A stretch of 64,000 bases of DNA from contig NZ_JACVOK010000002.1 in NCBI RefSeq assembly GCF_018882465.1, positions 682,001-746,000 on the forward strand, in the 5' to 3' direction. The DNA comes from Polynucleobacter sp. 73C-SIWE (GTDB lineage: Bacteria; Pseudomonadota; Gammaproteobacteria; Burkholderiales; Burkholderiaceae). Shown piece after piece: positions 1-64,000 of this stretch. Positions within the stretch are counted from its first letter, which is position 1. Each line of letters starts with the position of its first letter. Position numbers and translations under genes: made by a program. Under the pieces are notes generated by a model. That model was not told the DNA's origin. It ran no database searches and saw only the letters and a list, made by a program, of their open reading frames with translations.

Positions 1-2168
1 TTACCAGTTGCACGATAGAACGCATTGAGTACTGCTGGCGCTGCAACTGCAATTGTTGGTTCACCAACGCCACCCCAGTCCTTGCCACCACCTTGGATGA
101 CAATGGTTTCAACAGGCGGCATTTGATATAAACGAATAGAGCCAAAGGTATCAAAGTTCTTTTGTACAACCGCACCTTTTTCGATGGTGATCTCTTCTTC
201 GAATAGGGCTGAAAGGCCATAGACAAATGAACCAGACACCTGACGTGCAACTTGAGCTGGATTAACCACAAAACCTGGGTCTGTAGCAGCCACGATGCGA
301 TGAATCTTCACTTCATTACCATTTTTTACAGAGAGTTCACAAGCAGCGGCAACATAGCTACCAAACGATCTCATTTGTGCAAGGCCACGGAATACACCTG
401 GTGCAGCCGGCTTAGTCCAGCCAATACCATCGGCAACAGCATTTAATACTGCGATCGCACGTGGGTAGTTCTGCATATGCTTACGACGGAACTCTACTGC
501 ATCCATACCGGTTGCTTCTGCCATTTCATCCATGAAGGTTTCGATAAAGATCGCATTCTGATTCACGTTCACGCCACGCCAGAATCCTGGTGGGACATGG
601 GTATTACGCATCGCGTGATCAATATGGAGATTTGGGAAGCTATAGGTAATGCCATGCTCGCCAATTTGGTCTAGACCTTGGTATACAACAGGGTCCTTAC
701 CTTTATTGGTTGCAACAACGGCTGGGCGTACTGCTGACAAAATAGACTGGCCAGACAAGCGCATATTGAGGCCTGTCACGTTCTTTTTATCATCGATAGC
801 GGCAGTCATCTTGCACATCATGACCGGATGGTAACGACCTTGCGTCATATCCTCTTCACGAGTCCAGATCAACTTCACCGGGGTACCGGGCATCTGCTTA
901 GCGATATTCACCGCCTGAGTGGTGTAGTCCTGAAAGGCACCACGACGACCAAAGCCACCACCGAGGTTGACTTTATAGACATTACATTTATCTGCAGGCA
1001 AACCTGAGGCAGCAATCACAGCGGCTAGTGATGCTTCACCGTCTTGTGTTGGCACCCATGCCTCACAAGAATCAGCTGTCCACTTTGCAGTGGCAGTTTG
1101 CGGCTCTAAGGTAGCGTGATTTAAGAATGGATAGAAGTAAGTGGCTTCAATCTTTTTAGATGCGCTAGAGAGTGCTGCATTGACATCGCCGTTAGTATTA
1201 CCTACAAATGTATCGCTAGCATTCAAGCCCTCTTCTAGCATCTTCTTAATGGAAGCACTAGACACATTCTCATTCGGACTGCTTTCCCAAACGATATTCA
1301 CTTGATCCAATGCAGTCTTGGCTTGCCAGAAAGTATCGGCTATTACTGCAACTGCAGTATCGCCAACCTGAACTACCTTTCTAACGCCCTTCATGCTTTG
1401 GGCTTTAGCAGCGTCATAGCTCTTTACTTTGCTACCAAACACAGGTGACTCTTTAATGGTTGCAGTCAACATGCCGGGCAACTTCAAATCAATGGCGTAA
1501 ATTTGCTTACCAGTGACCTTGTCGGCCGTTCCGTCAATACGATTGACAGACTTACCAATCAACTTCCACTCTTTTGGATCCTTGAGTGGAACTTCCTTTG
1601 GAACTTCTAATTGAGAGGCAGCAACAGACACCTTACCAAAGGTAGTTTTGCGACCAGATGGTGTGTGGGTGATCACGCTATTCTTTGCTACACATTCAGA
1701 AGCTGGCACATTCCATTGGTTTGCTGCTGCTTGAACCAACATGATGCGTGCTGCTGCACCGCCTTTACGAACATATTGCTCTGAAGTACGAATACCACGG
1801 CTACCACCAGTAGAGTAGCTACCCCAAACTTTATTACGCTTGAGATTTTCGGCAGGAGATGGATAGTCATAAGAAACTTTTTTCCAATCACATTCCAACT
1901 CTTCAGCAACCATTTGAGCTAAACCAGTAATCGTGCCTTGGCCCATTTCTGAGCGAACGATACGCACAACCACATCATCGTTTGGCTTAACTACTACCCA
2001 CACACCAATTTCTGGCGATGCGAGTGGTGTCATTGCTGTAGTACCAGTACCCATAGCAGCATGGGCCTCAGACATGAGTGAAAAATCAAAGCCAATTGCT
2101 AAACCAGTAGCAATTGCGCTAGAGCCAACAATAAAGTGGCGGCGGGAAGTATTAGTATTGGTAGTCAT
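1..2168 (-). CDS. Molybdopterin-binding subunit of a xanthine dehydrogenase/isoquinoline oxidoreductase family enzyme (3' end outside window)
   Basis: Large catalytic subunit of a periplasmic molybdenum hydroxylase of the IorB type, which hydroxylates aldehydes or N-heterocycles. I translated it from the ATG at 2168. The N-terminus has a twin-arginine signal (TSRRHFIVGSSA) ending near an AxA site (SEAHA). The glycine-rich Moco motif NLGGGFGRRGAFQDY lies mid-protein, and GGVGEPTIAVAAPAV near the visible end contains the family's active-site Glu. The reading frame is open through base 1, so the last residues and stop lie outside the window. It starts 10 bases after the stop of the [2Fe-2S] subunit, so the two form an operon. 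Substrate cannot be told from sequence; a cytochrome subunit may lie beyond the edge. Confidence 0.9.
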   Translation of the reverse strand, partial: MTTNTNTSRRHFIVGSSAIATGLAIGFDFSLMSEAHAAMGTGTTAMTPLASPEIGVWVVVKPNDDVVVRIVRSEMGQGTITGLAQMVAEELECDWKKVSYDYPSPAENLKRNKVWGSYSTGGSRGIRTSEQYVRKGGAAARIMLVQAAANQWNVPASECVAKNSVITHTPSGRKTTFGKVSVAASQLEVPKEVPLKDPKEWKLIGKSVNRIDGTADKVTGKQIYAIDLKLPGMLTATIKESPVFGSKVKSYDAAKAQSMKGVRKVVQVGDTAVAVIADTFWQAKTALDQVNIVWESSPNENVSSASIKKMLEEGLNASDTFVGNTNGDVNAALSSASKKIEATYFYPFLNHATLEPQTATAKWTADSCEAWVPTQDGEASLAAVIAASGLPADKCNVYKVNLGGGFGRRGAFQDYTTQAVNIAKQMPGTPVKLIWTREEDMTQGRYHPVMMCKMTAAIDDKKNVTGLNMRLSGQSILSAVRPAVVATNKGKDPVVYQGLDQIGEHGITYSFPNLHIDHAMRNTHVPPGFWRGVNVNQNAIFIETFMDEMAEATGMDAVEFRRKHMQNYPRAIAVLNAVADGIGWTKPAAPGVFRGLAQMRSFGSYVAAACELSVKNGNEVKIHRIVAATDPGFVVNPAQVARQVSGSFVYGLSALFEEEITIEKGAVVQKNFDTFGSIRLYQMPPVETIVIQGGGKDWGGVGEPTIAVAAPAVLNAFYRATG

Positions 2169-2178
2169 CTGATTCCCC

Positions 2179-2628
2179 TTATGCCTTGCTCACAGCATGA
2201 ATCGCTGCGCGCACTTCTTGGAAGGTGCCACAACGGCAGATATTGGTTACTGCTGCGTCAATTTGAGCGTCAGTTGGCTTAGGAGTATTGCGTAATAGTG
2301 CTGTAGTTGCCATCACCATGCCAGATTGGCAGTAGCCGCACTGAGGCACTTGGTTATCAACCCATGCTTTTTGTACTTTAGATAGCTGGCCGTTCTTTTC
2401 GAGACTTTCAATAGTCTCAATTTTTTTACCTACAGCAGCTGAGACTGGCAAAGAGCAACTACGAATCGCTTGACCATCAAACAGGACGGTACATGCACCG
2501 CATACGCCAACTCCGCAACCATATTTAGTACCGGTCAAACCAACCTGCTCACGAATCACCCACAGCAATGGGGTATCTGGATCCACATCCACCTTATATT
2601 TTTTGCCATTGACATTTAACTCTGCCAT
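2179..2628 (-). CDS. [2Fe-2S] subunit of the same molybdenum hydroxylase (IorA/CoxS-like)
   Basis: Small electron-transfer subunit of 149 residues, the usual length for the family. The N-terminal half is a plant-type ferredoxin domain with its cysteines in GCGVGVCGACTV plus a later SC. The C-terminal helical domain carries the second cluster ligands in CGYCQSGM and NICRCGTF. It passes electrons from the Mo centre of the neighbouring large subunit. The start is well supported by AGGAG eight bases upstream of the ATG. It is the first gene of the operon; the promoter should lie in 2629-2773, shared with the divergent lrgAB pair. No signal peptide is visible, which fits co-export with the Tat-tagged partner. 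Confidence 0.92.
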   Translation of the reverse strand: MAELNVNGKKYKVDVDPDTPLLWVIREQVGLTGTKYGCGVGVCGACTVLFDGQAIRSCSLPVSAAVGKKIETIESLEKNGQLSKVQKAWVDNQVPQCGYCQSGMVMATTALLRNTPKPTDAQIDAAVTNICRCGTFQEVRAAIHAVSKA

Positions 2629-2727
2629 GAGTGTTCTCCTATTGATTTTTTAATATCGGGGCACCTTCTCTCGAAATATCCCTCTTTTTTATACCCTACT
2701 TTTGTTGTGACTATATTAAACAAGAAT

Positions 2728-2754
2728 GAATTTATTGCTATGCAACATAAATTC
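2728..2754. promoter_or_regulatory. Inverted repeat upstream of lrgA, possible operator
   Basis: A perfect 8-bp inverted repeat, GAATTTAT and ATAAATTC, is separated by 11 bases and ends 20 bases before the lrgA-like start codon, in the divergent gap with the molybdenum hydroxylase operon. It could be an operator, or a hairpin in the mRNA leader. No regulator gene is adjacent. Confidence 0.35.
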
Positions 2755-2773
2755 AGCCCTGTAAGATCAACCC

Positions 2774-3121
2774 ATGATCTCCGGCCTTGTTCAAATACTG
2801 CTCTTCCAAAGCTTGGGTGAGCTAGTTTCTAAATTCTTATTACCCACCTTACCGGGTCCCGTGATTGGCTTGGTTCTTTTGGTTGTATGGCTGGTCCTGC
2901 GCAAAGGAATCAATGCTGAACTAGCAATGGTTGCAGACGGCTTTAGTCAATACTTAGGCTTACTCTTCGTCCCTGCTGCCGTTGGTGTGGTGCTCTTTCT
3001 GCCGCAATTACAAGCAAATGCTCTGGCAATCATGAGCACTCTTGTAGGAAGCGTCATCTTGACTATTGGGTCGAGTGCTTTGGTAGTTCGCTTTTTAAGC
3101 AGGAAAGATGCTCATGAGTGA
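2774..3121 (+). CDS. lrgA: CidA/LrgA family holin-like membrane protein
   Basis: Small inner-membrane protein of 115 residues with about four hydrophobic segments. The family hallmark near the N-terminus is visible as PTLPGPVIGLVLL. CidA/LrgA proteins partner with CidB/LrgB proteins; roles proposed for the family include holin/antiholin control of autolysis and pyruvate or glycolate-type transport. The stop overlaps the start region of the next gene, so translation is probably coupled. Function within the family cannot be decided from sequence. Confidence 0.85.
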   Translation: MISGLVQILLFQSLGELVSKFLLPTLPGPVIGLVLLVVWLVLRKGINAELAMVADGFSQYLGLLFVPAAVGVVLFLPQLQANALAIMSTLVGSVILTIGSSALVVRFLSRKDAHE

Positions 3122-3842
3122 GAAGCACTCTATTGTGGAAATTTGGGTTTACCTATCGGGTAGTCCACTCTTCGCACTCTTTCTGACCTTGGCAGCCTAT
3201 CAAGTCGGACTTACTATTTATAAGCATGCCAAGCAAAATCCTCTGGCTAATCCTGTAGCCATTGCCATCATTCTGGTTGCTACCATCATTCAGCTCATCG
3301 AGATGCCCTACTCGACCTACTTTGAAGGCGCGCAATTTATCCACTTCTTATTGGGTTCAGCAACGGTTTCCTTGGCTATTCCGATTTACCGAGGGCTGGC
3401 TAGCCTAAAGGGTCGCTCCATACCACTGATTGTTTCATTAGTTACCGGTGGCTTGGTTTCTATAGTGAGCGGGGTTGGCATTGCTAACCTGCTGGGTGCC
3501 GACTCCAGTATCACGGGGGCGATGTACCCTAAATCGGTTACGGCACCAATTGCCATGGGTATTGCAGAACGTATTGGGGTATCACCAACACTTACTGCTA
3601 TCTTTGCTGTCAGCACCGGCATTCTGGGGGCGATCTTGGCACCCTTTGTTTTAAATGCGCTAGGTATGAAAGCGTGGTGGCAAAGAGGCTTTGCAATTGG
3701 GATAGGTGCCCATGGTATAGGCACCTCAAGAGCATTTAGCATTCATCCTGAAGCAGGAACTTATGCAAGCTTAGCCATGGGTATGAATGGTGTGATCAGC
3801 GCTGTCGCTATACCAGTAATCTATCACTTATTTAATCAGTAA
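3114..3842 (+). CDS. lrgB: LrgB/CidB family membrane protein
   Basis: Polytopic inner-membrane protein, about 242 residues, with the LrgB signature region (GADSSITGAMYPKSVTAPIAMGIAERIG), where family members are most conserved, and a typical C-terminal GAHGIGTSRA motif. I prefer the ATG at 3114 because AGGAA (3101-3105) sits eight bases before it; the ATG at 3108 is only two bases from that site. The gene overlaps lrgA by eight bases, a normal arrangement for this pair. It ends immediately next to the convergent aminotransferase, with no intergenic bases. Confidence 0.88.
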   Translation: MSEKHSIVEIWVYLSGSPLFALFLTLAAYQVGLTIYKHAKQNPLANPVAIAIILVATIIQLIEMPYSTYFEGAQFIHFLLGSATVSLAIPIYRGLASLKGRSIPLIVSLVTGGLVSIVSGVGIANLLGADSSITGAMYPKSVTAPIAMGIAERIGVSPTLTAIFAVSTGILGAILAPFVLNALGMKAWWQRGFAIGIGAHGIGTSRAFSIHPEAGTYASLAMGMNGVISAVAIPVIYHLFNQ

Positions 3843-5183
3843 TTAATTCACTTTCATCGCAGCATCCACTGCATCACCCAGTACGCTACACAAGAACTCT
3901 ACTTCTTCCGGTTTAGAAATAAATGGTGGGCCTACTGCAATACAGTCACCTGCTACACGCACCAGAGCTCCGCGTTCAATGCAAGCTTCTAGAACCTTCA
4001 ATGCACGCAGTCCGGGTTTTCCTGGTACCGGCTCAAGATCAATTGCGCCAGATAAACCAAAGTTACGAATATCCAATATTCCAGACTTACCTTTTAAGGC
4101 ATGCAGGCCATTTTCTAAAACGGGCTCTAATGCTCTAGCGCGATTGACTACATCATCTGACTCAAAAATATCTAACACTGCATGGGCGGCCGCTGTTGGT
4201 ATTGGGTGTCCTGAATAAGTGTAGCCATGAAAGAATTCAATCGCCTGCTCTTGCCCGCCATTACCAATAATGCTGTCATAGATATCACCGCGCACTAGTA
4301 CACCACCCATCGGAATCACGCCATTCGTGATCCCTTTAGCAAAGGTAATCATGTCAGGCGTCACACCAAAACGATCAGCACCAAAGTTAGCGCCCAAGCG
4401 ACCAAAGCCGGTGATGACCTCATCAAAAATCAGCAGAATGCCGTGCTTGGTACAGATCTCGCGAATCTTTTGTAAGTAACCCTCTGGTGGAACGATCACT
4501 CCGGTTGAACCTTGCACCGGCTCAAGAATGACTGCGGCAATCGTATTGGCATCATGTAATGCAACGATCTTTTCTAATTCATCAGCAAGATGAGCGCCCC
4601 AAGTCGGCTGCCCTTTAGAAAAAGCCATTTGAGAAAGATTTAATGTGTGCGGCAAATGATCTACGCCAGGGATCATGAGACTAGTAAACATTTTGCGATT
4701 AGCAACCATGCCGCCCACCGAGATGCCGCCCATCCCTACCCCGTGATAGGCACGCTCTCGACCGATCATACGAACACGAGAAGCATTTCCCATCACGCGG
4801 TGATATCCAATCGCAATTTTGAGCGCAGTATCTACCGCTTCAGAGCCTGAGTTAGTAAAAAATACTTTATCTAAACCCTTAGGTGCCATCTTAGCAATAC
4901 GGCTTGCAAGACTGAAAGTAGCTTCACTTGCCATCTGAAAAGCTGGGCAATAGTCCATGGTTTCATATTGTTTGCTGATAGCTGCACCAATCCGTGGATC
5001 GGCATGCCCTAAAGGCGAGCACCAAAGCCCAGAAAGGCCATCAAACAGCTTACGTCCATGATCGTCATAGTAGTAAGCTCCTTTAGCAGATTGCATCACT
5101 TTAGGATTCTGATGAAAGTAGCGATTGGGGGTAAATGGCAACCAATAGGCTGACATATCAACTGTCTTTGAAGGGCTGTTCAT
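3843..5183 (-). CDS. Class III aminotransferase, omega-amino acid/beta-alanine:pyruvate type
   Basis: PLP-dependent transaminase of 446 residues that probably moves an amino group from an omega-amino acid or amine to pyruvate. Family features seen in order: GLWCSPLGHADPRI near the N-terminus, the cofactor-binding TNSGSEAVDTALK, the RERAYHGVG motif, the Asp of IFDEVITGFGR and the Schiff-base Lys in TFAKGITNG. These match beta-alanine:pyruvate transaminases better than acetylornithine or GABA enzymes. It is divergent from the NTF2/FAD oxidoreductase/Bug/GGT genes, which suggests a shared theme of amine or gamma-glutamyl amine breakdown. The exact substrate is inference. Confidence 0.9.
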   Translation of the reverse strand: MNSPSKTVDMSAYWLPFTPNRYFHQNPKVMQSAKGAYYYDDHGRKLFDGLSGLWCSPLGHADPRIGAAISKQYETMDYCPAFQMASEATFSLASRIAKMAPKGLDKVFFTNSGSEAVDTALKIAIGYHRVMGNASRVRMIGRERAYHGVGMGGISVGGMVANRKMFTSLMIPGVDHLPHTLNLSQMAFSKGQPTWGAHLADELEKIVALHDANTIAAVILEPVQGSTGVIVPPEGYLQKIREICTKHGILLIFDEVITGFGRLGANFGADRFGVTPDMITFAKGITNGVIPMGGVLVRGDIYDSIIGNGGQEQAIEFFHGYTYSGHPIPTAAAHAVLDIFESDDVVNRARALEPVLENGLHALKGKSGILDIRNFGLSGAIDLEPVPGKPGLRALKVLEACIERGALVRVAGDCIAVGPPFISKPEEVEFLCSVLGDAVDAAMKVN

Positions 5184-5206
5184 GCTTGTCTCGTATGTGT
5201 TTAATA

Positions 5207-5231
5207 GAATTATTCGATACTATAGTAATTC
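5207..5231. promoter_or_regulatory. Palindromic element in the divergent promoter region
   Basis: The 94-base gap between the aminotransferase and the NTF2-like gene contains GAATTA and TAATTC as an inverted repeat (5207-5212, 5226-5231) enclosing the perfect 10-bp palindrome TACTATAGTA (5218-5227). The location suits an operator controlling both directions. No regulator is encoded nearby, so the binding protein is unknown. Confidence 0.3.
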
Positions 5232-5277
5232 AATAGCTTTTCATTGATCACCCTCATGAATTTAACCAACTATCCCT

Positions 5278-5679
5278 ATGCCAAGCTCTAATGACTCCAT
5301 TACGGTTGAGACCCTAGCGGCATTCAGCGCCGCCTGGAACCGCCACGATATCGACTCCCTCATGAGCTTTATGAGCGATGACTGCATATTTCAGACCGCA
5401 GCTGGTCCAGATGCTTGCGGCACGTGCCATGTTGGCATAGCGGCTGTAAGGGCGGCCTTTGAAAGTGCCTGGTTGAACTTTCCCGATGCCCAATGGATTC
5501 ATGATCAACATTTTGTCCACGAAGACTTTGGAGTGTCTCAATGGACCTTCACCGGAACAGCTGCTGACGGGACTCGGGTTGAGGCTGATGGTGTCGATGT
5601 CTTCACCTTTAAGGACGGCAAAATTCATTTAAAAAATGTCTTTCGGAAAAATCGCCCGAACTTGCCAGCAGCAAAGTAA
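5278..5679 (+). CDS. NTF2-like/SnoaL-like family protein
   Basis: Small cytoplasmic alpha/beta-cone protein of 133 residues with the usual layout of SnoaL-like proteins: an N-terminal helix ending AWNRHDIDSLMSFMSDDCIF, a middle with GIAAVRAAFESAW, and a C-terminal sheet ending DVFTFKDGKIHLKNVFRKNR. Family members include isomerases, cyclases, dehydratases and simple binding proteins, so no reaction can be given. It lies 26 bases before the FAD oxidoreductase on the same strand and is probably cotranscribed with it. Confidence is high for the fold and low for the role. Confidence 0.8.
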   Translation: MPSSNDSITVETLAAFSAAWNRHDIDSLMSFMSDDCIFQTAAGPDACGTCHVGIAAVRAAFESAWLNFPDAQWIHDQHFVHEDFGVSQWTFTGTAADGTRVEADGVDVFTFKDGKIHLKNVFRKNRPNLPAAK

Positions 5680-5705
5680 GTGGGAATGCTCTAGACTCAA
5701 TCCCC

Positions 5706-7091
5706 ATGAAATACGACCCGCTTTATGACCCCCTCAACTCTCAAAATCCTGGAACGGGTCAAGACTATGCCCCCAGTTATTGGGTTGCTAGTGCCGGGAC
5801 GCCGCCATCAACAGATGGTCCAGTAAGCCAAGATATTGATACCGATGTTGTTGTGATTGGTTCTGGCTCAACCGGTGTTTCTACTGCCCTGTATTTAGCG
5901 CAAGAGCATGGAATCAAAGCGGTCATCTTAGAGGCCAACCAAACTGCTTGGGGTTGCTCCAGTAGGAGTGGCGGTCAGGGCCAAAATGCCAGCGGTCGAT
6001 TGTCGCGCTCTCAATGGATCGAGCGCTGGGGTTTAGAGACTGCCAAAAAACTCGATCGAGAAATTTATACCGGCTTTGAGAACTTCAAAGATCTGGTCAG
6101 TCAAATTGATTGCGATGCTACTGATGGTGGCCATCTTTATATTGCACATCGCCCTGAGAAGATGGCTTATCTTCAGAATGAGGCGCGGGTTCGTAAAGAT
6201 GTATTTGGATATGATCCCCTACTCATGAGCGCCCAAGAACTCAGGGAGCAATATTGTGATGATCATGATGCGGCTGGAGCTCTATTAGAGCGAGAAGGCG
6301 TTGGTATTCACCCACTGAAATTTACTTTTGGTCTTCTGAGAAAAGCCCAGAGCCTTGGAGTCAAAATTTACACTGGCAGTCCTGTGCAGGGATGGGAGAC
6401 GATTAATGGAGTTCATCATATTCAAACTCCCGGCGGCATTGTTCGCGCCAAGCGGATTGCCATCTGCACCGGTGGCTATGGCATGCAGGGCCTCAAGCCC
6501 ATCAAGAATCGCATACTTCCAATTTTATCTAATTCAGTAGTAACTAGACCGCTGACAGAATCAGAGATAGCAGCCTGCAATTTTCGTTCACATACCTTTT
6601 TAACTGATACGCGCACACTGCGTTTTTATTACCGTCTTCTTAAAGACAATCGCCTCCAAATGGGTAGCCGAAGCTCAATCAGTGGCGCCGATGCAAATGC
6701 ACCTGAACATCTCAAGTTGTTAACGGATGGTATTGCTAGAAAGTTTCCACCTTTAGCAGGAATTCAGATTGATTACTCTTGGTGGGGATGGGTAGATGTC
6801 AGTCACGACATGATGCCCCGCATTACACAGCCTGACCCTAAGCAAATGGTATGGCATGCATTAGGCTATGGAGGTAATGGTGTTTCCTTTTCCACCTGGG
6901 CTGGGAAGCGATTAGCAGAACTTATTGCTGGAAGTAAAGCCAATGCAGAAGTTTTTAAGTTACCGATTTATAACTCTCCCCTCGAATTTCCTAATCTATT
7001 TGGTCAGGTACGCTCAGAAGCACTTGCCCCCTTTAGAAGATTGGGGCAAAGTATTCTTTATAAGTGGTATTGGTTTAAAGATGAAAAATAA
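5706..7091 (+). CDS. FAD-dependent oxidoreductase of the DAO family, gamma-glutamylputrescine oxidase-like
   Basis: Flavoprotein of 461 residues. The Rossmann FAD motif is at about residues 47-60 (DVVVIGSGSTGVSTAL) followed by a glutamate-ended strand (AVILEANQTAWGCSSRSGG); GYGGNGVSFSTWAGKRLAELI near the C-terminus completes the FAD site as in PuuB, glycine oxidase and related amine oxidases. It likely oxidises a secondary or primary amine to aldehyde/imine, giving peroxide. A gamma-glutamyltransferase family gene two genes downstream and the omega-transaminase upstream make a gamma-glutamylated amine a reasonable guess. The next gene starts 43 bases downstream. Confidence 0.85.
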   Translation: MKYDPLYDPLNSQNPGTGQDYAPSYWVASAGTPPSTDGPVSQDIDTDVVVIGSGSTGVSTALYLAQEHGIKAVILEANQTAWGCSSRSGGQGQNASGRLSRSQWIERWGLETAKKLDREIYTGFENFKDLVSQIDCDATDGGHLYIAHRPEKMAYLQNEARVRKDVFGYDPLLMSAQELREQYCDDHDAAGALLEREGVGIHPLKFTFGLLRKAQSLGVKIYTGSPVQGWETINGVHHIQTPGGIVRAKRIAICTGGYGMQGLKPIKNRILPILSNSVVTRPLTESEIAACNFRSHTFLTDTRTLRFYYRLLKDNRLQMGSRSSISGADANAPEHLKLLTDGIARKFPPLAGIQIDYSWWGWVDVSHDMMPRITQPDPKQMVWHALGYGGNGVSFSTWAGKRLAELIAGSKANAEVFKLPIYNSPLEFPNLFGQVRSEALAPFRRLGQSILYKWYWFKDEK

Positions 7092-7134
7092 ACATATCCA
7101 ACAAGACTCTAATTTTTTTACTACAAAGGCTCCC

Positions 7135-8115
7135 ATGAATCTCATTCATCGCATCGTTGTCAGCGCCACACTTTCTCTTGGCTTAATGAATGCCAGCATC
7201 GCATCACCAGATACGGATTGGCCAAAAAAACCAATCCAGATGATTCTCTCCTTTCCGGCCGGAGGATCGACTGATGTCTTTGCTCGCAGCATTGCAGTTC
7301 CATTAGGCGAAGCATTAGGTCAGGCAGTAGTCGTTGAAAATAAACCGGGCGCCGGCGGAATGATTGGCATGACTGCCGCAGCCAAAGCAAATCCAGATGG
7401 CTATACCGTTCACTTTAGCGCTTTAACAAATCAGGCAATCGCGCAAGCACTCTTTAACAACCCACCTTTTTCTCTCCAAAAAGATTTTGTCTCCGTCGCT
7501 CTAGTAGGCTCTGTTCCTCATATTCTGGAAGTGAACCCGAGTGTCCCAGCCAAAAATATGACTGAGCTAATTGCCTTTATTAAGTCAAAGAATGGCAACT
7601 TTAATTACGCTTCTCAGGGCAATGGCAGTCTCTCGCACTTAGAATCTGCTTTGTTTATGCAGCGTATTGGTGCTACAGGCACACATATTCCATACAAAGG
7701 TAGCAGCTTTGCCTTGCCTGATTTAATTGCTGGTAATACCTTAATGATGTTTGATAGCTTAACGGCATCTCTGCCACATATTCAAAGTGGCAAACTCAGA
7801 CCGATTGCAATTGCCTCCAGCGAGCGCTCACCCCTGTTACCAAATGTTCCAACACTTGAGCAGGATGGCTTTAAGCAATTCGATGTTGAGAATTTATTTG
7901 CCATTTATGCGCCCAAGGGAACCTCACCTGCTGTAGTTGCTCGCTTGGAAAGAGAGATTCGGAAAATTCTCACGAACCCTGACTTCAAAAGTAAGTTAGC
8001 TAACCAGGGTATTCAAACCCAATTTGCTAACTCAGAAAAACTCACAGAAATCACTGCTGCCGAACACGCCAAGTGGTTAAAGTCTGTGAAAGCAGCCAAT
8101 ATCAAGGTTGACTAA
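7135..8115 (+). CDS. Bug-family (TctC-like) periplasmic binding protein of a tripartite tricarboxylate transporter
   Basis: Secreted solute-binding protein, 326 residues. From the ATG at 7135 it has a clean signal peptide (basic start, then a hydrophobic stretch, cleavage near SIAS). The mature part shows the Bug hallmarks WPKKPIQMILSFPAGGSTDVFAR and ENKPGAGGMIGM that form the carboxylate-binding loops. The reading frame is open much further upstream, into the previous gene, but that extension lacks a signal peptide and overlaps the FAD gene, so I reject it. No TctA/TctB membrane genes are adjacent; orphan Bug genes are common in Burkholderiales. The ligand is unknown. Confidence 0.9.
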   Translation: MNLIHRIVVSATLSLGLMNASIASPDTDWPKKPIQMILSFPAGGSTDVFARSIAVPLGEALGQAVVVENKPGAGGMIGMTAAAKANPDGYTVHFSALTNQAIAQALFNNPPFSLQKDFVSVALVGSVPHILEVNPSVPAKNMTELIAFIKSKNGNFNYASQGNGSLSHLESALFMQRIGATGTHIPYKGSSFALPDLIAGNTLMMFDSLTASLPHIQSGKLRPIAIASSERSPLLPNVPTLEQDGFKQFDVENLFAIYAPKGTSPAVVARLEREIRKILTNPDFKSKLANQGIQTQFANSEKLTEITAAEHAKWLKSVKAANIKVD

Positions 8116-8149
8116 TTAGCTACTGCATTTAACTTCTAGAAAAATATCC

Positions 8150-9739
8150 ATGTTGATTTCTCCTCCCTTTAGTGGTGGTCGTGCACCTGTTCTTGCCAGA
8201 AATACTGTTGCCAGCTCTCAACCACTAGCCACACAAGCTGGTATTGAGGCGCTGCAAAGTGGCGGCAATGCAGTGGATGCTGCACTAGCCACTGCGATCA
8301 CCTTAACCGTTGTCGAGCCAACCATGAATGGCCTGGGTGGTGATGCTTTTGCGATTCTTTGGGATGGTCAAAAACTCCACGGCTTAAATGCTTCTGGTCG
8401 TGCCCCAGCTGCTTGGACACCAGAATATTTTGCCGGCAAATCCGCAATGGATCTGATTGGTTGGAATACCGTTACCGTTCCAGGCATGGTTGCTGGCTGG
8501 GTTGAGTTATCGAAAAAATTTGGCAAACTCCCTTTTGCACAGTTATTTAAGCGTGCCATTGATTATGCGGAGAATGGTTTTCCAGTTTCTCCTGTCATTG
8601 CGCGTCAATGGCGTGAAGCCATTCCGATTCTGAAAAATGAACCTGGATTTTCAGAATCCTTTTTGATCGATGGCAAAGCGCCACAAGCGGGCCAGATCTG
8701 GAAATATCCTGCCCAAGCAAAGACCTTAAAAGAGATTGCAGCAACCGAAGGCCAATCTTTTTATAAAGGTGCGCTTGCTCAAAGTATGGTCGACTTTGCA
8801 AAGGCCTCTGGTGGTAGTTTCACCATGCAAGACTTTGCAGATAACAAACCGGATTGGATTGAGCCCCTGGCATTTGATTATGGTGAATACACCCTCCACG
8901 AGATTCCACCGAATGGCTCAGGTATTGCCGCACAAATCGCTTTAGGTATTTTGGAAGCTGCAAACGTAAAGCAATACCCAGCAAATTCTGCACAGCGTAT
9001 TCATCTTCAAGTAGAAGCCATGCGCATCGCCTTTGCGGATGCTTATGAATACGTCTCCGATGCGCGCTCAATGAGTATGCCTGTGAGCTCATTGCTTGAT
9101 AGAGAATATTTAGCTAGCCGTGCTGCACTCATTGATCACAATAAAGCCGGAATCTATGGCCCCGGTGATCCACACTCTGGCGGCACAGTCTATCTTTGTG
9201 CTGCAGATGAATCTGGCATGATGATTTCATACATCCAGTCGAACTTTAAGGGCTTTGGTTCTGGCGTGGTCGCCCCTGGCGGTATTGCGCTTCACAATCG
9301 TGGCATGAGCTTTAGCCTCAAAGATGGGCACCCCAATCAAGTTGCCCCAGGTAAACGACCTTTTCATACGATTCTGCCCGCCTTCTTATCAAAGGATGGC
9401 AAACCAACGATGGCCTTTGGTGTGATGGGTGGCAATATGCAGCCCCAAGGCCACATTCAAGTAGTCATGAGATTTGTAGATGAGTATCTCAACCCTCAAG
9501 CATGCTCTGATACACCCCGCTGGCGGATTGATGACTTGGGTAAGTTAACTGTTGAAGCAGCAATGCCAGCAAATATTGTTGAGGGCCTGAAAAATATGGG
9601 GCATGAAGTAACGGTGATGCCTGCAAACAGTTTAGATTTTGGTAGTGCTCAGGCAATTGCCAAGATTAGTGATGAATCTGATTCTGCCTTTATAGCTGGT
9701 AGCGATCACCGCAGAGATGGATTGGCGGCTGGATTTTAA
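8150..9739 (+). CDS. Gamma-glutamyltransferase family protein (Ntn-hydrolase, cytoplasmic type)
   Basis: Enzyme of 529 residues of the gamma-glutamyltranspeptidase/cephalosporin acylase family, made as one chain that cleaves itself into two subunits. Motifs: GGNAVDAALATAITLTVVEP and MNGLGGDAFAI near the N-terminus; HSGGTVYL, where Thr at about residue 346 would be the new N-terminal nucleophile; GVMGGNMQPQGHIQV late. No signal peptide, so unlike the classical periplasmic enzyme it resembles YwrD-type homologues. It starts 34 bases after the Bug gene and ends the plus-strand cluster. It could hydrolyse a gamma-glutamyl amide made or used by the neighbouring amine-oxidising enzymes; that link is inference. 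Confidence 0.9.
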   Translation: MLISPPFSGGRAPVLARNTVASSQPLATQAGIEALQSGGNAVDAALATAITLTVVEPTMNGLGGDAFAILWDGQKLHGLNASGRAPAAWTPEYFAGKSAMDLIGWNTVTVPGMVAGWVELSKKFGKLPFAQLFKRAIDYAENGFPVSPVIARQWREAIPILKNEPGFSESFLIDGKAPQAGQIWKYPAQAKTLKEIAATEGQSFYKGALAQSMVDFAKASGGSFTMQDFADNKPDWIEPLAFDYGEYTLHEIPPNGSGIAAQIALGILEAANVKQYPANSAQRIHLQVEAMRIAFADAYEYVSDARSMSMPVSSLLDREYLASRAALIDHNKAGIYGPGDPHSGGTVYLCAADESGMMISYIQSNFKGFGSGVVAPGGIALHNRGMSFSLKDGHPNQVAPGKRPFHTILPAFLSKDGKPTMAFGVMGGNMQPQGHIQVVMRFVDEYLNPQACSDTPRWRIDDLGKLTVEAAMPANIVEGLKNMGHEVTVMPANSLDFGSAQAIAKISDESDSAFIAGSDHRRDGLAAGF

Positions 9740-9742
9740 GGA

Positions 9743-11071
9743 TTATGAGTTGGGCAAGCAGTTCAAATAAAAGCGTTTGATCTCTTGGTCACAACTCACA
9801 TCTCTAGGTTCAATTGGTCTTTGTAGAGAAATGCCCTCAATCGTTTTGCATCTACTGAGGGCAACGTAGACTTGGCCAGATGCAAATGCGCCTGAGGATA
9901 AATCGACCTTTACTTTGTCGAGTGTCTTACCCTGACTCTTATGAATGGTTACTGCCCAAGCGAGCATTAAGGGTATCTGTACATAAGTTCCCACAATACT
10001 TGGCGAGATCTTGCCTGACATCATGTCGTGATCATAACGATATGATTCCCATTGATGGCCAGCAACTTCAACGGTATTGGAATATGGCCCGTTCTTCACC
10101 ATCACCTTAACTTTGTCTGGGAGCATCTCTCTAACAACACCAATCGTGCCATTGACCCAACGCTTCGGAAAATTGGGATCTGTTGCTGTAAACATCACCT
10201 TTGCACCAACCTTTAATGCCAGATTATTGGCTGAAGGTAAGTTACGTTCATCAACATTAAACTTTCCGGTTGTTTTCCCAGTATAGACTTTGACTTCATT
10301 CGTAATGGCACGCAATCCTGCGCCATTAATTTGGTCTGCTCTTGCATTGGTAGTAGTAAGTGTGATGGTTTCTTCATCTACCTCGAGGTCTTTTCGATAG
10401 CATTGTGCATTGAGCGTATCTAGTGCCTCATCTATATCCTGATTAATACGGATACGATTCAGAAGCTCCGCAAAGTGCTCATCCTTTTGACGGAAGATCT
10501 TCGATAACTCCACCATGGTGACATCTTTGCGGTGCAGAGCCATAGCGCAGAAGAAATAAGGACCTTCGTAGCCCCGATCAGCCAGCACTTGCATATCGCT
10601 ACTCGATACTACTGGCGGCAACTGAAATAAGTCCCCTACAAACATCACCTGAATGCCGCCAAAGGGTTTGCCTTTTTGAGGTCCATTCTCGCGCAAGAAT
10701 AAATCCATGGCATCGACTACATCAGCCCGCACCATGGAGATTTCATCAATGATCAGCAGGCGAATATCTTTATAGAGGCGCTTATCACGAAGCGGCTTAA
10801 TATCCTCTTCTGGGAAGATTAAGCGGGGTGGCAATCTAAAGAAAGAATGAATCGTGACACCCTTCACTTGCAATGCAGCTACGCCAGTGGGTGCAACGAC
10901 TACAACATTGCCAGGAATCGTTTCTCGAAGATAACCGATGAGAGTAGTTTTGCCAGTGCCCGCTTTACCACTGACAAAGATATAAGGATCATGCCGCTCA
11001 ATAGCTTCAATGACCGCCTGGTAATCTTGGGTAACTTCAATTTCGGATGAATCTATTGCAGGACTAGTCAT
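9743..11071 (-). CDS. PIF1/RecD2-like superfamily 1 DNA helicase
   Basis: ATP-dependent 5'-3' helicase-like protein of 442 residues. Motif I is FVSGKAGTGKTTLIGYL (about residues 32-48), motif II LLIIDEISMV, motif III VMFVGDLFQLPPV, and the C-terminal motifs appear in AWAVTIHKSQGKTLDKV and VYVALSRCK. This order is that of compact PIF1-type helicases without extra nuclease domains. Such proteins act in replication restart or G-quadruplex unwinding, but the cellular role here is not known. Its start is four bases after the stop of the SUMF1-fold gene on the same strand, so they are probably cotranscribed. Confidence 0.88.
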   Translation of the reverse strand: MTSPAIDSSEIEVTQDYQAVIEAIERHDPYIFVSGKAGTGKTTLIGYLRETIPGNVVVVAPTGVAALQVKGVTIHSFFRLPPRLIFPEEDIKPLRDKRLYKDIRLLIIDEISMVRADVVDAMDLFLRENGPQKGKPFGGIQVMFVGDLFQLPPVVSSSDMQVLADRGYEGPYFFCAMALHRKDVTMVELSKIFRQKDEHFAELLNRIRINQDIDEALDTLNAQCYRKDLEVDEETITLTTTNARADQINGAGLRAITNEVKVYTGKTTGKFNVDERNLPSANNLALKVGAKVMFTATDPNFPKRWVNGTIGVVREMLPDKVKVMVKNGPYSNTVEVAGHQWESYRYDHDMMSGKISPSIVGTYVQIPLMLAWAVTIHKSQGKTLDKVKVDLSSGAFASGQVYVALSRCKTIEGISLQRPIEPRDVSCDQEIKRFYLNCLPNS

Positions 11072-11074
11072 CCC

Positions 11075-11857
11075 CTATTGTTTCACGGCATCGGCGACAC
11101 ACCGAAATCCGATATAAACCACGGTGATATCGCTAGATTTAGATTCCACATCAGATTCTTGCTGCCTCTCTGGGCCGTACCACCAAGATGCGCCACGGGT
11201 GATATACCCCCCATTGCGCTCTGTAGCAGTCCACTCCCAAACATTACCCCCCATGTCATACATACCATTGACACCGGGCTTAGTTGTTTTGGTAGTGACA
11301 TGCCCTGTGCCGCGATTCAGAGCGCCAGCAGGAGCCAGTCCTTTATAGTCACCACAGCCATTTAAGCAATGAGAAACCGCTGGAGTATTGCCACCAGGAA
11401 ATGGGTAACGCTGCCCTTTGGCATAGCCAGCAGGAGGATTTGCTCTTTGCTCTAAAAATGCAGCTGAAGTCCACTCAGTATCAGTCGGCAAACGTTTGCC
11501 GTAGTAACGACAGATAGACTCGGCTTCTTTTTGGTTGAGATGCACTGCTGGTTCAGAATCCCCAGCAGGAACTCCATAAGGAGTCTTCCAAGTCCAGCCT
11601 GGTTTTTGCACAAAGCCGCTTTCATAATTTAAGCCACCACCCTTCTTTTCTGCGACGCTCACAAAACCAGTAGCAGCAAAACCTTTGACATCACCAATAG
11701 TCATCTCAGTTTGATCCCAGATCAGATTACCAATTTTCACCGTAGGAATAGAAGATGCAGGAGCACTTTGACTAGGCGATGATCGCAACATAAAGTACGC
11801 TGCAATAGCCGTTAGCAGCAAACCAAACAGAACGGTGGAGAAATCAAACTTTTTCAT
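11075..11857 (-). CDS. Membrane-anchored SUMF1/formylglycine-generating-enzyme-fold protein, probably not a true FGE
   Basis: Protein of 260 residues with one N-terminal membrane segment (about residues 8-24) and a periplasmic FGE-sulfatase domain. Fold motifs: EAESICRYYGKRLPTDTEWTSAA, GMYDMGGNVWEW and TRGASWWYG. In real formylglycine-generating enzymes a catalytic cysteine pair lies at and after the RGGS(x)xC position; here that position is Trp-Trp-Tyr and no pair is present, although other cysteines exist (SICRYY, HCLNGC, GFRC). No sulfatase is encoded in the window. A binding or PvdO/EgtB-like role is possible. It precedes the helicase gene. Confidence 0.85.
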   Translation of the reverse strand: MKKFDFSTVLFGLLLTAIAAYFMLRSSPSQSAPASSIPTVKIGNLIWDQTEMTIGDVKGFAATGFVSVAEKKGGGLNYESGFVQKPGWTWKTPYGVPAGDSEPAVHLNQKEAESICRYYGKRLPTDTEWTSAAFLEQRANPPAGYAKGQRYPFPGGNTPAVSHCLNGCGDYKGLAPAGALNRGTGHVTTKTTKPGVNGMYDMGGNVWEWTATERNGGYITRGASWWYGPERQQESDVESKSSDITVVYIGFRCVADAVKQ

Positions 11858-11920
11858 AACAGGAACTCCAAGCGACTCAATTGAATGATGACTATTCTAA
11901 AGAGAAGTACTTATTTATGC

Positions 11921-12736
11921 TCAGAAGCTTATCTGGTTTCTGCCAGCCTCTTTGGCGCGGTACATGGCCTGATCGCACAGACTGAAGTATTTCTTGAAAA
12001 TCATATTAGAGGAGGATAAGTTATCGGTATGGGGGTTGTAAATTGCAATACCAATGCTGATAGTGATAGAAATATCTTTACCATCAACATTTACTGAGGG
12101 TTTGCTAGCTATGTGCTTCCTTAAGCGTTCAGCTACCTCACTAGCACTTTTCTGATCAAGCTCAGGCAGCACAATCAAAAACTCTTCTCCCCCTACTCGT
12201 CCAAAGATGTCTACTTCACGCAATTCGTCTTGGGAGCGTTTTACTAAATCAATTAAAACTAGATCTCCAACAGGGTGGCCATAGACATCATTCACATTTT
12301 TAAAATGATCGATATCTGCCATTAAAAAAGCAATGGGCATTTTGCTCCTAAAGCTTTTTTTAATTTCAATCTCAACTCTGGCAAAGGTCTCGGCACGACT
12401 CATGGCACCAGTTAAAGAATCTATTTTTGAAAACTGATCGAGTAGGAAATTACGATCCTCCAACTCAATCAACAGTCTTCGGAACTGAAACATGCCCAGC
12501 AAAAGAAACAAGGAGATCGGAACGGATAGCCAAGCATCGACAATGTTAATGCGACCGTCATTCAAAGCATGAACTAAGGGGGCGACTCTCCTGCCCACCA
12601 TCAATGTCAAGCCAATGGCTAAAAACCCGCAAGCCAAACGATAAGAGCTTGCTCTAAAAAATAGGGTAACAGCAAAAATAGCTGCAAAAATTTGGCAAAG
12701 TAGACTAATGGTGTAGAGGATTAAGCCAAGAATCAT
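11921..12736 (-). CDS. Membrane-bound diguanylate cyclase (GGDEF)
   Basis: Makes cyclic di-GMP from two GTP. About three hydrophobic segments occupy residues 1-85, followed by a short helix and a complete GGDEF domain. The active-site loop is GGEEF at residues 182-186, and the RxxD inhibitory site (R173-E-V-D176) sits five residues before it, so product feedback inhibition is likely. DxDxFKxxND metal/GTP residues are present (DIDHFKNVND). Its start is four bases after the stop of the HD-GYP gene, so synthesis and breakdown enzymes are encoded as one unit. Confidence 0.93.
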   Translation of the reverse strand: MILGLILYTISLLCQIFAAIFAVTLFFRASSYRLACGFLAIGLTLMVGRRVAPLVHALNDGRINIVDAWLSVPISLFLLLGMFQFRRLLIELEDRNFLLDQFSKIDSLTGAMSRAETFARVEIEIKKSFRSKMPIAFLMADIDHFKNVNDVYGHPVGDLVLIDLVKRSQDELREVDIFGRVGGEEFLIVLPELDQKSASEVAERLRKHIASKPSVNVDGKDISITISIGIAIYNPHTDNLSSSNMIFKKYFSLCDQAMYRAKEAGRNQISF

Positions 12737-12739
12737 AAT

Positions 12740-13963
12740 TTAAGTTGACTCAATGATTTCTTGTAATGAATTACCCTCTTTCATTAATTCCAGTGCAGCA
12801 TCAACTACTTTGGAGTCCAATTTGATACCTGCTTCAGCACTAATTTCTTCCATGGCCGCATCAAGCCCACGAGCTGGGCGATATGGACGATGGGTAGCCA
12901 TCGCCTCAATAGTGTCGGCCACTGCAAGTATTCTTGCCTCTTGAGTAATTTGATCACCAATCAGACCTTTGGGATAACCGCTCCCATCCAAGCGTTCATG
13001 GTGCTGATGAACCATCTCTGCAATCGGCCACGGGAATGGAATGTCTTTAAGGATCTGAAATCCAGTTTCAGCATGCTCTTGCACCATCTTCATTTCTAAC
13101 TCGGTCAGATGTGTTGGTTTGGTCAAAATTTCCGCTGGTACAGCCACTTTCCCAATGTCATGAACCATAGCAGCCATATACAAAGCTTGAATGATATCGT
13201 TATCCATGCCCAACTTTCTAGCTAAAGCCATGCTAATTTGAGCTACCCGCTTTTGATGTCCAGCAGTATAGGGGTCACGCCACTCCATGGTTTTAGACAT
13301 AGCTTCAATCGTAGAGCGTAAGGCTCCCGCTAATCGCTCTTGGGTCTGCTCTTTTTCATGAATCTGTATATCTAATTGATGTTGACGCTCAATAGCACGC
13401 AAGCCAAAGCCTATCTCATGCGCAAGACTTTCGAAAAGCATAACTTCATCCGGTCCAAATGCATTCGGTACAGTTGAATAAACCAAGAGACAGCCAAAGG
13501 GATGGACTTGGCCATCGGATATTGGACAGCCGATAGAAGAACGAATGCCATATTGATGAGCCAGCTCACGCCATGGAGCAAATCCAACATCCATTTCAGT
13601 ATCAGCCAGTACGGCCGACCGATTAGATCTAATACATTTTCCAGCGGGACCCATTCCGGATGTTTTTTGATCAGACCAACTCACAACTAGATTTTGAATA
13701 TAAGCAACAGCTGAGCCAGCGCCACCTAAAACTTTGATAGTTTTTTCTTCATCATCGAGAGCTTGACCAACCCAAGCTACAGCATAAGGGCTTTGCGCTG
13801 CAATAGCATTACAAACCTCTTTGATCAGCCTGTCAGTAGAGTCCGCTCTGGCTAATGCTGCCGCTGCTTCTGATAGCGCAGAAAGGGCCCAACTACGCTT
13901 TTCAAGTTGAAGGCGTAGCTCACTTTCAGAACCACCCTGGCTACTCGGCTTTTTGTCAGTCAT
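12740..13963 (-). CDS. GAF and HD-GYP domain protein, predicted cyclic di-GMP phosphodiesterase
   Basis: Protein of 407 residues. An N-terminal coiled start is followed by a GAF sensor (about residues 35-190), a linker helix, and an HD-GYP domain. HDIGKVAVP (about 265-275) gives the HD metal ligands and HHERLDGSGYPKGL (about 320-335) gives the GYP signature, so the catalytic core is intact. It should degrade cyclic di-GMP to GMP or pGpG under control of a small ligand or redox state sensed by GAF. It is the first gene of a two-gene unit with the diguanylate cyclase. It is divergent from the alanine-rich gene at 14103. Confidence 0.92.
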   Translation of the reverse strand: MTDKKPSSQGGSESELRLQLEKRSWALSALSEAAAALARADSTDRLIKEVCNAIAAQSPYAVAWVGQALDDEEKTIKVLGGAGSAVAYIQNLVVSWSDQKTSGMGPAGKCIRSNRSAVLADTEMDVGFAPWRELAHQYGIRSSIGCPISDGQVHPFGCLLVYSTVPNAFGPDEVMLFESLAHEIGFGLRAIERQHQLDIQIHEKEQTQERLAGALRSTIEAMSKTMEWRDPYTAGHQKRVAQISMALARKLGMDNDIIQALYMAAMVHDIGKVAVPAEILTKPTHLTELEMKMVQEHAETGFQILKDIPFPWPIAEMVHQHHERLDGSGYPKGLIGDQITQEARILAVADTIEAMATHRPYRPARGLDAAMEEISAEAGIKLDSKVVDAALELMKEGNSLQEIIEST

Positions 13964-14102
13964 TCTTTTATTATCAATCGAATCATGGTAAATAAATCAA
14001 TTTAATAGAAATAATATTAAATAAAGAAGCATCAATACTGCTAAATGCCTTGCTTTGAAAGTCAAAGCATAGGATTATGGATAAACAACAATTGGGTGAG
14101 AA

Positions 14103-14597
14103 ATGAAAGAAGATATAGACAAGATTTATGCGAAGCTAGTTAGCCTGGAGTCTGAGGTAAGCAACCTACGTCAGGGCTATATTTTGGTGAATCAGCAGTA
14201 TACAAAGGCGCTTGCTGGACTAAAATCGCTTACTAATAGCGCTCTCGAAGCCGCTAAACGTTCTGCAATAGCAGCAGAAAAGGCTTTATTAGCTGCAAAA
14301 AATTCCGCATTAGCAGCCAAGCTAGCAGCATCAGAAGCAATTATTGCTGCTGCAGAAGCAGCAGCAGATGCAGCAGCAGCATCAGCAGAGGCCTCTATAG
14401 AGGCAGCTGCTGCAGCCTCTGCAGCAGCCTCGGCCGCTGCGGCTGCAGTCGCCAGTCAAGCTGAGGAAGCTTCTATGCATGCTTCAGCCGAAGCAGCAGA
14501 AGCCACAAGGCGCGCAGCTGAAGCTGCCGCAGAAGCGGTTCGAATGTCTAATGCAGCAGCTGAGTCAGCAAGAAGTGCTAGAAAAAATAGTAAGTAG
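14103..14597 (+). CDS. Alanine-rich long-helix protein of unknown function
   Basis: I do not recognise this 164-residue protein. Residues 1-40 form a heptad-like coiled coil (KIYAKLVSLESEVSNLRQGY). From about residue 45 to 158 it is dominated by Ala with regularly spaced Glu, Ser, Lys and Arg and no Gly or Pro, so one long amphipathic or Ala-coil helix is predicted. There is no signal peptide or membrane segment. The DNA is a GCA/GCT/GCC-rich low-complexity tract (about 14330-14560). It lies between the cyclic di-GMP enzymes and the polysaccharide synthase genes, convergent with the latter (8-base gap). Structural, phasin-like or DNA-associated roles are all possible; none is shown. Confidence 0.75.
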   Translation: MKEDIDKIYAKLVSLESEVSNLRQGYILVNQQYTKALAGLKSLTNSALEAAKRSAIAAEKALLAAKNSALAAKLAASEAIIAAAEAAADAAAASAEASIEAAAAASAAASAAAAAVASQAEEASMHASAEAAEATRRAAEAAAEAVRMSNAAAESARSARKNSK

Positions 14598-14605
14598 CTT
14601 TTAGC

Positions 14606-15544
14606 CTAGAAAGGAATAATTAATTCTTCCATTACGTAACGATAGAAGTAATTAGGCCCCAAAAATCCCGCTGATTTACCGTAACCTGCCCTAGTTTTAA
14701 AGTAATAGCTATTTGAAGCCACAGGGCTAGTTGCTGCAAATTCATACAACTGTGTTGTAGTACTCGGATCTTGGCTCACCTTTTGCCGCCCTACTCCTGC
14801 TGTACCACTAAGCATCCACCCAGAAATTCTCTTTCTTGCTCCAAAAGCAATCATTGTCTCGGTATAGTGATCTGGATTGAAATAGTTGTTAGGCACAGTA
14901 GTGTTCGTATCCCGGTATTGCCTGTAGCGCAATTGAGCAGTCAGCCCATAATCGGGTACAAGATCGTAGATAAGCTTAGCGCGCACTAATGGTCTTGTAT
15001 TGGTATCTGAAAAATACATATTCCCAACCATAGCTATAGCAGTCAACCTCTCTAACACTTGTTGCTCAACGCTTGCAGCACCCATTGTGTAGTAAATCCC
15101 ATTATTTAAAGAATTCTGCGTTTCTACGCGATCACGATTCAGTATCAACTCTGCCTTTGTGGAGTCAGTGACGCGAAAACCATAGTTACTATCAGTGGTA
15201 ATAAGTTTGTGGCCATTCTGCAAGTTATATCCAATATTCGCGTTATAGCCCAGCCCAGTTCGAGGATTAATTGCTTTCGTTAATAGGGTATAAACCTCTG
15301 CTGAAGAATCCCAACCGCTTTGCGTGAAGTAATTATGCTGATAGCTGACACCAGTGTATTTTTCACCGTGTTCATATAAAGGGAAAAATCCAGCATTGTA
15401 TTTATATGTAGAGAAACCTTCGCTATCAGAAGCAATATAGACATTGGGAGCAGATACAGCCATTTTGGATGTTGGCTCTTCCTCTGCATGAGCAATGACC
15501 GAAAATGCTATTAATAGCCATAGAAGCTTATTCAATGGATTCAC
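14606..15544 (-). CDS. Outer-membrane beta-barrel protein linked to a polysaccharide synthase
   Basis: Protein of 312 residues with a signal peptide (NKLLWLLIAFSVIAHAEE) and alternating aromatic/polar strands ending in a C-terminal Phe (EELIIPF), the usual outer-membrane insertion signal. It resembles YaiO-type barrels or the barrel part of export porins. The start codon is GTG and overlaps the stop of the glycosyltransferase gene (GTGA), so the two are translationally coupled and the barrel probably helps export or bind the polymer made by the synthase. No TPR part like that of PgaA is present. Confidence 0.78.
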   Translation of the reverse strand: MNPLNKLLWLLIAFSVIAHAEEEPTSKMAVSAPNVYIASDSEGFSTYKYNAGFFPLYEHGEKYTGVSYQHNYFTQSGWDSSAEVYTLLTKAINPRTGLGYNANIGYNLQNGHKLITTDSNYGFRVTDSTKAELILNRDRVETQNSLNNGIYYTMGAASVEQQVLERLTAIAMVGNMYFSDTNTRPLVRAKLIYDLVPDYGLTAQLRYRQYRDTNTTVPNNYFNPDHYTETMIAFGARKRISGWMLSGTAGVGRQKVSQDPSTTTQLYEFAATSPVASNSYYFKTRAGYGKSAGFLGPNYFYRYVMEELIIPF

Positions 15545-16842
15545 TTAGTTCCCCAAGTTTTTCGCAGATTAAAAATCTCTGAGAAGTAGCCATAAACACA
15601 GGCTGGCTGTAGAACCAAGCCATAAGCAAAGACGTAAAAAATGAAACCCAAAAGATTAGCGCGTACTTTGAGATGTTCTTCTTCAAACATAGCCTTGCCC
15701 TTTAAATACATTTGCCAGTTCAAAAGAAAAGCCATGGGCAAAAGGGATAGGGTCATAGGGCCAACGATCCAGTAAACACCAAAACAAGCCAAAAGAATTC
15801 CTGGTAAAAACCCAAAGGTGAAGGCAATATCCATTAATGGAAACATTGTGTTCCACCAGACATATAGGGTAGAAAACCGAGGTTGAAATAGGATTGATGG
15901 ATTTGCTTTAAATGCTTCTATCAAGCCTCTAGACCAACGCTGTCTCTGACGGACAAATCGCTTTAGGGTATTAGGGCAATCTGTAAACGCCAAAGCATTT
16001 TCGGCGTGACCCACCCGATATCCTTTTGACAGGATCTTCCAGGTAAGCACAATGTCTTCACCCACCATCTCTGGCCAACCTCCAAGCTCATTCAGAGTTT
16101 TACGCTCATACAATGAAAAAGCACCCTGCGCTACCATCGTGCCCTGAAACAATGATTGAATGCGCTTAATAGTGGCAATACCCAAAAAGTAATCCCATTC
16201 TTGAGCTTTGGTAATCCAGTTTTCTCTGGAGTTGCGAATGAGAATTTCACCAGCAACCGCTTTGGTGTTGATGGGATCCGATAAATACCGACCTACTAAA
16301 TGTCGAATGCCATCCTTAAGAACATAACTATCCGCATCTATAGAAATCACAATATCAGTTGTGACCTCTTTAAGCCCATGATTAAGAGCTGATGCTTTAC
16401 CGCCGTTACGACCCAAATCAATCAAGCTTAAATTTGGATGAGTTAATTGCAGCACTTTTATAGATTCAACTGTCTTATCACTTGATCCATCATTAATAAC
16501 AATAATTCGTATATCTGCAGCGTAATCTTGTAAAAAAATCCCCGATAGGGTTGATGCAATTGATTTTTCTTCGTTATACGCAGCGATTAACACCGTAATA
16601 GGTGGATACTTTTGCTGGTCAATAACCTTGGGTCTTTTGTCTAAAAACAAAGCCATTGCCACATAGGCATTCATAAAGCCGGGAATAATTGCAATGAAGG
16701 TAATAATGAAATATGCTGCGTAAACTCCTATTTCACGACTTAAATCCTCATACCAAGGTTGGGAATACCAAAAGGAGGCCCCCATCCAAGAGAGGGCAAA
16801 AATCAGGGCTGTAAAAAATTTGGCTTTAACTGAAAAGTACAA
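15541..16842 (-). CDS. Family 2 glycosyltransferase, PgaC/BcsA-like polysaccharide synthase
   Basis: Inner-membrane processive glycosyltransferase of 433 residues: two N-terminal membrane segments (about 8-25 and 37-68), a cytoplasmic GT2 domain, and three or four C-terminal segments. GT2 motifs: LIAAYNEEKSI, INDGSSDKT, ISIDADSYV, a GEDIVLTW acceptor motif and QRQRWSRGL (Q/RxxRW), which indicates a synthase of a linear beta-linked polymer such as poly-N-acetylglucosamine or a related chain. It probably starts at TTG (16842); no ATG or GTG in frame lies upstream before a stop. It is coupled to the downstream beta-barrel gene. Nearby cyclic di-GMP enzymes are suggestive. Confidence 0.88.
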   Translation of the reverse strand: MYFSVKAKFFTALIFALSWMGASFWYSQPWYEDLSREIGVYAAYFIITFIAIIPGFMNAYVAMALFLDKRPKVIDQQKYPPITVLIAAYNEEKSIASTLSGIFLQDYAADIRIIVINDGSSDKTVESIKVLQLTHPNLSLIDLGRNGGKASALNHGLKEVTTDIVISIDADSYVLKDGIRHLVGRYLSDPINTKAVAGEILIRNSRENWITKAQEWDYFLGIATIKRIQSLFQGTMVAQGAFSLYERKTLNELGGWPEMVGEDIVLTWKILSKGYRVGHAENALAFTDCPNTLKRFVRQRQRWSRGLIEAFKANPSILFQPRFSTLYVWWNTMFPLMDIAFTFGFLPGILLACFGVYWIVGPMTLSLLPMAFLLNWQMYLKGKAMFEEEHLKVRANLLGFIFYVFAYGLVLQPACVYGYFSEIFNLRKTWGTK

Positions 16843-16924
16843 AACAGTATCTATTTTAGATATTAATTTCTTAGCATACCCCCTTTAGAGGTCTTTAGAA
16901 CCAATGGCTAAAAAAAATATAAGT

Positions 16925-16960
16925 AATAAAAAAGCTTCTCAATCAACATTGGGAGCTTTT
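16925..16960 (-). terminator. Intrinsic terminator after tRNA-His
   Basis: On the minus strand AAAAGCT and AGCTTTT pair around an 17-base loop, followed by further T residues. It lies 16 bases past the tRNA 3' end and fits as its terminator; the stem is short and AT-rich. Confidence 0.6.
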
Positions 16961-16975
16961 ATTTACTGAATTTGG

Positions 16976-17052
16976 TGGGGCGAACGACGGGGCTCGAACC
17001 CGCGACAACCAGAATCACAATCTGGGACTCTACCAACTGAGCTACGTCCGCC
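16976..17052 (-). tRNA. tRNA-His (anticodon GTG)
   Basis: Folds as a complete cloverleaf of 77 bases with encoded CCA. The acceptor stem GCGGACG pairs with CGTTCGC, and an extra 5' G pairs with C73, the identity feature of histidine tRNA. The anticodon stem is CCAGA/TCTGG with loop TTGTGAT, anticodon GTG. The T stem GCGGG/CCCGT encloses TTCGAGC. It is transcribed on the minus strand and lies between the glycosyltransferase gene and dusA, 51 bases after the dusA stop region on the other side. Confidence 0.97.
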
Positions 17053-17103
17053 GTTGAAGAGAACACATTATAGCTTTTTGCTCAAAAACCTGTCAAAAAT
17101 GGC

Positions 17104-18189
17104 CTAATCTTCGGTTTCTAGCTCAAAAGCGGCCCAATCCCCAAGGGTCAGACTGGCATCTAGAAAGAAGTCTGCAATAGCTGCTTTGCTTTGAACCTTG
17201 GCTAATGCATGATGATCAGACAGCCGTTGACGCCAATATCTAGACCCTGCTCTACCATGAGCTAAGCCTAGGATATGTCTTGTGAATGCGCCAATATAAA
17301 AAGGCTTATCTTTTGCTCGACACTCATCAAGCCAATTTTGAACTTGCTTAACGAGAGCAATCTGAATTCTGTGCCACTCTGTTTCACTAAAGAGATAGCC
17401 CGCTGCTCCACCATTGGAGTGAATTAAATCGTCCCAACCTAAGAGCATTACCGGGAAATGATAAGCAGCCCTACCGATCATGAAGCCATCAAAGTCATCC
17501 CAATGGCCAGCAATTTGTTCATTGGTTTCTAAGCCGCCATTGAGCAAGACTTTAAGATTTGGAAATTGTTTTTGCGCATCCAGCCTTAGTTTGGCGGCAA
17601 CCTCGTAACGCAGTGGTGGTTTACTGCGGTTCTCTTTTGGTGAGAGTCCCTTGAGTACTGCATTGCGCGCATGAATCGTCACCTGGCTTGCGCCTGCATC
17701 TGCTACCGCCAATATGAAATCTAACGCAAATTGATAATCCTTTTCTGAGCTGGATGCATCCATAGAATCTAGGCCAAGACGATGCTTTACAGAAATCGGA
17801 ATATCAACCGCAATCTTCATTGCTTTGACACAGTCAGCAACCAAATTGGGCTCTGCCATAAGACAAGCGCCAAACGCACCACGCTGAACTCGCTCCGATG
17901 GGCAGCCACAATTGAGATCAATCTCATCGTAACCCCACTGCTGCGCTAGGTCTGATGCCCTAGCCAAGTCATTGGGCTCTGAACCGCCCAACTGAAGCAC
18001 TACTGGGTGTTGGTCCTGTGAATAATCCAAATGGCGAGGGATATCGCCATGCATTAATGCCCCAGTAGTCACCATCTCGGTATAAAGCACCGCTTCTTTA
18101 GTCAGTGTGCGATGAAAAGAGCGGCAATGACGATCCGTCCACTCCATCATGGGGGCAACTGCGAGACGTTTTTTATTATCTAAAATCAT
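17104..18189 (-). CDS. dusA: tRNA-dihydrouridine(20/20a) synthase DusA
   Basis: FMN- and NADPH-dependent enzyme that reduces uridine to dihydrouridine in the D-loop of tRNA. At 361 residues it matches DusA. N-terminal APMMEWTDRHCRSFHR, the FMN region, and LNCGCPSERVQRGAFGACLM with the catalytic Cys are present; SVKHRLGLD, TIHARNA, LLNGGLETNEQI and GFMIGRAAYHFP complete the TIM barrel and phosphate-binding sites. The C-terminal helical tRNA-binding domain contains TRHILGLAHGRAGSRYWRQ. The start is seven bases after the stop of the pseudouridine synthase gene, so both tRNA/rRNA modification genes form an operon. Confidence 0.96.
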   Translation of the reverse strand: MILDNKKRLAVAPMMEWTDRHCRSFHRTLTKEAVLYTEMVTTGALMHGDIPRHLDYSQDQHPVVLQLGGSEPNDLARASDLAQQWGYDEIDLNCGCPSERVQRGAFGACLMAEPNLVADCVKAMKIAVDIPISVKHRLGLDSMDASSSEKDYQFALDFILAVADAGASQVTIHARNAVLKGLSPKENRSKPPLRYEVAAKLRLDAQKQFPNLKVLLNGGLETNEQIAGHWDDFDGFMIGRAAYHFPVMLLGWDDLIHSNGGAAGYLFSETEWHRIQIALVKQVQNWLDECRAKDKPFYIGAFTRHILGLAHGRAGSRYWRQRLSDHHALAKVQSKAAIADFFLDASLTLGDWAAFELETED

Positions 18190-18195
18190 TCAGTC

Positions 18196-19101
18196 CTAGC
18201 CCAATAATCTCTTGCTAATAAATGACCTATCTTCACTGCTCAGCGGGTCATTGAAGTGAATTTCTTTTGCTAGAAGCTGCAAAGGTTTTGAAAAGTCTAT
18301 GTCATATTCTTGGTATGGCGTCAGATTTGGATAAATCTGATCATTTCTAATTGGTATGCCTAAGGCATTGAGGTGGCAACGGAGTTGATGCTTCTTGCCG
18401 CTTCCTGGAGTCAGCCTGTATTTAGCCCACGGCTTCGTAGCTTCTAGAAGCTCTATCAAAGTATCGGTATTAGGCTCGCCCTCTACTTCCTGCATTTGCA
18501 AGAAATGTTCAGACTCTTCGATCCTGCTTTGATAGGTGATCGGTAATCGAGCTATCAAGTTTTTTGAGTAAGGCGCAATTGCTTCGTATACCTTTTTCAC
18601 CAGTCGATCTCTAAACAGATTTTGATATTGCGCTCTCTCATCAGGCTTGATTGAAAAAATGACTAAGCCAGCCGTATCTCGATCAATGCGATGAATCGGA
18701 CTGAGTGTCTGAATACCGGTTTTTTTCTTGAGACGACTGAGTAATGTTTGATGAAGATAAAGACCGCTTGGTGTCACTGGTAAAAAATGGGGTTTATCTG
18801 CGACCAAAATATGCTCATCCTGAAAAAGAATTTCTTCTTCATACGGAATTTGGGGTTCACGCGCTAAGCGCCTGAAGTAAATGAGATGCGTATTGGGCTG
18901 ATACGCGTCCATGGCCTCAAAAGCATGGCCTTCGGCATTGAGCACCAGTCCTTTGGCAAATCGATCCTCCCACTCCTTAACTTCAATGTGGGGGAATTGA
19001 TTGATGAAGAATTGCAATAAATTCGGGTAAGACTGATCAGCAGGTAAAAATACCCGTGATGCCGAGATCCCCTCTGAATTAACTTGCATGCAATACCCCA
19101 T
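18196..19101 (-). CDS. RluA-family pseudouridine synthase
   Basis: RNA uridine isomerase of 301 residues. The catalytic Asp is in PIHRIDRDTAGLVIF (about residue 140) and the second motif VKKVYEAIAPY is present; TPGSGKKHQLRCHLNALG is the conserved C-terminal RluA motif. An N-terminal segment (residues 20-75) with LLQFFINQFP looks like a reduced S4-type region. The RNA target cannot be assigned. The start is uncertain: ATG at 19101 has little ribosome site, while ATG at 19089 has GGGG seven bases upstream. It is cotranscribed with dusA. Confidence 0.9.
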   Translation of the reverse strand: MGYCMQVNSEGISASRVFLPADQSYPNLLQFFINQFPHIEVKEWEDRFAKGLVLNAEGHAFEAMDAYQPNTHLIYFRRLAREPQIPYEEEILFQDEHILVADKPHFLPVTPSGLYLHQTLLSRLKKKTGIQTLSPIHRIDRDTAGLVIFSIKPDERAQYQNLFRDRLVKKVYEAIAPYSKNLIARLPITYQSRIEESEHFLQMQEVEGEPNTDTLIELLEATKPWAKYRLTPGSGKKHQLRCHLNALGIPIRNDQIYPNLTPYQEYDIDFSKPLQLLAKEIHFNDPLSSEDRSFISKRLLG

Positions 19102-19381
19102 TACTTGGAGCTTGCAATTTTAAGTGATTGCATAGCTGAACCAAGTCAATTATTTTATGTTTTTGGGGTTAAAAATGCACTACAGTTTTTATAGATACAT
19201 CGGCTATTTACAAAATTTTTAGACAAATACTGAATATCAGAGCAATTTACTCAGAATAAAAGCCCTGAAATACCTTATCTAGCTCAATTTCATATGTGGA
19301 ATACTCATTTCGTAGTAAATTAGCATTAGCAATTAAAAAATTTACGAATTTACAAATTTATTCAGAATCAAAGAGGGACAA

Positions 19382-19807
19382 ATGAAAATACTAGTACCAG
19401 TAGATGGCTCAAAATCTTCACTCAATGCTGCCAAGTATGCAGCTAAGTTAGCCAAAGATTTCCGCAGCAAGTGCACCGTTACCCTTGCCAGCATTCATGA
19501 TGACATTGGCTTGGGTCATGTAAAGCAGTTCGTGGCACAAAGTGTCATTGACGACTACCTCAGAGAGGTGAGCGAAAAAGAACTGAAGTCTGCGCAAAAG
19601 GCTTTAGATACTGCGGGTGTAAAACATACTATGGTGATTAAACGCGGCAATGTTGCCGAAGAAATCATCAACTTAGCCAATAAAGAAAAAATTGACATGA
19701 TCGTTATGGGCTCCAAAGGTCGTTCTGGAATCCTGGATGCCTTAATGGGTTCAGTGGCTCAAAAAGTCAGCTCTAGTGCAAAGCAGGCTGTGTTGCTGGT
19801 GAAGTAA
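19382..19807 (+). CDS. Universal stress protein, UspA family
   Basis: Single-domain cytoplasmic Usp protein of 141 residues. It begins KILVPVDGSKSSLNAAKYA and ends with the ATP-binding signature IVMGSKGRSGILDALMGSVAQKVSS (G2xG9xGS pattern), so it is of the nucleotide-binding type. Family members support survival in starvation, oxidative or low-oxygen stress. AGAGGGA lies a few bases before the ATG. The 280-base upstream gap (19102-19381) is strongly AT-rich and has no gene; I saw no FNR box in it. A strong terminator follows. Confidence 0.93.
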   Translation: MKILVPVDGSKSSLNAAKYAAKLAKDFRSKCTVTLASIHDDIGLGHVKQFVAQSVIDDYLREVSEKELKSAQKALDTAGVKHTMVIKRGNVAEEIINLANKEKIDMIVMGSKGRSGILDALMGSVAQKVSSSAKQAVLLVK

Positions 19808-19833
19808 TTTTGCACCCTTTAGTTCTAGCAATT

Positions 19834-19857
19834 AGGGCCGCTTCTGCGGCCCTTTTT
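19834..19857 (+). terminator. Intrinsic terminator of the universal stress gene
   Basis: AGGGCCGC and GCGGCCCT form an 8-bp GC-rich stem with loop TTCT, followed by TTTT. It lies 27 bases after the stop codon. Confidence 0.9.
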
Positions 19858-19873
19858 AATTAGCGACTGTTAT

Positions 19874-20920
19874 TTATGCAATCTTGTAGTAACGCCCTTT
19901 AATCCAGATAGCAACAGTGACTAAGCCGATCATGATAGGCACCTCAACCAAAGGCCCTATTACTGCTGCAAATGCAGCCCCAGAGTTAATACCAAAGACA
20001 GCAATTGCTACTGCGATGGCTAATTCAAAGTTATTACTAGAGGCAGTAAACGACAAGGTACAGCAGCGTTTGTAGTCAATACCCATCTTAGCCGTAATGA
20101 CAAAGGTCAAGATAAACATCGCACCGAAATAAATTAACAAAGGGATGGAGATAGTCAAGACATCGCCTGGCAACTCCAGAATTAACTTACCTTTAAGGCT
20201 AAACATCACCACAATCGTAAAGAGCAGTGCAATGAGAGTGAGCTTCCCAATCTTGGGCACAAAGTGTTCGTGATACCACTCTTTGGAAACAAACTTGAGC
20301 ATCACAAATCGGGTTAGCAGTCCTGCAATACAAGGAATACCTAAGTAAATAAAGACTGTTTTAGCAATCTCACCAATGGTGATGCTGATATTTGATCCTG
20401 CAAGACCAAAGAATGGTGGAAGTACCGTTAGAAATATGTAGGCATACAAGCTAAAGAATAGAACCTGAAAAATTGCATTAAACGCTACAAGACCAGCAGC
20501 ATATTCTGTAGACCCTTTAGCGATGTCATTCCAAACGATCACCATTGCAATGCAGGGTGCTATCCCAATCAGAATGAGGCCTGCCATATATTCAGGTTGA
20601 TTTGGCACAAAGGTAATGGCCAATAAGAACATGAAGACTGGGGCAATGATCCAATTCATCAGAAAGGCAATAGCAAAGATCTGCTTATCTCTAAATACAT
20701 CTGGCAGATCTTCATATCTCACTTTGGCAAAGGGTGGATACATCATCAGGATTAAACCAATCGCAATTGGATAATTAGTACTACCCACCTGAAATGAGTT
20801 TATAAAGCCCTCTACCCCAGGAATGAAATAACCTAAGCCAATACCCAATGCCATGGCGGCAAAAATCCAGACCGTCAAATACCGATCCAAGAAGGAGAGT
20901 TGTTTAGTCAGTGAACTCAT
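19874..20920 (-). CDS. acr3: Arsenite efflux transporter ACR3
   Basis: Inner-membrane arsenite extruder of 348 residues with about ten membrane segments, of the bile/arsenite/riboflavin (BART) fold rather than the ArsB family. Family features: [26 protein letters not shown] after the first segments, the essential Cys in [15 protein letters not shown], and [21 protein letters not shown] with the unwound-helix motif. It exports arsenite produced by the adjacent ArsC. Its ATG overlaps the arsC stop (ATGA), and it is the last gene of the arsR-arsC-acr3 operon. Confidence 0.95.
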
Positions 20921-21396
20921 GAGTTTGAGTGGATCTCTTTTAGGGACATTGCGTCTAGTTTTTCAAGAGGCATAGCAGCCAAGATATCCACTCTCTTTTT
21001 CAGGCCATTCATGACTGCGTTAAAGGCAGCCCTCTTCTCCATATCAGTACCCTGTACTTGCGATGGATCGGGGAATCCCCAATGGGCACTCACCGGCTGT
21101 CCAGGCCAATGGGGGCATACCTCACCGGCTGCGTTATCACACACCGTAATAATGAAATCCATCTTGGGAGCATCGGGCAGTGCGAACACATCCCAACTTT
21201 TAGATTTTAGTAAAAAAGTATCCAACCCCAGCTCTTTAGCGATCTGAGCAGCGTATGGGTTCACGCTCGTACCAGGAGTAGATCCTGCAGAAAATCCTCT
21301 GAGCTTACCGCTGGGATGAGTTGATGCTAAAGCTTCACCAATGATGGATCTTGCTGAATTATGGGTGCAGAGAAAAAGCACGTTGTATTGCTTCAT
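20917..21396 (-). CDS. arsC: Arsenate reductase, low-molecular-weight phosphatase fold
   Basis: Reduces arsenate to arsenite. The P-loop near the N-terminus is [15 protein letters not shown], with the nucleophilic Cys and the Arg; [14 protein letters not shown] contains further cysteines of the redox relay, and HWGFPDPS the Asp of the phosphatase fold. I choose the ATG at 21396, because it overlaps the arsR stop as ATGA; an upstream in-frame ATG at 21435 lies inside arsR and adds 13 unrelated residues. This gives 159 residues, normal for the family. Middle gene of the arsenic operon. Confidence 0.94.
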
Positions 21397-21722
21397 ATTG
21401 ATTTTGCCCTCTTTGGAACTTTTACTGGAACGCAAGACTGGCCACCACAGCAGTTATCCAATAAGAAATCACTGAGGTCCTGCACAAGTTTTGCATTGGG
21501 TCGATAGATGAGATTGCGACTTTGCCTCTCAACCACGAGTAGGTCTGCTTGCGCCAACTCCTTGAGGTGAAAACTCAGTGTCGCATTTGGAATACCTAAT
21601 TTTTCGATAATTTGGCTGGGAGTAAGCCCCTCATCTCCTCGCTGCACAATTAAACGGAAGATATTGAGCCGTGACTCCTGCCCTAGTGCCAAAAAGGCTT
21701 GAACTGCATTATTATTTTTCAT
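21393..21722 (-). CDS. arsR: ArsR/SmtB family arsenic-responsive repressor
   Basis: Winged-helix repressor of 109 residues that should release the operator when arsenite binds. The DNA-recognition helix is in GIPNATLSFHLKELAQADLLVVERQSRN. The canonical helix-3 CxCxxC site of E. coli-type ArsR is absent; instead a C-terminal CCGGQSC puts Cys at 91, 92 and 97, close to the C-terminal arsenite site known from Acidithiobacillus ferrooxidans ArsR. First gene of the operon, coupled to arsC by ATGA. An inverted repeat and a TATAAT box directly abut the start codon. Confidence 0.94.
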   Translation of the reverse strand: MKNNNAVQAFLALGQESRLNIFRLIVQRGDEGLTPSQIIEKLGIPNATLSFHLKELAQADLLVVERQSRNLIYRPNAKLVQDLSDFLLDNCCGGQSCVPVKVPKRAKSI

Positions 21723-21744
21723 ATTTCCAATTATATAGAAATAT
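21721..21744 (-). promoter_or_regulatory. Probable ArsR operator and -10 box at the arsR start
   Basis: ATATTTC and GAAATAT form a perfect 7-bp inverted repeat with a 10-base spacer, touching the arsR start codon (ATG at 21722-21720). On the minus strand the spacer contains TATAAT (21730-21735), placing the transcription start almost at the ATG. No clear -35 is seen. The position suits autorepression, and the transcript could be leaderless. Confidence 0.5.
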
Positions 21745-21773
21745 ATGACAAAAGTATTACAAAATGAAAATCG

Positions 21774-22190
21774 TTAACCCCATGGATCAAAGATTTTGAC
21801 GCCAGATTGACTAAAGTCAGAAACATTTCTAGTCACAATAGTCATCCGATGCTCAATAGCAGTAGCAGCAATCATTGCATCTCGCTCAGATTTAGGGTTT
21901 GGCACATGCAAGCTCGCACAACGCTGTGCAACTTCAACATCTACAGGGAGAACTCTATCCAAAAACGCTGGAAGAACATTTTTATTTAACCATTTTCTTA
22001 AAATAAGGCCTTGCTTCTTGTCGCGATGCTCCATTTGCAGCACTCCAATCTCCAATTCAAGCACTGAGATTGCAGAAATAAACATCAATTCAGGAGAAAT
22101 TTCATCAGCCCAGCGTTTAACATGTTTGTTGATGCGCCCATCTGCAGACTTTCTAAATTCTGATACAACATTGGTATCTAGCAAGTACAT
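21774..22190 (-). CDS. VapC/FitB-like PIN-domain toxin
   Basis: PIN-domain ribonuclease of 138 residues. The acidic metal ligands are visible: Asp in YLLDTNVVSE at the N-terminus, Glu in SVLELEIGV, Asp in SERDAMIAATA and Asp in VTRNVSDF. The length and FRKSADGRIN start match FitB-type VapC toxins. Its ATG overlaps the antitoxin stop as TAATG, the usual antitoxin-first arrangement. Target RNA is unknown; in this family it is often an initiator tRNA or rRNA. It ends 51 bases upstream of arsR, but a link to arsenic resistance is not implied. Confidence 0.92.
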   Translation of the reverse strand: MYLLDTNVVSEFRKSADGRINKHVKRWADEISPELMFISAISVLELEIGVLQMEHRDKKQGLILRKWLNKNVLPAFLDRVLPVDVEVAQRCASLHVPNPKSERDAMIAATAIEHRMTIVTRNVSDFSQSGVKIFDPWG

Positions 22191-22444
22191 TACAAGGAAT
22201 CTCCAATTGGCTTTGAAAGGCTGATGATTTTCGCAGGTTCAAATTCAATATGAGCGGCACCCTTCATACCCACAAGATCTAAGATATTTTTTCTCTTCCC
22301 CACAACACGCTGATAATCAGAAAAGGTCATCAACACGTGCGCAGGTTTTCCGCGATCGGTAATGACAACTGGACCAGCTTCAGAGGCTTTTTTAGCCTTT
22401 CCAGTATCTTGATTAAATTCACGGCTCGACAAAGTAGTAACCAT
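22190..22444 (-). CDS. Phd/YefM-family antitoxin
   Basis: Antitoxin of 84 residues that should bind the neighbouring PIN toxin and repress the pair. The N-terminal DNA-binding fold reads TLSSREFNQDTGKAKKASEAGPVVITDRGKPAHVLM; the C-terminal tail would wrap the toxin. I choose the ATG at 22444 because GGAGG lies five to six bases upstream; an ATG at 22459 would put that site inside the gene. It overlaps the toxin start. A near-palindromic element lies 26-45 bases upstream. Confidence 0.92.
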   Translation of the reverse strand: MVTTLSSREFNQDTGKAKKASEAGPVVITDRGKPAHVLMTFSDYQRVVGKRKNILDLVGMKGAAHIEFEPAKIISLSKPIGDSL

Positions 22445-22469
22445 TGATACCTCCGTCATAAAATGGAAT

Positions 22470-22489
22470 ATGTAGCAATGTTACTACAT
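22470..22489. promoter_or_regulatory. Probable toxin-antitoxin operator
   Basis: ATGTAG and CTACAT form a perfect inverted repeat with an 8-base spacer, and AA/TT inside also pair, upstream of the antitoxin start. Autoregulatory operators of Phd/VapBC pairs usually look like this and sit over the promoter. Confidence 0.5.
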
Positions 22490-22529
22490 TTTAGACAGAT
22501 CAAAACCATTACTTCTATGCTGATATCAG

Positions 22530-22553
22530 TAAAAAGCCACCCGAAGGTGGCTT
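22530..22553 (-). terminator. Intrinsic terminator of typA
   Basis: Reading the minus strand, AAGCCACC and GGTGGCTT form an 8-bp stem with loop TTCG, followed by TTT. It is 19 bases after the typA stop. Confidence 0.85.
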
Positions 22554-22571
22554 ATCTGATGCGTTTAGAGC

Positions 22572-24389
22572 TTACTCGCGTGAGGCCTTCTTGCGATCAT
22601 GCTCTTTCAGGTGACGCTTACGAACACGCACACTCTTAGGTGTTACTTCAACCAACTCATCATCGCTAATGAATTCAACAGCGTACTCCAAAGTCAAATC
22701 AATTGGAGTTACTAGGCGTACTGCTTCATCAGTACCAGAGGAGCGCACGTTAGTTAACTGTTTACCTTTAATGGGATTCACAACCAAGTCATTATCACGA
22801 CTATGAATACCAATCACCATGCCTTCGTAAACCGGATCACCATGTTTTACGAACATACGGCCGCGATCTTGTAATTTCCAAATAGCATAAGCAACTGCTT
22901 CACCATCATCTTGGCTAATCAATACACCGTTATGACGCTCACCCAAAATACCATCTTTGGCAGGTGCGTAAGCATCAAAGGTATGACTCATCAAACCATT
23001 ACCGCGAGTCATCGTCATAAAATCGCCTTGGAAGCCGATTAGGCCACGCGCTGGAATTCGGTACTCAAGACGAGTACGCCCTTTACCATCGCTCACCATA
23101 TCTTGCAGCTCGCCTTTACGCTTGCCCAAATCTTCCATCACCGCACCCTGAGTAGAGTCTTCGACGTCAACTGTTAGGTTCTCGTATGGCTCCATTTTGA
23201 CGCCATTCTCTTCATGGAACACGACGCGTGGACGGGAAACTGCCATTTCATAGCCTTCACGACGCATTGTCTCTACCAAAATAGTGAGGTGCAATTCGCC
23301 ACGGCCTGATACTTCAAAAACAGTGTCATCGTCTGTCTCTTTAACGCGCAAGGCCATGTTTGACTTCAATTCACGGTCTAAACGTTCACGAATCTGACGG
23401 CTAGTCACAAACTTACCTTCACGGCCAGCCAATGGGCTGGTGTTCACCATAAAGTTCATAGTCAAGGTTGGCTCATCAATCTTGAGCATTGGCAATGCAT
23501 CTGGCTTATCTACCGCGCAAACTGTAGTTCCAATAGCCAATTCTTCAATGCCGTTGATCAAGGCGATATCGCCTGCCACTGCCTCATCTACTACCTCACG
23601 CTCAAGACCCTTAAACTTCAATACTTGATTGACGCGACCTTTGAATGGTGCACCGTCTGGGCCGTTCATGCAAATGACTTCCATGCCGGATTTAACGCGA
23701 CCACGATTTACACGGCCAATACCAATTTTTCCAACATAGCTGTTGTAGTCAATGGAGGAGATCTGGAACTGCAAAGGACCATCTGGATCATCATCACGAA
23801 CAGGAACATGTTCCAAAACAGCATCAAATAATGGACGCATATCACCTTCGCGCACATCTTCTGTTAAGCCCGCATAGCCATTTAAGCCAGATGCATAGAT
23901 GATTGGGAAATCGAGCTGCTCTTCAGTAGCGCCAAGTTTGTCAAACAATTCAAAAGTTGCATTGATCACGTAATCGCAACGTGCGCCTGGGCGGTCTACC
24001 TTGTTAATCACCACAATTGGCTTCAATCCAAGGGCTAATGCTTTCTTAGTAACGAAGCGGGTTTGTGGCATTGGGCCTTCAACCGCATCCACCAAGAGCA
24101 ATACACCATCAACCATGGAGAGTACGCGCTCTACTTCACCGCCGAAGTCTGCGTGTCCTGGGGTATCAACGATGTTGATATGTGTGCCATCGTACTCAAC
24201 CGCACAGTTCTTGGACAAAATAGTAATGCCGCGCTCTTTTTCGAGATCGTTTGAATCCATGACGCGTTCGGTCATTTTTTCATTGGAGCGGAATGTGCCA
24301 GATTGGCGTAAGAGTTGGTCAACCAGAGTAGTTTTACCGTGGTCAACGTGGGCGATGATGGCAATGTTACGAAGTGCGCGTTTAGTCAT
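22572..24389 (-). CDS. typA: Ribosome-associated GTPase TypA/BipA
   Basis: Translational GTPase of 605 residues that binds the ribosome in an EF-G-like manner and supports 50S assembly and growth at low temperature or stress. G1 [16 protein letters not shown], switch region [11 protein letters not shown]3 [12 protein letters not shown] and G4 [11 protein letters not shown] are all intact. The C-terminal specific domain ends [18 protein letters not shown] and [17 protein letters not shown], typical of TypA. It follows truB by 51 bases on the same strand. A terminator follows, ending this ten-kilobase minus-strand block. Confidence 0.98.
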
Positions 24390-24440
24390 GTGAAGCTTCT
24401 AAAGTTAAAGATAAGTAAAAGGGTTATAAATAATGATTTC

Positions 24441-25352
24441 TTAGTGAGCCTGAGAAATCAGCCGCTTAGGATGCAATACCCCAGAGCGCCAATCCGCAGT
24501 TCCAATAAAGTTATGGGGAGCAGCAGTGGCACGATAAATTCGTACCAACGCTTCAATAGATGGCAGATTGAGAGGAACACGTTGCCCCATCTCTAAACGC
24601 TTAGCCTGTTGCTCATCCACCGTTAAGTGCGGTAAGGTTTGTAGCAAAGCATCTACTGGCAGAATGTAATTTGAGCTATTTTGTAAACCACTCTGGATTG
24701 ATTCGATGGTAAATGACTGCTCTAGGTTTAAATGCCCTACTTCGGTACGGCGCAAGCCAACTAAATGGGCGCCACAGCCTAAGGCATTACCGATATCCTC
24801 TGCTAATACGCGGATATAAGTACCTTTGCTGCAAGACACTTCTAGTGTAGCTTCTGGCCACTGAATATCGGTCCAACGAATTTGATGAATCGTGATGTCG
24901 CGGGCGGTACGCTCTAGTTCAACACCAGCACGGGCGTATTCATATAAAGGTTTGCCGTCGCGCTTGAGCGCTGAATACATTGGAGGCACCTGTGAAATCA
25001 GCCCTGTAAATTGAGGCAGTAAAGCATCCAGTGCTTTTTTAATATCTGCTGCGTTTGCAAATACTGGCAGGGGCAACTCTTCAATCGTGAGGCCTTCAGC
25101 ATCACCAGTATCTGTGCGTGAACCAAATTTGACTCTGGCGATATAGGTTTTATCAGCTTCCAACAAATCTTGAGAATACTTAGTGGCTTCACCTAAGCAA
25201 ATTGGCAAAAGACCTGTAGCCATTGGATCTAAAGTACCTGTATGGCCAGCTTTATCAGCATTGAATGCGCGTTTGACTGCAGTGACTGCGCCTTGGGAAC
25301 TCATTCCTGCAGGTTTATCTAGTAGCACTACGCCGTCGATCCGAATAGCCAT
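24441..25352 (-). CDS. truB: tRNA pseudouridine(55) synthase TruB
   Basis: Makes pseudouridine 55 in the T loop of tRNAs. 303 residues. The N-terminal GVVLLDKPAGMSSQGAVTAVKRAF, the catalytic Asp in KAGHTGTLDPMATGLLP, and SRVPPMYSALK-like region (SQVPPMYSALKRDGKPLYEYARAG) are present, along with GTYIRVLAEDIG. A short C-terminal PUA-like part ends the protein. The start overlaps the rbfA stop as TAATG, so the genes are coupled. Confidence 0.97.
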   Translation of the reverse strand: MAIRIDGVVLLDKPAGMSSQGAVTAVKRAFNADKAGHTGTLDPMATGLLPICLGEATKYSQDLLEADKTYIARVKFGSRTDTGDAEGLTIEELPLPVFANAADIKKALDALLPQFTGLISQVPPMYSALKRDGKPLYEYARAGVELERTARDITIHQIRWTDIQWPEATLEVSCSKGTYIRVLAEDIGNALGCGAHLVGLRRTEVGHLNLEQSFTIESIQSGLQNSSNYILPVDALLQTLPHLTVDEQQAKRLEMGQRVPLNLPSIEALVRIYRATAAPHNFIGTADWRSGVLHPKRLISQAH

Positions 25353-25720
25353 TATTGAGTCTCGTCTTTGCGATCACTATCCACAGCTTGATCGATCAAT
25401 CGAGACATCTCTATGCCATGCTCTACTGAGCTGTCATAGTGAAAGTGCAAAGTTGGTACGGTATGAATATGTAAACGCTTAAATAATAAAGAATGTAAGT
25501 ACCCTGCTTTTTCTTGCAGCGCTTTTAAAGCATGCTCAGGTTCAGCGCCTAAAACAGTAAAGAACACTTTGGCATGCGCTAAATCAGGCGTAAGCTCAAT
25601 ACTTTGCAAAGTAATTAAGCCTACGCTTGGACTACGCAACTCTCGGGGAATGAGCTCGGCCAGGTCTCGCTGAATTTGATCGGCGAGACGCTGGTTACGA
25701 TGCGGGCTAGATTTATGCAT
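25352..25720 (-). CDS. rbfA: Ribosome-binding factor A
   Basis: 30S maturation factor of 122 residues with a single KH-like domain. The start ([21 protein letters not shown]) and [23 protein letters not shown]-like core ([20 protein letters not shown]) are characteristic, as is [21 protein letters not shown] near the end. It assists 16S rRNA 5'-end processing and growth in the cold. It lies 18 bases after infB and is coupled to truB, the standard order in proteobacteria. Confidence 0.96.
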
Positions 25721-25738
25721 GCTTAAAACGAGTCTTGC

Positions 25739-28480
25739 TTAGAGTGAACGCGCTACTTCAGTAACTTCGAACACCTCGAGCTGATCGCCTTCTTTAATGT
25801 CGTTGTAGCCTTTTAATGACAAACCGCACTCAACACCGGCACGAACTTCTTTGGCATCATCTTTAAAGCGCTTGAGTGAGTCGAGTTCACCAGACCAGAC
25901 AACCACGTTGTCACGTAAGAGGCGAACACTTGAAGTGCGTTTAACAACCCCGTCAACTACCAAGCAACCGGCGATAGCGCCAACCTTAGATACCAAGAAG
26001 ACTTGACGGATCTCAACGAGACCAGTGATTTCTTCTTTCTTATCTGGAGTCAACATACCACTCAGAGCCAACTTCACTTCATCAACAGCGTCATAAATAA
26101 TGTTGTGATAACGAATATCAACACCATTGTTTTCAGCTAACTTACGTGCTGCTGCATCTGCACGTGAGTTAAAGCCGATGATGACTGCCTTAGAAGCAAC
26201 CGCTAAGTTCACGTCTGTTTCAGTAATGCCGCCCACAGCCGCGTGAACGATTTGTACTTTCACTTCTGGTGTAGAGAGCTTCATTAAGGATTGTGATAAA
26301 GCTTCTTGTGAGCCCTGTACGTCCGCCTTGATGATCAATGGCAACAACTTCGCTTCAACTGCGCCCTCTTCCATGTTTTCCATCATGGTCTCGAGCTTGA
26401 ATGCCTGTTGTTTAGCCAGCTTCACGTCACGGAACTTGCCTTGACGGAACAGTGCGATCTCACGAGCCTTACGCTCATCAGGAACTACCTGCACTGATTC
26501 ACCAGCAGCCGGAACATCGGCCAAACCTTGAATCTCCACCGGAATGGATGGGCCAGCCTCGTTACATGGCTTGCCGTTTTCATCCATCATCGCGCGGACA
26601 CGACCGAATGTAGAACCAGCTAAGAGCATATCGCCACGCTTGAGCGTTCCAGACTGAACCAAAATGGTTGCTACTGGTCCCTTACCTTTATCTAAACGCG
26701 CCTCAATGACTAAGCCTTGTGCTGGAGCATCTTTAGCAGCCTTGAGTTCCAAGATTTCTGCTTGCAAGAGAACGTTCTCTAATAAAGCATCAATACCTTC
26801 GCCTGTTTTTGCAGACACTGGAATAAAGGGCACATCGCCACCGTACTCTTCAGGCACAACCTGCTCTGCTACCAACTCAGTCTTGACGCGCTCAGAATTG
26901 GCTTCTGGCTTATCAATCTTATTGATCGCAACAACTAAAGGCACACCACCAGCGATTGCATGGTGAATCGCTTCTTTAGTTTGCGGCATCACACCGTCAT
27001 CTGCTGCCACGACCAAGATCACGATATCGGTTGCCTTAGCACCGCGAGCACGCATTGCCGTAAAGGCTTCGTGACCTGGGGTATCTAGGAAAGTAATCAT
27101 GCCGCGTGGTGTTTCTACGTGATAAGCACCAATGTGCTGAGTAATGCCGCCTGCTTCACCGGTAGCCACTTTAGCTGCACGAATCTTGTCGAGCAAAGAA
27201 GTTTTACCGTGGTCAACGTGACCCATCACAGTAACTACTGGAGGACGTGGCAATAACTCTGCATCGTGACCATCAGTACCCAGATCTAAATCTGGATCAT
27301 CTAATTTCGCTGCATGGGCTTTGTGACCCATTTCTTCAACGATGATCATGGCTGTATCTTGATCAAGTACTTGGTTAATGGTGACCATTTGGCCCATACC
27401 CATTAAAAGCTTGATCACTTCTGCACTCTTCACTGCCATTGCATGAGCTAACTCAGCAACAGTAATCGTTTCTGGAACATGAACATCACGCACCACTGGT
27501 TCTGTTGGAACCTGGAAGTTGGTATCAACGTTGGCTTCAGCAATTTGACGTTGCTTCTTGCGACCACCGCCAGAGCGCCAGCCACCAACACCACCGGATA
27601 CATCACCACGAGTTTTAAGACCACCAGGCTTCTTGGCGCCTTCTTCTTGCCAAGTAGATGATGTCTCTGAGGACTTAATGGTTTTACCGCCAACTTTAGC
27701 GGGGGATTTTTTCTTGTCTTCAGCACCTTCTGCTTTTGCAGGTTTGTGCAAAGTACCTTTTTTCGCCTCGTCGGCAGCAACTTCGCTTGGCGCTTTAAGG
27801 ACGCGAGCTGGCGCACTCATCATGTCGCGAATCGCTAAAGCTTCTGCTTCAGCGGCGGCACGACGTACACGAATTTCAGCTAGCTCTTTTTCTTTGCTGG
27901 CTGCTAAATCCTTTGCAGCCTTATCTATCTTCGCTTTTTTCTCAGCAGCTGCAGGGGCAGCATCTGCTTTTGCGTCACTCTCAGCCGGTTGTGCAACTTC
28001 TTTTTGACGAGCATCTTCTGCCGCCTTCATTTCAGCTTCTTGACGAGCCAATAACTCAGCTTGACGAGTAGCTTCAGCTGCGCGTTTTTCTAATTCTTCT
28101 TCAGAAAGAATCGGTTTAGCTGCTGCCGCAGGTGCAGCTGCCTTTGCAGGGGCCGCCTCAACTGCAGGAGCTTTATCGCCCGCTTTAACTAGTACACGCT
28201 TTTTACGTACTTCAACCTGAACTGTACGAGTACGCCCAGCAGAATCCGCCTGACGAATCTCAGAGTTCTCGCGCTTGATTAAAGTAATCTTTTTACGAGC
28301 GCCAGCCTCAACATTACCGTGTGCTTTTTGCAAATGCTCAAGCAGAACAGTTTTGTCTTTTTCGGTAATGCTCTCATCCTCAGAAGCTTTGTCGATCCCA
28401 GCTGCCTTCAATTGCTCCAAGAGGTCAGCCGCGGTTCGTTTGAGTTCCTTAGCGAGTACTTTTACTGTTGTTGTTGCCAT
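25739..28480 (-). CDS. infB: Translation initiation factor IF-2
   Basis: GTPase of 913 residues that brings fMet-tRNA to the 30S subunit. An N-terminal IF2 assembly domain (residues 1-55), a long charged Ala/Lys/Glu-rich linker (about 60-300) and a second N-domain (about 330-400) precede the G domain, with [18 protein letters not shown] at about 416, [15 protein letters not shown] and NKIDKP. The C-terminal domains include [20 protein letters not shown]. Length fits betaproteobacterial IF-2. It is between nusA (13 bases) and rbfA in the operon that begins with rimP. Confidence 0.98.
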
Positions 28481-28493
28481 GCACTACTTCCTC

Positions 28494-29975
28494 TCATGAA
28501 GTAAACCAATGTTCGCGCGCTTTCATGATGAGCGTTTTCGCAGTTTCTTCGTCAATTTGTGTCGCCTCAACTAGCTCATCAACAGCCAGTTCAGCAAGGT
28601 CGTCACGGGTGTGAACTTGATTGTCAGCAAGCTTAGCAATCAGCTCTGTTGTCATTCCTTCTAAAGAACGTAAGTCTTGGGAAACTTCACCAATACGCTC
28701 TTCTTTTGCCAACTCCATCGTTAGCAAGGAATCACGAGCGCGAGTACGCAACTCATTCACGGTATCTTCATCGAATGAATCAATCTCTAGCATTTCAGAA
28801 AGCGGCACATAAGCTACTTCTTCCAATGTATTGAAACCTTCTTCAATCAAAATATCAGCAACTTCTTGGTCAACGTCTAATTTATCCATGAATAATTGAC
28901 GTACAGAAGAAGCTTCTTTTTCTGTTTTCTCAGCAGACTCTTCTGGAGTCATGATGTTGATCTGCCAACCAGTCAAATCACTTGCCAAACGCACGTTCTG
29001 TCCGCTACGGCCAATGGCAATTGCCAAGTTCTCTTCATCAACAACAACATCCATCGCATGACGCTCTTCGTCAACCACGATTGAAGATACTTGTGCCGGA
29101 GCCAAAGCACCAATCACAAACTGGGCTGGATCTTCAGACCACAACACAATATCCACTGCTTCGCCTGCAACTTCGTTACGTACTGCAGTAACGCGTGTGC
29201 CACGAACACCAACACAGGTACCAATTGGATCGATGCGCTTGTCATAAGTCACAACAGCAATCTTGGCACGGATGCCAGGGTCACGGGCTGCGCCTTTAAT
29301 CTCTAATAAACCCTGCTCCATCTCTGGAACTTCATTCTCAAACAACTTAATCAAGAAGTCTGGGCAAGTACGAGAGAGTTCGATCTGTGGACCACGCGCT
29401 TCACGATCTACTTTGAGGATGTAAGCACGTACACGATCACCAGAACGTAAATTCTCTTTTGGAATCATTTGATCGCGACGCAATAAAGCCTCAACACGAC
29501 CAGATTCAATAATCAAACCATTCTTGTCAGCACGCTTCACGGTACCGGTCATGACTTTTTCGCCACGCTCAAGGTAGTCGTTCAAGATTTGCTCACGCTC
29601 AGCATCACGAATGCGTTGCAAGATCACTTGCTTAGCAGCTTGCGCACCGATACGGCCAAATGCTAAAGATTCGATCTGCTCTTCGATGTAGTCGCCAACT
29701 TCCATGTCAGCAAGTTGCTCTTGAGCTTCGAACTGCAAAATCTCTTTATCAGGCTCTTGCAGACCAGCTTCGTTAGGAACTACCAACCAGCGACGGAAGG
29801 TTTCGTATTCGCCTGACTCACGGTCAATCGATACACGAATATCCACATCTTCGTTGGGATAACGTTTCTTAGTGGCTGAGGCCAGTGCCATCTCTAGCGC
29901 CTCAAACACAATAGCTTGATCAACGTTCTTTTCACGCGCTAGGGCGTCTGCCAACATGAGAACTTCTCGGCTCAT
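28494..29975 (-). CDS. nusA: Transcription termination/antitermination protein NusA
   Basis: RNA polymerase-binding factor of 493 residues controlling pausing, termination and antitermination. Layout: N-terminal polymerase-binding domain (1-130), S1 (about 135-200, [19 protein letters not shown]), two KH domains (about 230-345, with [21 protein letters not shown] and [18 protein letters not shown]) and two C-terminal acidic AR repeats (about 365-490). Its ATG overlaps the rimP stop as ATGA. In E. coli NusA represses its own operon through leader terminators; the hairpins upstream of rimP here suggest the same kind of control. Confidence 0.98.
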
Positions 29976-30463
29976 GACTTTCTTCCTTTGAAATCAATAA
30001 CAGGGACCAACCGAGTCTTATCGACCTCGGCTAAAGAAAACTCCAATTGAGAGGGCTGACCATCAGCACCCTCAAACACCAAACCAAATTTCGCATCAGG
30101 CGAATTCAACTCACCAGTCAGCAAACCTTGCAATACACCACGAAAATTCTTGCGGGTACCAACAGCCACACGCAACTTCAAATCCACTTCCATTCCAGCA
30201 AAGCGCTCAAAATCTGCCGCACTCTTCACAGGACGATCTAAGCCTGGTGAAGAAATCTCCAATCGCTCGTAAGGAATGTTCTCAACTGGCAAGGTATAGC
30301 TCAGTTGATGACTTACCTTCTCGCAATCGAGGACAGTAATCAAACGCTCGTAATCCGGGTTTTCAATCGTGACGCGCAGCAAACCTCCAGCCTCACGCTC
30401 AATATCTACTAACGTGTAGCCTAAGTTTTCCAGCTCTGCAGAAATAACCTGCTGATCCTTCAC
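29972..30463 (-). CDS. rimP: Ribosome maturation factor RimP
   Basis: 30S assembly factor of 163 residues. N-terminal alpha/beta domain with [21 protein letters not shown] and the cation-binding [14 protein letters not shown] region, then [26 protein letters not shown], the strongest family signature, and a C-terminal Sm-like barrel with [12 protein letters not shown]. The start is GTG at 30463, supported by AAGGGAAG just upstream; a nearby ATG is out of frame. First gene of the rimP-nusA-infB-rbfA-truB operon. Its leader is unusual and described separately. Confidence 0.96.
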
Positions 30464-30487
30464 AACTTCCCTTCATACCAAAACGGC

Positions 30488-30513
30488 AAAAAAAAATGGG
30501 CTTCAAAGCCCAT
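30488..30513 (-). terminator. Strong intrinsic terminator just upstream of rimP
   Basis: ATGGGCT and AGCCCAT form a 7-bp stem around four bases, followed by nine T residues on the minus strand. The T run ends about 25 bases before the rimP GTG, leaving no room for a promoter after it, so it must act on transcripts that reach rimP. Confidence 0.8.
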
Positions 30514-30570
30514 ATTCTCGAAATTCAGAACAGGCCGACTTACGTTGATCGCAACATCAGTCGGTAACAA

Positions 30571-30594
30571 CTAAAAACAGCAGAAACCTGCTGT
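30571..30594 (-). terminator. Intrinsic terminator between rluB and rimP
   Basis: ACAGCAG and CTGCTGT form a 7-bp stem with a 4-base loop, followed by TTTT, 43 bases after the rluB stop. It may end rluB transcription; it also lies just after a TATAAT box, so it could be the first leader hairpin of the rimP operon. Confidence 0.65.
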
Positions 30595-30637
30595 CAGACC
30601 AAAATTATAGCTGATTTTTAGGGAAAACTGTTAGAAA

Positions 30638-32413
30638 TCAGAAGCTTTCGCCTGGATTTCTCGGTTTTCTAGGGCCCTTATTGAAAGGTTTTCGCCCTTT
30701 TGGTGCGCCCCGTTTAGGTCCATTTCCTGGGCTTTGGGGATTCGCTGTCACAAAAGCAGACTGGCCATGATGCACTTTCTTGCCCTTGCTACGGTTTTGA
30801 CCTTGGCCACCGCCCCCACCCTGACCGCCGCCTTGACCAGGTCTGCCGCCTTGGGTGCGACCACGAAAAGGACCGCGCCCTTCGCCTGAACCACCACCTT
30901 GACCACCAGGTCTGCCGCCTCTACCCTGATGCGTCATGCCGTTATGGCCACTAGCAAGGGTTAGGGCATCGCGTGAGCCCCAGTAAGAAACCGAGGTTTG
31001 CATTGGATCAGGTTGGAAATCTGCAGCAGCAGGATTGCGACTTTGACCATTCGGATTTGGATTGCGACCCTTATCTTGAGGCTGTGGCATTTTTAAGCCG
31101 GCAGACTTCATCAAGTTGTAGATACCGCCAGCCTCAATCTCTTCCCATTTCCCCCGCCTTAAGCGCGGAGGCAATAAGAAAATGCCATAACGGGTTCGGA
31201 TTAAGCGAGATACCGTATGACCAACTGCTTCAAACATACGACGTACTTCGCGATTGCGCCCCTCACTTAATGCAACGTGGTACCAGCGATTTGCACCATC
31301 ACCACCACCCATTGCTAGGCGCAAGAATTTAGCTTGGCCATCATCGAGCGTAATACCACTCTTCAATTGCGCTGTATTTTCTTGACTCAACTCACCCAAG
31401 ATCCGTACAGCATATTCACGTTCAACGCCGTAACGTGGATGCATTAAACGATTTGCTAACTCACCAGAAGTGGTAAATAACAAAAGACCTTCGGTATTAA
31501 AGTCCAAGCGGCCAACAGCAATCCATCGACCTTGACGTGGCTTTGGCAAACGATCAAAAACGGTTGGACGACCTTCAGGATCGGATTGGCTAACAATCTC
31601 ACCAGCAGGCTTGTGATACATGATCACGCGTGGCGGTTTAGTCTGAATCTTGCGATGAACTGGCTTCCCATTGATACGTACTTGATCTGTTGGCCCAATA
31701 CGTTGGCCGATATGTGCGGGTAACCCATTAACCGATACGCGCCCTTGAATAATCAAGTCTTCCATATCGCGACGGGATCCCATGCCAACGTCAGCCAATA
31801 CCTTATGTAACTTAACAGTATCTTCGTCGTCAGCTTCATCATCTAAACCATCGAGATCTGACCAGACTTCATCACGCAAACTCAGCGGTAAGTCATCAAC
31901 GTTTGCAAATTGCAAACTACTCATTTCTTCTTCTGTCGGCGCATCAGGATCTTCATCCTCACGTGAGCGCTGTGCGCGCTGGGCGCGACGTTCTGCACCA
32001 GTCTGATGAGAAACCTCGCTCTCATTCAGGCCATCTGGATTTTTTACTTCCAATACTTCGGGAGCATCTAAAGCAGCATCAAATTCACCAGAAACAACGG
32101 AGGCAAATAAAGCTTCGCTTTCTGCAGGATTGGGAGCTAATTTGGCGGATTGATTACCTTGATTGTTACCACCCTCGCGCGGACCATTACCTTCGCCGCC
32201 TTCACGACGAGGCCGATCCTTATTAAAAGGACGTTTCTTATTAAATGGATGCTTCCCTGAGCCCGCACGGCGTGGATGTCTTGGACCACGCTCACCACCT
32301 TCGCGACCTTCGGCTTTATTGCCATCCTCATTGGATGGGCCTGCGTCAGCGCTAGATGGAGTTACGGCTTGATTTACTACCGGGAATGAATCGTTTTCGT
32401 TAGAGCTTGTCAT
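30638..32413 (-). CDS. rluB: 23S rRNA pseudouridine(2605) synthase RluB with long low-complexity ends
   Basis: Protein of 591 residues, much longer than the roughly 290-residue E. coli enzyme. The core is standard: an S4 RNA-binding domain (about 200-255, [21 protein letters not shown]) and an RsuA/RluB catalytic domain with Asp in [14 protein letters not shown] (about 300) and [20 protein letters not shown]. The first 195 residues are charged and disordered (Arg/Gly/Asn, then acidic); the last 150 are rich in Gly, Gln, Arg and Lys (about 30660-31000), resembling RGG-type RNA-binding tails. It lies six bases after scpB. Confidence 0.95.
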
Positions 32414-32419
32414 TAATTA

Positions 32420-33097
32420 TTATTTTGTTTCGTCTGATTGCTCAGACTCAGGGGTAACTTCTTCTACTACTGCATTTACTAAATCTTCAGCGACTTCTTG
32501 ACCTTCATTAATGATCACAGTTTCTACTGTGGCATCTGGATCAAATTCGATGATGGCTTGGCCCAAGTGTTCTGCCGCTGCCATCGGCGCGGCATCCTCT
32601 AGCATTGGCAAGCTTTGCAAGTTTGTCAAACTGAGGTCATCTAAAAATTGTTTAGTTGTAGCGTATAAGCCTGGGCGGCCGATAGTCTCTTTATGGCCAA
32701 TCACTTCTACCCAACCACGATCTTCTAACTGCTTCATCACGTTGCTACTTACAGCAACGCCACGAATCTCTTCAATCTCTCCGCGAGTCACAGGCTGGCG
32801 GTAAGCAATAATGGCCAAGGTTTCCATCACTGCGCGAGAATACTTTGGTGGCTTCTCGGGAGTGAGGCGATCTAAATACTCACGCATGGACAAACGACTT
32901 TGGAAACGCCAACCGGTCGCAATATGAACCAGCTCCATTCCTTTGTCATCCCAAGCACGCTGAATTTCTACTAAAGCTTCATCAATATCTGCTGTTGTGA
33001 TGTCTTCAACAAACAAGCGAGATAAATCAGCTACAGAGAGTGGTTCCTGTGCGCACAGGAGGGCTGTTTCAATAACGCGCTTGTTGTGATCGTCCAT
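32420..33097 (-). CDS. scpB: Segregation and condensation protein B
   Basis: Kleisin-associated winged-helix protein of 225 residues, part of the SMC-ScpA-ScpB complex that compacts the chromosome. Conserved ScpB regions are [20 protein letters not shown] at the start, [17 protein letters not shown], and [33 protein letters not shown] with [21 protein letters not shown]. The last 60 residues are acidic and variable. Its smc and scpA partners are not in the window. It heads the minus-strand unit with rluB; a perfect 18-bp palindrome lies directly upstream. Confidence 0.95.
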
Positions 33098-33109
33098 AAA
33101 AGTCGGGCT

Positions 33110-33127
33110 ATCAGGAATATTCCTGAT
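33110..33127. promoter_or_regulatory. Perfect 18-bp palindrome upstream of scpB
   Basis: ATCAGGAAT is followed directly by its exact complement ATTCCTGAT, 12 bases before the scpB start. With no loop bases the DNA symmetry fits a dimeric repressor site better than an RNA hairpin. No T run follows, so it is not a terminator. Confidence 0.45.
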
Positions 33128-33289
33128 GAGGCTTTAAAAAATGTATTTCAGTAATGGGTTTGTGGTGTTCTCTAGCTACTACGACCAATCCATCTCATGA
33201 ATTCTAGTTGGGGGATTGATTCGCGCCAAAACGAAGTCCTTTTCGTTCACCGTGCACCCATTATAAGGTAGGCTCAATACAATAGCTAT

Positions 33290-34213
33290 ATGCACAATAT
33301 TTCATCAAAACCCCGAATTGAGCCATTTATGGAACCCCAATCTCCAGAACGTCGTCGCTTATTGGGGCTGGGCGTTGCTGCTGGCACCCTTCTTGGGGCA
33401 GCAGGCCTCTCCTCATGTAGCATGATGGGGAGCAAAAAACCCGTACTTGGACTGGTACTTGGTGCGGGGGCTGCCCGAGGCTTTGCCCATGTAGGGGTCA
33501 TCAAGGCACTAGAGTCACAAGGCATCTACCCCGATATCGTTGTAGGTAGCAGTGCTGGAAGCGTGATTGCCGCTCTGCTCGCATCCGGGGCAACCGGAAA
33601 TGATCTCAATCGTCTTGCCTTAAGTCTGGATGAAGCTACGATCGCTGACTGGGGTTTGCCATTTGTCGGCCGTTTTGGCGGCCTGATTAAAGGTGATGCC
33701 CTACAAAACATGGTCAATCGCGAAGTGCAAAATAAAACAATTGAGCAAATGCGGATTCCGCTGGGCATTGTGGCAACCGAATTGCAATCAGGCAAAGGCG
33801 TCTTGTTTAGGAGCGGTAATACAGGTCAGGCAGTTCGCGCATCGTGTAGCGTGCCTGGCGTGTTTCAGCCTACCGTCATTAGCGGCAAGGAATATGTTGA
33901 TGGCGGTTTAGTGGCACCAGTGCCAGTGAGTTATGCAAGACAGATGGGGGCTACTATTGTGATTGCCGTCAACATCTCTTCTGAACCAGTGCATCAAGAT
34001 GCCAGCGGTACTTTTGGAGTGTTACAACACACCATCTCCATCATGCAAAAAAGTATTAATCAGTTCGAGCTCAAGAGCGCCGATATTGTGATTACCCCGC
34101 AACTCAAGCAAATGAGTAGCGGTGACTTCAAATCCAGAAATGCAGCCATCCTTGCAGGAGAAGCTGCGGCACAAGAACAAATGGGTTTAATAAAGGAAAA
34201 GCTGAGGGGCTAG
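33290..34213 (+). CDS. Patatin-like phospholipase, RssA-type, probable lipoprotein
   Basis: Serine lipid hydrolase of 307 residues. The oxyanion loop GLVLGAGAARGFAHVGVIKALE, the nucleophile GSSAGS and the Asp of the dyad in DGGLVAPVP are all present. Upstream is RRRLLGLGVAAGTLLGAAGLSSC, a Tat-like signal ending in a lipobox with Cys, so the protein may be exported and lipid-anchored. ATG at 33290 and ATG at 33329 are both possible; neither has a good ribosome site, but the second puts the twin arginines nearer the N-terminus. Substrate unknown. Confidence 0.9.
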   Translation: MHNISSKPRIEPFMEPQSPERRRLLGLGVAAGTLLGAAGLSSCSMMGSKKPVLGLVLGAGAARGFAHVGVIKALESQGIYPDIVVGSSAGSVIAALLASGATGNDLNRLALSLDEATIADWGLPFVGRFGGLIKGDALQNMVNREVQNKTIEQMRIPLGIVATELQSGKGVLFRSGNTGQAVRASCSVPGVFQPTVISGKEYVDGGLVAPVPVSYARQMGATIVIAVNISSEPVHQDASGTFGVLQHTISIMQKSINQFELKSADIVITPQLKQMSSGDFKSRNAAILAGEAAAQEQMGLIKEKLRG

Positions 34214-34225
34214 AGAGCCAGCGCC

Positions 34226-34873
34226 TTATAGGTTACTTGACTTACGCTTGAGTTTTTTTACTTCGTTCAACAGTTCTTTGCGTTCTGCATCATTTAAAGT
34301 GTCACTGCCATCTAAGCGGCGTGCGCCATCAAAACGCTTATCCCAATAGAGGCTTCCAAGGTCGTCAACACGAACAGTAGTTCCTTTGGATGGGGAATGA
34401 ATAAATTTGTTATCGCCAACATAAATGCCGACGTGTGAAAAAGTTAAACGCATCGTATTAAAAAATACGAGATCACCTGGTTGCAACTCATCGCGATTGA
34501 TGGGCTTACCAACACGACTCATTTGTGTTGATTTACGGGGTAGCAAGAATCCAAGCTTGTCTTTGAACACGTAGCCAACAAAACTACTGCCATCTAATCC
34601 AGACTGAGGTAATTCTGTATCGGAGCGATAACGCACGCCAATCACTTCCATGGCGCGATCAATCAACTCTTCCGATTTTCCAGAAACGGTATCAACTAAG
34701 CGATCAGATACACGATAGAGATAAGAGCGCCCAGCCTGAAACATGCTTTCTTTTGGAACTACCGCTTCAGCAGAGACGTCATTAGGCGCATCGACCGCGT
34801 AAGTCGACACAGAAACCGCTAAGCCCAAGGCAAAACCCAAGAACTTTAAAAGTAGCGCTTTTTTCAGTGACAT
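34226..34873 (-). CDS. NlpC/P60-family protein with catalytic Cys replaced by Gly
   Basis: Secreted protein of 215 residues with a signal peptide (residues 1-27, cleavage near STYA-V) and an NlpC/P60 domain at about 66-195. The family motif DCSGFV reads DGSSFV (94-99): codon 95 at 34589-34591 is GGC where TGC would give the nucleophile. The His motif FSHVGIYVG (H147) and NKFIHSPSKGTTVRV (H159), LQPGDLVFF and the GARR end are intact. Either a non-catalytic cell-wall binder or an inactivated enzyme. It is convergent with the patatin gene (12 bases). Confidence 0.88.
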   Translation of the reverse strand: MSLKKALLLKFLGFALGLAVSVSTYAVDAPNDVSAEAVVPKESMFQAGRSYLYRVSDRLVDTVSGKSEELIDRAMEVIGVRYRSDTELPQSGLDGSSFVGYVFKDKLGFLLPRKSTQMSRVGKPINRDELQPGDLVFFNTMRLTFSHVGIYVGDNKFIHSPSKGTTVRVDDLGSLYWDKRFDGARRLDGSDTLNDAERKELLNEVKKLKRKSSNL

Positions 34874-35010
34874 CGGACCAGTTTAACAAAGAACCTTAAA
34901 TTAACCAAGTCTTGACTTTAGTCTTAAGTCTTTGTTTATAAAGATAATTTATTCTTAATTTGGGGCAGATGCACCAAATTAGCTCATTTAAAGGTCAATT
35001 TGCTTGGCTG

Positions 35011-36648
35011 TTAAGTCAACTCAGCTGCAGCAAAAAGCTCCTTGGTATAAATCTGGCGCGGATGCTTGATGAGGGTTTCAGTATCCCCAAACTCCACCAC
35101 TTTGCCCTCTTTAAGCACTATCACCTCATGGGACATTGCCCGAATAACTGCTAAATCATGACTAATCATCAAGTAGGCTAAGTTGTACTTCTTCTGCAAT
35201 TCAGTGAGCAGTGCCAATACTTGTTTTTGGATTGAGACATCTAATGCAGAAGTAGGCTCATCTAACACCAAAATCTGTGGGCGCAAGATGAGTGCTCGCG
35301 CAATCGCAATGCGTTGCCTCTGTCCACCAGAGAACTCATGTGGATAACGTGCAAGCGCTGATCGATCGATGCCAACCTCTTTCAAGATATCTACTACACG
35401 ATTTTCTCGTTCAGTTGCTGAGAGTTTTGGAAAGTGCACATCCAATCCCTCAGCCACAATCTGCATCACATTCATGCGCGGTGAGAGCGATCCAAATGGA
35501 TCCTGAAAAATCACTTGAAGACTTGAGCGCATTGCGCGACGCTCTACTGGTTTGAGTGTTTGCCAATCATTGCCAAGAACATCTACATCACCGCTTACCT
35601 GTGCTGCAGAATCTCCCAGTAAACCCAAGACCGCCATACCCAGCGTAGTCTTGCCAGAGCCTGACTCACCAATCACACCAATAGTTTGACCTTGCTTTAA
35701 GGAAAAGCTCACCTTTTTTAATACCTTATGTGGCGGCGCTTTTTTAAACCAAGAAATAGATTCTGAACTTGGATAAGCCACTGATAACTCTTCTGTCTTC
35801 AGGAGTACTGGTGCTAGCGGCATCACTGGCGCCAAGTCCCGAACCGGCTCACTATTGACCAGTGCCTTTGTATAAGGATCGCTCGGTTGAGTAAAGACTT
35901 GTTTAGTTAGGCCCGATTCCATCAAGTTACCTTGATTTAATACTGCTACACGCTGAGCAAAGTGTTTTACTAAATTGAGATCATGGGTAATCAATAAGAT
36001 GCCCATGCCCCCCTGGTCTTTAGATTCTTCCTGGAGCTCTTTGAGTAAATCGAGAATCTGCAAACGCAAGCTCACATCCAGAGCGGTGGTCGGCTCATCT
36101 GCAATAAGTAAGCGTGGCTTACATGCCAATGCCATCGCAATCATGGCGCGCTGTCTTTGACCGCCTGAGAGTTGGTGTGGATAGGAGTGGAAACGGCGCT
36201 CAGGTTCTGGAATGCCAGTCTTTTTCAGTAAATCAATCGCTGCATCAATGCAATCCGCTTTAGACATTAATGGTTGATAGATTTGTACTGCCTCAATGAT
36301 TTGATTACCAACTGTAAATAATGGATTGAGAGCCGTCATCGGCTCCTGAAACACCATAGCAATTTCTCGACCACGGATTTCACGAATATCTTGAATGGGC
36401 AATGAGAGTAAATCGACTGTGCCCTGCCCGTCTTTACGATTCCAAAGAATCTTTCCGGAAACTTTGGCGCCCTCTGGCTCAAGTCTTAGTGGTGCCAATG
36501 CAGTAAGCGTCTTACCAGAGCCTGATTCACCTACTAATGCAACGCGTTCACCGATCCCAATCTCTAAATCAAGATGGTTAACTGCAAACTTTTGACGGCG
36601 ACCCGATCCAAATGAAATGGAGAAATCTTCATAGCGCAGTAAGCTCAT
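35011..36648 (-). CDS. yejF: Peptide ABC transporter, fused double ATP-binding protein (YejF-like)
   Basis: Cytoplasmic ATPase of 545 residues with two complete ABC domains in one chain. First: GESGSGKTLTAL Walker A, LSGGQRQRAMIAMAL signature, LLIADEPTTALD Walker B. Second: GESGSGKTTLGMAVLGLLG, FSGGQRQRIAIARAL, LVLDEPTSALDVS. Each is followed by the C-terminal oligopeptide-transporter motif. It powers uptake of oligopeptides with the YejB and YejE membrane proteins. The start overlaps the yejE stop (ATGA). Fourth and last gene of the yejABEF order. Confidence 0.95.
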   Translation of the reverse strand: MSLLRYEDFSISFGSGRRQKFAVNHLDLEIGIGERVALVGESGSGKTLTALAPLRLEPEGAKVSGKILWNRKDGQGTVDLLSLPIQDIREIRGREIAMVFQEPMTALNPLFTVGNQIIEAVQIYQPLMSKADCIDAAIDLLKKTGIPEPERRFHSYPHQLSGGQRQRAMIAMALACKPRLLIADEPTTALDVSLRLQILDLLKELQEESKDQGGMGILLITHDLNLVKHFAQRVAVLNQGNLMESGLTKQVFTQPSDPYTKALVNSEPVRDLAPVMPLAPVLLKTEELSVAYPSSESISWFKKAPPHKVLKKVSFSLKQGQTIGVIGESGSGKTTLGMAVLGLLGDSAAQVSGDVDVLGNDWQTLKPVERRAMRSSLQVIFQDPFGSLSPRMNVMQIVAEGLDVHFPKLSATERENRVVDILKEVGIDRSALARYPHEFSGGQRQRIAIARALILRPQILVLDEPTSALDVSIQKQVLALLTELQKKYNLAYLMISHDLAVIRAMSHEVIVLKEGKVVEFGDTETLIKHPRQIYTKELFAAAELT

Positions 36649-37670
36649 GAACGACCTCCGCTCATCGCGCCTGATTTACGAGAATCAAATGCATCTCGCA
36701 AAGCTTCGCCCATAAAAGTGAGTAGGAGCAAAGTAGCTACTAAGACCACAAAGGTGGATAGTGAAATCCACCAAGCATCTAGGTTGCCTTTGCCTTGAGA
36801 GAGCAACTCGCCAAGACTTGGCGTGCCAGGCGGGACGCCAAGACCCAAGAAGTCCAGACTCGTGAGAGACAAAATGGCCGCACTCATACGAAACGGTAAA
36901 AAAGTGATTACCGGAGTCAAGCTGTTCGGCAGAATATGACGCCACATGATTTGCACATTGGTTAATCCCAGTGCTCGCGCTGCGCGGACATACTCTAAGG
37001 CACGATTGCGGAAGAATTCTGCGCGCACATAATCTGATAATCCCATCCATCCAAAAGCTGCCAAGAGGATGATCAAGAGAGAAACGCTGGGATTAAAGAT
37101 TGAAGCAAAGATAATCAATAGATATAACTCTGGCATGGCCGACCAAATCTCAATCAGCCTTTGCGAAATTAAATCAAATTTACCGCCAAAGAATCCCATT
37201 AGAGATCCCGTAATGATGCCCACCGTCACCCCTACGATGGTGAGAGCCAAGCCAAACAAAATAGATAAGCGGAAACCATAAATCAAACGCGCCAAGACAT
37301 CGCGCCCACGATCATCCGTTCCTAACCAGTTCTCGGTTGAGGGTGGCGCAGGATTGGGAACTTGAGAAAAGTAATTGAGAGTCTCATAGCTATAGTGAAT
37401 TGGGGGATAGATTGCCCAATTACCATTACTCGTAATGTTGTGACGAATATCAGGATCCAAGAAGTCTGTTGGGGTTGAGAAGTCGCCACCAAATACAGTT
37501 TCCGCATGACTCTTAGCAATCGGAAAATAAAATTGCCCTTCGTAACGCACAACTAAGGGCTTGTCGTTCGCAATCAGCTCGGCGCACATAGATAAGCCAA
37601 ACAGACTCATGAAGATCCAAAGGCTCGCGTAACCTACGCGACTGTGCTTGAAGCGCTGCCAACGACTCAT
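36645..37670 (-). CDS. yejE: Peptide ABC transporter permease (YejE-like)
   Basis: Inner-membrane permease of about 341 residues. One N-terminal membrane segment, a periplasmic stretch with NWLGTDDRGRDVLARLIYGFRLSI, then five segments with the EAA loop ALEYVRAARALGLTNVQIMWRHILPNSLTPVI that contacts the ATPase. The ATG at 37670 is preferred: it overlaps the yejB stop (ATGA) and starts with SRWQRFKHSRVGYASL; an in-frame ATG 51 bases upstream lies inside yejB. Partner of YejB. Confidence 0.94.
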   Translation of the reverse strand: MSRWQRFKHSRVGYASLWIFMSLFGLSMCAELIANDKPLVVRYEGQFYFPIAKSHAETVFGGDFSTPTDFLDPDIRHNITSNGNWAIYPPIHYSYETLNYFSQVPNPAPPSTENWLGTDDRGRDVLARLIYGFRLSILFGLALTIVGVTVGIITGSLMGFFGGKFDLISQRLIEIWSAMPELYLLIIFASIFNPSVSLLIILLAAFGWMGLSDYVRAEFFRNRALEYVRAARALGLTNVQIMWRHILPNSLTPVITFLPFRMSAAILSLTSLDFLGLGVPPGTPSLGELLSQGKGNLDAWWISLSTFVVLVATLLLLTFMGEALRDAFDSRKSGAMSGGRS

Positions 37671-38743
37671 GAGCCGCCTCCAGCACCAAACTGAATACGA
37701 GGATCTATGTAAACATAGCAAAGATCTGAAATGAGTTTGGTAAACAAGCCAATCAAGGTAAATAAATACAGCGTGCCAAATACGACTGGGTAATCCCTGC
37801 GCATCACAGACTCATAGGACAGCAAACCGAGTCCATCTAATGAAAAGAGTGTCTCAATCAGGAGTGAACCCGTAAAGAATGCGCCAATAAATGCCGCAGG
37901 AAAACCTGTCACCAGAGGCAATAGCGCATTACGGAATACATGCTTCCAGAGAACTTGTTTTTCAGTAAGTCCTTTTGCTCTAGCGGTCAACACATACTGC
38001 TTACGAATCTCTTCCAGGAAAGAATTCTTAGTTAGCATGGTGATGACGGCAAAACTACCCAGCACAGAGGCGGTAATCGGCAGAACCAAATGCCACAAAT
38101 AATCCATTACCTTGCCAATCAAACTCAAATCACTCCAATTGTCTGAAGTCAGTCCTCGCAACGGAAATATATGCAAGAAGCTGCCGCCACCAAAGATGAC
38201 CAGTAACAAAACTCCCAATACAAATCCTGGAATGGCGTAACCCACCAAAATGATGCTGCTTGTCACAGTGTCAAAACGAGAGCCGTCACGCACCGCTTTT
38301 GCAATGCCTAGCGGAATCGAAACCAAATAGGTAATAAAGAAGGTCCATAAACCAATACTGATGGATACCGGGAGTTTTGAAACCACTAAACCCCAGACAC
38401 TTTGATGTTGGTAATAGCTTTGACCTAAATCGAACCGAGCAAAGCGTCCTAGCATCATGAAGTAACGTTCTAAAGGTGGCTTATCAAAGCCATACAGTGC
38501 TTTCACTTCCTCTAGACGTTGCGCATCAATGCCTTGACGGCCACGGTAAGTAGCACCAGCGCCAGAAGACTCGGAGCCTCCTACTGCAGCATCGCCTTTG
38601 CCCTTGAGCTCCAACACCATTTGCTCAACTGGGCCACCCGGCACAAACTGCACTACTGCAAAGGTCAAGGTCAATACACCCAAGAGCGTTGGGATCATGA
38701 GGAGTAAGCGTTTGAAAATATAGGCGCGCATTTGTTCTTGCAT
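37667..38743 (-). CDS. yejB: Peptide ABC transporter permease (YejB-like)
   Basis: Inner-membrane permease of 358 residues: AYIFKRLLLMIPTLLGVLTLTFAVVQFVPGGP is the classical first segment of the DppB/OppB family, here with the YejB-type insert about residues 45-75. EAA loop: QYVLTARAKGLTEKQVLWKHVFRNALLPLV. The ATG at 38743 overlaps the yejA stop (TAATG). Forms the channel with YejE. Confidence 0.94.
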   Translation of the reverse strand: MQEQMRAYIFKRLLLMIPTLLGVLTLTFAVVQFVPGGPVEQMVLELKGKGDAAVGGSESSGAGATYRGRQGIDAQRLEEVKALYGFDKPPLERYFMMLGRFARFDLGQSYYQHQSVWGLVVSKLPVSISIGLWTFFITYLVSIPLGIAKAVRDGSRFDTVTSSIILVGYAIPGFVLGVLLLVIFGGGSFLHIFPLRGLTSDNWSDLSLIGKVMDYLWHLVLPITASVLGSFAVITMLTKNSFLEEIRKQYVLTARAKGLTEKQVLWKHVFRNALLPLVTGFPAAFIGAFFTGSLLIETLFSLDGLGLLSYESVMRRDYPVVFGTLYLFTLIGLFTKLISDLCYVYIDPRIQFGAGGGS

Positions 38744-40611
38744 TATTTAGCCTCTTCTTTCCACCAGTTTTGCATAATCCAAGGCTCAGCCTGGTAATAC
38801 AAAGGTGGCTCTGGGTAACGCATCTCCTTACGGAAAGCTACACGATGGGTTGGGTTGTACCACTGTGGGATAACGTAATAGCTATTCCAGAGAACGCGAT
38901 CCAACGCTCTACAAGCAGCGCGCAATTCTTCTCGATTTTGAGCTTTAGTAATCTCTTCAACTAAAGCATCTACTACGGGAGAGCGAATGCCGATGATGTT
39001 GTCAGAGCCCTTCTCTTTAGCAGCTTCACTACCAAATCGATCCCATAATTCATTGCCCGGATTTTGTGAGTCTGGAAAACGCGTAGTTGTCATATCAAAG
39101 TCGTATTCATTCATACGCTTTTGATACAAGGCAAAATCACTCGTGCGAATGTCTAGCTGAATACCTAACTTTTCTAAGTTACGACTGTAAGCAGAAATCA
39201 CCCTCAAGAAGAATCCGCCGTTTTCCACCATCTCCATCCGGAAAGGTTCACCTCGTTCATTTCGCAGTGCGCCGTCTCGGTACTGCCAGCCCGCATGCAT
39301 TAATAGTTCGCGGGCTTTCTTGAGATTCTGCCGCAGGCTATCTGGTGACTTGGTTGAAGGTGGTGCCGGCATCGGACCAAAGACTGCATCAGGCACCCAT
39401 TGTGGATACTTGGCCTTGAGAGGTCTGAGTAGTTTTAACTCCGCTTCAGTGGGTTTGCGTGGGCCATCAAAGTTGGCACTCAAATCACTATTGGTGAAGT
39501 AGCTGTTAATTCGGCCATATTGATCAAAAAATATTTGCCGATTGAGCCATTCGAAATCCAAAGCCAAACCCAATGCTTGACGAACACGCACATCCTGAAA
39601 AATCGGTTTACGCACATTCATGGCAAAGCCTTGCATGCCCGCGCCGTTGTGATTGATAAAGGCTTTTCTTAAAAGCGCTCCACTATCAAACTTGGAGCCT
39701 ACATAACCCTTAGCCCAAATCTTAGCGCGGTATTCAACAATCGCATCAAACTCCCCCGCCTTAAATGCTTCGAGGCGAACTGCATCGTCGCTATACAGTT
39801 TGTAGAGCACACGATCGAAGTTATAAAAACCCACCCGCACATTAAGGGGCTTACTTAATTGATCAGCCCAGTATTGGGGGTTGCGCTTATAGACAATGGA
39901 TTTACCAGCTTTAAAAGACTCAATCAGATAGGGGCCGCTACCTACTGGGGCCTCAAAGGCAATCTTCTCAAAAGGAACGATCGTACCGTCAGGCTTCTTT
40001 CCCCAGTTACGAGAAAAGATGGGGAGCGTTCCTACCAAGATGGGTAGCTCAGCATTATTGTTTTTGAAATCAAACCGCACTACCCGTTCGGAAAGCACAA
40101 CTGCTTCTTTAACATCTGCAAAAGTAGTTTTATACCGCGGGTGTGCTTTGCCACTCATCAAGACATCAAAACTGTGTTTAACATCTGCAGCCAAAACGGG
40201 AGTGCCATCGGAGAACTTGGCTTCTGAACGAATACGAAACGTTACCGACTTATGGTCTGGAGCCACTGCGATATCTTCAGCCAGCAAACCATAAATACTA
40301 GAAACTTCATCCGCACTTCCTTCGGCCAATGATTCAAACATCAAATCAATTCCGGGAGCGGTGACACCTCGGAGCGTAAATGGATTGAACTTATCAAAAC
40401 TCGTTCTTTGGCCTGGATTAGGCAAAGTCAGGGTGCCGCCTCTGGGGGCATTGGGATTCACATAATCAAAATGGGCAAATCCATCCGCATATTTCGGTTT
40501 ACCGTACTGGGAAATCCCTTGAGCTGCCTGTGCTGCATTGGCCCCAAGCGCTACTAGCGTAGCGATTAGCAAGAAATGGACGAGTTGGCGAATGGGGCTT
40601 AGGGTAGGCAT
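38743..40611 (-). CDS. yejA: Extracellular peptide-binding protein (YejA-like)
   Basis: Periplasmic solute-binding protein of 622 residues, family 5, with a signal peptide ending near ANAAQA. It begins with ISQYGKPKYADGFAHFDYVNPNAPRGGTL and has FSDGTPVLAADVKHSFDVLMS, KSIVYKRNPQYWAD and ALGLALDFEWLNRQIFFDQYGR, as in YejA, which binds oligopeptides including microcin-type ones. First gene of the yejABEF unit; its promoter lies in the 50-base gap with the divergent fabI. Confidence 0.95.
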   Translation of the reverse strand: MPTLSPIRQLVHFLLIATLVALGANAAQAAQGISQYGKPKYADGFAHFDYVNPNAPRGGTLTLPNPGQRTSFDKFNPFTLRGVTAPGIDLMFESLAEGSADEVSSIYGLLAEDIAVAPDHKSVTFRIRSEAKFSDGTPVLAADVKHSFDVLMSGKAHPRYKTTFADVKEAVVLSERVVRFDFKNNNAELPILVGTLPIFSRNWGKKPDGTIVPFEKIAFEAPVGSGPYLIESFKAGKSIVYKRNPQYWADQLSKPLNVRVGFYNFDRVLYKLYSDDAVRLEAFKAGEFDAIVEYRAKIWAKGYVGSKFDSGALLRKAFINHNGAGMQGFAMNVRKPIFQDVRVRQALGLALDFEWLNRQIFFDQYGRINSYFTNSDLSANFDGPRKPTEAELKLLRPLKAKYPQWVPDAVFGPMPAPPSTKSPDSLRQNLKKARELLMHAGWQYRDGALRNERGEPFRMEMVENGGFFLRVISAYSRNLEKLGIQLDIRTSDFALYQKRMNEYDFDMTTTRFPDSQNPGNELWDRFGSEAAKEKGSDNIIGIRSPVVDALVEEITKAQNREELRAACRALDRVLWNSYYVIPQWYNPTHRVAFRKEMRYPEPPLYYQAEPWIMQNWWKEEAK

Positions 40612-40661
40612 ATATGCAACAATTGTAGATAGCTAATCATATTTGAAGCAAAGGACACAAC

Positions 40662-41447
40662 ATGGGCTTTCTCTCCGGCAAAAAAATCCTTATCACCGGC
40701 CTTCTCTCTAACCGCTCTATTGCCTATGGTATTGCCAAGGCATGTCACCGTGAAGGCGCAGAATTGGCCTTTACCTACGTAGGTGAGCGCTTTAAGGACC
40801 GGATTGTCGATTTTGCAAAAGAATTCAATAGCGAACTCATTTTTGACTGTGATGTCGGTAGCGATGAACAGATTTCTGCCCTGTTTCAGGATTTAGCCAA
40901 ATCTTGGCCTCAATTTGATGGCTTTGTGCATGCGATTGGCTTTGCCCCAAGAGAGGCAATTGCTGGTGATTTCTTAGAAGGCCTCTCTCGCGAAGGCTTC
41001 AAAATTGCGCACGACATTTCTGCATACAGCTTTCCTGCAATGGCAAAAGAAGCATTGCCGATGCTGCGTGACAAATCCTCATTGCTGACATTGACTTACT
41101 TAGGTTCAATGAAGAATGTTCCAAACTACAACACCATGGGTTTAGCAAAAGCATCTTTAGAGGCATCCGTGCGCTACCTCGCTGGATCAGTTGGCCCTAA
41201 AGGTATTCGCGCGAACGGCATCTCTGCTGGCCCGATTAAAACCTTGGCTGCTTCTGGCATCAAAGGCTTTAGCAAAATTTTAGAAGCCGTAGAGCAAACT
41301 GCCCCACTGCGTCGCAATGTCACGATTGATGATGTTGGTAATACCGCGGCATTCTTATTATCTGATTTAGCCAACGGCATTACCGCTGAAATCATCTACG
41401 TTGATAACGGCTTTAGCCAAGTTGTTGGTGGGATGGAAGACGCTTGA
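40662..41447 (+). CDS. fabI: Enoyl-[acyl-carrier-protein] reductase (NADH) FabI
   Basis: Last reductive step of fatty-acid elongation. 261 residues of the short-chain dehydrogenase fold. N-terminal [20 protein letters not shown] is the FabI nucleotide motif, and the catalytic Tyr and Lys are in [24 protein letters not shown] (Y-x6-K after a first Tyr). [23 protein letters not shown] completes the cofactor site. Single-gene promoter in the divergent gap with yejA. Its stop overlaps the start of the chromate transporter gene. Confidence 0.97.
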
Positions 41448-42772
41448 GTGTTCCACTCAGTGAAGCCCTGAAGTTTTGGGCCAAACTCGGCTTTATTAGT
41501 TTTGGTGGGCCTGCGGGACAAATCGCTGTTTTGCACCAAGAGTTGGTTGAGAAGCGTCGCTGGATTTCTGAGCGGCGCTTTTTACATGCGCTCAACTATT
41601 GCATGCTTCTACCTGGACCTGAAGCGCAACAGCTAGTAACTTATATCGGCTGGCTGATGCATCGTAGTTGGGGTGGCATTCTGGCTGGTACCCTCTTTGT
41701 GTTGCCATCACTATTGATTTTGATTGCGCTGTCATGGATTTATCTCACCTTCGGACAGGTACCATGGATTGCCGCAATCTTTTTTGGTATTAAGCCTGCA
41801 GTAGTTGCCATTATTTTACACGCCGCTGTGCGAATTGGTAAACGGACCCTCCACAACCAAGTATTAAAGTGGATTGCACTAGTCTCTTTTTTAGCCATTT
41901 TCATTTTGAATTTAGCCTTTCCGATCATTGTTCTGATTGCGGCAGCGATTGGTTACTGGGGTGGCAAGCGCTATCCCGAATACTTTCAGCAAACTGGCTC
42001 TCACGGAAATTCCAAAGCGGATCATTATGGTAGCGCCATCATTGATGACAACACTCCTACTCCTCTACACGCTCAATTTAATCTTCAAAAGACGATTAAA
42101 CATAGTGCGATTGCATTTAGCTTTTGGCTATTGCCGACTGCAGGATTGATTGTAATCTTTGGTTGGAAAACGCTCTATCCTCAAATCGCTTGGTTCTTTA
42201 CTAAAGCCGCCCTTCTCACCTTTGGTGGAGCCTACGCTGTATTGCCCTATGTTTATCAAGGCGCAGTAGATCATTTTCATTGGCTCAGTGCCAATCAAAT
42301 GATTGATGGCTTAGCGCTTGGAGAAACTACGCCTGGTCCACTTATCATGGTGGTCGCTTTTGTTGGCTACTTAGCTGGCCATATTCAACATTTAATTGGT
42401 AATAGCAATCCATTTTGGTTTGGCGTGCTTGGGGCTTGCGTTGCTACTTGGTTTACTTTTTTACCCTCCTTCTTTTTTATTCTGGTGGGCGGGCCTCTGA
42501 TTGAGTCTACTCATGGCAAGCTTGGGTTTACAGCGCCATTGACAGCGATTACTGCTGCAGTAGTTGGCGTCATCGCCAATTTAGGACTCTTTTTTGCCTA
42601 TCACGTGTTTTTACCAAGCGGCTTAGGTGCTTCGATTTCCTGGATTTCAATCGTGATCTGTGTATTGGCTGGCTTGGCACTATTTAAATATCAAAAAGGG
42701 GTGATTACGGTACTAGGAGGGTCTGCATTTGCTGGACTTCTTGCCTATCTGGCCGCAGTCTTAATGGGATAA
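41444..42772 (+). CDS. chrA: Chromate transporter ChrA family, two CHR domains
   Basis: Inner-membrane protein of 442 residues with about twelve hydrophobic segments in two homologous CHR halves. First-half signature [25 protein letters not shown] with [14 protein letters not shown]; second-half [19 protein letters not shown] with [21 protein letters not shown]. The likely start is TTG at 41444, overlapping the fabI stop (TTGA); no in-frame ATG exists before the conserved region. ChrA exports chromate in known members, but many homologues move other anions. Coupling with fabI is odd and may only reflect packing. Confidence 0.9.
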
Positions 42773-42793
42773 GCCTCCCCTAAGGTTGGCATA

Positions 42794-43678
42794 ATGGAAC
42801 TTATGCGAATCGAACCTCAAACCATCTCTCATTTACAAGAATGGCTCGGTAAAACCGAGTCTTTTCAGGATGCCGTTACGGCAGCCCCCGTGCGCGCCCT
42901 ATCGGCAACCTTAAATCGCGACGATCTGCCGCCTAGTAAGGGCACTTTCTTGCCTGAGCTGTGGCACTGGCTCTATTTTTTGCCGCACGCACCTCAATCT
43001 GAAATTGGTCCCGATGGTCATCCTAAGCGAGGTGGCTTTCTACCGCCCGTTCCTCTGCCACGTCGCATGTGGGCAGGTAGCCGCATTCAATGGTTAGCAC
43101 GACTTTCCGTTGGCGATGAGATTGAACGCGTTTCTAAAATTGAATCTGTTACTCATAAAGCAGGTCGCACCGGTGATTTGATTTTTGTCTTAGTCCAACA
43201 TCAGATCTCAAATCAAAACGGTCTTGCGATTATTGAAGAGCACGACATTGTTTATCGCGATGCGCCAGGACCTGATGACAAACCAGTTGCTCCTACACCT
43301 GCCCCAACCGATGCTCAGTGGACAAAAACGATTACGCCTGATGATGTCCTGCTCTTTCGCTACTCTGCTCTTACTTTTAACGGTCATCGCATTCATTACG
43401 ATCGTAAATACGTTACTGAAGTAGAGGGTTATCCAGGATTAATTGTGCATGGCCCTTTGATTGCCACCCTACTGGTAGATCTGGTGCGTCAAAGTATTCC
43501 CGGCTGCAAGCTGAAGAGTTTTGAGTTCCGCGCAATTCGCCCAACATTTGATATCAATATTTTTAAGGTATCTGCTAAACCGGATTTAGAAAAAGATCCA
43601 AGCGGTAAGACGATTGCGATTTGGGCACAAGATCATGAGGGTTGGCTCACTATGCAAGCCACTGCTGTTTTAGCTTAA
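42794..43678 (+). CDS. MaoC/FAS1-like hydratase, mesaconyl-C4-CoA or itaconyl-CoA hydratase-like
   Basis: Protein of 294 residues with a double hot-dog fold. The N-terminal half has SATLNRDDLPPSKGTFLPELWHWLYFLP and KRGGFLPPVPLPRRMWAGSRIQW, found in mesaconyl-CoA/itaconyl-CoA hydratase relatives; the C-terminal MaoC half has RYSALTFNGHRIHYDRKY, with the catalytic Asn-His pair. It should hydrate a branched unsaturated acyl-CoA. With the CitE-like lyase downstream it could give the pair hydratase plus citramalyl- or malyl-CoA lyase. No CoA transferase is next to it. It starts 21 bases after chrA. Confidence 0.85.
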   Translation: MELMRIEPQTISHLQEWLGKTESFQDAVTAAPVRALSATLNRDDLPPSKGTFLPELWHWLYFLPHAPQSEIGPDGHPKRGGFLPPVPLPRRMWAGSRIQWLARLSVGDEIERVSKIESVTHKAGRTGDLIFVLVQHQISNQNGLAIIEEHDIVYRDAPGPDDKPVAPTPAPTDAQWTKTITPDDVLLFRYSALTFNGHRIHYDRKYVTEVEGYPGLIVHGPLIATLLVDLVRQSIPGCKLKSFEFRAIRPTFDINIFKVSAKPDLEKDPSGKTIAIWAQDHEGWLTMQATAVLA

Positions 43679-43709
43679 TGCACTAGTAAAGATTAAGAGG
43701 ATATTTTTT

Positions 43710-45086
43710 ATGAGTACCGAACACTTATCGCTAGAACTCGCCAGCTTTTCTGCCAATTTAAAAGCGAGCGATATTCCAAGTGATGTGATGAGCCGTGCCG
43801 AAGATTTACTAGTAGATTGGTTTGGCTCCGCAATTGCTGGCAAAGGCTCGCGCGCCGTTGAAACCATTACCCAGTTTGCGCAAACCATGGGTGGTTTTGA
43901 TAGTAGCCACTCTGGTCCCTCAGAAATTCTGATCTCTCGTAAAACCTCTAGCCCTTTTTTGGCAGCGATGGCTAATGCAGCCGCTTCTCATGTGGCCGAG
44001 CAAGATGATGTACATAACGGTTCGGTATTTCATCCAGCTACCGTGGTATTTCCGCCTGCTTTAGCTTGCGCCCAAGCAATCGGTGCCTCTGGTGAAGAAC
44101 TGTTAGTGGCATCAGTCGCAGGATATGAAGTCGGTATTCGGGTTGGTGAATTTTTGGGACGCTCCCATTACAAAGTCTTTCACACCACAGGTACTGCAGG
44201 TACGATTGCCGCTGCAGCTGCTGTTGGTCGTCTATTAAAACTATCGCCTGCACAAATGCTGCATGCCTTTGGTTCAGCTGGTACACAATCCGCTGGTCTT
44301 TGGGAATTTTTGCGTGATGCTGCGGACTCCAAACAACTACATACTGCGCACGCTGCGGCAACTGGCCTGATGTCGGCATATATTGCTCAAGCTGGGTTTA
44401 CTGGCGCTGAGCACATCCTTGAAGGTAAACAAGGTTTGGCTGCCGGGATGTCGAGTGATGCAGATCCTAAAAAACTCGTTGATCGATTAGGCACTCGCTG
44501 GGCTTTAGCGGAAACTAGCTTTAAGTTTCATGCTTCCTGTCGTCACACCCACCCGGCCGCTGATGCGCTACTACAAGTGATGTTAGCTAACAAACTCAAG
44601 CCTAGCGACATTGCCAAAGTAGAAACCTTAGTACATCAAGGTGCGATTGATGTATTGGGCCCCGTAACAAATCCAGCCACAGTGCATCAATCCAAGTTTT
44701 CAATGGGTACTGTGCTTGCTCTAGTTGCCCACTATCAATTTGCTGGCCTGCAAGAATTTGATGATCACTTTAAGGATGACGCCATTTGCTTCTTTCGCGA
44801 TCGCGTCACCATGATTCTGGATCCAGAAGTTGATGGCGCCTACCCAAAAAGCTGGATTGGCAAAGTCAAAGTGCACCTCAATAATGGACAAATTTTGGAT
44901 GGGCGCGTTGATGAGCCCAAAGGTGATCCTGGAAACACCTTAAGTCGCACTGAGATTACTGACAAGGCAATGCGCCTTGCTGCTTTTAGCAAAGGTGCGA
45001 GCACTGCTGAGATGAGTAAAGCTATTGATTCCTTATGGAATATTCGCAAACAAGCCAAAGTAGGCCCTCTACTTCCAAGTAATTAA
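43710..45086 (+). CDS. MmgE/PrpD family protein
   Basis: Cytoplasmic protein of 458 residues of the family holding 2-methylcitrate dehydratase, cis-aconitate decarboxylase and iminodisuccinate epimerase. Typical regions: DWFGSAIAGKGSRAVE, NAAASHVAEQDDVHNGSVFHPATVVFPPALA, HTTGTAGTIAAAAAVGRLLKLS, and KFHASCRHTHPAADALL with the conserved His residues. The DDVH motif is close to the active site. Reaction not assignable; the surrounding hydratase, CitE lyase and Bug protein suggest a branched di- or tricarboxylate substrate. GAGGAT lies a few bases upstream of ATG. Confidence 0.88.
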   Translation: MSTEHLSLELASFSANLKASDIPSDVMSRAEDLLVDWFGSAIAGKGSRAVETITQFAQTMGGFDSSHSGPSEILISRKTSSPFLAAMANAAASHVAEQDDVHNGSVFHPATVVFPPALACAQAIGASGEELLVASVAGYEVGIRVGEFLGRSHYKVFHTTGTAGTIAAAAAVGRLLKLSPAQMLHAFGSAGTQSAGLWEFLRDAADSKQLHTAHAAATGLMSAYIAQAGFTGAEHILEGKQGLAAGMSSDADPKKLVDRLGTRWALAETSFKFHASCRHTHPAADALLQVMLANKLKPSDIAKVETLVHQGAIDVLGPVTNPATVHQSKFSMGTVLALVAHYQFAGLQEFDDHFKDDAICFFRDRVTMILDPEVDGAYPKSWIGKVKVHLNNGQILDGRVDEPKGDPGNTLSRTEITDKAMRLAAFSKGASTAEMSKAIDSLWNIRKQAKVGPLLPSN

Positions 45087-45101
45087 TTCACCACACTCCA
45101 T

Positions 45102-45947
45102 ATGAACCCACTTGATACACCTCTCGGTTTTTGCAGTAACTTTTTATTTGTACCTGGCACTCGCCCTGAGCGTTTTGCAAAAGCACTAGATAGCGGTGCC
45201 GGTGGCGTCATTATTGATTTGGAAGATGCCGTTGCTGCCGAAGATAAAGATATGGCTCGCAATGCGATTCGGACAGCTTGGCCCAGCTTTACTGCTGAAC
45301 AAAAGAAGCGTTTAGTCATTCGCAGCAACTCCCCGGGTAGTAAGTTTTACTCGGCTGATTTAATTCTGGCGCAAGCGCTCGATGTTGCTTGTCTACTCAT
45401 TCCAAAGAGTGAGTCTGTTGATGAGATGAATGGTGCAGCACTAGTTTTACCGAATACCGCACTAATTCCGATGATTGAAACTGCCATTGGTTTAGATCAT
45501 CTTCGTGAAATAGCCAACTCCAACCAAGTGATTCGTCTTGCATTAGGTAATTTAGATTTGCAGGCAGACCTTGGTATGGTGTGCGATCCACAAGAAACTG
45601 AACTACAGACGGCCCGCTATCAAATCGTCTTGGCATCACGAGTAGCGCAGATTGCCCCTCCTATTGATGGGGTTACGCCTTCGACCGATGATGTCGCCCG
45701 CATTCAAGATGATGCTGAGCGCGCTAAGCGGATGGGCTTCGGTGGAAAACTCTGTATCCATCCAAAGCAAGTGGGTATTGTCAAAGCTGCCTTCATGCCC
45801 TTAGAAGAAGAAGTGGCCTGGGCAAAGCGTGTCATAGATGCTGATAAAGCGTCTAAAGGCGGTGCAGTCAAGCTGGATGGACGCATGATTGATCGCCCAG
45901 TAGTGTTGCTAGCCCAAAGAACCATTGCGGTTGCTGGTAAACACTAG
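45102..45947 (+). CDS. CitE-like CoA-ester lyase
   Basis: TIM-barrel lyase of 281 residues. N-terminal FLFVPGTRPERFAKALDSGAGGVIIDLEDAVA contains the Mg-binding acidic residues; LIPMIETAIGLDHLREIA and ALGNLDLQADLGM are catalytic motifs; GFGGKLCIHPKQVGIVKAAF near the end is the family's signature. As a stand-alone CitE-like gene it probably cleaves malyl-, citramalyl- or a similar beta-hydroxyacyl-CoA rather than working in citrate lyase, whose other subunits are absent. It starts 15 bases after the PrpD-like gene. Confidence 0.9.
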   Translation: MNPLDTPLGFCSNFLFVPGTRPERFAKALDSGAGGVIIDLEDAVAAEDKDMARNAIRTAWPSFTAEQKKRLVIRSNSPGSKFYSADLILAQALDVACLLIPKSESVDEMNGAALVLPNTALIPMIETAIGLDHLREIANSNQVIRLALGNLDLQADLGMVCDPQETELQTARYQIVLASRVAQIAPPIDGVTPSTDDVARIQDDAERAKRMGFGGKLCIHPKQVGIVKAAFMPLEEEVAWAKRVIDADKASKGGAVKLDGRMIDRPVVLLAQRTIAVAGKH

Positions 45948-46017
45948 GTAGCAACCCTCCCCAAAAGACCCAAAAACTGGCAGAATAAGCCTGCATAACA
46001 ACATGATGGAGACCAAA

Positions 46018-47007
46018 TTGAAGATCAAGAATTTTGTATTTTCTGGAATCACTGCAGCACTCACCGCTGGCGCACTGCTGAGCGGCAATGCCTTAGCGCA
46101 AAAAGACTGGCCAACCAAGTCAATTAACTTAGTTGTTCCATTTGCCGCAGGTGGGCCAACAGACTCTATCGCACGCCTGATTGCAGTGCCAATGGGTCAA
46201 GCATTAGGTCAAACAGTGGTGGTAGAAAACGTTCCTGGCGCAGGCGGCACGATTGCTTCCACTAAGGTAGCTCGCGCGGCCCCAGATGGATACACCATTT
46301 ATATTCATCACATGGGTATGGCTACAGCACAAGCTTTGTATGACAAGCTCCCCTATGACCCAATGACTAGCTTTGAATACGTTGGTCAAGTGGCCGATGT
46401 TCCAATGGTGCTCTTGGGCAAAAAAGATTTACCAGCAAACAACTTTAAAGAACTAGAAGCCTATATCAAAGCCAATGGCTCAAAAGTCACAATGGCTAAT
46501 GCTGGTCCAGGCGCTGTATCCCAACTTTGCGGCTTGTTATTTCAAAGTCGTCTAGGTGTAAAGCTTACTAACATTCCTTACAAAGGAACTGGCCCTGCCC
46601 TCACCGATTTATTGGGTGGTCAAGTCGATTTGCTTTGTGATCAAACTACTCAAACCATTCCTTACATCAAGGATGGCCGTGTCAAGGCTTTCGGTACAAC
46701 TACTATGAAGCGCTTGCCAGCGATTCCTAATGTGCCTACCTTAAATGAGCAAGGACTTAAAGGCTTTGAAGTGAAAGTTTGGCATGGCGTCTACACTCCA
46801 AAAGGTGTTCCACAGCCTATTCTAGATAAGCTCAATGCTGCTCTGAAGACGGCACTCAATAATCCTGATGTGAAAAAGCGTTTAGAGGATGCGAATATTG
46901 ATATTGTTCCGGCAAGCAAGGTTTCTGCTAAGGGCTTAAAAGACCATCTTGATACCGAAATCAACGTTTGGGGTCCAGTCATTCGTAAAGCGAATATTCC
47001 AGACTAA
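46018..47007 (+). CDS. Bug-family (TctC-like) periplasmic binding protein
   Basis: Secreted binding protein of about 329 residues. Signal peptide cleaving near GNALAQ, then KDWPTKSINLVVPFAAGGPTDSIAR and ENVPGAGGTIAS, the two carboxylate-binding loops of the Bug family. TTG at 46018 is the best start: GGAG lies six bases before it and it gives a compact basic signal start (KIKNFVFSG). Two ATGs at 46003 and 46006 are in frame but have no ribosome site. It ends the hydratase-PrpD-CitE unit, hinting that its ligand is their substrate. Confidence 0.92.
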   Translation: MKIKNFVFSGITAALTAGALLSGNALAQKDWPTKSINLVVPFAAGGPTDSIARLIAVPMGQALGQTVVVENVPGAGGTIASTKVARAAPDGYTIYIHHMGMATAQALYDKLPYDPMTSFEYVGQVADVPMVLLGKKDLPANNFKELEAYIKANGSKVTMANAGPGAVSQLCGLLFQSRLGVKLTNIPYKGTGPALTDLLGGQVDLLCDQTTQTIPYIKDGRVKAFGTTTMKRLPAIPNVPTLNEQGLKGFEVKVWHGVYTPKGVPQPILDKLNAALKTALNNPDVKKRLEDANIDIVPASKVSAKGLKDHLDTEINVWGPVIRKANIPD

Positions 47008-47025
47008 GCATTACCCGCATCAAAT

Positions 47026-47055
47026 AAAAGGCCAGCATATACTGGCCTTTTTCTT
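47026..47055. terminator. Bidirectional intrinsic terminator
   Basis: AAAGGCCAG and CTGGCCTTT form a 9-bp stem around CATATA; TTTTT-rich DNA follows on the plus strand and TTTTATTT on the minus strand. It separates the Bug gene from the convergent Rap1a-type gene. Confidence 0.9.
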
Positions 47056-47071
47056 TACTTCTCGAAGATGA

Positions 47072-47440
47072 TTATTTACAGGGGTAGCTTTGCCTAAAGA
47101 ATCTCATTAAGGTTTTAGCAGCGCTCTCTTGATTGAACTGAGGGTTTGCCGTATTCCATACCAGAAACTTTTGCAATATCTCGTTGCGAGTTTCACCTTT
47201 GTTTGTAAAGCAGATGGATCGCTTTGCATTTGGACTGAGATTGGATAAATACGATTGGTATATGCCTTCGCCAAAGCCAAAACAAAAACTGCGGCCTTGC
47301 TCATCATTTGGATTTTTACAGAGCTCTACAAATGCGCCAGTGCTCGCATCGTTTACTGGAAGATCTTTTTGCGCATATGCACTATGACTAAAGCACGCGA
47401 TGGATGTAATCAGCGCGAGTATTGCTGGTAATTTTTTCAT
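47072..47440 (-). CDS. Secreted Rap1a/Tai-type domain protein
   Basis: Small exported protein of 122 residues: signal peptide KKLPAILALITSIACFSHSAYAQ, then a domain with LCKNPNDEQGRSFCFGFGEGIYQSYL and the late Cys in SICFTNKGETRNE and RQSYPCK. The four cysteines and GFGEGIY arrangement match the Rap1a/Tai family, whose known members are immunity proteins to peptidoglycan-degrading effectors, though many family members are unlinked to secretion systems. ATG at 47440 is chosen; the frame is open further up into the DUF3300 gene but without sense. No type VI genes are nearby. Confidence 0.75.
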   Translation of the reverse strand: MKKLPAILALITSIACFSHSAYAQKDLPVNDASTGAFVELCKNPNDEQGRSFCFGFGEGIYQSYLSNLSPNAKRSICFTNKGETRNEILQKFLVWNTANPQFNQESAAKTLMRFFRQSYPCK

Positions 47441-47459
47441 GACTCTTCTCTTGATAAGG

Positions 47460-48623
47460 TTAACGTCTAAATCCACCCATATGGCCGCCGCCAAAGCCGC
47501 CATAACGACCACCTCCTCCAAAACTTCGTGAGCGATCTTGCTCTGTATCAAAGCGCGCTTGATCTCGCATAACATTCTCTTGAGCAGCTTCGCGATATAC
47601 ATTCGGATTAGCTCTATCCATCTGCGCATCATTACGCGCCTCTTGATTTAGACGCGCCGCTTGATCTCTTTCTTGTGGGCTCGCGTCTTTCTGAAAAGCA
47701 CTATTGGCACGCTGAGTATCTGTGCGAGCAGCCTGCCTCTCCTGTGGAGTGGCATTATTTTTCCAGTCGTTCAGTAAACGTTGCTGGTTAGCAATGCTAG
47801 CGGGACCAATAACGGCGCGCGAAGGAATGCGTCCAGATGGATTAATGGTTGTGGAGTTAATCGTGCCATTAGACCAATTGGGATAGGTCCAAAAATCATC
47901 GCCAATCGCAAAACCTAAACCAAAAGCCATCATTCCCCAGGCGGGGTCATAAGCAGGATAAGGTGGGTAATCAGGATATGGCCATGGTCCATACACTACC
48001 GTAGGGTTATAGCTGGGGATATAAACCACTTTGACATTGGCTGGGGCAATCAAGATATTGCCGTTGACATCTGTAGTAACAGTGATTTCCTTATTGGACT
48101 TCAGTGTGCCGGCGTTCAGAGCCTTTTTTCTTAAGACTTGTACTGCTTTCATAGTATCGGCAGCTTGGAGCTTATAAGCATTGCCAAGGTTTTGAGTCCA
48201 CTGCAATTTACTGCCCAGCATATTGAATGCTTGTGGAAACGATATGAGAGACTTCACGCTATCGTTCCACGATTGCGCCTTCAGCGCGTTTTGCAGTGCG
48301 TCACCACTCAGGGAGGCATTACTGTTTCGCCAGTTATAAGCCTCGGCTACCTCTAGCGGATAAGTTGAAGCTAGCAACATCAGCGAGAGCAAGGAATCTG
48401 GATAAAGCGCTATTGGAGAAACCAATGACTGCAATTGAGCAGATGAAATGGTTTGTGGAGCTGCGTTATAACTCGGATCCTGGGTGTAATATCCGCTTTG
48501 CTGATAAGGGTCAGGATTCATCACACATCCATTGAGGAGGGATCCGCAAGCGATTATCACTAGCATGTGTAATCCACTTTTTTTACTCCATGCAGAAATA
48601 CGTCTTTGACTTACCTGTCTCAT
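47460..48623 (-). CDS. DUF3300 domain lipoprotein
   Basis: Protein of 387 residues with an export signal ending in the lipobox LLNGC (Cys about residue 33), so probably lipid-anchored. DUF3300 covers about residues 60-265: LVSPIALYPDSLLSLMLLASTYPLEV, QSWNDSVKSLISFPQAF, and VYIPSYNPTVVYGPWPYPDYP followed by tyrosine/proline-rich repeats. The C-terminal part has charged repeats (ARTDTQRANSAF, RLNQEARNDAQ) and a Gly-Arg-rich end (FGGGGRYGGFGGGHMGG). Function of DUF3300 is unknown. It is 19 bases upstream of the Rap1a-type gene on the same strand. Confidence 0.88.
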   Translation of the reverse strand: MRQVSQRRISAWSKKSGLHMLVIIACGSLLNGCVMNPDPYQQSGYYTQDPSYNAAPQTISSAQLQSLVSPIALYPDSLLSLMLLASTYPLEVAEAYNWRNSNASLSGDALQNALKAQSWNDSVKSLISFPQAFNMLGSKLQWTQNLGNAYKLQAADTMKAVQVLRKKALNAGTLKSNKEITVTTDVNGNILIAPANVKVVYIPSYNPTVVYGPWPYPDYPPYPAYDPAWGMMAFGLGFAIGDDFWTYPNWSNGTINSTTINPSGRIPSRAVIGPASIANQQRLLNDWKNNATPQERQAARTDTQRANSAFQKDASPQERDQAARLNQEARNDAQMDRANPNVYREAAQENVMRDQARFDTEQDRSRSFGGGGRYGGFGGGHMGGFRR

Positions 48624-48696
48624 ACTGACCTCAATATTGATCTATGCAAATAGCTTAGTAAATTCACCATCTTTTACGAATTTTGAGTGAATCTCA

Positions 48697-49317
48697 TTAA
48701 CCCGGTCTAAATAAATAACCAGATCGCGCTTTATCTCTGCGCCTTCTATAAAGCGCCGCGATCAATCCAGTCAGAGCCCAGATTGCCAAGAATGGATCAA
48801 GCAAGTAATCCCAAAGATTGGCAGACTCATGCCAGTGTCCTGCCCAAGCCAGAATCGAGATGGCAATAATCCATACGCCCTTACTCCAATTGGCAAGTCC
48901 GCATACGAGGGCAAAGAACAAAACCGCAATGAAAAATGCAATTGAGCCATAACCCCAAGCATAGGGATCCATCATGCCAAGACCTAGTGCAAGCGGATAA
49001 AAAATAATGGCCATCAATGCAACTGCAAACTTAAATGCGAAGGGGGCTGGCTTATTCTTGGGCAGCAATGAAGTCCATAGCAAGAGTATCGTAACGATGC
49101 TGAGATCGCCTACCACTCCTCGCACATAGGCAACAAGTGGCAATTCCATACCTAAACCTAATGGCCAGAAAAATAGGTTAGCAGTCAAGAGTATCAACAA
49201 TACTTTGGCAATGACCGGAAATGGTTGTGGAGACGTTGTTTGTAAGAGCAAAATCATCACAGCCGCACAAGTGATGGACATCTCAATCAAAGCGAAGGTT
49301 TGCATTAGGTTATTCAT
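48697..49317 (-). CDS. Polytopic membrane protein of unknown function
   Basis: Not recognised. 206 residues with about seven hydrophobic segments (near 5-25, 33-52, 62-82, 92-112, 118-140, 146-160 and 172-190) and a basic C-terminal tail (ALYRRRRDKARSGY). Its start overlaps the stop of the sialidase-like gene, so it is coupled to it and to the ArnT-like gene. Part of an envelope-glycan unit by context only. Confidence 0.75.
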   Translation of the reverse strand: MNNLMQTFALIEMSITCAAVMILLLQTTSPQPFPVIAKVLLILLTANLFFWPLGLGMELPLVAYVRGVVGDLSIVTILLLWTSLLPKNKPAPFAFKFAVALMAIIFYPLALGLGMMDPYAWGYGSIAFFIAVLFFALVCGLANWSKGVWIIAISILAWAGHWHESANLWDYLLDPFLAIWALTGLIAALYRRRRDKARSGYLFRPG

Positions 49318-50564
49318 TATTTAGCCTCCTCAGAAGCAGCTTCTGTTTGGGTCGTAGCAAGCTGGCTCTGAGCACGCTTTAACCAAGCCCCCGAGAAATA
49401 GCGATGACGAATCTTCTTGCGATCCCAGGTATAAACCAAATGGGCATCATTACCATCAACGCTCACGAGATATGGATAGGAAAACTCTTTACGCTGACCA
49501 TCTGGTAATGCTTCATCATTTTCTATTACTTCAACTACCTGCCATTGGTCTGATTTCGCATCGGCCATCAATAACACCAAGCGATATCGACCTGCTTCAA
49601 CATTATTGAGCACCAAAATACGGGCGCCGCTATTGATTTGAAGCCCGGCAACCGCAGAATTGGGATTGGCGATTGGTAAATCTGTAGTTGACTGCCAGGA
49701 TTGACCCGCACTTTGAGTATGACTAGCAATGACTTGCTTTGCTAGTCCCGCACTTCTTGCCTGCCGAAAATATGCGCTGGCATCTTGGGCATCATTTACA
49801 AAAACCATTGGCTGAATAGCGCTGCGTCCAGAACTCATACGGCGCTTATCAATGACCTGCCCTGCTTCCACTCTTAAAAACTCACCAAAGCGCCCAACCC
49901 ACTCGTGATATGCGGGCAAGCCAAGGCGACCATCTGTAAATGTCACTGCCGGAGACTTGACTAAAGTGCTTATATTCATCAAGGGTGAGCTAATCAAGCG
50001 CTGTGGATTGCTCCAAGTTAAGCCCTCATCATCAGAAATAAGACTAGATATAGAGCTACCCGCCCAACCACCAATCGAAACTGTGACAAAAAATAATTGC
50101 AAGCGACCATCAGCCATTCTGGCGGGGACAGGGTTCCCTAATTTAGCGACATAGCGCATTAAGCCTTTTTCAGCACCCACTCTATCCATCACAACTGTTG
50201 GTGCGCTCCAACTTGATGCCTTAGGATCAAAGACAGCGCTATTAATCACCACATCCGCAGCGCCTTCACGGCTGCCCGCAAACCAAAAAGCTCGAACAGC
50301 ACCATCGTTTAATGCAATCAGAGATGCAGCGTGTACTGAGGGAGCGCCTGTCTCTGGCAACCAAGTACCAATGGGGCTCGCAATGATTGCCTTACTTGAA
50401 GTAGTTTGGTTTTTAGATTTTGGGATTATGGCTACTTCTAAGTCTTCTTCAACTGTTGTAGCTGTCTGTGTCGCAAACGGCGCCCAAGCCGGACGACTAT
50501 CAATATGCAAGAAGCCGATTACTGCAGCCAGTAATAAAAAACAGAGGGCAATAACACGACTCAT
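49317..50564 (-). CDS. Sialidase-like (BNR repeat) exported protein
   Basis: Protein of 415 residues with one N-terminal membrane/signal segment (residues 3-20) and a six-bladed propeller of the exo-alpha-sialidase-like family. An Asp-box is visible in ISDDEGLTWSNP, with a partial one at TQSAGQSWQST; SREGAADVVI near the front carries the Arg typical of the active site. Hydrolysis of sialic acid is not established: many bacterial homologues act on other sugars. The start overlaps the stop of the ArnT-like gene. The last 25 residues are Ala/Glu/Thr-rich. Confidence 0.8.
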   Translation of the reverse strand: MSRVIALCFLLLAAVIGFLHIDSRPAWAPFATQTATTVEEDLEVAIIPKSKNQTTSSKAIIASPIGTWLPETGAPSVHAASLIALNDGAVRAFWFAGSREGAADVVINSAVFDPKASSWSAPTVVMDRVGAEKGLMRYVAKLGNPVPARMADGRLQLFFVTVSIGGWAGSSISSLISDDEGLTWSNPQRLISSPLMNISTLVKSPAVTFTDGRLGLPAYHEWVGRFGEFLRVEAGQVIDKRRMSSGRSAIQPMVFVNDAQDASAYFRQARSAGLAKQVIASHTQSAGQSWQSTTDLPIANPNSAVAGLQINSGARILVLNNVEAGRYRLVLLMADAKSDQWQVVEVIENDEALPDGQRKEFSYPYLVSVDGNDAHLVYTWDRKKIRHRYFSGAWLKRAQSQLATTQTEAASEEAK

Positions 50565-52282
50565 CTACAAACATCCTTCACATTAGAGAGATCGGGGGCG
50601 ATCGCTGGGGTTACTACTAGATACTCATTTACAAATAGATGTTTGCCGATCTGGCCTTGCAACATCTGAGTAATTTCATCATCAGAGTGGCGTGCACGCA
50701 TCTCCATTCTCTTTCCCACAATCTGACAGGAGTCGCATAGTTCCGGCTGAGATCCAAACGGTGCGTGAACTGCAACGATGGGATATGAACTGATGAGCTT
50801 AGCTATATTCGCTGCATCTTTGGCTAAATAGCCATGCAACTTAGCACCAGGTAACAGCAAACGATACTCTTCATCTTTAGCACGGAAATCGCAAGGTATC
50901 CAAACATCTTTACCTTGAACTTGAGTCATTGTTTCGACTGAATAACGCCCTAGCTTTCCCTCCAAGGGAGTAAGACTACTAGTGAGCGCACAGTAGGTCA
51001 GAAAACATCCTGCCAATGCCAGCGTCTTTGCATGGTGAGGCTTGATTAAACCAATCGGCACGATGATGAGACTGGCGGCCATCAAGATCCAATGGTAGTA
51101 AGAATAAATCCAGGCGCCAGCCGTTCCCATAAAGCCAGAGAACTGCAGATTGCTTCCTATCCATAAAAGCAGTGTGAGGATGATTCCCTGGAGCAGTAAG
51201 GCAATCCGAAAGCCCCATAAAGGCAAGCGCTCCCAATGCAGCGCAATTAAAGCAGCAAATGCTGGCATTACTGGTAATAAATATCGACCGGAACGCTGAC
51301 TAGGCAAAGTAAATACGATCAAAAATGCAAAGATCAATAGCAATAACAGAACTTCCTCTAGATTGAGGAAGCGACGGCCACGCCAGCATTGCCATAGAGT
51401 AGAAATTAATACGAAAGTAAAGAGGCCTGCATTGGCTAGAGTTGTTAAGAGCAAGAGCCAAATACTGTCGCCCCCACGCAAGAGGTCTAATAGATAGTTC
51501 GAGTTACGGGCAGCAAACTTGCCTGCATTCTCGCCCAGCACAAATTCTTTCCAAACTGCTTCTGGGTTTGGATCAAAAGCAAACCACAAAGCAAAGACCG
51601 CTAAAGCTAAAACTCCAGCGATCAAGATCTTATATAGATCATAAGTCAGCGTTTTTGGAATACTCCACTCCCGCCAGCGCCAATAGTAGAGGCCTAGGGC
51701 GAATGTGGCTGGAGCAATATAAGCAAACGATTTAGCAAAGAGAGCCAGTCCAAAACAGATACCCGCCAATACTGGGAAAAAGAATTTGGATTCAAACGCA
51801 GACCGGCCCCAATATAGAAGCGCCATAAATGGCAGGCTAATCCAAAAGACTTCTGGTGGATCAGCCAAAAATGGGCGGCCATACCGATAGCTTGCAAAGA
51901 AAGAAAGCCAAACCAAGGCAGCTAACAAACCCGTTTGGGTTTTTCCACTAAATCGACCTACGGCTAAAAATAAGAAAAAAGCAGTCAGCCCTGTGTAGAG
52001 AACACTAGGCCAGCGTAAGTTCAGCAAAGACCATTCGCTTGCCCAATGACTACTGGCTATGCCTTGCCAAAAAATCAGGGGTGGCTTGGTATTTTTGATG
52101 CCGTCCATCTCAGACTGCAAAGGAAGCCAATTTCCAGCATCAGCAGTCATCCGCACAATGTGCATATAGGGGTATTCATCGCCGTTTTTAGGGGCAAATC
52201 GACTATCTAAGCCATAAAGATAGGTAAATACACCTAAAAGTAGGATTAAGAAGGCGGAACGGTAAGAAAATGAACCTCGCAT
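50561..52282 (-). CDS. ArnT-like membrane glycosyltransferase (GT83/GT39 fold)
   Basis: Inner-membrane protein of 573 residues with about 12 hydrophobic segments and a C-terminal periplasmic domain. The first periplasmic loop has FAPKNGDEYPYMHIVRM, where the acidic pair is the expected catalytic site, and ALLFAKSFAYIAP-like regions follow. It should transfer a sugar from an undecaprenyl-phosphate donor to a lipid or protein outside the membrane. It heads the unit with the sialidase-like and seven-segment genes, so the three may build or trim one surface glycan. Confidence 0.88.
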   Translation of the reverse strand: MRGSFSYRSAFLILLLGVFTYLYGLDSRFAPKNGDEYPYMHIVRMTADAGNWLPLQSEMDGIKNTKPPLIFWQGIASSHWASEWSLLNLRWPSVLYTGLTAFFLFLAVGRFSGKTQTGLLAALVWLSFFASYRYGRPFLADPPEVFWISLPFMALLYWGRSAFESKFFFPVLAGICFGLALFAKSFAYIAPATFALGLYYWRWREWSIPKTLTYDLYKILIAGVLALAVFALWFAFDPNPEAVWKEFVLGENAGKFAARNSNYLLDLLRGGDSIWLLLLTTLANAGLFTFVLISTLWQCWRGRRFLNLEEVLLLLLIFAFLIVFTLPSQRSGRYLLPVMPAFAALIALHWERLPLWGFRIALLLQGIILTLLLWIGSNLQFSGFMGTAGAWIYSYYHWILMAASLIIVPIGLIKPHHAKTLALAGCFLTYCALTSSLTPLEGKLGRYSVETMTQVQGKDVWIPCDFRAKDEEYRLLLPGAKLHGYLAKDAANIAKLISSYPIVAVHAPFGSQPELCDSCQIVGKRMEMRARHSDDEITQMLQGQIGKHLFVNEYLVVTPAIAPDLSNVKDVCR

Positions 52283-52463
52283 TCCTGTAGTTTATAGGGC
52301 TTGCAAGAAGGCCGGAGAAAACTGACTTGCTCTACTTTTTCACATGAGCTTATGAAAAATGCATCTGAGACAAATCTGACTTTTTGTGAACTTCTTGTTT
52401 AAGATGCTGATAAGTAAAAAAGTAATACATTATTCAGAAATAAACCAAATGGAGATGGACCCC

Positions 52464-52796
52464 ATGCGAGCAAAGTATCTCAAACCCGCAATCCTAGCTG
52501 CGCTCTATATCGGCTTTAGCCAATGGAGCGGTTCTGCCCTTGCGCAAAACGCGAATGCTAGTAATCTATATAAACGTAGCTTGGCTGCTACTTGCGCCAA
52601 CTGTCATGGAACCGATGGTAAAGGTGTGCCTGAGGGTGGAATGCCTCTCATCAATACCCTCACTAGCGAGCAAATGCTGGCTCAATTGAAAGCATTTAAA
52701 TCTGGAGCTCGAGAAGGAACCATCATGCCGCAGTTAGCTAAAGGCTACTCTGACGAGCAACTTGAAACCATCGCCAAACAGCTTGGCAAGAAATAA
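52464..52796 (+). CDS. fccA: Monoheme cytochrome c, probable FccA subunit
   Basis: Periplasmic cytochrome of 110 residues with a signal peptide (KYLKPAILAALYIGF ... ALAQ) and one heme site CANCHGTDGKG; the distal Met is probably in EGTIMPQLAKGY. Start at ATG 52464 is preferred over an upstream GTG, as GGAG lies nine bases before it. It precedes the flavoprotein gene by 13 bases and should accept electrons from it. FccA in Allochromatium is diheme, so this is the shorter type seen also as SoxE. Confidence 0.88.
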   Translation: MRAKYLKPAILAALYIGFSQWSGSALAQNANASNLYKRSLAATCANCHGTDGKGVPEGGMPLINTLTSEQMLAQLKAFKSGAREGTIMPQLAKGYSDEQLETIAKQLGKK

Positions 52797-52809
52797 TAAG
52801 GAAGCCATC

Positions 52810-54084
52810 ATGGATCGTCGACACTTTATTGGTCAGAGCGCAGCAGCGCTGGGTTTACTTGCAGGCTTCTCTGGCACAGCCCGTGCTAATTTACAGAAGG
52901 CAGAAATTTTAGTGATTGGTGGTGGTTACGGCGGTGCAACTGCTGCTAAATACTTGCGCCTGTTTTCAAATAACACCGCCAAGGTAACTCTCATTGAGCC
53001 AAATGCTTCTTTTGTCTCTTGCCCGCTATCGAATTTAGTAGTGGGTGGCTCACGCACCCTCGCAGAACTTACCTCTCCTTACGATAATCTGAGCAAGCGT
53101 CATGGCATCAAGATTATTCAAGATAGCGTTAGCAGCATGGATCCAGACAAGAAGACTGTCAAATTGGCTTCAGGCAAAACTTTGCGCTATGACAAAGTTA
53201 TTGTTTCTCCTGGGATCACTTTAATGATGAATAGCATTGAAGGATTGGCGCAAGCTAATAAAGATGGAGTTACTCTGCAAGCATGGAAGGCTGGCGCAGA
53301 GACTGTTGCTCTTCATAATCAGTTGGCTGCGATGCGCGACGGCGGTACATTTGCCCTGAGCATTCCAGAGGCACCCTATCGCTGCCCTCCTGGCCCATAT
53401 GAGCGCGCTTGCCAAGTAGCGAACTATCTCAAGAAAAATAAACCCAAATCGAAGGTATTGATTTTAGATGCCAACCAAGATGTGACTTCTAAGGGTGGAC
53501 TCTTCAAGAAAGTTTGGGCTGAGCAATATACCGGCATGATTGAGTATTTACCAAAGCACAACGTCACTGCTGTTGATGCAAAAACCAAGACAATCAAACT
53601 GGAAGTTCAAGATGACATTAAAGCGGATGTATTGAATTTACTACCGGCTATGAGTGCTGGTGAGATTGCAGTCAAAACAGGTCTTGCAAATTCCAATGGT
53701 CGCTGGGTTAATGTCAACTTCCTGAACTTTGAATCTACAGCGCAGAAAGATATACACGTCTTAGGTGACTCGATTCAAATTGCACCAGCAATGCCCAAGT
53801 CTGGCCACATGGCTAACCAACACGCTAAAGTAGCAGCCGCAGCAATTGTGGCTGAGCTAAGTGGCTGGGAAGGCAATCCAGCACCTGTTCTCACTAATAC
53901 CTGCTACAGCTTTGTTAACGAGCGTGAAGTTGTTCACGTCGCTAGCGTCCACCAGTACAACGCTACTGAGAAGACCTTCAAGACTGTTCCTGGTTCCGGA
54001 GGGCTATCCCCAGCACCATCTACCCTTGAGGGTGTATATGCCTGGGGCTGGGCTCACAATATTTGGGCTGATAGCTTGGGTTGA
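52810..54084 (+). CDS. fccB: Flavocytochrome c sulfide dehydrogenase, flavoprotein subunit
   Basis: Periplasmic FAD enzyme of 424 residues. Tat signal (DRRHFIGQSAAALGLLAG), Rossmann motif AEILVIGGGYGGATAAKYLR, and the redox cysteines in FVSCPLSNLVVGG and RCPPGPYERACQVANYL. IHVLGDSIQIAPAMPKSGHMANQHAK is the second FAD motif; the FCSD C-terminal domain has NTCYSFVNEREVVHVASVHQY. It oxidises sulfide or polysulfide and passes electrons to the cytochrome upstream. AAGGA lies eight bases before the ATG at 52810. Confidence 0.94.
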   Translation: MDRRHFIGQSAAALGLLAGFSGTARANLQKAEILVIGGGYGGATAAKYLRLFSNNTAKVTLIEPNASFVSCPLSNLVVGGSRTLAELTSPYDNLSKRHGIKIIQDSVSSMDPDKKTVKLASGKTLRYDKVIVSPGITLMMNSIEGLAQANKDGVTLQAWKAGAETVALHNQLAAMRDGGTFALSIPEAPYRCPPGPYERACQVANYLKKNKPKSKVLILDANQDVTSKGGLFKKVWAEQYTGMIEYLPKHNVTAVDAKTKTIKLEVQDDIKADVLNLLPAMSAGEIAVKTGLANSNGRWVNVNFLNFESTAQKDIHVLGDSIQIAPAMPKSGHMANQHAKVAAAAIVAELSGWEGNPAPVLTNTCYSFVNEREVVHVASVHQYNATEKTFKTVPGSGGLSPAPSTLEGVYAWGWAHNIWADSLG

Positions 54085-54101
54085 TCAAAGCCAACATTTG
54101 C

Positions 54102-54130
54102 AAAAAAAGGGGCCTTTTGGCCTCTTTTTT
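54102..54130 (+). terminator. Intrinsic terminator after fccB
   Basis: AAAAAAG and CTTTTTT flank GGCC-TTTT-GGCC; one mismatch interrupts the stem, and the T run gives plus-strand termination 18 bases after the fccB stop. Confidence 0.8.
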
Positions 54131-54192
54131 ATTCCTCCAAACCTCATTGAGAAATATACTGGCAAAAATACATTTAGAAACTGGAGAATCGC

Positions 54193-54645
54193 ATGACCCC
54201 AAACTCACCAAAAGACGCTTCTAAATTAGAGGCCACAATTGAAAAGTGGACAGTACCGCTTGGCAATCTATTTGTTTCCCTATTCCATCGCATTGCCTTG
54301 TTTGGAATTGGCGCGGCAACAGTGTGGTCAGCTGCCGTTGCCTTTATGGGAATGATGAGCAAGGGATCTGCTTCTATTGAAGATCTACTCTTACTATTTA
54401 TCTATCTTGAGATTGGTGCAATGGTCGGCATATATTTCAAAACCAATCATATGCCTGTTCGATTTTTGATCTATGTGGCCATCACTGCTGTAACCCGTCT
54501 CATTATTGACTTAGTCAATACCAAGCATGAGGCTGATCTTCCCATTCTCTATATGGGCATCACAATTCTCGTACTCGCTTTGGCGAATGCAGTAGTACGT
54601 TATGCCTCATTCAAATACCCTAGCAAATCGGGTGAGAACGAATAA
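54193..54645 (+). CDS. PsiE-family membrane protein
   Basis: Protein of 150 residues with four hydrophobic segments. LLLFIYLEIGAMVGIYFKTNHMPVRFLIYVAITAVTRLII is the conserved centre of phosphate-starvation-inducible PsiE proteins, whose biochemical role is unknown. An N-terminal cytoplasmic stretch of 35 residues precedes. It sits between the sulfide dehydrogenase pair and a convergent TAXI-type gene whose stop is the next base. Confidence 0.82.
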   Translation: MTPNSPKDASKLEATIEKWTVPLGNLFVSLFHRIALFGIGAATVWSAAVAFMGMMSKGSASIEDLLLLFIYLEIGAMVGIYFKTNHMPVRFLIYVAITAVTRLIIDLVNTKHEADLPILYMGITILVLALANAVVRYASFKYPSKSGENE

Positions 54646-56097
54646 TTACCCAGGCTGATCCATTTTGGTGAGCACTTGCCCGGCAAGGGCAACGGATGTT
54701 TCATCGATTTGGTAGGGCTGAACCCCTCGGTTGAGGCAGTTGCGCACATAGTCAATACTGGTGCGTAAAGAGTAGTACTCACCCGCTAGACGTCTAGATA
54801 CCTTGATATTGAGGGCTCGATACTCTAAGAGGTCTAACCTTTTTAGATATTCATTCAGCTTACCAAGATCAAAGTTAATCAGAAGTTCCTGCTCGAAGCC
54901 CTTCAAGTCAGAATAGAGACGGTTAATCTTATTTTGCATACGCCGGGTTCTAAAACCTGGCAAAGCTTGCAAAAGCGGGTAGGAAAGAATTAAAAATGGT
55001 AGAACGATAAATACAATGTGATTTACCAACTCTGCGAGCCAAAACGGTAAATACGAAAGCATGGTTACTAAGAATGGATAGTTGTTATTCTCAAAGTGAA
55101 TTGCCACGGGGCTTTCAGGAAGCATCGTATTTTTAAACGACGGGAACTCTCCCCGTTTGGCAAAGAAAGTTGCTTTGCCATTAATTTCACTAGCGGCCTG
55201 AAGAAACAAAAATTGAATTGCAGGGTGCATACGATCATCAATCAAAAGATTGGTGGTGGTTGCAAGGAGCTTAAGATCAGTATTAGGGAAGTTGCGCTTT
55301 AAATCAAACGCGCCCTCAGGCACCTCGAGGATGCTGAGATATGGAATAAGCTTGGTATATGCCTCAACCCTCCCGAAAGTTCCAAGTTTTACTTGTGGAT
55401 CATTTAAAAGTGCCTGAACATTAGGCGAATAATTTGTATCAACCATAAAAACGCCGTCGATCTCACCTTGTTGCAATGCTATTACTGCCTGATCATTTGG
55501 TAGGTTGACGAAGTTTGGCCCGGGTTCATATCCCGAGACCTTCAAAAGCTTGATGGCTTGCGCATGCGTGCCGCTTCCCTCATTACCAATAGAGATTTTT
55601 TTACCGAGGAAATATTTAAACCGCCCATCTACACCCTGAAAATCTTTTGCGTTTAGCTCAGGTCCGCGATAGAAAAACCAAATCGGATCATAAGCAATCA
55701 CGCCTAAAGAATGTATGCCTGTCACATCTTTGGTATGAACAACCCCAGCTTGCACAAATGCTGCCTGTAAGGGATCTTTTCGATCTGATAAACGGTTAAT
55801 GTTCTCCTGGGCTCCGTTTGTGGGAACCAGCTCGAGAGTAATCCCTCTCTTGGCAAAAAACTCTGCATAGCGTTTGCCCAATATCTCACTAGAGCCACCA
55901 GCAGTTCCTGTTGCTATCATCACGTGTCGTGGTGGTGGTGGATCTGCATAGATACCGATACCCACTATAAGCGCTAAGAGCAGAACTAAAACTGGCCAAG
56001 TTTCTTGCAGGAACTGGGTGAAGTCCGTCCACCTCTCCTGAGCGCTCTCAGAAAGACCCAGAAAGGTTTCTTTTACATTCTCTTTAAAGCTTCCCAT
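54646..56097 (-). CDS. Membrane-anchored TAXI-family solute-binding protein
   Basis: Protein of 483 residues. One membrane segment at about 33-50, then a TAXI domain (about 58-330: IATGTAGGSSEILGKRYAEFF, ISIGNEGSGTHAQAIKLL, IALQQGEIDGVFMVD), a second membrane segment at about 350-378, and a cytoplasmic helical tail to 483 (RRMQNKINRLYSDLKGFEQELL). Free TAXI proteins feed TRAP transporters, but no TRAP permease gene is here, so this is more likely a sensor-like or scaffold variant. Its start codon overlaps that of the divergent pirin frame. Confidence 0.85.
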   Translation of the reverse strand: MGSFKENVKETFLGLSESAQERWTDFTQFLQETWPVLVLLLALIVGIGIYADPPPPRHVMIATGTAGGSSEILGKRYAEFFAKRGITLELVPTNGAQENINRLSDRKDPLQAAFVQAGVVHTKDVTGIHSLGVIAYDPIWFFYRGPELNAKDFQGVDGRFKYFLGKKISIGNEGSGTHAQAIKLLKVSGYEPGPNFVNLPNDQAVIALQQGEIDGVFMVDTNYSPNVQALLNDPQVKLGTFGRVEAYTKLIPYLSILEVPEGAFDLKRNFPNTDLKLLATTTNLLIDDRMHPAIQFLFLQAASEINGKATFFAKRGEFPSFKNTMLPESPVAIHFENNNYPFLVTMLSYLPFWLAELVNHIVFIVLPFLILSYPLLQALPGFRTRRMQNKINRLYSDLKGFEQELLINFDLGKLNEYLKRLDLLEYRALNIKVSRRLAGEYYSLRTSIDYVRNCLNRGVQPYQIDETSVALAGQVLTKMDQPG

Positions 56098-56116
56098 GCA
56101 CTACCAATCTGCAAAA

Positions 56117-56878
56117 ATGGCAAAAGCTAATGATAATGTCCTTATTGATATTTCTCCAACGAAAACCAGTAAACCTATGCTCCAACTCAGAAAATCCCAA
56201 GATAGAGGCTATGCTGACCACGGCTGGCTCAAAAGCTTTCATTCCTTCTCTTTTGCTGGCTATCACGACCCCCAATTTATGGGCTGGGGGAACTTAAGAG
56301 TCATCAACGAAGATCGTGTAGCAGCTGGCATGGGTTTTGGGAAACATGGTCATCGGAACATGGAAATCATTAGCTATGTTCTTTCTGGTGAACTAGCGCA
56401 CCAAGATAGTATGGGCAATATCGAAAGTATTCCTCCGGGAGATGTTCAACGCATGAGTGCAGGTTCGGGTGTCACGCATAGCGAGTTCAATCATGCCAAA
56501 GACCAAACAACCCATTTCTTACAAATCTGGATTGAACCTAATGTTCTAGAAATTGCACCAAGCTATGAGCAAAAGACTATTCCCTTAGTCGACAAACAAG
56601 GCAAGCTGCCTTTAATTGCCTCTCCCGATGGGAAAGATGGATCTGTCAAAATATTTGCAGACGCCAGAATATATGCAGGTCTTTTTGATGGACTCCAATC
56701 TGCGCAGTTGCAACTCGACCCCATGCGTAAGGCGTATGTTCACCTCATTAAAGGATCTTTGAATGTGAATGGTCAAAAACTGGCTGGCGGAGATGCATTA
56801 CTCATGGAAAATGAATCTGCCCTAGAAATTCAAGATGGCAAGGATGCGGAAGTACTATTTTTTGACCTGAGTCATTAA
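56117..56878 (+). CDS. Pirin family protein
   Basis: Bicupin iron protein of about 253 residues. The typical family beginning is QLRKSQDRGYADHGWLKSFHSFSF, and the first cupin has GKHGHRNMEIISYVLSGELAHQDS with metal-binding His residues and MSAGSGVTHSEFNH. Some pirins are quercetinases; others bind transcription factors. Start uncertain: ATG at 56096 overlaps the divergent TAXI start codon, 56117 gives a 21-residue extension, and 56177 matches the usual pirin start; none has a ribosome site. Confidence 0.9.
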   Translation: MAKANDNVLIDISPTKTSKPMLQLRKSQDRGYADHGWLKSFHSFSFAGYHDPQFMGWGNLRVINEDRVAAGMGFGKHGHRNMEIISYVLSGELAHQDSMGNIESIPPGDVQRMSAGSGVTHSEFNHAKDQTTHFLQIWIEPNVLEIAPSYEQKTIPLVDKQGKLPLIASPDGKDGSVKIFADARIYAGLFDGLQSAQLQLDPMRKAYVHLIKGSLNVNGQKLAGGDALLMENESALEIQDGKDAEVLFFDLSH

Positions 56879-56932
56879 AACCTGGCTAGCCTAGGTTTAC
56901 GATAAGTCCATTACACAAGAACTAACAAGAAC

Positions 56933-58480
56933 ATGATTGAAACGTCTGGAAAAAAATTGGCTGGCGCCATCATCCGCTTACACCCTAACGATAATATTGT
57001 GGTGGCGCGTATTGATATTGGTATTGGCACAGAAGTACCTAGCGAACACTTTACAAGTCGCAGCCAGGTTCCCGCTGGTTACAAAATTGCCGCCAAAAAG
57101 ATTCTGAAGGGTCAACCCATCCTGAAATACAACGTGACTGTTGGCTTTGCTAATACTGATATTGAAGCTGGCACCATGGTTCACAGTCATAACACGGAGT
57201 TTCGGGAGTTTGATCGAGACTATGCATACGCTAGTGAATTTAAACCAACACAAATGCTGCCAGAGTCTGAGCGCGCGACCTTTCAGGGATATGTCAGACC
57301 AAACGGTAAAGTGGGTACGCGTAATTTCATTGGAATTCTATCCACTGTCAATTGCTCTGCGACCGTAGTAAATAGAATTGCCGACTGGTTTACACCAGAG
57401 AAATTAAAAGACTTTCCAAACGTTGATGGTGTAGTGGCATTTAGTCACGATATCGGCTGCGGCATGGAAATGAGTGGTGAACCAATGGAGTTACTACGCC
57501 GCACGATGGCTGGGTATGCGCGCCACCCTAACCTTGCAGCTGCACTGATTGTTGGCCTTGGTTGCGAGCGTAATCAATTAAAAGGATTAATGGAGCAAGA
57601 AGAATTGGTCGCAGGTACAAACCTGCACACTTTTATCATGCAAGAAACTGGCGGTACTCGTAAAACCATTGAGGCTGGCATTGAGGCAGTTAAAGCCCTC
57701 CTTCCGGAAGCAAACAAAGCTAAGCGTGAAACCGTTTCTGCAAGTCATCTTTGTGTTGGCTTGCAATGTGGTGGCTCAGATGGTTTCTCATCTATTACAG
57801 CTAATCCTGCATTAGGCGCCGCTATCGATATTCTGTCTCGCCACGGCGGTACTGGAATTTTGTCAGAGACGCCAGAGATCTATGGCGTGGAACACACCCT
57901 CACCCGTCGTGCCGCAAGCCAAGCCATCGGTGAAAAGTTAATCAAACGTATTCGCTGGTGGAAAGATGAATACTCCGTTGGTAGAGATGTACAGATTAAT
58001 GGCAAAGTCAGTCCTGGCAATCAAATTGGTGGGCTTGCTAATATCTTTGAAAAGTCTCTAGGCTCTTCTATGAAAGGCGGTACTGGTCCCTTAATGGAAG
58101 TCTACAAATATGCCGAACCGGTAACGGCCAAAGGTTTTGTCTTTATGGATACGCCTGGCTTTGATCCAGTATCAGCTACTGGGCAAATCGCTGGTGGAGC
58201 AAACTTAATTGCCTTTACCACTGGCAGAGGCTCCATGTTTGGCTCCAAACCTGCTCCCTGCATCAAACTGGCCACCAATACCTCCATGTATCAGCGACTT
58301 ACCGAAGATATGGATATTAATTGTGGCGAGATTTTGGACGGAACCATTTCCGTCCAAGAGATGGGGCAACGTATTTTTGAGCTCTTTCTGCGCACAGCCT
58401 CTGGAGAGGCCTCAAAGAGCGAATTGCTCGGCCTCGGAGACTATGAATTTGTTCCTTGGCAAATCGGGGTGATGAGCTAA
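56933..58480 (+). CDS. UxaA/GarD family sugar-acid dehydratase
   Basis: Dehydratase of 515 residues. The N-terminal SAF domain (about 10-90) is IIRLHPNDNIVVARIDI and VPAGYKIAAKKILKGQPILKY; a linker leads to the D-galactarate dehydratase/altronate hydrolase domain with RPNGKVGTRNFIGI, FSHDIGCGM, GLGCERNQLKGL, GLQCGGSDGFSSI and ILDGTISVQEMG. The conserved Cys and His residues that bind iron are in place. Substrate may be altronate, galactarate or a related acid. It has its own 54-base upstream gap after the pirin gene. Confidence 0.9.
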   Translation: MIETSGKKLAGAIIRLHPNDNIVVARIDIGIGTEVPSEHFTSRSQVPAGYKIAAKKILKGQPILKYNVTVGFANTDIEAGTMVHSHNTEFREFDRDYAYASEFKPTQMLPESERATFQGYVRPNGKVGTRNFIGILSTVNCSATVVNRIADWFTPEKLKDFPNVDGVVAFSHDIGCGMEMSGEPMELLRRTMAGYARHPNLAAALIVGLGCERNQLKGLMEQEELVAGTNLHTFIMQETGGTRKTIEAGIEAVKALLPEANKAKRETVSASHLCVGLQCGGSDGFSSITANPALGAAIDILSRHGGTGILSETPEIYGVEHTLTRRAASQAIGEKLIKRIRWWKDEYSVGRDVQINGKVSPGNQIGGLANIFEKSLGSSMKGGTGPLMEVYKYAEPVTAKGFVFMDTPGFDPVSATGQIAGGANLIAFTTGRGSMFGSKPAPCIKLATNTSMYQRLTEDMDINCGEILDGTISVQEMGQRIFELFLRTASGEASKSELLGLGDYEFVPWQIGVMS

Positions 58481-58542
58481 TAGAACTGTAGAATTCATCA
58501 TTAGCTCGGTAAGAATCAATGTATGAGGATTAATGCAGACTT

Positions 58543-59523
58543 ATGAAATTTAGGGATTACTACGAAACGCTTGGAGTGGCTCGCTCCGCTACCGAAGCAG
58601 AAATTAAAGCTGCCTACCGCAAGCTTGCTCGCAAATATCATCCAGATGTTAATAAAGAAGCTGGTGCAGAAGAGCAGTTCAAAGAAATCGGCGAGGCCTA
58701 TGCGGTTTTAAAAGATACCGAGAAGCGCGCAGCATACGATCGCTTCGGCGCTAATTGGAAAAATGGTCAAGACTTTACCCCTCCCCCAAATTGGAATGAA
58801 GGTTTTGAATATTCCGATAATGGTTTTAATGGTGGCCACCCAGGCTATGGTGGCGGCTTTGAAGGTGATCAAAGTGAATTCTTTGAATCTCTCTTTGGTA
58901 GAGATAAACATCGCCAAGGTGGTCGTGGTGGCCAATCACACCAAGGCATGAACTTCAAAGGACAAGATCATCACGCCAAAATATTGATCGATCTTGCCGA
59001 TGCTTATAACGGCGCTAAGCGGACTATTTCATTGCATATGCCTGTGCAAGACGCTAGTGGACACGTCAGCACCCAAGAACGTAAATTAGACGTCAGCATT
59101 CCTAAAGGAATTAAGGCTGGTCAAAATCTGCGCCTCTCAGGACAAGGTGGTCCTGGCATTGGACAAGGTCCTGCAGGTGATCTATATTTAGAGATTGATT
59201 TCCTGCCGAATACGACTTATCGGGTTGATGGCAAAGATGTCTTTATCGATATTCCACTTGCCCCTTGGGAAGCGGCTCTGGGCACTACTGTTAATGTGCC
59301 AACCCCAGCAGGCTCAACATTGGAATTAAAAATCCCAGCAGGTACCGTTGCTGGTCGCAAGATGCGCCTGAAAGGTAAAGGTATTCCAAGTACTGAGCCC
59401 GGTGATCTTTATGTAGTCCCCACGATTGCGCTGCCACCAGCAAATACAGATTCACAAAAAGAAGCCTATCAACACTTTGAAAAGGCTTTTGATTTCAATC
59501 CTAGATCTCACTTGAAGGGATGA
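58543..59523 (+). CDS. cbpA: Co-chaperone CbpA (DnaJ-like)
   Basis: DnaJ-type co-chaperone of 326 residues. The J domain at about 5-70 has the HPD motif ([12 protein letters not shown]); a Gly/Phe-rich region (about 80-135) contains [19 protein letters not shown]; the C-terminal substrate-binding domain contains [22 protein letters not shown] and [20 protein letters not shown]. No zinc fingers, so it is CbpA rather than DnaJ. Its stop overlaps the start of cbpM. Confidence 0.94.
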
Positions 59524-59837
59524 TGACGATGACAAAGTTAAACACCACTTGGATCGAAGCGAGCGTTGTCGAAAATGAAGTTCACATGAGCATTGTTGAG
59601 CTCTCACATGCCTCCCGCACTCCACAAGAATTGATTATGTCTTGGGTATCAGAAGGCGTTCTGAGTCCTGCAGGCTCATCTCCTGAAGACTGGCGCTTTA
59701 GCGGAGACTCTTTGAGAAGAGCCAAGACCGCAGCACACCTCACACATGATCTGGAATTAAATGTTCCCGGTGTTGCCCTAGCTCTTGATCTCTTAGACGA
59801 AATTGCCCAACTTCGCGCGCGTCTAAATCTTAAATAA
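59520..59837 (+). CDS. cbpM: CbpM-like modulator of CbpA
   Basis: Small protein of 105 residues of the MerR-like CbpM family, which binds the CbpA J domain and blocks its co-chaperone action. [16 protein letters not shown] at the end and [15 protein letters not shown] in the middle (helix-turn region) fit the family. The exact start is open: ATG at 59520, 59523 or 59529. Standing directly after cbpA is the usual arrangement. Confidence 0.88.
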
Positions 59838-59843
59838 GAGGGC

Positions 59844-61766
59844 CTAAGACTCCGAGCGACTGAAAAGTAACTCCCAGCGTTGTAGCTTTTGATCTAACTG
59901 GGCAGTAATCTCTGTTAAACGAGCCTGCATGCTTGCAGCCAGCTCAGGCTCATTCTTATATAAATCGGGATTGCTCATCGCAATACCGATATCGGCCTGC
60001 TCCATTTCCAGCTCTTCGATTTGCAAAGGTAAAGTTTCTAACTCTTGGCGCTCTTTGCCATTGAGTTTTTGCACTCCACTCTTCACTGCTGGCTTTACCT
60101 CTACTTTAGGCTCTTGCTTGGCTTCGGCCTTAGGCTCTGGCTTAGCCACAATCTTTGTATTACTAGCGCGGATTTTGTCTGAACGTGCTTTTTGAATCTT
60201 CCAATCCTCATAGCCACCTTCGTACTCACGCCAGAATCCATCACCTTCATGAGCAATGATGCTGGTGACAACGTTATCCAAGAAATAACGATCATGACTC
60301 ACTAAAAAGACAGTGCCCTTATAGTCTTGCAGTAATTGCTCGAGCAAATCTAAGGTATCAATATCCAAGTCATTGGTTGGCTCATCCAATACCAAAACGT
60401 TTGCTGGTCTTGCAAACAAACGGGCCAATAGCAAACGATTACGCTCACCACCTGATAAAGTACTCACCGGTGAATTGGTCCGCTCTGGTGCGAATAAGAA
60501 ATCGCTCAAATAACTCTTAACGTGTTTTTTATTGCCATTGATTTCAATCCATTCGCTGCCTGGGCTGATGTAGTCTTCAAGCGAAGCATTGAGGTCAAGG
60601 CCTTCGCGCATTTGATCAAAATACGCCACTTCAATACGAGTACCCATCGTAGCACTTCCTGAATCGGGCGCAATCGTCCCCAGAATCAATTTAAGCAGCG
60701 TTGTCTTGCCAGCACCATTGGGGCCAAGCAAGCCCACTTTATCGCCACGCAAAATGGTTGCCGTGAAGTCCTGCACAATCGGTCTATCGTAAGACTTGCT
60801 GACGTTTTGAAGATCAGCCACAATCTTGCCGCTGCGATCACCGGCCGAGACAGCTAGCTTCACTTGACCCATGGCGTCTCTGCGTTCAGCGCGGCTAGTG
60901 CGAAGTTTTTCTAGGCGGGCAATGCGGGCTACGCTTCGTGTCCGGCGAGCCTCAACCCCTTTTCTGATCCACACCTCTTCTTGGGCTAGTAACTTATCCG
61001 CTCTAGCATTCGCTAAGGACTCTGAATTGAGCTCTTGCTCTTTGAGAACCTCATATTGCGTAAAGTTACCGGGATAGCTGCGCAAGATGCCGCGATCTAA
61101 CTCCACAATTTGTGTGCAGACATTATCTAAAAAGGCACGATCATGGGTAATCAGAATGACAGAGCCTTGATATTCTTTTAAAAGCTCTTCTAACCAAGCA
61201 ATGGAATCTAAATCTAGGTGGTTGGTTGGCTCATCCAAGAGCAAGACATCGGGCATTTCCACTAAAGCGCGTGCGAGTGCTACCCGTTTTTTAGTTCCGC
61301 CAGATAAAGTGCTGATTTTGACATCTGCTTCTAAATGCAGGCGATCCAAAGTTTCATGAACGCGTTGCTCCCAATTCCACCCGCTCAGCGCCTCTAATTG
61401 AGATTGCACTTCATCTAAACGGTGATGAGAGGCGTCATCCCAGTCGCCCACACTCAGCGCCTCATATTCTTCACGCAGAGCCTTAGCCTGCGCTACACCC
61501 TTGGAGACAGCATCAAATACGGTTTCTTCAGCATCAAAGATCGGCTCTTGAGGGACATAAGCGATTCTGAGGCCTTGCTGATATTGCAAAAGCCCATCAT
61601 CCATTTTTTCAATGCCAGCCAAGATCTTCAAAAGAGAAGATTTACCAGTGCCATTGCGTCCAATTAAGCCAACACGCTCACCCGATTCCAGTGAAAAAGC
61701 AGTATTTGCGAGGAGGTCTACGTGGCCGAAAGCCAGTTTTGCATCAGTAAGTACGATTAAAGCCAT
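59844..61766 (-). CDS. uup: ABC-F family ATPase Uup
   Basis: Soluble double-ATPase of 640 residues. First domain: GLIGRNGTGKSSLLKILAG, LSGGTKKRVALARAL, VLLLDEPTNHLDLDS. A linker of about 80 residues rich in Arg follows. Second: GLLGPNGAGKTTLLKLILG, LSGGERNRLLLARLF, VLVLDEPTNDLDIDT. The C-terminal region has a Lys/Glu/Pro stretch (about 540-575) and a coiled coil ending LQRWELLFSRSES, matching Uup. ABC-F proteins rescue stalled ribosomes; Uup also affects transposon excision. It is convergent with cbpM, six bases away. Confidence 0.94.
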   Translation of the reverse strand: MALIVLTDAKLAFGHVDLLANTAFSLESGERVGLIGRNGTGKSSLLKILAGIEKMDDGLLQYQQGLRIAYVPQEPIFDAEETVFDAVSKGVAQAKALREEYEALSVGDWDDASHHRLDEVQSQLEALSGWNWEQRVHETLDRLHLEADVKISTLSGGTKKRVALARALVEMPDVLLLDEPTNHLDLDSIAWLEELLKEYQGSVILITHDRAFLDNVCTQIVELDRGILRSYPGNFTQYEVLKEQELNSESLANARADKLLAQEEVWIRKGVEARRTRSVARIARLEKLRTSRAERRDAMGQVKLAVSAGDRSGKIVADLQNVSKSYDRPIVQDFTATILRGDKVGLLGPNGAGKTTLLKLILGTIAPDSGSATMGTRIEVAYFDQMREGLDLNASLEDYISPGSEWIEINGNKKHVKSYLSDFLFAPERTNSPVSTLSGGERNRLLLARLFARPANVLVLDEPTNDLDIDTLDLLEQLLQDYKGTVFLVSHDRYFLDNVVTSIIAHEGDGFWREYEGGYEDWKIQKARSDKIRASNTKIVAKPEPKAEAKQEPKVEVKPAVKSGVQKLNGKERQELETLPLQIEELEMEQADIGIAMSNPDLYKNEPELAASMQARLTEITAQLDQKLQRWELLFSRSES

Positions 61767-61817
61767 GGCGACATTATCGTCACTTCTAAGAAAGAGGAGT
61801 GATTTCTGGAAATGCCC

Positions 61818-61845
61818 AAAAAAATAGGACCCCTCAGGGGCCCTA
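61818..61845 (-). terminator. Intrinsic terminator of ompW
   Basis: Minus-strand TAGG-GCCCC and GGGG-TCCTA form a GC-rich stem around TGA, with one mismatched position, followed by TTTTTTT. It lies 25 bases after the ompW stop. Confidence 0.88.
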
Positions 61846-61869
61846 CCTCAAGAACCAAGAACTATATTC

Positions 61870-62499
61870 TTAGAACTTATAAGTTACACCAACGGCTGGC
61901 ATCCAAGGATTTAAAGTCAGCTTTCCTCCATCAGCACCCGCGGCGGTAGTGACGTTTGTTGACATGGTGGCATATTTCAAGTCAAGGTTAAGGCCCCAGT
62001 TTTTATCAAACATATAGTCCATACCAATTTGACCAACCGCACCAAAACTCGAGTTATCAACTGAATATGCTCCATTGCCGAGATTATTACGGCTTGTGAA
62101 GATGGTGTAATTCACGCCAGCGCCGATATATGGCTTAAACGCACCAAAGTTCGTGAAGTGGTACTGAAGCAATAAAGATGGTGGCAAGGCCTTAATGGAG
62201 CCTAATTTTGTTTGGCTAGATGTGTAATTGATGTCGATTGTTTGTGGGTATGTCAATACTAATTCTGCAGCGATATTTTTAGTAAAGAAATAGGAGACAT
62301 CCAACTCTGGAATAACTTTATTGGCCGCTTTTACATCAGCACCTTGAACAACAGCACCAGACTGACCATTTTGCCAAAGCAAATCAACGGCACGTACACG
62401 CACCATCCATGGATTTTCTTCTGCAGATTGCGCATGCGCTGCAATTGGGGCTAAGGAAGCTACGGCAGCCATTGCTACTACTAGTGATTTAAGACGCAT
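61870..62499 (-). CDS. ompW: Outer-membrane protein OmpW family
   Basis: Eight-stranded barrel of 209 residues with a signal peptide ending AAHAQ and the family features NPWMVRVRAVDLLWQ, VIPELDVSYFFTKNIAAELVLTYPQ, KPYIGAGVNYTIF and the C-terminal VGVTYKF ending in Phe. It offers a hydrophobic channel and is linked to respiratory change in other bacteria. I choose the ATG at 62499, with AGAGGG six bases upstream. Two FNR-type boxes lie 66 and 138 bases upstream, so low-oxygen control is likely. Confidence 0.93.
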   Translation of the reverse strand: MRLKSLVVAMAAVASLAPIAAHAQSAEENPWMVRVRAVDLLWQNGQSGAVVQGADVKAANKVIPELDVSYFFTKNIAAELVLTYPQTIDINYTSSQTKLGSIKALPPSLLLQYHFTNFGAFKPYIGAGVNYTIFTSRNNLGNGAYSVDNSSFGAVGQIGMDYMFDKNWGLNLDLKYATMSTNVTTAAGADGGKLTLNPWMPAVGVTYKF

Positions 62500-62533
62500 G
62501 ATGATCCCTCTTTCTGTTATCAATTTCGATGAG

Positions 62534-62539
62534 ATTATT
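62534..62539 (-). promoter_or_regulatory. Possible -10 box of ompW
   Basis: Minus-strand AATAAT lies 25 bases downstream of the nearer FNR box, roughly the spacing of a class II FNR-activated promoter, for which about 22 is ideal. Only one hexamer, so weak evidence. Confidence 0.3.
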
Positions 62540-62564
62540 TTCGAATTGATACATCGTGAGGAGT

Positions 62565-62578
62565 TTGATGTAAATCAA
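62565..62578 (-). promoter_or_regulatory. FNR/ANR box 1 upstream of ompW
   Basis: A perfect FNR consensus palindrome TTGAT-N4-ATCAA, read on the minus strand as TTGATTTACATCAA, is 66 bases upstream of the ompW ATG. FNR-type regulators bind this site when oxygen is low. Confidence 0.8.
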
Positions 62579-62636
62579 ACGCAATGACGCTGTAAATTTG
62601 TTAATAGCTTAAAAGCAACAGTATTTGTTTGCTTAT

Positions 62637-62650
62637 TTGATCTACATCAA
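62637..62650 (-). promoter_or_regulatory. FNR/ANR box 2 upstream of ompW
   Basis: A second perfect TTGAT-N4-ATCAA palindrome (TTGATGTAGATCAA on the minus strand), centred 72 bases from box 1. It is downstream of the hemN stop, so it can only serve ompW. Confidence 0.75.
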
Positions 62651-62680
62651 AAGTGCTCAGATTTACCCTTAAGAGAAGGA

Positions 62681-64000
62681 TTAAAGAACTTTGGAGTAAG
62701 TACCTTTGGCTTGAGATTCTCTAAGATGGCGATCAAAAGTCATGGCTACACGTCTTGCCAGCAACCTACCTTTGATAGGAACTTGCATATTGGCACCCTG
62801 CCACTCTAACAAACCAGCCTCTTCTAAGCCTTTAAGCTCTTCAATCTCAGTCTTAAAGTAATTGGAGAAATCAAGTTGATGATCCTTGGCAAAGGTTTGC
62901 GTATTTAAGGAAAATTGACACAACAATTCACCAATCAGCTCACGACGTAATAGGTCATCCTGATCTAATTGCATGCCCCTTAGCACTGGTAGGTGGCCAT
63001 GATCTAAAGATTCATAGTATTCATCTAAGGTGCGGACATTTTGAGAATAGCAATCATCTACCTTGCCAATTGAGGATATTCCAAAAGCCAATAGATCACA
63101 CTCTGCTTGAGTTGAATACCCCTGGAAATTGCGATGCAACCTTCCCTCTTTCTGTGCGATTGCTAATTCATCATCGGGCTTTGCAAAGTGATCCATTCCA
63201 ATAAACACATATCCTGCTTCCAAGAGGCACTCGATTGTATTGGAGAGAATATTCAACTTATCAGCAGCAGGCGGTAGATCAGCTTCAGAAATCCGACGCT
63301 GAGGTTTAAAGATGTGGGGTAAATGGGCATAGTTATAGACCGATAAACGATCAGGGCTCATTGCCAAAACTACATCGACAGTCTCTTTAAAGGTCTCGGG
63401 TGTTTGTTTAGGCAGGCCATAGATCAAATCCACGCTTCTAGATTTAAAGCCGTACTTTCTGGACCAATCCATGACTGCTTGGGTCTCTTCAATAGTTTGT
63501 ATGCGATGCACAGCCTCTTGTACTGCAAGGTTAAAGTCTTGCACACCCAGACTAATCCGGTTAAAGCCAAGATCAGCTAATAAAGCAATGTCTTTTTCAG
63601 TAACCCTTCTTGGATCAATCTCAATCGAGTATTCACCACCTGCTAATAATTCAAAATGTTCGCGGGTATGCTGCATCAACTCAATCATCTCTTCATGGGA
63701 CAGAAAGGTTGGTGTACCACCACCCCAATGCAATTGGGTGATTGGGATCTTTTTCTGAGCGCCCATGGCGCCATACACCATTGTCATTTCTTTAGCTAAG
63801 TACTTAATATACTTAGCGCTACGTCCATGATCTTTGGTAATGATTTTGTTACAACCACAGTAATAGCAAATATTAGGGCAAAACGGTAGATGAAAATATA
63901 AAGATAAAGGCTGATCTACTTTAGCGACACGCTGTAATGCACCTAAGTAGTCTGCTTCAGAAAACTCATTATGAAAGCGGTCTGCACTCGGATAAGACGT
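62681..64000 (-). CDS. hemN: Oxygen-independent coproporphyrinogen III oxidase HemN (5' end outside window)
   Basis: Radical SAM enzyme making protoporphyrinogen IX without oxygen. I read it from the window edge: TSYPSADRFHNEF, the usual HemN beginning after some 20 missing residues, then the iron-sulfur motif CPNICYYCGC (CxxxCxxC) at about 63855-63885. Later motifs: QLHWGGGTPTFLS, GGEYSIEIDPRRVT, RISLGVQDFN and SVDLIYGLPKQTPETF. A shorter in-frame ATG at 63787 would lack the cluster and is not the start. Upstream control is off the window; its neighbour ompW carries FNR boxes, as expected of an anaerobic gene region. Confidence 0.95.
   Translation of the reverse strand, partial: TSYPSADRFHNEFSEADYLGALQRVAKVDQPLSLYFHLPFCPNICYYCGCNKIITKDHGRSAKYIKYLAKEMTMVYGAMGAQKKIPITQLHWGGGTPTFLSHEEMIELMQHTREHFELLAGGEYSIEIDPRRVTEKDIALLADLGFNRISLGVQDFNLAVQEAVHRIQTIEETQAVMDWSRKYGFKSRSVDLIYGLPKQTPETFKETVDVVLAMSPDRLSVYNYAHLPHIFKPQRRISEADLPPAADKLNILSNTIECLLEAGYVFIGMDHFAKPDDELAIAQKEGRLHRNFQGYSTQAECDLLAFGISSIGKVDDCYSQNVRTLDEYYESLDHGHLPVLRGMQLDQDDLLRRELIGELLCQFSLNTQTFAKDHQLDFSNYFKTEIEELKGLEEAGLLEWQGANMQVPIKGRLLARRVAMTFDRHLRESQAKGTYSKVL

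Follow-up and report, generated by a model that had tools for sequence, protein, structure and literature searches.

The leader of the rimP-nusA-infB operon in Polynucleobacter, a freshwater bacterium, is a genuine form, apparently peculiar to this lineage, of a known transcription attenuator, in which two conserved hairpins, designated P1 and P2, precede an intrinsic terminator close to the first gene. The operon codes for a ribosome-assembly factor (rimP), the termination factor NusA (nusA), and an initiation factor (infB), and we favor with modest confidence a reading, drawn by analogy, in which NusA stimulates stopping at the leader terminator as feedback on its own operon, with P1-P2 acting as a NusA-binding or pausing module.

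Organization of the rimP leader

The DNA analyzed here is a 64,000-nucleotide stretch of the genome of Polynucleobacter sp. 73C-SIWE (the window), in which the minus-strand gene order is scpB, rluB, leader, rimP, nusA, infB, rbfA, truB, and typA (Table 1). The assignment of rluB rests on a score of 286.6 bits with NF007976, just below the cut-off of 290, and on a match above cut-off to the pseudouridine synthase model TIGR00093. The named proteins closest to the NusA encoded here come from Polynucleobacter records.

Table 1. Features of the rimP leader and its neighboring genes in the window
Feature	Coordinates	Strand	Basis
infB	25739..28480	-	TIGR00487, 836 bits, above cut-off
nusA	28494..29975	-	TIGR01953, 392.2 bits, above cut-off
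rimP, GTG start (30463)	29972..30463	-	NCBIfam NF000929, 193.4 bits, above cut-off
Intrinsic terminator, GGGC/GCCC stem and nine T, rimP-leader motif	30488..30513	-	
P2, hairpin UGUUCU/AGAAUA, abuts terminator	30513..30532	-	Folding, alignment
P1, near-invariant 12-pair hairpin, internal G-A mismatch (5' GAU / 3' GUA core)	30535..30564	-	
P0, optional 5' hairpin just past expected start site	30576..30595	-	Sequence, folding
-10 box TATAAT, leader promoter	30604..30609	-	Sequence and conservation in genus
rluB, gene upstream of leader, same strand	30638..32413	-	Best model NF007976 RluB

A preliminary description of this DNA had listed the TATAAT box, the 12-pair hairpin with one G-A mismatch (P1), and a last hairpin with nine T residues about 25 bases before rimP, and all three are present; the terminator stem occupies 30513-30496, the nine T residues 30496-30488, and the gap from the T run to the rimP GTG is 24 nt. 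P2 is an additional hairpin missing from that description, and it can be extended via C30534-C30533 onto the 5' arm of the terminator. Together, P1, P2, and the terminator make up a unit of 78 nt (the element). The segment spanning them (30566-30488) has a folding energy of -27.5 kcal/mol (z, -4.96), a value that none of 200 shuffled sequences reaches. The number of terminator-like sites is in itself unremarkable, as a simple scan of 701 bases (30300-31000) finds two on the minus strand compared with 0.9 (SD, 0.8) in shuffled sequences. The terminator pattern has a single exact match in the window, and allowing up to two mismatches gives four matches (0.22 expected), two of which are one hairpin read on both strands.

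A -10 box is positioned upstream of P1 in all 94 Polynucleobacter loci carrying the element (TATAAT in 89, TACAAT in 4, and TATACT in 1), at distances from 10 to 91 nt (at least 37 nt in 74 loci, 27 nt in 3, 16 to 17 nt in 10, and 10 to 12 nt in 7); at the shortest spacings of 10 to 12 nt the transcript should start with P1. The best -35 hexamers at 15 to 19 nt match just two to five of the six TTGACA positions, and a scan of 30300-31000 finds no sigma-70-like site, the TATAAT box itself failing too for want of a -35 satisfying the scan's rule. For a linker of only 24 nt, the earlier view that no promoter fits after the last terminator is reasonable. The last hairpin might still be a mere terminator for rluB, which ends at 30638 on the same strand, with rimP transcribed from its own unseen promoter, but this is very improbable given the -10 box conserved before P1 in every one of the 94 loci, its location in the window between rluB and the hairpins, and the short distance there from T run to rimP.

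The region just past the expected start site had been described as carrying a terminator-like hairpin at 30571-30594. The hairpin (P0) is there, at 30595-30576, but its proposed terminator role does not hold up. P0 is possible in 64 of the 68 distinct spacers of at least 33 nt, which fold at -4 kcal/mol or below, and TTTT directly follows its stem in 34 of those 68; a further 18 distinct spacers (10 to 27 nt) are too short to accommodate it. P0 is thus an accessory 5' hairpin rather than a conserved terminator, and we rule out the latter role, as its sequence drifts, the T run is not kept, and the hairpin is optional.

Conservation and distribution of the element

RimP is detected in 137 of 151 genomes of the genus, and leaders were taken for 103 of these (30 plus 73 loci). 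The element is present by pattern in 94 of the 103 leaders, or in 93 by a stricter pattern that misses L149. It is letter-for-letter as in the window's own locus in 45 of the 93 loci compared, and 75 loci exceed 0.9 in element identity. In these 75, identity to the window has a median of 100% over the element, 84% over the 45 nt upstream, 83% over the 24-nt linker, and 88% over the 60 nt that follow, which are mostly the start of rimP. The element is therefore more conserved than either its flanks or the rimP start.

The stricter pattern yields 105 loci (93 anonymous and 12 named, with genomes partly shared) and 33 distinct aligned elements, and a covariance model was built from this 33-row alignment. 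At an E value of ≤0.001, 161 of the 186 genomes of the genus have a match to the model, as do 129 of 144 near-complete ones. There is one match per genome, except in G103, where a second match scores merely 28.4 bits; in the window's own genome the single copy scores 103 bits and the runner-up 15 bits. The preliminary description would have given up its proposal had the stems been absent from relatives; they are instead widely conserved, and its idea of a distinct architecture is supported by the presence of a conserved module upstream of the terminator.

We note two departures within the genus. At locus L149 (G103:C1:1617018-1617498), from a complete genome of 1.66 Mb, several changes break the P1 stem while P2 and the terminator are intact, and this P1 is possibly a decaying module. 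In genome G383, 99% complete by its record, neither the element nor RimP nor NusA is matched, and a stretch of sequence is probably missing.

The other nine of the 103 leaders (L165-L169, L172, L176, L177, and L181) belong to a sister clade, with RimP proteins 62 to 68% identical to that of the window; they keep the terminator but have, by eye, a different and shorter upstream stretch. In a search of 200 family genomes, 35 match at an E value of 0.01, of which 23 are from this genus and the remaining 12 score only 25.6 to 27.1 bits, one of them (G255) about 240 nt upstream of its rimP. Intact elements score 57.8 to 104.5 bits with the covariance model, whereas the top score among 57 loci scanned beyond the element's range is 26.3 bits; the Burkholderia and sister-clade hairpins that precede the terminator score no higher than this, their kinship to P1 being judged by eye. 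With these low scores outside and the weak family matches, the full P1-P2-terminator element appears to be specific to this lineage. P1-P2 is also dispensable for the basic attenuator, since the sister clade and most loci of other genera examined do without this form of it.

The terminator itself is far more widespread. A GGGC...GCCC-T5 hairpin is found by pattern ahead of nusA in 63 of 67 named loci (L044-L110), counted as the last pattern match within the first 2,300 bases, with leader position confirmed for part of them. The four loci without the pattern include L052, in which the sequence stops short of the leader, and L069, in which by eye the stem is present with a C ahead of the T run. 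The pattern is likewise present in 24 of 27 anonymous loci from other genera, and the three misses are L196, with the stem and a broken T run (by eye), and L204 and L210, with other stems. Burkholderia-group leaders (L074, L092, and similar) apparently carry, by eye, two mutually exclusive hairpins just upstream of the terminator, of the types CUGGGC/GCUCAG and CAGGUG...CACCUG, with the same terminator after both.

We read the leader as an attenuator because the one promoter element that can be seen lies upstream of a strong terminator close to rimP, the -10 box is present in all 94 loci, and the same terminator motif recurs in most other Burkholderiales loci examined. The attenuation proposed in the preliminary description is supported as a reading.

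Variation within the stems

Pairing holds in 97.0% of the cells of the 33-row alignment, and P1 has two pairs changed on both sides (columns 4-29 and 5-28); in L170, the pair closing the P1 loop is swapped from G-C to C-G, after re-gapping of its row. Among 500 shuffles, none reaches the observed covariation score or the count of both-sided cells, but the number of both-sided pairs (two) is reached by 219 and the pair types by 360, such that three of five measures beat nearly all shuffles and two do not. A tree-keeping covariation test (33 rows plus L149, 109 substitutions, and 100 simulated alignments) finds no significant stem pair. The best is 5-28, for which 0.3 such pairs are expected in 25 tests, and the top-scoring pairs of the whole covariation matrix are non-stem. 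The covariation check that had been suggested for the stems thus returns changes compatible with them but no pair significant in a tree-based null, and covariation cannot decide the matter because the element is too conserved.

In P1, the G-A mismatch becomes A-A in 5 of 33 rows, and the U-G pair beside it becomes A-G in 6 of 34 rows, so this pair is probably not an ordinary wobble; the apical loop is more variable than the bases flanking the mismatch. Other conceivable readings are a bulged-G (loop E) motif at the mismatch and a boxA-like sequence in the UGUUCU of P2. A varying loop with most mismatch-flanking bases hardly changing is what would be expected of a protein site, and it is conceivable that the attenuator is real but that P1-P2 is read by a factor other than NusA, such as RimP or a ribosomal protein, tying operon output to 30S assembly through a protein that sits on the mismatch region and tips the P2/terminator balance. 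Naville and Gautheret (PMC2965389) do name RimP as a possible effector, then prefer NusA. However, no likeness to a known site was found, with no Rfam family near its threshold, and the exact P1 core pattern occurs once more in the same genome (G000), within a desaturase-like coding frame (named by eye). We consider a different reader unlikely.

Two other roles for P1 were rejected. The core pattern also matches outside the leader in several other genomes, and P1 has no match in viral contigs, but membership in a regulon is rejected on the evidence of the window's own genome, where the covariance model gives a single strong match and the second core match is the one in the desaturase-like frame. 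A leader peptide is also rejected; the main clade does have an open five-codon frame inside P1 (ATG-TTG-N6-ACG-TAA/TAG), but the L043/L170 clade has AAG in place of the ATG or lacks it, and no Shine-Dalgarno sequence is seen for it by eye.

Folding of the growing transcript

P1 forms without excluding the terminator in those folds of the window leader that contain the whole of P1. The preliminary description had suggested this middle hairpin as a switch element, a role that the folds do not bear out, as the overlap with the terminator 5' arm comes from the extended P2 and not from P1. Folds of growing transcripts proceed from P1 to the extended P2, which takes up two bases of the terminator 5' arm, and then to P2 plus terminator. 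When transcripts are cut after the GGGC, 33 of 34 distinct leaders show pairing between the linker and this arm of the terminator. Nonetheless, 10 of 16 arbitrary two-base linkers placed in the window leader pair likewise and the terminator wins over the extended P2 once its 3' arm exists, so that this pairing argues only weakly for an antiterminator; the extended P2 is a possible handle for regulation in these models. In one fold including the last T residues, P2 is lost and the terminator stem grows into the T run; the 134-nt fold retains P2.

Taken further, the modeled folds would allow P1-P2 to be a lineage-specific RNA sensor of NusA or a ribosome-assembly protein that exchanges two end-to-end stacks. 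P1 stacked on the extended P2 would hold the terminator 5' arm and give read-through, and P2 stacked on the terminator would give a stop. This is a speculative model that we regard as rather doubtful.

At the other extreme, the terminator might set a constant low read-through with no sensing at all, and P1-P2 merely stabilize or shield the mRNA 5' end. P0 and P1 are indeed close to the 5' end of the expected transcript, there is no well-supported alternative fold, and all complete leaders folded form the terminator. We give such a fixed leak a low probability, as the near letter-for-letter retention of the paired bases exceeds the needs of a protective stem, and NusA feedback on the operon is reported in both E. 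coli and Bacillus subtilis (PMC12288461).

Relationship to described leaders and RNA families

Naville and Gautheret (2010; PMC2965389) have described this terminator as the 'rimP-leader' attenuator, with termination in cells a prediction from its sequence. These authors rank rimP first among genes predicted to be attenuation controlled, and they describe a GGGc...gCCC signature specific to rimP leaders, which is the most widespread attenuator that they list. They propose NusA as the protein involved and report a tandem terminator with an antiterminator in several Gammaproteobacteria. The Polynucleobacter leader shares the location directly upstream of rimP-nusA-infB, the GGGc 5' arm and gCCC 3' arm followed by a U/T stretch, and a spacing of 24 nt, within their 4 to 130 nt to the gene. 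It differs in having the conserved P1-P2, whereas the general form they present has no larger conserved element.

The Rfam family RF01770 (rimP, a gammaproteobacterial leader) has the same operon and terminal hairpin, but the window scores 18.9 bits with it (E, 0.87) against a gathering score of 47, and the family has no match at an E value of 0.001 in the window's own genome. A rimP RNA is also named in a figure legend of a Herbaspirillum paper. No Rfam riboswitch or leader family reaches its gathering score anywhere in the window, in which only a tRNA does so. Structured leader and intergenic RNAs found mostly in Polynucleobacter (icd-II, carA, and HRC-28-1) came from a search of the intergenic regions of two related genomes (PMC8632094), but these belong to other genes; rimP, nusA, and infB are absent from the main text of that report, and a prior listing in its supplements is possible. 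The known part of the leader is thus the terminator motif, and for P1-P2 we found no description in the literature searched and no Rfam family at threshold, with that supplementary listing the place where an earlier one may exist.

Two small RNA families touch the same region. RF02420 (Bp1_162), a candidate sRNA family from Burkholderia, spans the leader of rimP with its terminator in four of nine loci scanned (L074:1843-1939, L087:1818-1918, L071:1841-1940, and L061:1842-1938), with 74 to 117 bits, above the gathering score of 50, and in all cases on the minus strand, opposite nusA; a fifth locus, from Pandoraea (L055), scores 36 bits. The family is drawn opposite to the rimP strand, and the window matches it at 24 bits only, in antisense. 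Its source paper used RT-PCR on oligo(dT)-primed cDNA, which would not fix the strand, and RF02420 may represent the rimP attenuator with its strand assigned wrongly. The Xanthomonas sRNA family RF02233 (sX14) has a weak match at 30487-30575 on the minus strand (22.3 bits; gathering score, 80); sX14 accumulation drops strongly in an hfq mutant.

The terminated leader, of about 110 nt, could itself be a small RNA acting on other messages, which would account for its frozen sequence. Its near identity across the genus and the coverage of the Burkholderia rimP leader by RF02420, though on the opposite strand, are in keeping with such a function, but the bases conserved best are paired and the P1 and P2 loops vary, leaving no obvious free seed, and we find the proposal improbable.

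A proposed NusA-feedback attenuator and its implications

In the reading that we favor, transcription would start just after 30604, and P0 and P1 would fold, followed by P2 and then the GGGC/GCCC terminator. Part of the polymerases would stop at about 30488 and the remainder would read through into rimP. NusA, the product of the second gene, would raise stopping at the terminator, and the operon would thereby curb its own output; the conserved P1-P2 may be bound by NusA, or may delay the polymerase so that NusA can act.

This is proposed by analogy with two systems. A review (PMC12288461) reports for B. subtilis that the leader of the operon encoding NusA contains an intrinsic terminator stimulated by NusA itself. 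In E. coli, terminators are reported ahead of rimP, NusA regulates its own operon, and operon transcripts are elevated in mutants with reduced NusA termination. Reporters fused to the E. coli rimP 5' UTR and coding sequence give a lower signal in a Rho mutant, and control there may therefore not rest on the terminator alone.

The RNA recognition site of the effector at rimP leaders is left undefined in the account of Naville and Gautheret (PMC2965389). The Polynucleobacter leader, with a near-frozen module and a short-form sister clade as a natural control, offers a small, well-delimited system for studying recognition by NusA or its partners.
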